A stretch of 32,327 nucleotides of DNA, taken from the NCBI GenBank assembly GCA_020431405.1, contig JAGQIK010000385.1:1-32327 (forward strand). The letters run 5' to 3'. Shown piece by piece: positions 1-32,327 of the stretch. Position 1 is the stretch's first letter. Each line of letters starts with the position of its first letter. Under the pieces are notes generated by a model. That model was not told the origin of the DNA. It was given only the letters and a program-made list of their open reading frames with translations, and searched no databases. Source of the stretch: Myxococcales bacterium. GTDB taxonomy: Bacteria > Myxococcota_A > Polyangia > GCA-2747355. The position numbers were made by a program, and so were the translations under genes.

Positions 1-446
1 CGCATCGCCGCGATCGCGGCGTCGACCACGGCGTCGCGGGTGGCGGCGTCGCGCGCGTAGACCAGCGCGAAGCGCTTGCTGAAGCGGCCGAGGTGATGGA
101 GATCGTGCGCTGCCGGCGAGGTCTCGACGGCGAGCTGCGCGAGGCTCATCGCGCATGTCTTGAAGCGTGGGCCGGCGGCGATGCGCTCGTAGTAGACGTT
201 GGGCGGCAGCACGTAGCTCAGCGCCGCCTGAAACGGCCCGCGGTAGAAGCGCCACGGCTGGTCGGTGAGCAAGTAGAAGTCGTAGAAGCTGGTGGGCGTG
301 CGCGTCTCGGCCGAAAGCAGCGAGCCGTAGAAGATGACGGCGGCGAGCGCGTCGTCGTAGCGGGCGCGCAGATGCTCGACGATGCGAGGCACCTCGGGAT
401 CGTCGTAGCGCGACAGCTTGTCGCGCACCCGCTCGGCTACCGACAC
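1..446 (-). CDS. Nucleotidyltransferase-like protein, partial (3' end beyond the window)
   Basis: The 148 visible residues start at a GTG at 446. An ATG a few bases upstream is in another frame that stops at once. Residues 35-60 read AAVIFYGSLLSAE and then SFYDFYLL. This resembles the GS motif and following acidic position of nucleotidyltransferase-fold proteins, but the usual second Asp is Tyr here (DFY), so activity is uncertain. The rest has no recognisable motif. It lies 48 bp after the Cache-like gene on the same strand and may be the last visible gene of the FKBP-led operon. The assignment rests on one motif; an uncharacterised relative without catalytic activity is equally possible. 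Confidence 0.6.
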   Translation of the reverse strand, partial: MSVAERVRDKLSRYDDPEVPRIVEHLRARYDDALAAVIFYGSLLSAETRTPTSFYDFYLLTDQPWRFYRGPFQAALSYVLPPNVYYERIAAGPRFKTCAMSLAQLAVETSPAAHDLHHLGRFSKRFALVYARDAATRDAVVDAAIAAM

Positions 447-494
447 GGCCGCAGCATAGCAGCCTTGTACGCGCCGCGCGGGCCGTGGGTCGAG

Positions 495-1364
495 CTATCG
501 CTTGGCGCTCGAACGACCGAAGGCCCAGGCGCCAAGACCCGAGACGACGAGCACGCCCGCGAGCAACGCGAGATGCCAGCTGCGGTAGGGCGATGGCGGC
601 GCTGGCGGCGTGGCACTGACGATCACGGCGGCACGCGTACGCGACAGCGGGGCGTGCGCGATGACACGTCCGCCGCGTCGGACGGCGCCCGGGCTGCTGC
701 GCGCCGCGAGCGCCGCGAGGGACTCGCTGGCGCGTGGACCGTCGAGGCGGCGCCCGTCGGCGTCCACCAACGCGGTGGCGGAGCCGGCCGGCGCGCCGCC
801 GGGGATCAGCTGCTTGGCGCCGAGGCGCAGCAATCCAACGAGCACGCCGCGAAGAGCGCGCGCCTGACGATCGCCCCGCGGCCAGCGAATCGGCGCGGCC
901 GTCACGAGCTGGCCGCGGCCTTTGCCGTCCGCCAGCAACGTCGCCGAGCGCTGCGCGATCGACGCCAGCTCGGGGAACCCCGCGGGCGGTTTGCCCTTGC
1001 TGCGCGTTCCGTCGGTGGAGATCAGCAGCTTGCCCTCGGCGTCGAGCACGGCGAGCTCGGCGAAGTCGGGCGCCTCGCGCAGGCGCCTGCCGAGGTGCAG
1101 CATCAGCGTGCCCTCGGCGGCGTTGCCGAGCTGCGGCGAGCGCTTATCGAGCTGCGCGAGCAGCCCGCCGACCTCGACCGCGAGCCGCTCGCAGGCCGCG
1201 CGCCACAAGGCACCGCGCGCGTCGATGGCGATGGCCACCGCCTTGGCACGCCCGACGAGACGCGGCGCGATGTCGGGCACGCTCTGGTCGCGGGTCAGCA
1301 CCAGCAGCGCGGGCACGCAGCCCAGCGCGACCATCACCACGAACAGCGCGACTCGGCGCAGCAC
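495..1364 (-). CDS. Membrane-anchored Cache-like sensor protein without output domain
   Basis: 289 aa. A hydrophobic N-terminal segment (about residues 4-23) is followed by about 240 extracytoplasmic residues and a second membrane segment near residues 264-282. A short basic tail (GRSSAKR) is all that remains for the cytoplasm. The middle has the alternating pattern of Cache/PAS-like ligand-binding domains, for example FAELAVLDAEGKLLISTDG and a later ATALVDADGRRL. No HAMP, kinase, GGDEF or methyl-accepting region follows, so any signal must pass to a partner, or the protein is simply a bitopic periplasmic domain. It begins 21 bp after the FKBP gene, so the two are probably co-transcribed. The Cache assignment is by pattern only. 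Confidence 0.7.
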   Translation of the reverse strand: MLRRVALFVVMVALGCVPALLVLTRDQSVPDIAPRLVGRAKAVAIAIDARGALWRAACERLAVEVGGLLAQLDKRSPQLGNAAEGTLMLHLGRRLREAPDFAELAVLDAEGKLLISTDGTRSKGKPPAGFPELASIAQRSATLLADGKGRGQLVTAAPIRWPRGDRQARALRGVLVGLLRLGAKQLIPGGAPAGSATALVDADGRRLDGPRASESLAALAARSSPGAVRRGGRVIAHAPLSRTRAAVIVSATPPAPPSPYRSWHLALLAGVLVVSGLGAWAFGRSSAKR

Positions 1365-1385
1365 GAAACGTCGCTAGGCCAATGC

Positions 1386-1859
1386 CTATTCGTCCTCGAC
1401 GAGGTCGTCGCTGCCACCTTCGGAAGTGGGCAGCGGCGGCGGCGGCCTCTGGTCGTGCACGGCGAGGACCTTGACCTTGTACTCGAGGCCTTTGCCTTCG
1501 AGCCGCACGGTGACGTTCTCGTCGTCGACACCGATGACCTCGAAGGTCACCTCGTCACCGCTGGCTTCCTTGGCCTGAAACTTCTTTCCGACCTCGGGGT
1601 CGTCGGGAAACTCCGCGCGTGGGATCACGCGCGTGGGCAGCCCCACGCCGTCGACGTAGATCTCTTCGGGCGGGATCACGCCGTCGCGCTCGTCGTCGAC
1701 CTCCATCCCCTCCATGCGCGCCTCGAGGGACGGCAGCATCTTGCCGCCGCCATGGATGTACTCGATGGGCCCCGAGCTCTCCGACGACTCCAGCACCGCG
1801 CCGCCCTGCACCTTGAGCTCGTATTCGATTCGGACCCGCTTGCCTGGCTCGACTTTCAT
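1386..1859 (-). CDS. SlyD-like FKBP-type peptidyl-prolyl cis-trans isomerase
   Basis: 157 aa from ATG 1859 (MKVEPGKRVRIEYEL), chosen because GGAG lies 11 nt upstream. An in-frame ATG at 1892 has no ribosome site. SlyD-type hallmarks appear in order: an N-terminal strand, VLESSESSGPIEYIHGGGKMLPSLEARMEGM, and the insert-in-flap region with PPEEIY and IPRAEFPDD. The canonical NHPLAG segment is replaced by RLEGKGLEYKV, and there is no His-rich metal-binding tail; the C-terminus is acidic (DDLVEDE). No signal peptide is seen, so it should be a cytoplasmic folding helper that catalyses Xaa-Pro isomerisation. It leads a minus-strand group and is divergent from dprA. Confidence 0.88.
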   Translation of the reverse strand: MKVEPGKRVRIEYELKVQGGAVLESSESSGPIEYIHGGGKMLPSLEARMEGMEVDDERDGVIPPEEIYVDGVGLPTRVIPRAEFPDDPEVGKKFQAKEASGDEVTFEVIGVDDENVTVRLEGKGLEYKVKVLAVHDQRPPPPLPTSEGGSDDLVEDE

Positions 1860-1910
1860 CGCTGGCTTCGCTCCAAGTGCTGTTGGCGTCATGGTACACG
1901 ATAGGTCGTC

Positions 1911-1934
1911 AAGGTCCACGCGAAGGTCCACCTC
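1911..1934. repeat. 12-bp tandem direct repeat in the FKBP/dprA divergent region
   Basis: Two adjacent 12-bp units begin AAGGTCCAC (1911-1919 and 1923-1931) in the 118-bp gap between the divergent FKBP and dprA starts. Tandem direct repeats here could be regulator contacts, but nothing else supports a site. No convincing sigma-70 promoter was identified in this gap. Confidence 0.35.
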
Positions 1935-1977
1935 CGTTTTCGCGCAACCAGCGGCGGCGCGCTCCGATAAGCGCCGC

Positions 1978-2853
1978 GTGTCCTCCGCACGCCGCGTCTG
2001 TCTCGACGATCCGCTCTACCCTGCCGCCTTGAAGCGTCTGGCATCGCCGCCACCCGAGCTGTGGATGCTCGGCGCGGCGCGCGCGCTGCGTGCCGACGCG
2101 CGGGCCGTCGCGATCGTCGGCGCACGTGGGGCGTCGCTGCAGGCGGTGACGCTCGCGAGAGCTCTGGCCGCCGAGCTGGCGCGCGATCACGTCATCATCT
2201 CGGGCGGCGCTATCGGCATCGACGGCGCGGCCCACCTCGGCGCCCTCGACGCGCGCGGCGAGACGGTGGTGGTGCTCGGCAGCGGCATCGACGTCTACTA
2301 CCCAGCACGGCACGTGACGCTGTTCGAACGTGTCGTCGCCTGCGGCGCGGGGCTCTTGCTTTCGTGTTTTCCACCGAGCAGCGAGCCCAAGCGCTGGACC
2401 TTCCCCGCGCGCAACGCGCTGATCGCGGCGCTGTCGTGCTGCGTGGTGGTGGTGGAAGCTGGGTCGCGCTCGGGATCGCTGCAGACAGCTCGGCTGGCGC
2501 GCGAGCTCGCTGTGCCCGTGGCCGCGATGGTCGGCAGCGCTGGCACCGCGCAGCTGATCGCCGGCGGCGCGACGCCGGTCGCCTGCGCTGACGACGTGCG
2601 CGCACTGCTCGCCGGCATGCCTGCCAACGCGAGGGCACCCCATCAGCGCGCGGCGCAGGACGAGGCGCTCGAGGCAGAGGCGCGCGAGCTGCTGAGCGCA
2701 CTGCGCGCGTCGCAGGGCGCGCGGCGCGTCAGCGAGCTAGCGGTGGTGTTGGGGATCGAGTCGACGCGCGCGGCGAGCCTGCTGCTGCGGCTCGAGCTGG
2801 CGGGGTACGTCGAAGCGCTGGCGGGGGCGCGCTATCGCGCTGTGCAGCGCTAG
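1978..2853 (+). CDS. dprA: DNA-processing protein DprA (Smf family)
   Basis: 291 aa from GTG 1978; the open frame extends upstream but that part overlaps the FKBP gene and has no DprA similarity. DprA loads RecA onto incoming single-stranded DNA during transformation and protects it. The Rossmann-like core shows VAIVGARGAS, then ISGGAIGIDGAAHLGAL, VVVLGSGIDVYYPARH, TFPARNALIAALS and VVVEAGSRSGSLQTA, all expected family motifs. The last 55 residues (ELLSALRASQGARRVSELAVVLGIES) fit the C-terminal winged helix. The N-terminal SAM-like domain of longer DprA proteins is absent. It stands alone, divergent from FKBP and convergent with the LysM gene 30 bp away. Confidence 0.93.
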   Translation: MSSARRVCLDDPLYPAALKRLASPPPELWMLGAARALRADARAVAIVGARGASLQAVTLARALAAELARDHVIISGGAIGIDGAAHLGALDARGETVVVLGSGIDVYYPARHVTLFERVVACGAGLLLSCFPPSSEPKRWTFPARNALIAALSCCVVVVEAGSRSGSLQTARLARELAVPVAAMVGSAGTAQLIAGGATPVACADDVRALLAGMPANARAPHQRAAQDEALEAEARELLSALRASQGARRVSELAVVLGIESTRAASLLLRLELAGYVEALAGARYRAVQR

Positions 2854-2883
2854 TGGCCTAGAGCCGAGCAGCCTGATAGTCGC

Positions 2884-4080
2884 CTAGTAGCCGCGGCGCA
2901 GGCGCAGCAGGTCGCCCACGCGCAGGTCCTTCTTGGCCTTGGTGACGTATCCAACGGAGGCGTCGTCGCGCAGGTCGAGCACGGCGATCTCGGCGACGAC
3001 CTCGTAGGGGAACTTCGGGTTGTCGTCCTCGGGCTCGGTGAGGATCTGGCGATAGCCGTCGCCGCGACGCAGCACCAAGAAGCGGTTGCCCAGCTCGACG
3101 CCCTGCTTGCGGCCCTTGTCGATGAAGACCAGCTCGTCGGTGCCGATGAGCGTCTTTTCGTTGCGCATCAGATCGACGATGTGCGCCTTGAGGTCGCGGT
3201 CGGCGGGCCGCCGCGGCAGGCGCTTGTACGTGCGCCGCAGCGGACCCACGCGGGCGCCGCGCTCGATCGGCGCGCGCGACGCGTAGAGCTGCACCGTCGC
3301 GACCTTGTGCTTGTTGACCTTGCGCACGCGGCCGCTGCCGAGGATCTCGATCACGTGGCCGAGGGTGGTGCCCTTGTGCTTGAGCTTACGGCGCACCTTG
3401 AAGAACGTGACCTGCTGTCCGACCTGCGGGCGGAACTTGTCTTCGCCTTTGACGTAGACCTCGTCGTAGGGCGACATCATCAGCTTCTCGTGGCGCGAGC
3501 CGACCACGCCGCCCGACGCTTCGAGCGTCTTGGGATCGATGTAGCCAACCTGGTGCAGCTGGATCGGCCCGCGGCGATAGCGCACGCGGCCGCCGATGCG
3601 CACCAGCGCGACGCCGCCCCTGGTGCGGCGCCCGGCGAGCATACGCAGCTTGTCACCCGGATAGATCCAGTGCGGGTTGCTGACACCCTTGTTGTAGGCC
3701 CACAGCTGCGGCCACGCCCACGGATCGCCGTAGTAGTAGTCGCAGAGATCCCACAGCGTGTCGCCGCGCCGGACGGTGTGATACTCGGGCACCCGACCGC
3801 GATGCTTGGGTACGCGGTAGGCGCGACGGCCGCCCCACAGCGCGGGGTTGGCCGATCCGATCAAGTTGTCGCCGCCGCTGTAACCGGTGACCGGCCCCTT
3901 GGCGCCGCCGCCCGCTGCACCAGCCGCCGCACCACCGCCGGCCGCGCCGCCGCCCTTCTGCGCTAGCGCCGTGCTAGGCACCAACGCGGCCGCTAGCAGC
4001 ACCGCGAGCAGTGTCCGTCCGCCGCGATGACTAACAGATTGATTCAACCGCTCACGCGGTCGAATTTGCTCGTGCGCCAT
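2884..4080 (-). CDS. Secreted LysM-domain protein
   Basis: 398 aa if translation begins at ATG 4080, which has GGAG 5 nt upstream. An ATG at 4098 overlaps the preceding stop (ATGA) and would add six residues. A hydrophobic stretch (LLAVLLAAALVPSTALAQ) fits a Sec signal peptide, preceded by an unusually long polar N-terminus. A Gly/Ala-rich linker follows, then one LysM domain near residues 100-147 (YHTVRRGDTLWDLCDYYYGD ... NPHWIYPGDKLRML). LysM binds peptidoglycan. The remaining 240 residues are basic and strand-rich, have no family I recognise, and include a repeated pattern of short barrel-like segments (GQQVTFFKV, GTTLGHVIEILG). It is coupled to the CpoB-like gene, so a cell-wall or outer-membrane role is likely. 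Confidence 0.88.
   Translation of the reverse strand: MAHEQIRPRERLNQSVSHRGGRTLLAVLLAAALVPSTALAQKGGGAAGGGAAAGAAGGGAKGPVTGYSGGDNLIGSANPALWGGRRAYRVPKHRGRVPEYHTVRRGDTLWDLCDYYYGDPWAWPQLWAYNKGVSNPHWIYPGDKLRMLAGRRTRGGVALVRIGGRVRYRRGPIQLHQVGYIDPKTLEASGGVVGSRHEKLMMSPYDEVYVKGEDKFRPQVGQQVTFFKVRRKLKHKGTTLGHVIEILGSGRVRKVNKHKVATVQLYASRAPIERGARVGPLRRTYKRLPRRPADRDLKAHIVDLMRNEKTLIGTDELVFIDKGRKQGVELGNRFLVLRRGDGYRQILTEPEDDNPKFPYEVVAEIAVLDLRDDASVGYVTKAKKDLRVGDLLRLRRGY
4035..4058. promoter_or_regulatory. Inverted repeat at the start of the LysM gene, similar to the one before the ppiD-like gene
   Basis: Read on the minus strand, half-sites ATTCGACCGC and GCGGTTGAAT flank a 4-nt spacer (GTGA). One position pairs only as G-U in RNA. 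The same arrangement, with half-sites ATTGGACCGC and GCGGTCCAAT, lies at 18290-18313. Here it falls inside codons 12-20 of the LysM reading frame, before the hydrophobic signal-peptide core. It could be an RNA hairpin near the translation start or a protein-binding site. Function is inference. Confidence 0.45.
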
Positions 4081-4094
4081 GGTCGCTCCGTCGC

Positions 4095-5054
4095 TCATAG
4101 CTTTGCCAGCGTCGCGCTAGCAAGCCGCGCCACGCGAGTTTTAGGGAAGATCTCGACCACCTGCGCCAACACGCTGCGCGCGTTGCCCTTCTGCGAGAGC
4201 TTCATGTAGCAGAAGCCCATCTTCAGCAGCGCGTCGGGCGCCTTGTTGCCGCTCGGGTACTGCTCGACGACGCGGCGAAACATCTGCAGCGCCATCTTGT
4301 ACTTCTTCATGTCGTAGAGGCACTCGCCGAGCCAGTAGAGCGCGTTGTCGGCGTAGGTGTGCTTGGCGTAGTTGCCGAGGAAGCCGCGAAACGCCGAAGC
4401 CGCTTGCGCGTAGCGTCCGGCGCGATAGCGCTTCATCGCCACGGCGTAGGCGTTGGCGGCGCCCGAGCTGGCCCGCGCGGCGTGCCGTCGTGCAGCCCGC
4501 CGCTTGGCGGCGCTCGGCAGCGGCACCACCGGCAGCTTCTCGCGCACGCTCTGCGGATCCGGACCGTCGAGATGGATCGAACGATAGCTGCGACCGCGCG
4601 CCACCGACTGTCCGTGCAGCTTGAGCACCGGGCGCGGGCCCTTGCTGCGCCGCGCCGCGCCCACCAGACGAACGCGATGAGAGGCGACGAGCGTCTTGCC
4701 GCCAACCGGCGAGTCGTCGGCGTTGCTGCCGCCGCTGTTGTTGCCGTCGTCGCTGTCGGCGTCGTTGCTGTCGGCGTCGCCCGCGTTGGCCGTGGCCGTC
4801 GGCTTGATGCGGATCACCGGCAGACGCGGGGCGCGCTTGCCCTTGCGCTGCTGCGCCACGCGCGTGGTGTCGACCTTGTCCTCCAGCAGGAAGAGCCGGT
4901 TGTTGAGCTCCTCGATGCGACGCTGGCTGGCCGAATCCTTCTGCGCGAGCTCGTCGACCTGCCGTCGCAGCTTGCTCAGATCCGATTTGGTCACGTTGGA
5001 GCAGCCCACCGCGACGAGCAGCAACGCGACGATGGACGGGACACAGCGCTTCAT
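4095..5054 (-). CDS. CpoB/YbgF-like lipoprotein with coiled coil and TPRs
   Basis: 319 aa from ATG 5054, which has AGGAG 7 nt upstream; a TTG one codon earlier is less likely. A lipoprotein signal ends AVGC (Cys18) with Ser at +2, which favours the outer membrane. Residues 22-65 form a coiled coil (LSKLRRQVDELAQ, IEELNNRLFLLEDKV). An Asp/Asn/Ser-rich linker follows (about 90-120), and then, from about residue 205, tandem TPRs (AVAMKRYRAGRYAQAASAFRGFL, ALYWLGECLYDMKKYKMALQMF). This is the YbgF/CpoB layout, which in other Gram-negatives links Tol-Pal to septal wall synthesis. No tol or pal gene is visible here, so the symbol is withheld. The LysM gene follows directly. Confidence 0.87.
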   Translation of the reverse strand: MKRCVPSIVALLLVAVGCSNVTKSDLSKLRRQVDELAQKDSASQRRIEELNNRLFLLEDKVDTTRVAQQRKGKRAPRLPVIRIKPTATANAGDADSNDADSDDGNNSGGSNADDSPVGGKTLVASHRVRLVGAARRSKGPRPVLKLHGQSVARGRSYRSIHLDGPDPQSVREKLPVVPLPSAAKRRAARRHAARASSGAANAYAVAMKRYRAGRYAQAASAFRGFLGNYAKHTYADNALYWLGECLYDMKKYKMALQMFRRVVEQYPSGNKAPDALLKMGFCYMKLSQKGNARSVLAQVVEIFPKTRVARLASATLAKL

Positions 5055-5142
5055 CAAAGGTCTCCTTAGCGACGCTGATCTTAGAACCGCCGCGCGAAGC
5101 GACCAAAAAACTGCCTCATTCGTGCTAAAGACGGACCCCGAG

Positions 5143-5769
5143 ATGCTGCTGGTCCTGCTCGCCGCCCTGCTCGCCGGCGTGATCCACGTCGTGACGGGCC
5201 CCGATCACCTCGTCGCCATCACGCCGCTGATCAGCGAGCGCCCGCGCCGTGGCGTCGCTACGGGCCTTTTCTGGGGCTTGGGCCACGCCAGCGGCACGAT
5301 CCTGGTCGGGCTGGCGGCTCTGGCGCTGCGCGAGGTGCTGCCGCTGGCGCGCATTTCGGCGATCAGCGAGCGCCTGGTGGCGCTGGCGTTGATCGCGCTC
5401 GGCTTGTGGGGCATCCGCCGCGCCCTGCGGCGCGCCGCAGACCACCACGACGAACCCCGTACACACGGCCACGGCTACGGGCGCCTGTTCGCCACGGCGC
5501 TGCCCATCGGCACGCTGCACGCGCTGGCCGGCGGATCGCACCTGCTGGGCATCATGCCGGCCGTGGTGCTGCCCGATCGGCGGCTGGCGCTGGCCTACCT
5601 GCTGGTCTTCGGCCTCGGCGCCATCCTGGCGATGGCTGGCTGGAGCGCGGTGGTGGCGTGGGCGGCACGGCGGCTGAGCCTGCGCGGGCCGGCCGCCTCG
5701 CGCTGGCTGTTGGCCGGAACCTCGAGCGCCGCGCTGGCGGTGGGCTGCGTGTGGTTGGCGATCGGCTGA
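5143..5769 (+). CDS. NicO/UreH-like nickel-cobalt type membrane transporter
   Basis: 208 aa, about six membrane segments. Near the N-terminus is HVVTGPDHLVAITPL, an H-x5-D-H form of the metal-selectivity motif of nickel/cobalt transporters, followed in the next helix by GLFWGLGHASGTI. A cytoplasmic or periplasmic loop is His-rich (DHHDEPRTHGHGYG, near residues 97-110), consistent with metal handling. A later motif, GTLHALAGGSHLLGI, repeats the H/H pattern, as expected of a two-half transporter fold. ATG 5143 was chosen; GTG 5122 is an alternative, and neither has a good ribosome site. The gene is divergent from the CpoB-like gene and overlaps the DUF4911 gene by one base (TGATG). The transported ion is not shown by the sequence. 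Confidence 0.78.
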   Translation: MLLVLLAALLAGVIHVVTGPDHLVAITPLISERPRRGVATGLFWGLGHASGTILVGLAALALREVLPLARISAISERLVALALIALGLWGIRRALRRAADHHDEPRTHGHGYGRLFATALPIGTLHALAGGSHLLGIMPAVVLPDRRLALAYLLVFGLGAILAMAGWSAVVAWAARRLSLRGPAASRWLLAGTSSAALAVGCVWLAIG

Positions 5770-6002
5770 TGGTGCGTCGCTACTTCCGCATCCCGCGGGC
5801 CAACATCGGACTTCTTCGTTTTATTCTCGAATCTTATGAAGGACTGGCGCAGCTCCGCGCGCTGCCTCGGCGCGCCGAGGTGGAGTGGCTGATCCCGCCC
5901 GAGCTGGTCGCGCAAGCCGACGATCTGGCGCGCGACCTCGAGCACGAGCTGGGGCTGGTGCCCATCGACCAGCCGCCAGACTGGCCACCGTTCGAGGGCT
6001 AG
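5769..6002 (+). CDS. DUF4911 domain-containing protein
   Basis: 77 aa starting in the TGATG overlap with the transporter stop, so translation is probably coupled. Residues 3-45 (RRYFRIPRANIGLLRFILESYEGLAQLRALP ... VEWLIPPELV) match the pattern of small DUF4911 proteins, which are common in deltaproteobacteria and have no known function. No membrane segment or signal peptide is present, so it is cytoplasmic. A 13-bp piece covering its stop codon (GTTCGAGGGCTAG) is repeated 17 bp downstream. Confidence 0.75.
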   Translation: MVRRYFRIPRANIGLLRFILESYEGLAQLRALPRRAEVEWLIPPELVAQADDLARDLEHELGLVPIDQPPDWPPFEG

Positions 6003-6023
6003 GACGGTTCGAGGGCTAGCGCC

Positions 6024-6488
6024 CTAGCTCCACACCAAGATCCCCAGCGCTGGAAAGCCGGCGAGCACGCAGAACAGCTTCGTCACGCTGCGCAGCATCA
6101 GCCGGCTGTAGCCGCCCGCGCCGGGCTTGCGCGATCCGAGCAGCGAGAGCAGCGCCATAGATATGGTGAGGATCGTCAGCCCGAGAAAGAACGTCGCGTC
6201 GTTGCCGCAGCAAGGGACGGCGTCGTCGCAGGCGCCGCGCGCCCCCTCGAGGCAGGCCAGGTAGCAGAAGAACAGCGCGAAGAGGCTCAGCACCACGCCC
6301 ACCACCGAGACCACGGCCGTGGTGGCGGGCAGCTTGTCGGGCTGCGAGCCGAGGCCCAAGCGCACCGACGCGGCGTGCTGGCGCGCCTCGATCTCGACGC
6401 ACTCGCGCAGCAGGCAGTGGTTGTCCGCCGCGAGCAGCTCCGCCTGCGCTTCGACGGACGCCAGCCGTGCGCGGAGGTCGGCGCTCAC
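6024..6488 (-). CDS. Small membrane protein with N-terminal coiled coil and Cys-rich loop
   Basis: 154 aa from GTG 6488, which overlaps the previous stop in a GTGA. The N-terminus (ADLRARLASVEAQAELLAADNHCLLRECVEIEARQ) is a predicted coiled coil. About three membrane segments follow (TTAVVSVVGVVLSLFALFFCYL, FFLGLTILTISMALLSLL, and a C-terminal one). The loop between the first two holds a cluster of cysteines (YLACLEGARGACDDAVPCCGND) that could form disulfides if periplasmic. I do not recognise a family. The shared layout with the upstream gene and the overlap suggest a two-protein unit. Confidence 0.72.
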   Translation of the reverse strand: MSADLRARLASVEAQAELLAADNHCLLRECVEIEARQHAASVRLGLGSQPDKLPATTAVVSVVGVVLSLFALFFCYLACLEGARGACDDAVPCCGNDATFFLGLTILTISMALLSLLGSRKPGAGGYSRLMLRSVTKLFCVLAGFPALGILVWS

Positions 6489-6925
6489 GAGGACGCCACG
6501 ACGAGCGCGATGGCGCGCACCAGCGGCGCCGCGGCGAGCGCCAGGCCCACCCCGAACAGCACGGCCGCGCCCCGGTGGCGACGATACGGCCACGCCGAGC
6601 CAGCCGCCAGCAGCCCGGGCATCGCCAGCAGCAGCAACACCGGCAGCGCCCTGACGTTGCGCGCTCCGGTCACCACGAGCAGCACGAACGGCAGGGCGAT
6701 CGCGATCAACGTCGCCGGGATCAACATCGCGCGGTCGCGCCGCGGGCATGGATGGCCCGCGCCGTCGCCCGCGTAGGCGAGCCGGCCCTCGTCACGCACC
6801 ACGGCATGCCTTGCCCGCGCGAAACGCTCGACCATCGCGTCGCGTTCGGCGCTCAGCGCGTCGACGCGCCGTTGGGCATTGGCTAGGCGCAGCGCGAGCG
6901 CCTCGTGGTCGTCGCGATAGATCAT
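6485..6925 (-). CDS. Small membrane protein with N-terminal coiled coil
   Basis: 146 aa. Residues 6-45 form an amphipathic coiled coil (LALRLANAQRRVDALSAERDAMVERF). Three or four membrane segments follow after residue 66 (MLIPATLIAIALPFVLLVV, ALPVLLLLAMPGLLAAG, GAAVLFGVGLALAAAPLV). No family is recognised. It starts 48 bp after hemC on the same strand, so it could be a distal part of the heme operon or have its own promoter. The downstream gene has the same coiled-coil-then-membrane plan and overlaps it by 4 bp. Confidence 0.7.
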   Translation of the reverse strand: MIYRDDHEALALRLANAQRRVDALSAERDAMVERFARARHAVVRDEGRLAYAGDGAGHPCPRRDRAMLIPATLIAIALPFVLLVVTGARNVRALPVLLLLAMPGLLAAGSAWPYRRHRGAAVLFGVGLALAAAPLVRAIALVVASS

Positions 6926-6973
6926 AGACGCTCATGCTACGCGCCTAGCTCGCCGCGACTTCCTAGCGAGCCG

Positions 6974-7900
6974 CTACTCGGCGGCCAGCAGCTCGTCGAG
7001 GATCTCTTGCCCGCCCCGCGAGAGCAGCGCCTCGCCGACGCGCCGGCCCAGCGAGCCGGCCTGCGCGCGCGGCGCGCGGCCGGATTCGCGCAGGATCGGC
7101 GTACCGTCGGGGTGCGCGACCAGCGCCTCGAGTCGCAGCGCGTCACCGTCGAGCACCGCGTGGGCTGCGATAGGTACCTGGCAGCCGCCCCCGAGCCACT
7201 CGAGCAGCGCGCGCTCGGCGCGAACGCAGTCGGCGGCGTCTGGGTCGTGCAGCCGCTCGATCAGCTCCCGCGTGCGCTCGTCCGACTCGCGCACCTCGAT
7301 GCCGAGCGCGCCCTGCCCGGCGGCGGGCAACCAGCCCTGCCCTTCGAGATACTCGCTGATGCGCTCGCCAAAGCCGAGGCGCGAGAGGCCAGCGGCCGCG
7401 AGCACGATCGCGTCGAACTGCCCTTCGTCGAGCTTGCGCAGGCGCGTATCGACGTTGCCGCGCAGCATGTCGATCTCGAGATCGGGTCGCCGTTCGAGCA
7501 GCTGGGCGCGCCGCCGCAAGCTCGATGTGCCCACGCGCGCGCCGCGCGGCAGATCGGCGAGCGCGATGTCGTCGCGGCTGACCAGCGCGTCGCGCGGGTC
7601 TTCGCGCTCGGGGACCGCGGCGAGCATGCCCCCATCGACGAGCTCGGCCGGCACGTCCTTCATCGAGTGCACGGCGAGGTCGACGCTGCCTTCGATCAGC
7701 GCCGTCTCGATCTCTTTGACGAACAGCCCCTTGCCGCCGACTTTGGCCAGCGGCACGTCGAGGATCTTGTCGCCGCGCGTCTTGATCACTTCGAGCTCGA
7801 CGACGAGCCCGGGCTCGAGCTCGCGCAAGCGATCGGCGATGTGGTTGGCCTGCCAAAGCGCCAGCCGGCTGCCGCGCGTTCCGATGGTGAGGGTCGTCAT
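6974..7900 (-). CDS. hemC: Porphobilinogen deaminase (hydroxymethylbilane synthase) HemC
   Basis: 308 aa, normal length. The enzyme polymerises four porphobilinogens into hydroxymethylbilane in the cytoplasm. Diagnostic sequence includes GTRGSRLALWQA at residues 7-18, VGGKGLFVKEIE, HSMKDVP with the catalytic Asp at 82, GTSSLRRRAQL, RGNVDTRLRKL and LPAAGQGALGIE. The cofactor-attaching Cys is Cys240 in LGGGCQVPIAAHA. The ATG overlaps the hemA stop (ATGA), so the two successive heme-synthesis steps are translationally coupled. No uroporphyrinogen III synthase (hemD) follows; two small membrane proteins do. Confidence 0.97.
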   Translation of the reverse strand: MTTLTIGTRGSRLALWQANHIADRLRELEPGLVVELEVIKTRGDKILDVPLAKVGGKGLFVKEIETALIEGSVDLAVHSMKDVPAELVDGGMLAAVPEREDPRDALVSRDDIALADLPRGARVGTSSLRRRAQLLERRPDLEIDMLRGNVDTRLRKLDEGQFDAIVLAAAGLSRLGFGERISEYLEGQGWLPAAGQGALGIEVRESDERTRELIERLHDPDAADCVRAERALLEWLGGGCQVPIAAHAVLDGDALRLEALVAHPDGTPILRESGRAPRAQAGSLGRRVGEALLSRGGQEILDELLAAE

Positions 7901-9276
7901 CGCGTCTCCTTGGCGCCGACCAGCGCCTCCTCGTGCGGGGCCGCCGCGTCGCCGGTGCCGCTATCGGCGTCGACATCGCCATCGGCATCGGTAGCCGCCA
8001 TCGCCGAGAGGTCTTCCGCGGCGAGCTCGATCTTGAAGAGCCGCATCACCGCCTCCGCGAGATCGGAAGCCTCGCCCTCGGCCACACTGCGCTTGATCTC
8101 CACCAGCGGCACGTGCAGCAGCTTGGAGACGATGGCCTCGGCCATACGATCGAGCGCCTGGCGCTGCGCGGCGGCCTCGAGCTTGAGCGAGCGCGCCGCG
8201 CGCTCGGCCTCGCCGTGGGCGATCTCGCTGAAACGGCGCCGCAGCTCCTTGATCAACGGCGCCGCTTGCTGCTTGCGCTGCCAGTTGCGGAACTGGGCCA
8301 CCTCGTGCTCGACGATGCGCTCGGCGACCTTAGCCTCCTTGCGACGTGCGGAGAGATTCTCGGCGACGGCCTTCTCGAGGTCGTCGATCGCAAAGAGGTA
8401 GACGTTGGAGAGGCGACGCGCCTTCGCCTCGACATCGCGCGGCACGGCGATGTCGACGATGAACACCGGCCGCTGCTTGCGCGCGCGCATCACGCGCGAG
8501 AGCATCTTGCGCGTGATGATCGGCTCGGGCGACGCCGTCGATGTGATCACGATGTCGGCCCACTCGAGCTCCTGCTCGAGCTTGTCCCAGTCGATGGCGG
8601 TGGCCTCGAACTCGGCGGCCAGCTTGGCGGCGCGCTCGGCGCTGCGATTGGTGACGTGGATGCGGCGCGCGCCATCGCTGACCAGGTGACGCACGGCCAG
8701 CTCGGCCATCTCGCCGGCGCCGACGACGAGCACCGAGACAGAGGCGAGATCCTCGAAGATGCGGCCGGCCAGCTCGACGGCCACCGAGCTGATCGAGGCC
8801 GGATGGCGCGCGATGCCCGTCTCGTTGCGCACGCGCTTGCTGACGGCGAAGGCGCGCGCCAGACACGAGCCGAGCTGGCCGCGCACGCTCTGCGTTTGGC
8901 GCGCGACGGCAAAGGCGTCTTTGATCTGCCCGGTGATCTGCGCCTCGCCGACTACCATCGAGTCGAGGCTCGCGGTCACGCGGAAGATGTGCTGCACCGC
9001 CTCGTCGTCGACGAGCCGGTAGAGCTCGCCATCGAGCTGTCTGTCGGCGAGCGTGCTGAGGTGGTCGGAGAGCGTCTTGGTCGCGGCGAGCGGATCACCA
9101 GCCACCGCGTAGACCTCCACGCGGTTGCAGGTGGCGATCATCATCGCCTCGTCCACGGCACGGCTCTCCTTGATGCGTGCGAGCGACTCGCGCACGCGGT
9201 CGTCGGCCACGGCCATGCGTTCGCGCAGCTCGACCGGCGCGGTGCGATAGCTCAAGCCGACGACGACGTAGCGCAT
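7897..9276 (-). CDS. hemA: Glutamyl-tRNA reductase HemA
   Basis: 459 aa. It reduces glutamyl-tRNA(Glu) to glutamate-1-semialdehyde, the first committed step of C5-pathway heme synthesis. The catalytic Cys50 lies in MMIATCNRVEVY. Then come GEAQITGQIKDAF, the NADPH-binding VLVVGAGEMAELAVRHL, HVTNRS, and PVFIVDIAVPRDVE, with a C-terminal dimerisation helix. The last 35 residues are an unusual acidic, low-complexity tail (ATDADGDVDADSGTGD) not found in the standard enzyme. GGGGAG lies 10 nt before the ATG. It sits between the HemX-like gene (26 bp upstream) and hemC (4-bp overlap). Confidence 0.97.
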   Translation of the reverse strand: MRYVVVGLSYRTAPVELRERMAVADDRVRESLARIKESRAVDEAMMIATCNRVEVYAVAGDPLAATKTLSDHLSTLADRQLDGELYRLVDDEAVQHIFRVTASLDSMVVGEAQITGQIKDAFAVARQTQSVRGQLGSCLARAFAVSKRVRNETGIARHPASISSVAVELAGRIFEDLASVSVLVVGAGEMAELAVRHLVSDGARRIHVTNRSAERAAKLAAEFEATAIDWDKLEQELEWADIVITSTASPEPIITRKMLSRVMRARKQRPVFIVDIAVPRDVEAKARRLSNVYLFAIDDLEKAVAENLSARRKEAKVAERIVEHEVAQFRNWQRKQQAAPLIKELRRRFSEIAHGEAERAARSLKLEAAAQRQALDRMAEAIVSKLLHVPLVEIKRSVAEGEASDLAEAVMRLFKIELAAEDLSAMAATDADGDVDADSGTGDAAAPHEEALVGAKETR

Positions 9277-9302
9277 GGCCTAGCGGCTCCCCATGGCGGC
9301 GC

Positions 9303-10094
9303 TCACGCGATCACCCGGCGACCGACGTAGATCAGCAGCACCACGGCGGTGAAGCCAAAGCCCGCGAGGGTCAGCAGCGCCGCGCTGCGCCCGCGCAGCC
9401 CGACCGTTAGGCGGCCGCCGATGAGCACCGCGAAGATCAGCCACACGATGCCGGCGAATCCATACTCCAGACGAAAGCCGCCCGAACCGCCCGCCTTGAG
9501 CATCCACAGCACGCCGGTGATCACCGCCAGCGTGAACACGGGAAAGCCGACCATCACCAGCCGACGGCCGAGGGTATCGAGCGTGGTGATCGCCGGACCG
9601 CGGCGCTCGCCGCCCACGCGGCCGCCCTTGAGCGCGGCGTTCTGCACCAGATAGAGCACGGCGACGCCCGCCGCGAGCGCGAAGGCGCTGACGCCGAGCG
9701 CGACCAGCGTCAGGTGCATGCGTTTGAGGAACAGCACCGCTTGCGCCACCGGCGGCTCCTTGCCTTGCGCCAGGCGCGCGGCGAGCAACAACCCGAAGGC
9801 CAGCAGCGCCATCGCGGCACCCAGCGAGCCGAGCTTCCAGCGGAACGTGCCGGCGAGAAACGCCACGCACAGAATGAACGCGATCAACGAGAGCAAGCCC
9901 GACGTGCCGGTCAGCGGATGAAAGCCGCCGCTGCACTGCACGCCGATGCTCGCGAAGTGTCCGAGCAGCGCCACCGCCAGCGCGATGCGCGCCGCCTCGC
10001 GCGACTTGTCGCCGCGCGCCACCAGGTGCGCGATGTACGCGACGCTGGCCAGCGCGTAGAGGCCGAGCGTGATCAACTGGAGGGTGTTGCTCAA
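9303..10094 (-). CDS. HemX/CcsA-family integral membrane protein
   Basis: 263 aa, about eight membrane segments. TTG 10094 was chosen because it overlaps the preceding stop as TTGA and fits the coupling seen elsewhere in this operon. The fold resembles cytochrome c assembly proteins of the CcsA/CcmF group, with histidines in membrane positions (LLGHFASIG, FLKRMHLTLVALG). The tryptophan-rich heme-handling motif of true CcsA is missing; the matching segment reads YGFAGIVWLIFAVLIGG. This, and its place directly before hemA, favours a HemX-type protein. HemX is known in Bacillus as a membrane protein affecting HemA level. Whether it does so here is inference. Confidence 0.82.
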   Translation of the reverse strand: MSNTLQLITLGLYALASVAYIAHLVARGDKSREAARIALAVALLGHFASIGVQCSGGFHPLTGTSGLLSLIAFILCVAFLAGTFRWKLGSLGAAMALLAFGLLLAARLAQGKEPPVAQAVLFLKRMHLTLVALGVSAFALAAGVAVLYLVQNAALKGGRVGGERRGPAITTLDTLGRRLVMVGFPVFTLAVITGVLWMLKAGGSGGFRLEYGFAGIVWLIFAVLIGGRLTVGLRGRSAALLTLAGFGFTAVVLLIYVGRRVIA

Positions 10095-10399
10095 GGCTGG
10101 CCTCCGTGCCCGCCGGCGAGCTGGCCGACGAAGCCTTGCTGCACCTGGTATCCGATGCCTTCGATGATCACGCTCTCCATATAGTGCTCGGCCCCTAGCG
10201 CGATCAACTGTCGCTCGGTCTTGACCTTGCCGAGCAGCTGCGCGCGATCGGGTTGGCCTCCGGCGATCTCCACGAAGCGCACGGCCGGCAGTAGCGTATA
10301 GCGTTGGTCGTCGATCACCATGTGCTCGCCATCGAGGCGCACGTGCCCCTGCATCAACCAGATGTCGAGCGCTTCTTGCGAGAGGAACAGCCTGCTCAT
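10091..10399 (-). CDS. Uncharacterised 102-aa protein leading the heme operon
   Basis: 102 aa from ATG 10399, with GGGAAA 6 nt upstream. It is soluble, with no signal peptide or membrane segment. Recognisable pieces are LFLSQEALDIWLMQGHVRLDGEHM, LLPAVRFVEIAGG, LLGKVKTERQLIALGAEHYMESVIIEG and a Gly-rich end (GGHGGQP). The even mix of strands and helices suggests a compact regulatory or binding domain; I cannot name it. It overlaps the HemX-like gene (TTGA) and is the first gene of the HemX-hemA-hemC operon, so it probably works with heme synthesis or its control. Confidence 0.75.
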   Translation of the reverse strand: MSRLFLSQEALDIWLMQGHVRLDGEHMVIDDQRYTLLPAVRFVEIAGGQPDRAQLLGKVKTERQLIALGAEHYMESVIIEGIGYQVQQGFVGQLAGGHGGQP

Positions 10400-10453
10400 C
10401 GGTACTTTCCCGGAGGTTAGCCGCTTTCCTCGCGGCCCGCGAGCACACCGCGC

Positions 10454-10482
10454 TTGCAGGCCTAGAAGCGCTGAGCTAGCTT
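10454..10482 (+). promoter_or_regulatory. Candidate sigma-70-type promoter for trxA
   Basis: TTGCAG (10454-10459), a 17-bp spacer and TAGCTT (10477-10482) precede trxA. The spacing is ideal and the -10 has the TA...T frame also seen before the ppiD-like gene. The ribosome site AGGAG lies at 10496-10500. The assignment is by motif only. Confidence 0.35.
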
Positions 10483-10506
10483 AGCCGCCGATAGCAGGAG
10501 TCATCG

Positions 10507-10839
10507 ATGGCCGCTTCCGAGAACGTCATTCACATCACCGACGCCAACTTCGACAACCAGGTGCTCAAGTCGTCGCAGCCGTTTCTGCTCGACCTCAGCG
10601 CCGAGTGGTGTCAGCCCTGCAAGGCCCTCGCGCCGGTCATCGAAGAGCTGGCCACCGAGTACACCGGCAAGGTTCGCTTCGGCAACCTCGATGTCGACCA
10701 CAACCCCCGCGTGCCCAATCAGTTCCAGGTGCGCAGCATGCCCACGCTGCTGCTCTTCTCGGGCGGCAATGTCATCGGCCAGCTGATCGGCGCGCACCCG
10801 CGCCAGCGCATCGTCGATCTGATCGCCAAGGGTCTCTGA
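10507..10839 (+). CDS. trxA: Thioredoxin
   Basis: 110 aa, the normal size of a single-domain cytoplasmic thioredoxin, which reduces protein disulfides. The active site is EWCQPCKALAPVIEEL, with Gln where most thioredoxins have Gly (WCGPC); this may shift redox potential. The family's later landmarks are present: KVRFGNLDVDHNP, the cis-Pro in VRSMPTLLLF, and the final GAHPRQRIVDLI. No signal peptide is present. AGGAG sits 6 nt before the ATG. It is divergent from the heme operon and 13 bp ahead of rsgA, so it is probably co-transcribed with it. Confidence 0.93.
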   Translation: MAASENVIHITDANFDNQVLKSSQPFLLDLSAEWCQPCKALAPVIEELATEYTGKVRFGNLDVDHNPRVPNQFQVRSMPTLLLFSGGNVIGQLIGAHPRQRIVDLIAKGL

Positions 10840-10852
10840 CAAGAGAGGGCGC

Positions 10853-11989
10853 GTGCCAAGCGATGAGCGCGGTGCCCGCCCCTCCTGGCACGCTGATCCG
10901 GCACGACGCGCCAGCCTCGGCTGGAGCGACTTCTTCGACAAGCAGCTAGCCCGGCTCGAGCGCTCCAAGCGCGAGTCGATGCTGCCCGTGCGTGTGGCGG
11001 CCGAGCACCGCGGCCGCTACGAGATCTGGGGCCACCCTAAAGCGGATCGCGCGCGCCTGGCGGGACGGCTGCGCAAGGACAGCACGCGCGAGCAGCTTCC
11101 GGCCGTTGGCGACTGGGCGCTCGCGCCGCGCCGCGTGCACGGGCTCGCCACGCTGGCGCACGTCTTCGAGCGCCACAGCGCGTTCCTGCGCAAGGCCGCT
11201 GGGCAGGTCACCGAGGCGCAGGTGGTGGCGGCCAACGTCGATACGGTGCTGCTCGTCTGCTCGCTCAACCGCGACTACAGCGCGCGGCGCATCGAGCGCT
11301 ACCTGACGCAGCTCTACGAGAGCGGCGCGCGGCCGGTGGTGGTGCTGAGCAAGGCAGACGTCGCGGCGAGCTCGGCGATCGATGTCGACGCCACCTGCGC
11401 GGAGCTGGCCGCACAGCTCGACATCGAGGTCGTCACCACGCGCACCGACGACCCGGCCAGCATCGAGGCGCTGCGGCGCTTCGCAGGCGACGGCCAAACG
11501 GTCGCGCTGGTGGGATCGTCAGGGGTCGGCAAGTCGACGATCATCAACGCGCTGGTGGGAGAGCAGCTGCTGGCCACCAGCGAAGTGCGCGAGGACGACG
11601 ACCGCGGCCGCCACACCACGCGGCACCGCCAGCTCGTCGCGCTGCCCGAGCGCGCCGGGTTGCTCGTCGACACGCCGGGCATGCGCGAGCTGTCGCTATG
11701 GGACGGCGCCGGTCTGGGCGAAGCCTTCGACGACGTGCTCGCCGTCGCCGCGCGCTGCCACTTTCGCGACTGCAGCCACGAGGGCGAACCCGGCTGCGCC
11801 GTGCCCGACGCGCTCGCCAGCGGCGAGCTCGACGCCGAGCGCTACGAGCATTTTTGCAAGCTCACCGAGGAGGCCGCCACGCAGGCGGCGCGGCGCGAGC
11901 AGCGCGGCTGGAGCGAGGGGCAGCGACCCGGAGAAGCGGGCGCGCGCGGCGGCGGCGCGGGTTGGCGCGAGCTCGAGAAGAAGGACTAG
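10853..11989 (+). CDS. rsgA: Ribosome small-subunit GTPase RsgA (YjeQ family)
   Basis: 378 aa from GTG 10853, preceded by GAGAGGG. RsgA is a circularly permuted GTPase that acts in late 30S maturation. An OB-fold region (residues 43-105) comes first. The permuted order follows: G4 SKAD at 166-169, G1 GSSGVGKS at 221-228, switch region GRHTTRHRQL and G3 DTPG at 273-276. The zinc site is C302, C307, H309 and C315 (CHFRDCSHEGEPGC). The first 20 residues and the charged Gly/Arg-rich tail (about 340-378) extend beyond the core. It follows trxA and is convergent with rodA across a repeat element. Confidence 0.95.
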   Translation: MPSDERGARPSWHADPARRASLGWSDFFDKQLARLERSKRESMLPVRVAAEHRGRYEIWGHPKADRARLAGRLRKDSTREQLPAVGDWALAPRRVHGLATLAHVFERHSAFLRKAAGQVTEAQVVAANVDTVLLVCSLNRDYSARRIERYLTQLYESGARPVVVLSKADVAASSAIDVDATCAELAAQLDIEVVTTRTDDPASIEALRRFAGDGQTVALVGSSGVGKSTIINALVGEQLLATSEVREDDDRGRHTTRHRQLVALPERAGLLVDTPGMRELSLWDGAGLGEAFDDVLAVAARCHFRDCSHEGEPGCAVPDALASGELDAERYEHFCKLTEEAATQAARREQRGWSEGQRPGEAGARGGGAGWRELEKKD

Positions 11990-11992
11990 CAG

Positions 11993-12180
11993 GGCCTCGG
12001 GCCCAGGGCCACGGGCTCAGGGCCACGGGCCACAGGGGTGGCCTGCCAACGTATGGACTCGCGCTTCGCGCTCGACCGTCACGGCCAACCACTGCCTGTG
12101 GCGGCCTCGAACACGCTGCGAAGCGTGCGAGGCGCCCGCGAACGATCCTGTGGCCCGTGGCCTGAAGCCCGTGGCCTCGG
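11993..12180. repeat. Intergenic inverted element A1 with 7-bp units
   Basis: It fills the gap between the converging rsgA and rodA genes. The left arm consists of 7-bp units (GGCCTCG, GGCCCAG, GGCCACG, GGCTCAG, GGCCACG, GGCCACA) and GG. The last four units plus GG (12007-12036, 30 bp) are the inverse of 12147-12176 apart from a one-base shift and one mismatch or so. The 110-bp core begins GGTGGCCTGCCAACG and holds smaller hairpins: TCGCGCTTCGCG near 12058, and CCTCG-aa-CACGCT paired with AGCGTG-CGAGG at 12105-12132. Element A2 at 20065-20203 has the same plan. It may act as a two-way transcript end or a nucleoid/protein binding site. Confidence 0.8.
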
Positions 12181-12190
12181 TCGCCGCAGC

Positions 12191-13285
12191 CTAGAACGAC
12201 GTCTTGCGGATCGAAACGTTCATCAACAGCCCCGCCGCCATCATCATCGTCACCACCGACGATCCGCCGTAGCTCACCAGCGGTAACGTCACGCCCACCA
12301 CCGGCGCCAGGCCGGTGACCATGCCGATGCTGATCACAGCGTGCCAGAAGAACAGCGACGCCACGCCGACGCAGATCACCGCGCCGAAGCGGTCGCGCGC
12401 CTGGGTGCCGATCTTGACGGCCCATAAGATGAAGAACAGGTAGATCGCGAGCATCACGACGCTGCCGAGAAACCCCCACTCCTCACCCCAGACGGCGAAG
12501 GGGAAGTCGGTCCAGCGCTCGGGCAGAAAGTGCAGCTGGTTCTGCGTGCCCTGCATGTAGCCCTTGCCCGAAAAGCCGCCCGATCCGATAGCGAAGAGCG
12601 ACTGGCGCGCTTGCCAGCCGGCGCCCACCGGGTCTGCTGCCGGGTTGAGGAACGTGTAGATGCGCTGCTTCTGGTAGTCCTTGAGCAGGTAAGCCCACGA
12701 CAGCGGCAGCGAGAGCGCCGCGACGGCGACGATCATCAGAATCGAGCGCAGCTTGAGGCGCGTGAGCATCATCACCGAGAGGAAGATCAGGAAGATGATC
12801 AGCGCCGTGCCGAGATCGGGCTGCTTGAGCACCAGGCCCACGGGCAGGCCGACGACCAAGAACGGGATCGCGATGTCTTTGAGCTTGCGCCCCTCGACCA
12901 CCGGATCGTCGTTGAGGTACTTGGCCAGCGCGATCACCAGCAGCACCTTCATCAGCTCCGAAGGCTGTAAGCCGATAAAGCCGACCTGCAGCCAGCGTTG
13001 TGACTGGTTGATGCTCTTGCCGATGACGAGCACCAGCGCCAGCATCACCAGGCCCACGCCATAGAGCGGATAGGCAAAGCGCGCCATCGCTCGGTAGTCG
13101 ATGAGCGCCATCACGAAGAAGGCCACCAGGCCGAAGCCGATCCAGAACAGCTGCTTGCGCACCAGCGTCATCTCGGTGGACGCCGTCGCCGAGTGCAGGT
13201 TGACGACGCCGATCACCGACAGCATCAGCACGCACAGAAACAGCGGCCAGTCGAAGTGCTGTCGCAGCTTGCTGAGCGACCTCAT
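12191..13285 (-). CDS. rodA: Peptidoglycan glycosyltransferase RodA (SEDS family)
   Basis: 364 aa, ten or so membrane segments. RodA polymerises lipid II into glycan strands for lateral wall growth, with PBP2. SEDS features are GLQPSELMKVLLVIALAKYL, GLVLKQPDLGTALIIFLIFL, GGFSGKGYMQGTQNQLHFLPER and TDFPFAVWGEEWGFLG, the last carrying the Asp needed for catalysis in the family. The end has VVGVTLPLVSYGGSS. The ATG overlaps the mrdA stop as ATGA, so the synthase pair is translationally coupled. It is the last gene of the rod-shape cluster, followed by element A1. Confidence 0.97.
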   Translation of the reverse strand: MRSLSKLRQHFDWPLFLCVLMLSVIGVVNLHSATASTEMTLVRKQLFWIGFGLVAFFVMALIDYRAMARFAYPLYGVGLVMLALVLVIGKSINQSQRWLQVGFIGLQPSELMKVLLVIALAKYLNDDPVVEGRKLKDIAIPFLVVGLPVGLVLKQPDLGTALIIFLIFLSVMMLTRLKLRSILMIVAVAALSLPLSWAYLLKDYQKQRIYTFLNPAADPVGAGWQARQSLFAIGSGGFSGKGYMQGTQNQLHFLPERWTDFPFAVWGEEWGFLGSVVMLAIYLFFILWAVKIGTQARDRFGAVICVGVASLFFWHAVISIGMVTGLAPVVGVTLPLVSYGGSSVVTMMMAAGLLMNVSIRKTSF

Positions 13286-15213
13286 CGCGCCGGCTCCTTG
13301 GCGACGCTGCGCTTCGCCGCCGCGCCGACGGGCTTGGAAGTGCTGCCGGCGCCGCCGCTGCTGCTGCCGCCGCTGGTGGACCCGGAGCTAACGTACTTGA
13401 AGTAGCCGTTGATGATCTGCATCGCCACCGGCGCGGCGACACGCGCCGCCTTGCCGCCGTTCTTGACGAACACCACCACGGCGATGCGCGGCGCGCGTGC
13501 CGGCGCGTAGGCGGCAAACCAGGCGTGCGGCGGCTTGTAGGTCAGCTTGCCATCCTTGTCGCGGCGACGTCCCACCTGCGCGGTGCCGGTCTTGCCAGCG
13601 ACCTCGATGTTGTCGAGCCGCGCCTTGTGGGCGGTGCCGTCGCGGTGCGCCACGACGGCGGCGAGCGCCTCGCGCACGCGGCGCAGCGTCTCGGGCTTGA
13701 GCTTGATCTGACGGCGCAGCCGCGGCGCGAAGCCCTGCACGAGCATCCCGTCGGACGTCTCGATGCGCTCGACGAGCTGCGGCGAGAGCAGCTTGCCGCC
13801 GTTGGCGATCGCCGCGTAGAGCATCACCATCTGCAGCGGCGTGACCTTGACGTCACCCTGACCGATGGCGGCGTTGAGCGTGAAGCCGATGCGGAAGGGG
13901 CGCTTGCGCCGCTTGTACCACTCCTTGGTGGGCACCAGCCCGCCGACCTCGCCGTTGAGCCCCAGCCCGGTGGATGCGCCGAGACCGAGCATACGGGCGA
14001 AGCGCGCCATGCGGTCCATGCCCACCATCTCGGCGAGGGTGTAGAAGTAGACGTTGCACGACTCGGCGATGGCGTGATGCAGCGCGACCTTGCCGTGGGC
14101 GTGGCCGCAGCGGAAGTTGCGCCCACCGAAGTGGTGGAAGCGCACGCACTTCACCTTCTCCTCGGGATCGAGGATGTTCTCCTCGAGCGAGGCGATCGCC
14201 GAGACGACCTTGTAGATCGATCCCGGGAAGTAGTTCTCGCGCGAGACCTTGTCGAGCAGCGGGCGGTGCGGATCTTCGAGCAGGCGGCGCGCCTCCTCGA
14301 CGCTGAGCCGACCCGTCATAGTGTTCGGATCGAAGGCCGGCCGCGAGACATAGGCGAGCAGACGTCCGGTGTTGACCTCGACGACCACGGCGGCGCCCGA
14401 GGCGTGTCGGCGCATGGCGCGCTCGGCGAGGCGCTGCAGCTCGACGTCGAGCGTGAGGTAGATGTTGTGGCCGGGGATCGGCTCGCTGCGACGTTCGCCC
14501 TTGAGCAGCTCGGCGGCGACGGCGTCACCTTTGCGGTGGCCGTGGGCGTCGACGACGATACGCTCGCGGCCGGGCACGCCACGCAGGTGGCGCTCGTAGG
14601 CGCGCTCGAGGCCGGCGCGGCCGACGAGATCGCCGGGGTGGTAGTGGCGCCCCTTGTCGCGGCGCAGCTGCGCGCGCGTGACCTCGTTCATGTAGCCGAG
14701 CACGTGCGCCGCGAGGTTGGCCTCGCGATAGTGGCGATGCGCCACGGCGAGCACGTTGATGCCGTGCAGCTTGCCCTTGTGGGTCACCAGCCGCGCTAGC
14801 TGGTCGCGGCTGACGTCGCGCAGCAGCAGCATCTCGCTGACGCGGCGCTTGCCGCGGTAGCGCTCGACGCGCTTGCGCAGGCTGCGCGCGCGGTCGGGCG
14901 ACAGCGAGAGCAGCTCGACGAGCTTCTCCACGGCGTCGCGCGTGACGAAGCGCGGCGAGACGTAGACGTCGTAGGACGGGCGGTTGGCGACGAGCAGCCG
15001 CCCACGCCGGTCGTAGATGCGGCCGCGCACCGTGGGGATGCGCCGCGACTGCACGATGTTGTTTTCGGTGAGCCGCCGGTAGTGATCGCCGCGCGCGATC
15101 TGCAGGTGCCACAGCCGGCCCATCAGCACGACGAAGCTGAGCAGCACGAACGCCACCAGATAGCGGTAGCGCCGCCTGAACTCGGGGATCTCGCCGTGGG
15201 TGGGCTGCTGCAT
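13282..15213 (-). CDS. mrdA: Penicillin-binding protein 2 (transpeptidase MrdA)
   Basis: 643 aa. This class B PBP cross-links peptidoglycan during elongation and is activated by MreC. One membrane anchor lies near residues 18-36. The dimerisation region contains RIPTVRGRIYDRRGRLLV. The active-site motifs are SIYK (Ser332 to Lys335), SCN (385-387) and KTG (541-543), and all catalytic residues are intact. A Ser/Gly-rich tail (about 609-628) and a basic end lie outside the known domain and are dispensable-looking. GAGGG precedes the ATG by 9 nt. mreD ends 17 bp upstream and rodA overlaps downstream. Confidence 0.97.
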   Translation of the reverse strand: MQQPTHGEIPEFRRRYRYLVAFVLLSFVVLMGRLWHLQIARGDHYRRLTENNIVQSRRIPTVRGRIYDRRGRLLVANRPSYDVYVSPRFVTRDAVEKLVELLSLSPDRARSLRKRVERYRGKRRVSEMLLLRDVSRDQLARLVTHKGKLHGINVLAVAHRHYREANLAAHVLGYMNEVTRAQLRRDKGRHYHPGDLVGRAGLERAYERHLRGVPGRERIVVDAHGHRKGDAVAAELLKGERRSEPIPGHNIYLTLDVELQRLAERAMRRHASGAAVVVEVNTGRLLAYVSRPAFDPNTMTGRLSVEEARRLLEDPHRPLLDKVSRENYFPGSIYKVVSAIASLEENILDPEEKVKCVRFHHFGGRNFRCGHAHGKVALHHAIAESCNVYFYTLAEMVGMDRMARFARMLGLGASTGLGLNGEVGGLVPTKEWYKRRKRPFRIGFTLNAAIGQGDVKVTPLQMVMLYAAIANGGKLLSPQLVERIETSDGMLVQGFAPRLRRQIKLKPETLRRVREALAAVVAHRDGTAHKARLDNIEVAGKTGTAQVGRRRDKDGKLTYKPPHAWFAAYAPARAPRIAVVVFVKNGGKAARVAAPVAMQIINGYFKYVSSGSTSGGSSSGGAGSTSKPVGAAAKRSVAKEPAR

Positions 15214-15230
15214 ACCGCGTGGCCCTCGGC

Positions 15231-15791
15231 TCAGCTCAGCGGCAGCGGGCTGCGCCCGTCGGCTTCGCGTGAGAGCTTCGACTCGATGAAGCGCAGAAGG
15301 CGCATCAGCGCCGGCGCCAGCGCGGCCGTCAGCACGGCCTGACCGAGCAGAAGCCCTGCCAACGCCAGGCTCGGCGCCACGCCTTGAGTCCAGCGCACCA
15401 GCGCGACGATGATCGATACCGGCAGCGTGGCGGCAAATGTGATCAGCGCCGCCGATACCGCGCCCGAGATGGCGACCTGCCGCGAGAGCGCGCGCGCGGT
15501 GAGGTACAGCCCGGCGAGGGCGAGGCTCGTCGCGCCTTTGATGCCGCCGCCGAGCAGGTCGGCGAGGTAGCCGAGCAGCAGCGCCGACGCCGCGCCGGGC
15601 GCGCCGATCTCGACGCGTAGCAGCGAGCTGGCGCCCAGCACCGGACGGCGGTCGCCGTTGAGGGCCATGTAGAGCACGAAGATCGTCGGGATGTCGACGC
15701 CGACCAGCTCGAAGCCGAACATGCGCAGCAGCGGCGTGGCGATGGTCATCAAGACAAACGCCAGCAGCACGAAGACCAGCGCGCGCGTCAC
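15231..15791 (-). CDS. mreD: Rod shape-determining protein MreD
   Basis: 186 aa, five or six membrane segments, starting at GTG 15791 within a GTGA overlap with the mreC stop. MreD is the poorly conserved membrane partner of MreC in the elongasome. Recognition rests on size, hydrophobic pattern and position between mreC and mrdA. VGVDIPTIFVLYMALNGDRRPVLGA and LLLGYLADLLGGGIKGATSLALA resemble the conserved central MreD segment with its D/G-rich loop. The coupling with mreC is typical of the mre cluster. Confidence 0.9.
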   Translation of the reverse strand: MTRALVFVLLAFVLMTIATPLLRMFGFELVGVDIPTIFVLYMALNGDRRPVLGASSLLRVEIGAPGAASALLLGYLADLLGGGIKGATSLALAGLYLTARALSRQVAISGAVSAALITFAATLPVSIIVALVRWTQGVAPSLALAGLLLGQAVLTAALAPALMRLLRFIESKLSREADGRSPLPLS

Positions 15792-16672
15792 GGCGTCAAC
15801 CCGTGCGCCGGCGGCGCCACGCTGACGGTCTTGGAGACCGGCGGCGGCGGCGGCGCGAGGATCACCAGCACCTCTTCGAGCGACGAGAAGTCCACCGTCG
15901 GCGTGACCTCGACCTCCTGGTAGAGCCCGTGGGTGCGCTTGGTGACCTTGCTGATGCGCCCCACCGGCAGCTGGCCGGGGAAGACGCCGGCGACGCCGCT
16001 GGTGACGACCAGGTCGCCGACCTTGACCTCCTCTTTGCGCAGCAGGTAGTCGATGCGGCAGGTGTAGCGGTTGCTGCCGTCGACGCCGCGCAGCATCCCG
16101 CGCGCACCGGTGCGCTTGATCAGCACGTCGATGGCGCTCTTGGGATCGACCGCCAGCGTGACGTCGGAGTAGCCGCCGAACGCCGCGCGCACGCGGCCGA
16201 CGACGCCGTCGGCGGTGAGCACGGCGAGGCCGCTTCGCACCTTGGCGTCGCCGCGGTCGATGCGCACGCGCAACACGCGCACGAAGGGCGACGACTGGCG
16301 GCTGACCACGCGCGCGCCGATGGTCTCGAAGCCGCGCGAGGTGCGGAAGGCGAGCAGCCGCTCGTAGCGCGACAGGCGCGAGAGCTTGCGCCGCGCCTCG
16401 CGCAGCTCGCGCTTGAGCTTGTTGTTGCGCGACTGCAGCTTCTCGTTGGTGTCCTGCAGATCGACGAGATAGACGTAGCGGCGCCAGCCGCGGTGCACCG
16501 CCGAGATGCTGCTGGTGATCGCGTCCTGGATCGGCGTGGCCACGCGCAGGATGGCGCGGTCGACGAGGTTCAGATCCTCGGGCGCCTTGAAGTTCGCCTG
16601 CAAGACGACCGTCGGCAGCCCGAGCAGCGCGACACACAGCACCACGTCGCGGATCTTGCGCGATACAACCAC
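15788..16672 (-). CDS. mreC: Rod shape-determining protein MreC
   Basis: 294 aa from GTG 16672, with GAGG 8 nt upstream. MreC is a bitopic periplasmic protein that activates PBP2. It has an N-terminal membrane segment (VVLCVALLGLPTVVLQANF), a coiled coil near residues 70-105 (NEKLQSRNNKLKRELREARRKLSRL) and the two-lobed beta domain (ARVVSRQSSPFVRVLRVRIDRG, LAVLTADGVVGRVRAAF, VGDLVVTSGVAGVFPGQLPVGRI). The C-terminus is Pro-rich. It lies 261 bp from mreB, the gap holding element B1, so it may have its own promoter or reduced read-through. Confidence 0.96.
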   Translation of the reverse strand: MVVSRKIRDVVLCVALLGLPTVVLQANFKAPEDLNLVDRAILRVATPIQDAITSSISAVHRGWRRYVYLVDLQDTNEKLQSRNNKLKRELREARRKLSRLSRYERLLAFRTSRGFETIGARVVSRQSSPFVRVLRVRIDRGDAKVRSGLAVLTADGVVGRVRAAFGGYSDVTLAVDPKSAIDVLIKRTGARGMLRGVDGSNRYTCRIDYLLRKEEVKVGDLVVTSGVAGVFPGQLPVGRISKVTKRTHGLYQEVEVTPTVDFSSLEEVLVILAPPPPPVSKTVSVAPPAHGLTP

Positions 16673-16766
16673 AGCGGCAGCCTCGGACCCTTCCTGAGCG
16701 CGGCGGACGCGCCCAACTCAGGGGGCGTGTTTACGCTGGAAGTGGGGCTAACTGCAAGGGAAGAAA

Positions 16767-16915
16767 GGCCACGGGCCACCGGCCACAGGCCACGGGACGG
16801 GCACGGGCGCGTTTGTTGCGGCCGGCAGCCCAGCGGCGAGAACGCCCGCCGAGTCTTAGCGGGAGGAGTGGAGCGAGCGCAGCGAGCGCAACGGCCGCTA
16901 TAGCGAAGGCGACCC
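16767..16915. repeat. Intergenic element B1 between mreB and mreC
   Basis: One arm of four 7-bp units plus GG (GGCCACG, GGCCACC, GGCCACA, GGCCACG; 16767-16796) matches the arm plan of elements A1 and A2, but no inverted partner arm is present. Downstream is the block GCCCAGCGGCGAG-aa-CGCCCGCC (16828-16850), of which 21 of 23 bases recur in B2. It also contains repeats of AGCGAGCGC (16872-16889) and a perfect palindrome, CGCTATAGCG (16896-16905). No gene is seen in this 261-bp gap. Confidence 0.7.
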
Positions 16916-16932
16916 GCGACGCGAAGCGTCGC
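16916..16932 (-). terminator. Hairpin just after the mreB stop
   Basis: A perfect 7-bp stem, GCGACGC with GCGTCGC, around a 3-nt loop lies one base after the mreB stop codon on the minus strand. There is no T-tract, so it is not a classic intrinsic terminator. It could stabilise the mreB mRNA end or weaken read-through into mreC. Confidence 0.45.
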
Positions 16933-16933
16933 C

Positions 16934-18034
<1,101 letters not shown>

Positions 18035-18084
18035 TTACGTCGCCCGCGAGCGCTGCCAACGCGGCAGTCGCGCAGCGACCTCAC

Positions 18085-18114
18085 CTCATAGCACTGGAAC
18101 GCTCGCGCGATCAA
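18085..18114 (-). promoter_or_regulatory. Candidate promoter for mreB
   Basis: On the minus strand, TTGATC (18109-18114), an 18-bp spacer and TATGAG (18085-18090) match four of six consensus bases in each box. A 5' leader of about 110 nt to the mreB ATG would result. Motif evidence only. Confidence 0.35.
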
Positions 18115-18213
18115 GCGCCACGTAGCGGCAAAAAACCACTGGTATTACGAATTTGTAAGCGCTCGGCGGGGTCGCCACGAGCCGGAGCCACGCTCGCGCA
18201 CGACGCGTGACCG

Positions 18214-18242
18214 TTGAACGCGACAAACCGTTCTGCTAGGTT
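18214..18242 (+). promoter_or_regulatory. Candidate promoter for the ppiD-like gene
   Basis: TTGAAC (18214-18219), a 17-bp spacer and TAGGTT (18237-18242). The -10 resembles the TAGCTT proposed for trxA. The leader of about 80 nt would include the 18290-18313 inverted repeat. Motif evidence only. Confidence 0.4.
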
Positions 18243-18289
18243 GCCGCGACTTTTCGCCAGCCTTTGCGGCCGGCCTTAAAACCAGATGG

Positions 18290-18313
18290 ATTGGACCGCT
18301 GACGCGGTCCAAT
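18290..18313 (+). promoter_or_regulatory. Perfect inverted repeat in the ppiD-like leader
   Basis: Half-sites ATTGGACCGC and GCGGTCCAAT (10 bp, perfect) flank TGAC. The repeat ends 5 nt before the ribosome site GGAG (18319-18322). As RNA it would form a strong hairpin next to the start; as DNA it would be an operator-like palindrome. A near-copy lies in the LysM gene at 4035-4058. Function is inference. Confidence 0.6.
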
Positions 18314-18328
18314 TACCCGGAGTCACCG

Positions 18329-20044
18329 ATGCTCGACGTGATGCGCAAGCATTCGCGGTCGTTTTTGATCTACGTCTTCTTCGGCATCATCATCGCCGTC
18401 TTCGTCATCAACTTCGGCCCGCAGTCGGCCGGCTGCGTGACGAGCGGGACGAGCTACGCCGGAACCGTCACCGGACAGCGCATCTCCATCGCCGACTTCG
18501 AGTACGCGCAGTCGGTGCTGGGCCTGCGCCAGCGCCAGGGCTCGGAGCAGCAGCTCGTGCAGCTGCGCAAGATGGTGATGGATCGCCTGATCGCGCGCGA
18601 GCTGCTGGCCAAGCGCGCGCTCGACATGGGCTACAAGATCCCGATCAAAGAGATCCGCGACATGATCTTCTCTGGCCGCTATCTCGCCCTCGGCCAGCCG
18701 CGGCCGCTGATCCGCGGCGAGGACGGCGCCTTCGACTACAGCCGCTTCTCGCGCTACGTGCGCTACTACTGGGGCCTCAACGTCAAGCGCTTCCAGGATC
18801 AACAGCGGCGCGAGCTGCTCGCCGACAAGATGCGCAAGTACCTCGAGACCGTCGTGCGCGTCTCGGAGGACGAGGTCAAGACGGACTGGGTCTTCCGCAA
18901 CACCAAGGTCAAGCTCGCCTACGTGCGCTTCTCGCCGGGCGACTACAAGAGCAACGCGGGCGACGCGAGCGCCCTCGCCGACTGGAAGACGAAGAACAAG
19001 GCGCGCATCGCCGCCTACTACAAGGCCAACAAGAGCAGCTTCAGCAAGCTGCCCGAGCAGCTGCTGCTGCGCGTGATCGAGCTCAAGTTCAAGAGCGGCG
19101 ACAAGAAGGCGCAGGCCGCGGCGAAGAAGAAGGCCGCCGCGCTGCTCGCCAAGCTCAAGGCCGGCGGCGACTTCGCCAAGATCGCGTCGGAGAGCTCGGA
19201 GCACGAGAGCAAGAGCAAGGGCGGGCTCGTCGGCTGGCGCAACGCGAGCGACCCCGGCATCGGCAAGGAAGCGTCGAAGGCCGTCGCCAAGCTGAAGAAG
19301 GACCAGCTCAGCGCGCTCGTCGCCGAGACCGACCGCTTCGTCATCGCGCGCGTGGACGGCAAGCGCAAAGGCGACCTCACGCTCGCGCAGGCCGAGGACG
19401 AGATCGCGCGCAAGCTGTTCGCCGAGAGCGGCGCCAAAGGGCAAGCGATGGCCGAGGCGAAGAAGTACCTCGCGCGCGCCACGGCGGGCGAGAAGCTGAG
19501 CGAGATCTTCACCTACGACGGCACCCTCGACGAGGGCGACGACGACAAGAAGAAGAAGGCGGCCGGCGACAAGAGCGACGGCGACGACAGCAAGGCGCAG
19601 AAGAGCGACAAGAAGGTGCAGACCACCAACCTCTTCACGCGCAACGCCGCCGGCCTGATCCCGCGCCTCGGCATCTCGAAGCCGCTCAGCGACGAGGTCT
19701 TCAAGCTCGGCGCCGGCAGCGTCGTGCCGCACGTCGTGTCCATCGGCAAGCTGCTCTACATCGTCAAGGTTATCGAGCGGAAGAACGCCGACCTCGGCGA
19801 GTGGACCAAGCGCCGCGACGACCTCGTCGAGGCCTTCGCGAACCGCAAGCAGGCCGAGTTCGTGCGCAAGTACACCTACGACCTGTGCAAGGCGGCCGAG
19901 AAGAAGAAGCTGATCAGCATCGAGTCCTCGGTCTTCTTCACGCGCGGCTACCTCGCAGGGCAGCGCAAGGCCGGCAAGAAGGTCACCATGCCCGCCTACG
20001 AGCCGTGCAAGACGATCGAGCCGCGGCCGATGCCGCTCTTCTGA
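18329..20044 (+). CDS. PpiD/SurA-like periplasmic peptidyl-prolyl isomerase
   Basis: 571 aa from ATG 18329, with GGAG 6 nt upstream. One N-terminal anchor (FLIYVFFGIIIAVFVINFG, residues 12-30) places the rest in the periplasm, as in PpiD. Residues 34-200 form a SurA-type chaperone region (GQRISIADFEYAQ, LIARELLAKRALDMG). A parvulin domain follows at about 243-345 (ALLAKLKAGGDFAKIASE, KGGLVGWRNASDPGIGKE). Residues 400-432 are an Asp/Lys-rich linker, and then a helical C-terminal part resumes. It should assist outer-membrane or secreted protein folding. Although PpiD-like, it is not certain that it is the PpiD orthologue. Confidence 0.9.
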   Translation: MLDVMRKHSRSFLIYVFFGIIIAVFVINFGPQSAGCVTSGTSYAGTVTGQRISIADFEYAQSVLGLRQRQGSEQQLVQLRKMVMDRLIARELLAKRALDMGYKIPIKEIRDMIFSGRYLALGQPRPLIRGEDGAFDYSRFSRYVRYYWGLNVKRFQDQQRRELLADKMRKYLETVVRVSEDEVKTDWVFRNTKVKLAYVRFSPGDYKSNAGDASALADWKTKNKARIAAYYKANKSSFSKLPEQLLLRVIELKFKSGDKKAQAAAKKKAAALLAKLKAGGDFAKIASESSEHESKSKGGLVGWRNASDPGIGKEASKAVAKLKKDQLSALVAETDRFVIARVDGKRKGDLTLAQAEDEIARKLFAESGAKGQAMAEAKKYLARATAGEKLSEIFTYDGTLDEGDDDKKKKAAGDKSDGDDSKAQKSDKKVQTTNLFTRNAAGLIPRLGISKPLSDEVFKLGAGSVVPHVVSIGKLLYIVKVIERKNADLGEWTKRRDDLVEAFANRKQAEFVRKYTYDLCKAAEKKKLISIESSVFFTRGYLAGQRKAGKKVTMPAYEPCKTIEPRPMPLF

Positions 20045-20063
20045 GGCGGCTTCGCCACCTCAG
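20041..20063 (+). terminator. Hairpin overlapping the ppiD-like stop codon
   Basis: CTGAGGCGGC and GCCACCTCAG pair with one mismatch around TTC. The stem includes the TGA stop (20042-20044). There is no T-tract. It may work with element A2 just downstream as a transcript end. Confidence 0.45.
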
Positions 20064-20064
20064 A

Positions 20065-20203
20065 GGCCTCGGGCCTCGGGCCTCGGGCTTCAGGGGTGGC
20101 CTTCCAGCGCAGTGCTCGCTTCGCGGCGGCACTGGCAGAACCGCGACGCGCGAAGCGCGAGCCTACGGCGCGACCTGAAGCCTGAAGCCTGAAGCCCGAG
20201 GCC
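20065..20203. repeat. Intergenic inverted element A2 with 7-bp units
   Basis: It fills the gap between the converging ppiD-like and fpg-like genes. The left arm (20065-20094) is GGCCTCG three times, GGCTTCA and GG. The right arm (20174-20203), read inverted, is GGCCTCG, GGCTTCA three times and GG, so the 30-bp arms match at 26 positions. The 79-bp core starts GGTGGCCTTCCAGCG, nearly as in A1, and contains an inner inverted pair (CTCGCTTCGCG near 20115, CGCGAAGCGCGAG near 20149). Arm length and unit number equal those of A1, though unit sequences differ. Confidence 0.8.
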
Positions 20204-20225
20204 AACGCAGCGCGCTAGCGCTGCG

Positions 20226-21104
20226 TCAGCGCTGCGTCTTGCGCCAGTCGACGATGCTGCTGCCGCGCCCATCGGGCTGGCAGCTCGGACAGAAGTACGC
20301 GTCGTAGCCGCGCACGCCAGCGCGACGGATCTTGGCGCCGCAGCGCGGGCACGGATCGCCGTGGCGGCGTCTGACCTTGAGGAAGTCGCGCACCTTCTCG
20401 TCGAGCGGCGGCGCGCGGCGCGCGATCTCTTTGCACGCCGAGTCGATGACCTCGACGATGGCGTCGTGCAGCATATCGATCTGCTCGGGCGAGAGCTTGC
20501 GCACGAAGGTCTTGGGGTGGATGCCGGCGGCGAAGAGCACCTCGTCGGCGTAAGCGTTGCCGAGCGAGTCGATGGCGGCCTTGTCCATCAGAAACACGCG
20601 CACCTGATCGCGGCGCTTGGCGGCGAGCTCGCGGAAGCGCTCGCGCGTGAACGCTTCGCCGAGCACGTCGACACCCTCGGCTGAAAAGCCGGGCACCTTG
20701 TCGTGGTCGTCGCGCGCGATGACGTAGACCTTCCCCATCTGGCGGTCGTCGCGGTAGCGCAGCTCGCGGCCGTCATCGAGCGCGAGCACCAGCGCTACGT
20801 CGGCGCGCCGCTTCTGCCCCTTGTCCTTGATCTCGAAGCGCCCAGCGAGCATCGGCGAGACGATGATCTCGCCGGCGGCGCCCGCGGCGCGCTGCTTTTT
20901 GGTCGTCTTCAGCGCGAGCCGCACGAAGTGCGCTCGGCGCGTGACGTCCTCGATGCGGCGACCGGACAACAGCTCGTTAGCCGCGCCCTGCACCGCCAGG
21001 CGCATCACCACCGGGTTGAGCACCTCCGCGCCCTCGATAGTGCGCCCGACGACCTCCTCGTGCAGCCGCGGAACGACGTACTCGAGGTCCGGACGTTCGG
21101 GCAT
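20226..21104 (-). CDS. Divergent Fpg/Nei-family DNA glycosylase
   Basis: 292 aa from ATG 21104 (MPERPDLEYV); the open frame extends far upstream but is non-coding there. Fpg enzymes remove oxidised purines and nick the abasic site. The N-terminal Pro-Glu nucleophile pair is kept, as are MDKAAIDSLGNAYADEVLFAAGIHP with the DNA-binding Asn, and a zinc finger CPRCGAKI ... YFCPSCQ. Two usual catalytic or DNA-contact residues differ: the beta-hairpin Lys57 of RRAKY is His in RRAHF, and the zinc-finger Arg is Tyr in GYDAYFC. Specificity or activity may therefore differ from MutM, and the symbol mutM/fpg is withheld. It starts 17 bp after the GIDE-domain gene. Confidence 0.88.
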   Translation of the reverse strand: MPERPDLEYVVPRLHEEVVGRTIEGAEVLNPVVMRLAVQGAANELLSGRRIEDVTRRAHFVRLALKTTKKQRAAGAAGEIIVSPMLAGRFEIKDKGQKRRADVALVLALDDGRELRYRDDRQMGKVYVIARDDHDKVPGFSAEGVDVLGEAFTRERFRELAAKRRDQVRVFLMDKAAIDSLGNAYADEVLFAAGIHPKTFVRKLSPEQIDMLHDAIVEVIDSACKEIARRAPPLDEKVRDFLKVRRRHGDPCPRCGAKIRRAGVRGYDAYFCPSCQPDGRGSSIVDWRKTQR

Positions 21105-21121
21105 CGCTTGGTCTCTCGGTG

Positions 21122-22231
21122 CTAGCGCTGGGCGCCGAGCCGCGGACAGCGATCGCGATGCAGCGAGCAGTAAGACGCCCAGAAGGCGCGGTCGCGGACG
21201 GCGCGGCCGCGGATCTCGATCACGTCGAAGATCAGGTGCTCGCGATGGCGCGAAAAGCGCACGTCGGTGAGCCACGAGAGACGGCGACGCCAAAGCTCGC
21301 GCCGCACGCGCTCGTCGAGGCTGCGTCGCACCGCGCGCGACGCCACACCGGGCACCACCACGCGCACGCTGAGCACGCCGAGCTGCTGCTGCTGCTGCGA
21401 CGCATGCCGCGGGCGCGGGCCGCGCCACGGCAAACGCCGATACGTCGCCGGCGGCTGTACATCCTCGGGCGCGCCCACGGCGCAGCCTCCGTCGTCGTCG
21501 GCGCTCGCCTGCGGCGCGGGCGTGCAGCGCACCGTCGTCGTCGGCGCGTGTGACAGCACGTAGAGCACCGTGGCCGAGCCGAGGCCCAGCACCGGCAGCA
21601 CCGCCAGCGCCGAGAGCGCCACGCTGCCGAAGAGCCGCGCGCCGAGGCGCGACGGCACGGCGATGAACAGCCCATCGCGCCCGCGCGCCACCACGGTGCC
21701 GATGGTGTGGCCGCGGTAGGTGCTGGTCGGCTCGAAGCCGCCCTCGTGGCGCGCCTCGCCCACGACCACCACCTCGGTGCCCGGCACGAGCACCGCCTCC
21801 TGGTAGCGCAGCTCGGGGTCGTTGCTGTCGCCCGGGCGGATCGGCACGCGAAACTCGGCGCCCTCGGGGTCGATCAGCACCGCGCTGTGGCCATCGCTCA
21901 GCTCGAACGGCGCGGCCTGCTCGTCGCGGTGTGCGACGACCCACTTGCCGCCTACGCCCGTCGTGTTGGGCAGGTCGTCCCAGCGCTCGCACGTCGTGCG
22001 CACGTAGACGCCCTGTTTGCCCGAGAGGCCCGAGCGCACCAGGTCGATGGGCTCGACGACGCCGCGCAGCGCCACCGGGCCGGGTCTCACCTCGCTAAAG
22101 CCCTCGCGCCGCGCACGCGAGACCGCCGAGAGCCGGCGCGCCGAGCGCCGCAGGCCGCGGGTCGCGCGCCGGCCGAGCACGGCGGCGAGGCCAGTGCCGA
22201 CGACCAACGCGATGAAGACCGGAACCGACAT
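21122..22231 (-). CDS. GIDE-domain-like membrane protein
   Basis: 369 aa. The N-terminus is a membrane segment (VFIALVVGTGLAAVLG) followed by a basic region. Residues 55-190 resemble the GIDE/MULAN domain: GVVEPIDLVRSGLSGKQGVYVRTTCE, then FELSDGHSAVLIDPEGAEFRVP and EAVLVPGTEVVVVGEA. A second hydrophobic segment (SVALSALAVLPVLGLGSATVLYVL) follows at about 205-230. The last 140 residues are Arg-rich, with no recognisable domain. Bacterial GIDE-like proteins have no settled role. No ribosome site is evident before the ATG. It is divergent from the CheB-CheR gene and probably shares a transcript with the glycosylase. Confidence 0.75.
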   Translation of the reverse strand: MSVPVFIALVVGTGLAAVLGRRATRGLRRSARRLSAVSRARREGFSEVRPGPVALRGVVEPIDLVRSGLSGKQGVYVRTTCERWDDLPNTTGVGGKWVVAHRDEQAAPFELSDGHSAVLIDPEGAEFRVPIRPGDSNDPELRYQEAVLVPGTEVVVVGEARHEGGFEPTSTYRGHTIGTVVARGRDGLFIAVPSRLGARLFGSVALSALAVLPVLGLGSATVLYVLSHAPTTTVRCTPAPQASADDDGGCAVGAPEDVQPPATYRRLPWRGPRPRHASQQQQQLGVLSVRVVVPGVASRAVRRSLDERVRRELWRRRLSWLTDVRFSRHREHLIFDVIEIRGRAVRDRAFWASYCSLHRDRCPRLGAQR

Positions 22232-22343
22232 CTACTGGAAAGCATAGCAGACCCCTGCGGCGCGAAACGCGCCGCTCCGCGTTAGCGTGTGGGTCGAAAC
22301 GCTCCTTGCGACCGTGAAAAAATGGACCGACCATCGATCTGTC

Positions 22344-25300
22344 ATGGTCATCGTGGGCGTCGGTGCATCTGCAGGCGGGTTAGAAGCGCTCACGCGCCTC
22401 TTCGAGAACGCCTCGCCCGAGGCGCAGGTCAGCTTCATCGTCGTCCTGCATCTCTCGCCTGACTACAAGAGCATGATGGTCGACCTGCTCGGGCGCCGCA
22501 CGCGCATGCAGGTCAAGCGCGCCGAAGACGGCGTGGCGATCGCGCCCGGCACGGTCTACGTGGTCGAGCCGGGCCACAAGCTGGCGCTGCGCCAGGGGCG
22601 ACTGCGCTCGCAGCCGGTGCCGCGCGAGCAGCGGCTCGACTTCCCCATCGACCAGTTCTTCCGCAGCCTCGCCGACGAGCTCGGCGACAAGGCGATCGCC
22701 ATCGTGCTGTCGGGCACCGGCAGCGACGGCACGCGTGGCTCGCGCGCCATCGGCCACGTGGGCGGCCTCGTGATCGTCCAGGAGCCGACCGACGCCGCGT
22801 TCGACGGCATGCCCATGTCGGCGATCTCGCACTCCAACGCCGACTTCGTGATGCCCGCAGGCGACATCGGCAAACGCCTGCCCGATCTCGTCGCGCGCCA
22901 CAAGGAGACCGACGGCCACACCGAGCTTGGCGACGCCATCCCGCAAGTGATCGCAGCGCTGGCTGCCAGCGCGCCGGTGGACTTTGCCAAGTACAAGGCC
23001 GCCACCATCGGCCGCCGCATCGACCGCCGCCGCCGCCTGATCGGTGCCGACTTCGACAGCTACATCGCGATGCTGCGCAACGACGCCGACGAGCGTCGCG
23101 CGCTGGTGCGCGACCTGCTGATCAACGTCACCAGCTTCTTTCGCGACCGCGACGCCTGGCATCGCCTCGAAGAGACGATGCGCCTGGCGCTCGGCGACCG
23201 CGAAGGCGAGATACGTGTCTGGGTCGTCGGCTGCTCTACGGGCGAGGAGGCCTACAGCCTCGCGATGGTGCTGACGCAGCTGCGGCGGCTCACCGCGGCC
23301 AAGTGGGACTTCCGCATCTTCGCCACCGACGTCGACGAGGACGCGCTCGCCATCGCCAGCGTCGCGCGCTACGCGGCCAGCATCGTCGACGACGTGCCGA
23401 CGGCGCTGCGCGCGATCCTCGACCGCAACACCGACGGCACCTATCAGGTTCCAACCCATCTGCGCGACCGCGTGGTCGTCGCACCGCACGACGCGACCCG
23501 CGACGCGCCGTTTTCGGGCATCGATCTGATCACCTGCCGAAACGTGCTGATCTACCTCGAGAGCGAGGTACAGCGCGCGCTGTTCGATCGCTTCGCGTTC
23601 TCGCTGCGCCAGGGCGGGCTGTTGTGGCTCGGCGCATCGGAGAGTCTCGACCACGAGTCGTTCGTCGCGCGTGATCGCGAGTGGTGCCTCTTCGAGCGAC
23701 GCGGTCCGGCACCCGCCGCGCTCGGCGCCCTCTCCGCGCGGCGGCCCCGCACACCACACGTGGACCGCGCACGCGCGCCGGGCGGCAGCGTCCGTCACGC
23801 CGATTGGCTGGCACTGCATCGGTCGCTCTCGCAAGGCTTCGTGCCGCCGCACATCGTCGTCAACGGGCGGCGCGAGCTGCTGTACCGCAGCGGCGATCTG
23901 CGGGGGCTGCTCTCGCTGCCCGACGGCATGGTCTCGCTCGACATCGCCGACGTGCTGCCAGCAGGCATCTTCACCACCGTGACACGCCTGCTCGACAAGC
24001 TCGCCAGCCCTGCACACCAGGCGCAGGACCTGGTGGCCAACGATGTGTCCGTCCAGCTCGGCGACACCGCGGCGCAGTGCACGCTTCGCGTGCGCAGGCT
24101 CGGCGCCGAAGGCGAGCTGCTCGCCGGTGTGTTCTTCGAAGGCCTCGAGCTCAGCGACAGCATGCAGGTCGTCACCGTGCCCGCCGTCAGCGGCGACGCG
24201 TCGGAGCTGATCGCCGACCTGCAGCAGCAGCTGCGCGCCATGGAGCACGAACGGCGCGACCTCGCCGAGAACGCGCAGACGGCCCACGAGGAGCTGCAAG
24301 CGACCAACGAGGAGCTCGTCGCGGCCAACGAAGAGCTGCAGTCGCTCAACGAGGAGCTGCAGTCGGTCAACGAGGAGCTGCGCACGGTCAACGACGAGTA
24401 CCGCAGCAAGGTGCGCGAGCTGTCGATCGCCCACGATCAGCTCGACCGGCTGCTCGCGCTCGTCGACGTGGGTGTGGTGGTGCTCGACGAGGAGCTCAAC
24501 GTCGTACGCAGCAACCAGCAGGTTCAGCGCTGGCTGCACGTGACGGAGTCCGATGTCGGCCGTCCGCTGGCGCACTTCGGCCACCAGCTGCGCGACTACT
24601 CGCTCGCCGAGCGCTGCGCGGCCGCCGCTCGCTCGGGCGACGCCGACGAGCTGCTCGTGCAGACCAAGGACGGAGGGCGCGTTCTCCTGCGCATCGCGCC
24701 GGCGCACAGCGGCTCGGGATCGGACCGCATCGTCGTGACGTTTCACGACCTCACCTCGGTCGAGGCGATGCGCAGCGAGAACCAGCTGCTCGCCGAAGCG
24801 ATGCGCACCGCCACCGTGCCGATGGTCATCATCGACCCCGACAGGCGCGTGCTGCAGGCCAACGACGCCTTATGCACGCTGTGCGACCGCGATCCGCGCT
24901 GGCTCTCTAACCTCGCGGTCTCCGAGCTGGTGCACCCAGGGGACCGCGAGGCGCTGCAGTCCGTCATCAGCGCGGCGCTTTCGGGCAACAGCGGGCGCAT
25001 CTCGTTGCGGCCGCTCACACCATCGGGGCAAAGCTCGGCGAGCGGCGTGTACGTCGGCAGCCTCGAGAGCGCAGGCGAGATCATCGGCGCGGTGATGGTC
25101 TTCGAGGAGCAGCTCGCCGCCCACGATGGCCCCCTCGTCGGCGTGTGGGGCTACTACATCTACGACCCGGCCGAAAACATCGCGCTGTTCGCGAGCCGCG
25201 CGCTGTACGACCTCTTTGGCATCGACGAAGGGCGCCTTCACTTCAGCTACATCCACGAGAGCTTGGTGGTCGCAGCCGACCTCGCCGCGCTGACCACGGC

Positions 25301-25463
25301 GCTTCATGCCGCGCTCGAGACCGACTCGATCCAGCTCGCGCGCTACCGCATCAAGCGCCCCGACGGGCGCGAGCTCTCGCTGTGCAGCCGCTTTAATGCG
25401 CTGCGCGAAGGCAACCGCGCGCTGATCGCCGGCGTGACGTGGTGCGAGGGCGAGGGTCCCTAG
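22344..25463 (+). CDS. CheB-CheR-PAS fusion sensory protein
   Basis: 1039 aa from ATG 22344; in-frame GTGs at 22287 and 22314 are possible, and none has a clear ribosome site. Residues 1-185 are a CheB methylesterase domain with Ser9 (GVGASAGGLEAL), His36 (VVLHLSPDY) and Asp128 (SGTGSDGTRG). Residues about 205-450 are a CheR methyltransferase (LLINVTSFFRD, VWVVGCSTGEEAYSL, FRIFATDVDEDAL, LITCRNVLIYL, LLWLGASESL). A heptad coiled coil of NEEL repeats (about 640-695) joins to three PAS-like domains. There is no receiver before CheB and no kinase domain at the end. It overlaps the hybrid kinase gene (TAGTG). Such fusions are a known family; their targets are not shown here. Confidence 0.93.
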   Translation: MVIVGVGASAGGLEALTRLFENASPEAQVSFIVVLHLSPDYKSMMVDLLGRRTRMQVKRAEDGVAIAPGTVYVVEPGHKLALRQGRLRSQPVPREQRLDFPIDQFFRSLADELGDKAIAIVLSGTGSDGTRGSRAIGHVGGLVIVQEPTDAAFDGMPMSAISHSNADFVMPAGDIGKRLPDLVARHKETDGHTELGDAIPQVIAALAASAPVDFAKYKAATIGRRIDRRRRLIGADFDSYIAMLRNDADERRALVRDLLINVTSFFRDRDAWHRLEETMRLALGDREGEIRVWVVGCSTGEEAYSLAMVLTQLRRLTAAKWDFRIFATDVDEDALAIASVARYAASIVDDVPTALRAILDRNTDGTYQVPTHLRDRVVVAPHDATRDAPFSGIDLITCRNVLIYLESEVQRALFDRFAFSLRQGGLLWLGASESLDHESFVARDREWCLFERRGPAPAALGALSARRPRTPHVDRARAPGGSVRHADWLALHRSLSQGFVPPHIVVNGRRELLYRSGDLRGLLSLPDGMVSLDIADVLPAGIFTTVTRLLDKLASPAHQAQDLVANDVSVQLGDTAAQCTLRVRRLGAEGELLAGVFFEGLELSDSMQVVTVPAVSGDASELIADLQQQLRAMEHERRDLAENAQTAHEELQATNEELVAANEELQSLNEELQSVNEELRTVNDEYRSKVRELSIAHDQLDRLLALVDVGVVVLDEELNVVRSNQQVQRWLHVTESDVGRPLAHFGHQLRDYSLAERCAAAARSGDADELLVQTKDGGRVLLRIAPAHSGSGSDRIVVTFHDLTSVEAMRSENQLLAEAMRTATVPMVIIDPDRRVLQANDALCTLCDRDPRWLSNLAVSELVHPGDREALQSVISAALSGNSGRISLRPLTPSGQSSASGVYVGSLESAGEIIGAVMVFEEQLAAHDGPLVGVWGYYIYDPAENIALFASRALYDLFGIDEGRLHFSYIHESLVVAADLAALTTALHAALETDSIQLARYRIKRPDGRELSLCSRFNALREGNRALIAGVTWCEGEGP

Positions 25464-27196
25464 TGGGCAGCCGCCCCCTCAAGCCGCCATCGGAGGCAGA
25501 GGCGATTCTGGAGGCGTGCGGCAGCGCCGCCCTGTTGCTCGACGACGGGGCGGTCATCGCCGGCGCCAACGCCGCCGCCATCGCGATGCTCGGCGATGGG
25601 TTGATCGGCCGCCGGCTGGTCTCGCTCGCGCCGCGCGCCGAGCAACACCCGCCGTTGGTCAAGGCGCTCGCCGCGCAACGCGAGGTACGCCGCGCTGTCG
25701 TTACCATCGACACGCGGCGCGGACGGCGCGAGGTTGTCATCACCGTCACGGCGGTTGCGGCCAACCGCATCGCCTGGGTCGCGAGCTCGCCGGACGCGCG
25801 AGAGAAGCCGGTCGACATCATGCTCGCCGAGCTCGTCGCGCAGGACGTCGCGCCGCTGGCGCTGCTCTTCGACGCCGAGCTGAGCAGCTGGTCGGACAGC
25901 TTCTTCGCCGCGCTGAGCCTGCCAAGCCGCGCCAGCGCCGACGCGCTCGCGCAGAAGCTCGACACGCTGACCCACGGCAGCATGGCGAAGCTCTGCGCGG
26001 AGGTAAACGCCAAGGGGCAGGCCAGCTGTCCGCTGCAGCTCGGCGCGCAGCGCGAAGCGACCTTGCTCGCCTTCGAGGTGGACTCGCGATCGTGCGTGCT
26101 CGCGATCGTCGAGCCGCGCTTCGCGGCGCCGCAGGAGGGCTTTCGCCGCTTCGCAGCGGGCCTCGCTCACGAGCTCAACAACGCGATCGGGTTCGTGCTG
26201 CCCAACCTCGACGCCGTGTGCGAGTCGCTCGCCACACTCGGCAGCGAGCAGCGCGAGCTGCTCGACGACGCGCGCGTGGGTGTTAGGCGCGTAGCGGAGG
26301 TGGTCGCCACGCTGCGCGAGGTCAGCGGCGAGGCGCACGAGCTGCGCACGGTCGACATCAACGTGCTGGTCGCCGAGAGCATCGCGCTGGCGCGACGGCG
26401 AATTCCCAGACAGGTCACGCTGCACACGGCGCTCGGCCGCGTACCGCAGGGGCGCTCGAGCCGCGCCAAGCTGGGCCAGATCGTGCTCAACCTGCTGCTC
26501 AACGCCTGCCACTTCGCCGACGCCAACGATCCCGTGGTGCGCGTCCGCACGTGGTGCGCCAACTCGCGCGTGCTGATCGAGGTCGCCGACAACGGGCCCG
26601 GCATCGGCAAGCAGGACATCGAGCGCATCTTCGACCCCTTCTACTCGCGGCGCGCCGGTGGCTCGGGCTTGGGGCTGGCGCTCTCGGCGCAGTGGGTACG
26701 AGAGCTCGGCGGCGTGCTCTCGGTGGACAGCGAGCTCGGCAAGGGCGCGTGTTTCACCGTCGACCTGCCCGCGCTGCAGGCTCGAAGCTCGCCCGAAGGT
26801 GCGACGCGGGCGATACAGCTCGCGGCGGTCGAGGATCGCCCGCTCGAGGTTCTGGTCGTCGATGACGAGCCGCTGATCATGAAGTCGGTCAAGCGCATGC
26901 TGTCGGCGCGCGCCAACGTAGTCCAAGCGGAAGGTGGCTACGAGGCGATCAAGCTGCTCGAAGCCGGCCTCGACGTCGACGTGGTGGTCAGCGATGTCGT
27001 GATGCCCAACGGCTCGGGACCGGAGCTCTACCGCTGGATCCTCGCGCACCGACCAGAGCTCAAGGAAGTGTTCGTCTACATGACCGGCATGACGCGAGAC
27101 GACGAGCGACTGCCGCTCGACGCGCCGCCGCAGCTGGCGAAGCCGTTTTCGATGGACGATCTGCTGGCCGCGCTCGGCGGCCCACAGCTGCGCTAG
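25463..27196 (+). CDS. Hybrid histidine kinase with C-terminal receiver
   Basis: 577 aa from GTG 25463, overlapping the upstream stop as TAGTG, with GAGGG just before it. Two PAS-like regions (about 12-110 and 120-225) precede the dimerisation helix [20 protein letters not shown] with phospho-accepting His236. The ATPase domain has the N box ([11 protein letters not shown]), [15 protein letters not shown] and GSGLGLAL. A receiver fills residues 460-577: DD at 467-468, phosphorylated Asp511 (VVSDVVMP), YMTG and Lys560 (AKPF). No membrane segment is present, so it is cytoplasmic. Coupling to the CheB-CheR fusion suggests one signalling unit. Its stop shares CTAG with the convergent lipoprotein gene. 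Confidence 0.94.
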
Positions 27197-28764
27197 AACG
27201 GATCGGGGAGCTGGCGCACCCAACGCAGCGAGCCGAGAACCAGCCGAGCGCCCGCAAAGAGCAGCGCCGGCGCCACGGTGAGGGTCGAGGTCGCGACGTC
27301 GAAGGTGTAGCGGTCGTGGCCAACCTCGACGCCGTCGACGACGAGCCGAAGCGAGGCAGTGATCGGCGGAAAGTCGATCGGCATCGTCAGCACGCCGCTT
27401 TCGAAGACGCCGACGTCGCAGGCCCGGTCGACCACGTGCTCGCGCGTGGCCAGCGCGCTGCCGTCGGTGAGCTCGTCGACGAGTCGCCGCGTCTCTCGGC
27501 TCGGGTCGTCGTATGCGGCGCGGCGTGCCACCGCGGCGATGGTCACCAGGCGCCAACTGCTCTTGTCGCCAGCGTCGACCCGGAAGCCGTTGACGTCGCG
27601 CACCTCCCGGAGCGTCACAGGATCGTGCTTGAAGCTAAAGCGGCGCACGCTGGTGAGGCGAACGACGAGCTCGCGTCCCGCCACGCCGAACTGCGGCTGA
27701 TGCGGCGCGGTGGCCAGCGACAGGACGCCGAGCACTCGGTCGCGCACGGTGCTCACCGTGGCGGGCGCGGCGAGGTCGAGCTCGAGCAGCGTCGCGCGCG
27801 CGACATCGTAGTGCTCGTGAGTCTTGCCGACGCTGGCGGTAACGCGCGTGCGCACGCTGCCCAGCGCCCGCAGCGACGCGATCAGCGCCGCGCGAGACTT
27901 GCCGACGTGCGGCTCGCTGGTGGGCGTCGAGAGCAACAGCGCCGCGATCTCGCGCGACGCAGCCCGCTCGTCGATGCGGCCGGCCATGGTGCGAGCAAGG
28001 GCCGGCGCGCCGACGAGCGCGACGTCTGCGTAGCTTGCCGACGGCGACGTGACCACGTGCCAGTCGCCGCCAATGTAGGAGCTCAGCGCCGCCTTCGTCG
28101 TGCAGATCTTGGTGCCGAGCAGCGGGTCGATCGGCGCGCCGAAGGTCTGCGTGACGGTGCGATCGGTCTCGCCCTGCGCGCAGAGAAAGACGCGCTCGGG
28201 CAAACACAGCCCAGCTTGGCAGCGCTGCCCGTGGCCGCAGCCGTCAGCGCCGAGCACGCACTGGTGTTGCTGGCCGCCTGACGGCTTGCCGCAGGTGCGG
28301 ATGCAGCAGCCGAGCAATCCATCTCCATTGGCGTCCTCGTCGCCATCATCGAGGCCGTCGTTGTCGCTGTCGGCGTCGACGTAGTCGGGCTTGCCGTCGC
28401 CGTCGGTGTCGCACGGCCACGCCTTCGCCGTCGACGCGCAGCGCCCCGCGGCGTCTTTGGCGCCGGCTTCGATCTCGTCGGGGATGCCGTCGTCGTCGGA
28501 GTCGAAGTCGAGCCAGTCCGGCGTGCCGTCGCCGTCGCTGTCGCGCGCGGTGGCCGAGCCCTCGACGCCGTTGGGAATGCCGTCCTTGTCGGCGTCGGCG
28601 TTGGGGTCGGGAGGTGCGTCGGGGGCGAACACGTCGCGCGGTGCGGCGTCACGCGCGGGTGGCGCGTCGCCGCCGCCGTCGCCGTGTTCGCTCAGCGCGA
28701 GACGGTCGCAGGCGGCCGCCGGGCAGACGAGTAGCAGCACCGCTGTCAGCTGCAGCCACCGCAC
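27193..28764 (-). CDS. Lipoprotein with thrombospondin type 3 calcium repeats
   Basis: 523 aa from GTG 28764; the open frame extends through the upstream tandem repeat, which is not coding. The signal peptide ends PAAAC with the lipid-bearing Cys at 19. Residues 55-150 carry calcium-binding repeats ([59 protein letters not shown]). A Cys-rich segment follows (about 152-195: [21 protein letters not shown]). The remaining 330 residues show no family I know but have beta-rich and von Willebrand-like spacing ([24 protein letters not shown], and a closing strand pair). Such proteins are common on deltaproteobacterial cell surfaces. It ends in a 4-bp convergent overlap with the kinase gene. Confidence 0.82.
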
Positions 28765-28804
28765 CAGCTGATTGTAGCGTGGTGCACTGCCGCGGTCGTG
28801 TGGC

Positions 28805-28881
28805 GTGGGCCGTGACCGTGGGCCGTGACCGTGGGCCGTGACCGTGGGCCGTGACCGTGGGCCGTGACCGTGACCGTGACC
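28805..28881. repeat. 13-bp tandem repeat array
   Basis: Five perfect copies of GTGGGCCGTGACC (28805-28869) are followed by two copies of GTGACC. Each copy can be seen as a 7-mer plus a 6-mer, akin to the 7-bp units of the other intergenic elements. It begins 41 bp upstream of the calcium-repeat lipoprotein start. Copy number could vary by slippage. Confidence 0.92.
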
Positions 28882-28985
28882 GGGCAGTGGGCTACCGCAG
28901 GCCGCCCAGCGGCGAGTGCGCCCGCCCGAAAGGCCCCCAACGCGACAACGAGCGACGCGAGCGACGCGAGCGCCTCGGGGGTGAG
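28882..28985. repeat. Intergenic element B2
   Basis: This follows the 13-bp array and contains the block GCCCAGCGGCGAG-tg-CGCCCGCC (28904-28926), sharing 21 of 23 bases with B1 between mreB and mreC. Copies of AGCGACGCG (28951-28968) resemble the AGCGAGCGC repeats of B1. There is no coding region in 28765-29030. Confidence 0.65.
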
Positions 28986-29027
28986 CCACGCCGCAGGCGT
29001 GGCGAGGGGGGCTTGAAAAGCCCCCCT
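28986..29027 (-). terminator. Two strong hairpins after the small helical protein gene
   Basis: The nearer (29005-29027) has a perfect 10-bp stem, AGGGGGGCTT with AAGCCCCCCT, around a 3-nt loop, and starts 3 nt past the stop codon. The second (28986-29002) pairs CCACGCC with GGCGTGG around GCA. Neither is followed by a T-tract on the minus strand, but together they are likely to end or protect the transcript. Confidence 0.6.
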
Positions 29028-29030
29028 GAA

Positions 29031-29483
29031 CTACAGCGCCGCGAGGTGCTTGTCGACGATCTTGCCCAGGTTGGGGACCGCCTGCTCGACGTGGACCTTG
29101 CCTTTGGGGCGCAGGCGCTTGTAGGCCTTTACGGCGGTCTTGTTGGAGCTGCCATTAGCGCGCTGGTCGGTGACCTGCAGCAGCGCCTCGGCGACATCGG
29201 CCGCGCGCGCGCTGAGGTAGCCGCTGAACGCGCCCTGCGCGCCCGCCTCGGAGTAGCTGGTGTAGTAGCTCTGCAGCGTGGCGGCGAAGTCGTCGAACAG
29301 CGAGTCGACGGCGTTGGTCATCATGTTCGGCTTGAGCGCCTTGACGAGGCCGTAGGCGGTCTTGACGGCGACGGCCGAGAAGCCGCGCTTCGACTTGACC
29401 TCGGCGTCGATCAGGTCGACGCAGTCTTTGACAACTACCTGCCGCTTGTCGGGGTCTTCGGCCAGCTTTCTGAGGTCCTTCAC
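29031..29483 (-). CDS. Small helical protein, DUF6918-like
   Basis: 150 aa from GTG 29483, with AAGGAG 7 nt upstream. It is soluble and almost wholly helical: [88 protein letters not shown]. The C-terminus is basic and Lys-rich. The pattern resembles the DUF6918 family of uncharacterised proteins; I am fairly but not fully sure of that name. It is followed by paired hairpins and is divergent from the TPR gene, with 160 bp between starts. Confidence 0.75.
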
Positions 29484-29643
29484 GCTAGTTCTCCTTGCGG
29501 TCGAAAGTGGCGTGCTACGCCGCCGTGCGAGGCGCATGCTACGCGCGATCGCACGACGAAAAAAGCCCGAATATCGCGGCTGGCGGATAACTCCGCGCGC
29601 GCCATCGCGCGCCGGCGCCCGCGCGGTGTAAGGTCTCTGATCG

Positions 29644-32327
29644 ATGCTGGGTTCTGCCGCCGATGGCCGCGCGCGGCCACCGTTCGGGCTGAGCTTCTCG
29701 GCCGGCCGCGGTCTCGTCACGCTGCGGCGACACGCCGTCGCGGGGCTCGTGCGCGTCGAGTCGCTCGAGATGGAGATACCCGACCTGCGCTTCCCCTTCG
29801 ACGTCTCGGGCGGCGCGCGCCATTTCCGCCACCGGCGCTGCATCCTGCGGCGCTGCGAGCTGGCCGTCAGCGAGCAAGAGCTCGAGCGTTGGCTCGAGGA
29901 GCGCGTGCAGCGCGCCGCCTACGGCTACCGCCGGCTGCGCCTGCGCCTGCGCCACGATCACTTCGAGCTGAGCGGCGCGGTGGCGGTTGGCGCCGACGAG
30001 ACCGAGTTCATCGCGCGCGGCGTGGTGATGCCCACCGAAGGTCGCGGGCTAGCCATCGGCCTGAGCGACGTGCACGTCTACGGCGCCTGCGCGCTGCCGG
30101 CGCCGCTGATCAGCGCCGGCCTGCTGCGCGCTGCTGGCGCCACGCCGCCCGCCGAGCGCGACGGCCGCGACACCGCCGGCCCGCTGCTCGTCGGTTGCTG
30201 CGACGTCGAGCTCGACCCCCTCGGCCTGGCGCTGCTGTCGGTGCTTCCCACGTCGGGCTGGCGGCTGCCGTCGATGAAGGTGCAGCTATGCAGCATTGAT
30301 CTCAGCCCGGGTGAGATGCGCCTGCTTTACCGCGCAGACGGCGTCGAGCCGCGCGCCGACGACGCGCCCGACGACGCGAGCGTCGTGGGCGGCACCGTGC
30401 CGGCGCGCTTCGTGGCTGCGCAGGAGGCGCGCCGCCTGTTCGCGCAGGCCGAGCGGCTGGTGGCGGCCGGCGAGCTCGCCCGCGCGATCGACGTCTACCG
30501 CCGCGAGCTCGACGCGCACCCGCAGCACCCGTTCATCCACCAGCGACTGCTGCAGCTGCTCGTCTCTTTTGCCGACGGCGACAGCGAAGTGCTCGAAGCC
30601 TGCAAGGCCGCGCGCGCCGTGCTGACCAGCACGGAGGCCGGCGACGGCGGCCCGGCGCCGGACCTGCCGCCCGCCGTGCTGGCCGAAGCGGTGGTGCACG
30701 CGAGAAACGGCGACCCGCGCGCCGCGGCGCTCTTTCGGCAGCTCGCCCAGCGCGCCGCGCGCGAGCAGAGCAGCGCCGAAGAGGTGCTCGCCTTGCTCGC
30801 GGCCGGTCGCGCCGAGATCGCCCACGACGCCGCGCGCGCGCGCGCCGACTTCGAGCGCGTGCTCGAGCTCTCGCGCGATCACCCTCAGGCCCTCGCCGAG
30901 CTGGCACGCCTTTACGCCGAGGCGCAGGACTTCGAGCGCCTCGTCGAGGTGCGCAAGCGCCAGATCGGACGCGCCACCGACCCCGCGACCAGGCTCTCCG
31001 GCCACCTCGCGCTCGGTGAGATCTATCGCGTGCACCTAGGCGAGCCCGAGCTGGCGCGCGAGCAGTTCGAGCACGCGCTCGAGATCGACGAGGCTTCGGA
31101 GACGGCGCTGTCGGGGCTCGCCGAGGCGTGCATCGACGCCGAGGACACGCTGCGCGCCGTGCGCGCCCTCGACCGCCTCGGCGAGCTGGCCAACCAGCGC
31201 GGTGATCGCGAGCGCGAGATCGCGATCCATCTGCGCATCGCCTCGCTGTGGGAGCACCTCGGTGATCGCGAGAGCGCGCTGACGCGCCTTCGCCGCGCGC
31301 GCAGCGCGAGCCCCACCGACGCACAGGCGCTGCGACGACTGGCTGCGCTGCTGCTTTCGATGGACCGTACGCGCGACGCGGTGAGCGCCTTGCGCCAGCT
31401 GCTCGATGTCACGCGCGAAGGTGCGGCACAGGTCGCGATACATCGCCAGCTCGCCGAGCTCTACCGTACGCTCGGCGAGCACCCAGCCAGCGAGCGCGAG
31501 ATCGAGCGCGCTCTGGCGGTCGATCCTGCAGACCCCGAGGCGCTGCACCTCGCCATCGAGAGCGCAGAGCGCCGCGGCGAGCCCGAGGCGCTTGCCGACG
31601 TGCTCGGACGGGCCGCCAAGGCCGAGGGCGATCAGCAGCGCCGAGCCGACCTGCTGCTGCGCCGAGGTCGCCTGTTGGCGCGCGCGGGACGCGACACCGA
31701 CGCCCTCGCCTCCTTCGAGGCGGCCGCCAGCGAAGCCAGCGACGACGGCTGGGCCGCCCGCCGCGAGCTGGCCCGCCTCGCCGCGCGCGAGGAGCGCTGG
31801 GACGAGGCGCGCGACGCGTGGCGCGAAGCGCTCGCCACCGAGCGCGGCCAACGCGACGCCGATGGCTGGCGCGAGCTGGCGCTGATCGAGATGCGCCTCG
31901 GAGACAACCGCGCCGCGCGTGACGCCCTGCGCACCGCCTCGGAGCTGGTCGAGCACGAGGACCGCCACACCCTCGGCGAGCTCGCGCGCGTCTGCGGCGA
32001 GCTCGGCGACCACGCAGGACAGCGCGACGCGCTCGAGAAGCTCGTCGCCTGCCTGCCCGAGAGCACGGCGACGTTCGACGAAGACGCCGAGCTCGCTACC
32101 AGCGCGGCGGGCCAGCTGAGACAGCTCGCCGAGCTTCGCGCCGCCGCCGGCGAGGCGCCTGGCGCGCTCGACCTTTTCGAACGCGCGCGCGCGCTGACGC
32201 CCGCCGACGACTCGCTGCTGTGGCGACTGGTCGAGCTGCACGAGGCACAGCAGGAGCTGGCGGCGGCGATGCCGCTGCTCGAGGCGCTCTCGGCGCGCGG
32301 AGAGATCGGCGAACAAGCGCGGGCGTC
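29644..32327 (+). CDS. Large TPR protein with unusual N-terminal domain, partial (runs past the window end)
   Basis: At least 894 aa from ATG 29644, with AAGG about 10 nt upstream. There is no signal peptide. Residues 1-245 form a beta-rich region (LVRVESLEMEIPDLRFPFDVSGG, CELAVSEQELERWLEERV, HFELSGAVAVGADETEFIARG, GLAIGLSDVHVYG). This faintly recalls LmeA/DUF2993-type lipid-binding domains, a guess from pattern only. From about residue 260 onward there is a long run of TPR-like helical pairs (AERLVAAGELARAIDVYRREL, ALGEIYRVHLGEPELAREQFEHALEIDE, IHRQLAELYRTLGEHPASEREIERALAVD), rich in Ala, Arg, Leu and Glu. Such scaffolds mediate protein contacts. The plan is common in large deltaproteobacterial proteins of unknown role. 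Confidence 0.85.
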   Translation, partial: MLGSAADGRARPPFGLSFSAGRGLVTLRRHAVAGLVRVESLEMEIPDLRFPFDVSGGARHFRHRRCILRRCELAVSEQELERWLEERVQRAAYGYRRLRLRLRHDHFELSGAVAVGADETEFIARGVVMPTEGRGLAIGLSDVHVYGACALPAPLISAGLLRAAGATPPAERDGRDTAGPLLVGCCDVELDPLGLALLSVLPTSGWRLPSMKVQLCSIDLSPGEMRLLYRADGVEPRADDAPDDASVVGGTVPARFVAAQEARRLFAQAERLVAAGELARAIDVYRRELDAHPQHPFIHQRLLQLLVSFADGDSEVLEACKAARAVLTSTEAGDGGPAPDLPPAVLAEAVVHARNGDPRAAALFRQLAQRAAREQSSAEEVLALLAAGRAEIAHDAARARADFERVLELSRDHPQALAELARLYAEAQDFERLVEVRKRQIGRATDPATRLSGHLALGEIYRVHLGEPELAREQFEHALEIDEASETALSGLAEACIDAEDTLRAVRALDRLGELANQRGDREREIAIHLRIASLWEHLGDRESALTRLRRARSASPTDAQALRRLAALLLSMDRTRDAVSALRQLLDVTREGAAQVAIHRQLAELYRTLGEHPASEREIERALAVDPADPEALHLAIESAERRGEPEALADVLGRAAKAEGDQQRRADLLLRRGRLLARAGRDTDALASFEAAASEASDDGWAARRELARLAAREERWDEARDAWREALATERGQRDADGWRELALIEMRLGDNRAARDALRTASELVEHEDRHTLGELARVCGELGDHAGQRDALEKLVACLPESTATFDEDAELATSAAGQLRQLAELRAAAGEAPGALDLFERARALTPADDSLLWRLVELHEAQQELAAAMPLLEALSARGEIGEQARA

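Follow-up and report, generated by a model that had tools for sequence, protein, structure and literature searches.

Heptamer-armed inverted elements of a Myxococcales genome: probable geneless relatives of elements that carry an S23/IVP gene

The two inverted elements A1 and A2, found in the 32,327-nucleotide stretch of Myxococcales DNA analyzed here (the window, contig 163 in a draft genome of 11.2 Mb), are probably geneless relatives, nonautonomous and MITE-like, of heptamer-armed elements that carry a gene of the S23 family. They belong to a repeat family in which the orientation of the arms, the polarity of the ends, and the gene context could each be established directly, as could the link between PF05635 genes and inverted heptamer arms.

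The window contains two elements with inverted 30-bp arms, each of four 7-mers plus GG, as an earlier note on this DNA had described (Table 1). Both contain the inner GCTTCGC/GCGAAGC pair that it had pointed out, and both lie between converging genes, A1 between the rsgA-like and rodA-like genes and A2 between the SurA-N/rotamase and formamidopyrimidine-DNA glycosylase genes. The arms follow the formula four heptamers GGC[CT][TA]C[GA] plus GG, with a single exception in unit two of the A1 left arm, GGCTCAG; the description of the A1 units as GGCCACG needs correcting here, since this unit is not of the GGCCAC type. The core start GGTGGCCT(G/T)CCA(A/G)CG, which had been given as a shared feature, is indeed common to A1 and A2 but is no family trait: these two are its sole exact matches in the genome, and the inner sequence of most copies differs from it, e.g., ATCGnnCGCGAGCGCnnTGCACGCTTCGC. 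In RNA folding, A1 and A2 are much more stable than shuffled sequences (z of -6.5 and -4.8, respectively). No partner was detected for the solitary third arm.

Table 1. Positions of elements A1 and A2, their parts, and neighboring features in the window
Feature	Position	Strand	Description	Basis
rsgA-like GTPase gene	10853..11989	+	Ends before A1	Pfam PF03193
Two degenerate heptamers	11993..12006	+	GGCCTCG GGCCCAG, ahead of A1 left arm	Sequence
A1, whole element	12007..12176			
A1 left arm	12007..12036	+	GGCCACG GGCTCAG GGCCACG GGCCACA GG	Pattern scan
A1 core	12037..12146	.	110 bp; inner GCTTCGC 12063-12069, GCGAAGC 12118-12124	
A1 right arm	12147..12176	-	Minus-strand units GGCCACG GGCTTCA GGCCACG GGCCACA GG	
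rodA-like gene	12191..13285	-	Ends after A1, convergent	Pfam PF01098
Solitary third arm	16767..16796	+	GGCCACG GGCCACC GGCCACA GGCCACG GG; mreC/mreB gap, upstream of mreB	
SurA-N/rotamase (PpiD-like) gene	18329..20044	+	Ends before A2	Pfam PF13624, PF13145
A2, whole element	20065..20203			
A2 left arm	20065..20094	+	GGCCTCG x3, GGCTTCA, GG	Pattern scan
A2 core	20095..20173	.	79 bp; inner GCTTCGC 20118-20124, GCGAAGC 20150-20156	
Conserved type I right end in A2 core	within 20095..20173	.	GCGCGAAGCGCGAGCCTACGGCGCGACC	
A2 right arm	20174..20203	-	Minus-strand units GGCCTCG, GGCTTCA x3, GG	
Formamidopyrimidine-DNA glycosylase gene	20226..21104	-	Ends after A2, convergent	Pfam PF01149, PF06831

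A scan of the whole genome with the arm pattern gave 450 positions, longer arrays being counted more than once, against 7 for a reversed control pattern. With A2 as the query, BLAST returned 105 genome matches, and the type I covariance model returned 113, a figure that counts both strands and includes many places matched on both. An arm profile run over 1.9 Mb of fetched DNA detected 66 inward-facing pairs and 70 single arms; neighboring arms faced inward in 67 cases and outward in 0. The same profile found 0 arms in 1 Mb of simulated Markov sequence. This sampling in depth covered one genome, with genes predicted by a simple gene caller of our own making. An unbiased sample of 0.54 Mb held 6 pairs and 8 singles, which suggests a genome total of about 125 pairs and some 170 further arms, a rough estimate from small counts. 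Four units is by far the commonest array length (109 arrays, versus 18 with three units and 7 with five). The further copies that the earlier note had thought worth seeking thus exist, as a dispersed intergenic family of a few hundred, and the counts from the control pattern and the Markov sequence put the arms far above chance.

The cores of the family are homologous along their full length and fall into two subfamilies. Type I, to which A2 belongs, has GGCCTCG/GGCTTCA arms, the left end ATCGCnnCGCGAGCGCnTTGCACGCTTCGCAG, and the right end CTGCGAAGCGCGAAGCGCGAGCCTACGGCGCGACC, which is also found alone. Type II, to which A1 belongs, has GGCCACG/GGCCACA arms and inner ends related to those of type I, and it is polar, with GGCTCA in unit two of exactly one arm in 26 of 37 elements.

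The agreement between the two arms of an element had been taken as co-variation and hence as a mark of selection on pairing or of copying between arms. We compared the real arm pairs of 64 elements with random re-pairings by counting mismatches. Over all 64 elements, own arms differed at 4.58 positions versus 5.81 at random, because the subfamilies differ from each other. Within the GGCCAC (AA) subfamily, the arms match worse than random (4.49 mismatches versus 3.72 shuffled, with 4989 of 5000 shuffles at or below the real value), because the ends are polar and one arm carries GGCTCAG; within the GGCYTC (TT) subfamily, they match no better than random (4.15 versus 4.44). Arm types therefore agree between subfamilies only, with no excess match inside either, so that the argument for pairing selection or copying between arms fails; common descent explains the likeness. 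A structured RNA kept by co-variation is likewise unsupported, since the compensatory stem changes expected of an Rfam-like RNA did not appear among the 64 arm pairs and an Rfam scan of the window gave no match.

For 62 pairs, both neighboring genes are known: 35 pairs lie between convergent genes, 24 between tandem genes, and 3 between divergent genes, whereas the background of all neighboring gene pairs is 17% convergent, 66% tandem, and 17% divergent (P = 1.5e-12 for the convergent excess). The convergent setting noticed for A1 and A2 is thus enriched across the copies. It has to be asked whether these are two-way terminators or 3'-end stabilizers, kept for that role between converging genes and spread by domestication. 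Besides the convergent excess and the avoidance of divergent pairs, this would suit the 12 of 35 convergent cases in which 15 bp or less are left to either stop codon, the long stable hairpins of A1 and A2, and the bases that flank the arms, A in front and T behind in roughly half of the cases. The A/T bias is limited to the first one or two positions, however, so that there is no U-tract of the kind that follows the GC hairpin of an intrinsic terminator, and a terminator scan of the window gave no match. Moreover, the 24 pairs between tandem genes do not suit such a role, pairing is not selected within subfamilies, and damage to promoters explains the shortage at divergent pairs equally well. 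We regard the terminator role as unlikely.

PF05635 is the S23, or 23S-rRNA intervening-sequence protein, family, a four-helix bundle whose fold has been solved. In the related genome G113, two copies with GGCTTCA arms each enclose a PF05635 open reading frame (E value, 3e-25); the copies lie in opposite orientations and, measured from arm to arm, share 94% identity over 427 bp. In the source genome, the best of nine PF05635 matches (C77) lies directly between GGCCTCG arms. It is the only one of the nine with arms on both sides, and none of the nine has GGCCAC arms around the gene. Loci L305 to L311 of the source genome form a divergent PF05635 group with a common upstream hairpin (GCGCATCAGGCGCGCCAGCCCAGCG and its complement), followed in several members by hexamer arrays, e.g., CCGAAT/CCGAGC, and in L308 by a GGCAGTC heptamer array; this group looks like another multicopy element.

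The association extends to 52 loci from named genomes that were picked by protein similarity alone. Period-7 arrays were sought within 300 bp of the gene and in control windows 800 to 1100 bp away, and they occurred in 19 left and 21 right flanks (40 of 104) versus 1 and 1 (2 of 104) in the controls (P = 6e-12). Other periods from 3 to 13 occurred in at most 3 flanks each, and a period of 14 is a harmonic of 7. Where both flanks carry an array (21 loci), the unit on one side is an inverted copy of that on the other, identical at 6.5 of 7 positions versus 4.3 when re-paired. The heptamer is particular to the lineage (GGCTTCA in Myxococcales, TAGTGGA in a Dehalococcoidia MAG, GTTGATA in a Verrucomicrobiia MAG, and TAGTGGG in a Planctomycetaceae MAG), and several phyla are represented among the S23 genes with heptamer arrays. 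Several of the 52 loci share a genome; a hand count by accession prefix places two-sided arrays in about 14 of 37 genomes. The result held in a second sample, made up of 3 viral loci and 14 loci from plasmids, most of them cyanobacterial, with arrays in 15 of 34 flanks versus 1 of 34.

One Myxococcales MAG contains at least 10 copies, with 85 to 96% identity. The similarity among Myxococcales copies extends about 60 to 70 bp past the left arm and about 26 bp past the right, and the arms there are therefore subterminal. On cyanobacterial plasmids (L370, L371, L374, and L375), the S23/four-helix-bundle gene stands within cas and nrd clusters, namely, between cas10 and cmr3, between cas6 and cas4, and, reversed, between nrdB and nrdA, positions as expected of an insertion. 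We found no text linking heptamer repeats with an S23/IVP gene among open-access texts, a result that does not prove novelty.

None of 38 other genomes from the family, order, and class contains exact GGCCAC arms, and an exact-arm scan of named genomes gave no match. Of 290 genomes in the class, 18 (the source genome among them), scattered across many families, have four-unit GGCYTC arms; elsewhere in the class these arms enclose unrelated cores, and an inverted partner is often present. A search among close relatives for an empty counterpart of the A1 site found none; the rsgA/rodA neighborhood of A1 is not kept in the nearest genomes, being absent in G003, while in G001 the contig ends beside rodA. 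At that contig end, in this relative from the same family (L268, 1-130), a tandem 16-bp repeat, AGTTCGGGATTCCAGC, adjoins rodA. In genome G165 (L278, 1501-2070), heptamer arms about 500 bp apart surround a glyoxalase-like open reading frame, with no S23 gene.

In many bacteria, heptamers outnumber every other class of long simple repeat (Mrazek 2007, as cited in PMC4679880), and some arrays of the present family reach 8 to 12 units. Ordinary heptanucleotide repeats from polymerase slippage, with inverted partners arising via template switching and no mobile element involved, could produce such arrays. They would not, however, be expected to show the sharp four-unit length peak, dispersed cores homologous along their length, polar ends, or arrays around PF05635 genes in many phyla, and we consider this origin quite improbable.

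The family also resembles REPIN/RAYT systems in its inverted doublets and singlets between genes and in the presence of RAYT genes in the genome (PMC3116915, PMC2817692). REPIN-like elements moved by the genome's own RAYT/Y1 transposases are nevertheless a very unlikely explanation. The genome does hold 12 Y1_Tnp genes, and the 3' end of the RAYT gene at L043 abuts a type I end, while L038 lies beside such an element. Apart from these two contacts, though, the RAYT genes are not flanked by arms; the long inverted ends of the RAYT elements themselves are of a different kind; the RAYT end motif is near arms in 1 of 11 cases; and the arms are tandem heptamers rather than a short palindrome flanked by GTAG. 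The twelve Y1_Tnp (RAYT-like) genes (L255 to L266) include several nearly identical 232-aa copies, and many lie at contig ends. Positions 1-420 of L043 are a repeat mosaic, in which the RAYT gene end passes straight into the right end of a type I element, after which come a type II arm and an apparent RAYT-element end.

It is highly improbable that the arms are G-quadruplex elements of the type suggested for the four-unit GGGAATC repeats in Xanthomonas and Nostoc. The four-unit preference and the heptad spacing of G-tracts agree with that proposal (PMC4692102), but a canonical G3 motif occurs in only 15 of the 128 paired arms and, when all arms are counted, in 35 of 202; in about half of the cases the unit ends in A, which leaves GG. 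With 88% of paired arms lacking the motif, quadruplexes cannot explain the four-unit length in general.

Apart from quadruplexes, the likeness to those repeats is close. For the heptamers of Xanthomonas (GGGNATC) and Nostoc (GGGGA(C/T)T), Rehm et al. (2015; PMC4692102) suggested a G-quadruplex role and detected no mobile elements. Their repeats share with the present family the heptads, the four-unit preference, the dispersed intergenic distribution, many convergent inverted pairs, a position close to stop codons, and rarity between divergent genes. In contrast, the heptamer is a different one, most arms here cannot form G3 quadruplexes, and our family has conserved polar cores in two subfamilies; 56% of its pairs lie between convergent genes versus 16% in their study, which connects the repeats with neither a gene nor mobile elements. 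The A1/A2 family is thus a variant of this kind by architecture and not as a quadruplex element, because the G3 motif is found in only those 15 of 128 arms.

Of the three options that the earlier note had raised for A1 and A2, the small mobile repeat fits best. The few hundred dispersed intergenic copies, the polar ends, and the homologous cores favor it, as do the related heptamer-armed elements elsewhere that carry a gene and occur in near-identical copies; target duplication did not bear it out, as duplications of 3 to 10 bp showed no excess over shuffled flanks. Terminal inverted repeats, no gene, and many dispersed copies are features that the family shares with MITEs, and like the type II MITEs of Anabaena sp. 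90 (PMC3542288) it consists of short, geneless intergenic elements with inverted ends. It differs from these in its heptamer-array ends, and neither a target duplication nor a transposase with matching ends was seen; no transposase or other enzyme tied to the arms was found. The candidate autonomous partner with the same ends is the PF05635 element with GGCCTCG arms, whose gene is no known transposase. A1 and A2 have the heptamer arms and lack the PF05635 gene, and we saw no clear resemblance between the geneless cores and the subterminal sequence of the element that carries the gene.

If A1 and A2 are geneless relatives of the S23-type elements, a shared machinery acting through the arms would move both the gene-bearing and the geneless forms. 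A possible model is the intervening sequence of Coxiella 23S rRNA, an element of 428 nucleotides with a 28-bp terminal stem, an S23p open reading frame, and internal heptameric direct repeats, which is cut by RNase III (PMC4990558). The gene-bearing heptamer-armed elements share with it a length of about 430 nucleotides, matched by the 427-bp copies of G113, inverted ends, and a PF05635 protein (PMC4990558), while A1 and A2 contain no gene and occupy gaps between protein-coding genes rather than sites in rRNA. Because four heptamers amount to 28 bp, the same as the Coxiella terminal stem, we propose that the arms may be intervening-sequence-type stems and A1 and A2 forms without the gene. By analogy with 23S rRNA intervening sequences, the arms would pair in a transcript as a duplex of about 28 to 30 bp that RNase III could excise or process, and such processing would make intergenic insertions nearly harmless, above all at converging 3' ends.

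A broader reading, in which the inverted lineage-specific heptamer arrays are the ends of one widespread mobile class carrying an S23/IVP gene, and the long-known unexplained heptanucleotide repeats of cyanobacteria, xanthomonads, and others are its ends and geneless offspring, has in our judgment an even chance of being right. Heptamer repeats, which in many bacterial genomes are more frequent than any other long simple repeat, have to our knowledge no established function or origin, and we know of no function for the S23/IVP family despite its solved fold. If the broader reading is true, the heptamer period, the length of four units, and the pairing of inverted arrays would be accounted for without G-quadruplexes. 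Tying the heptamer repeats to the S23/IVP gene would then turn two open questions into one, namely, whether the protein acts on the ends, as DNA or as RNA.
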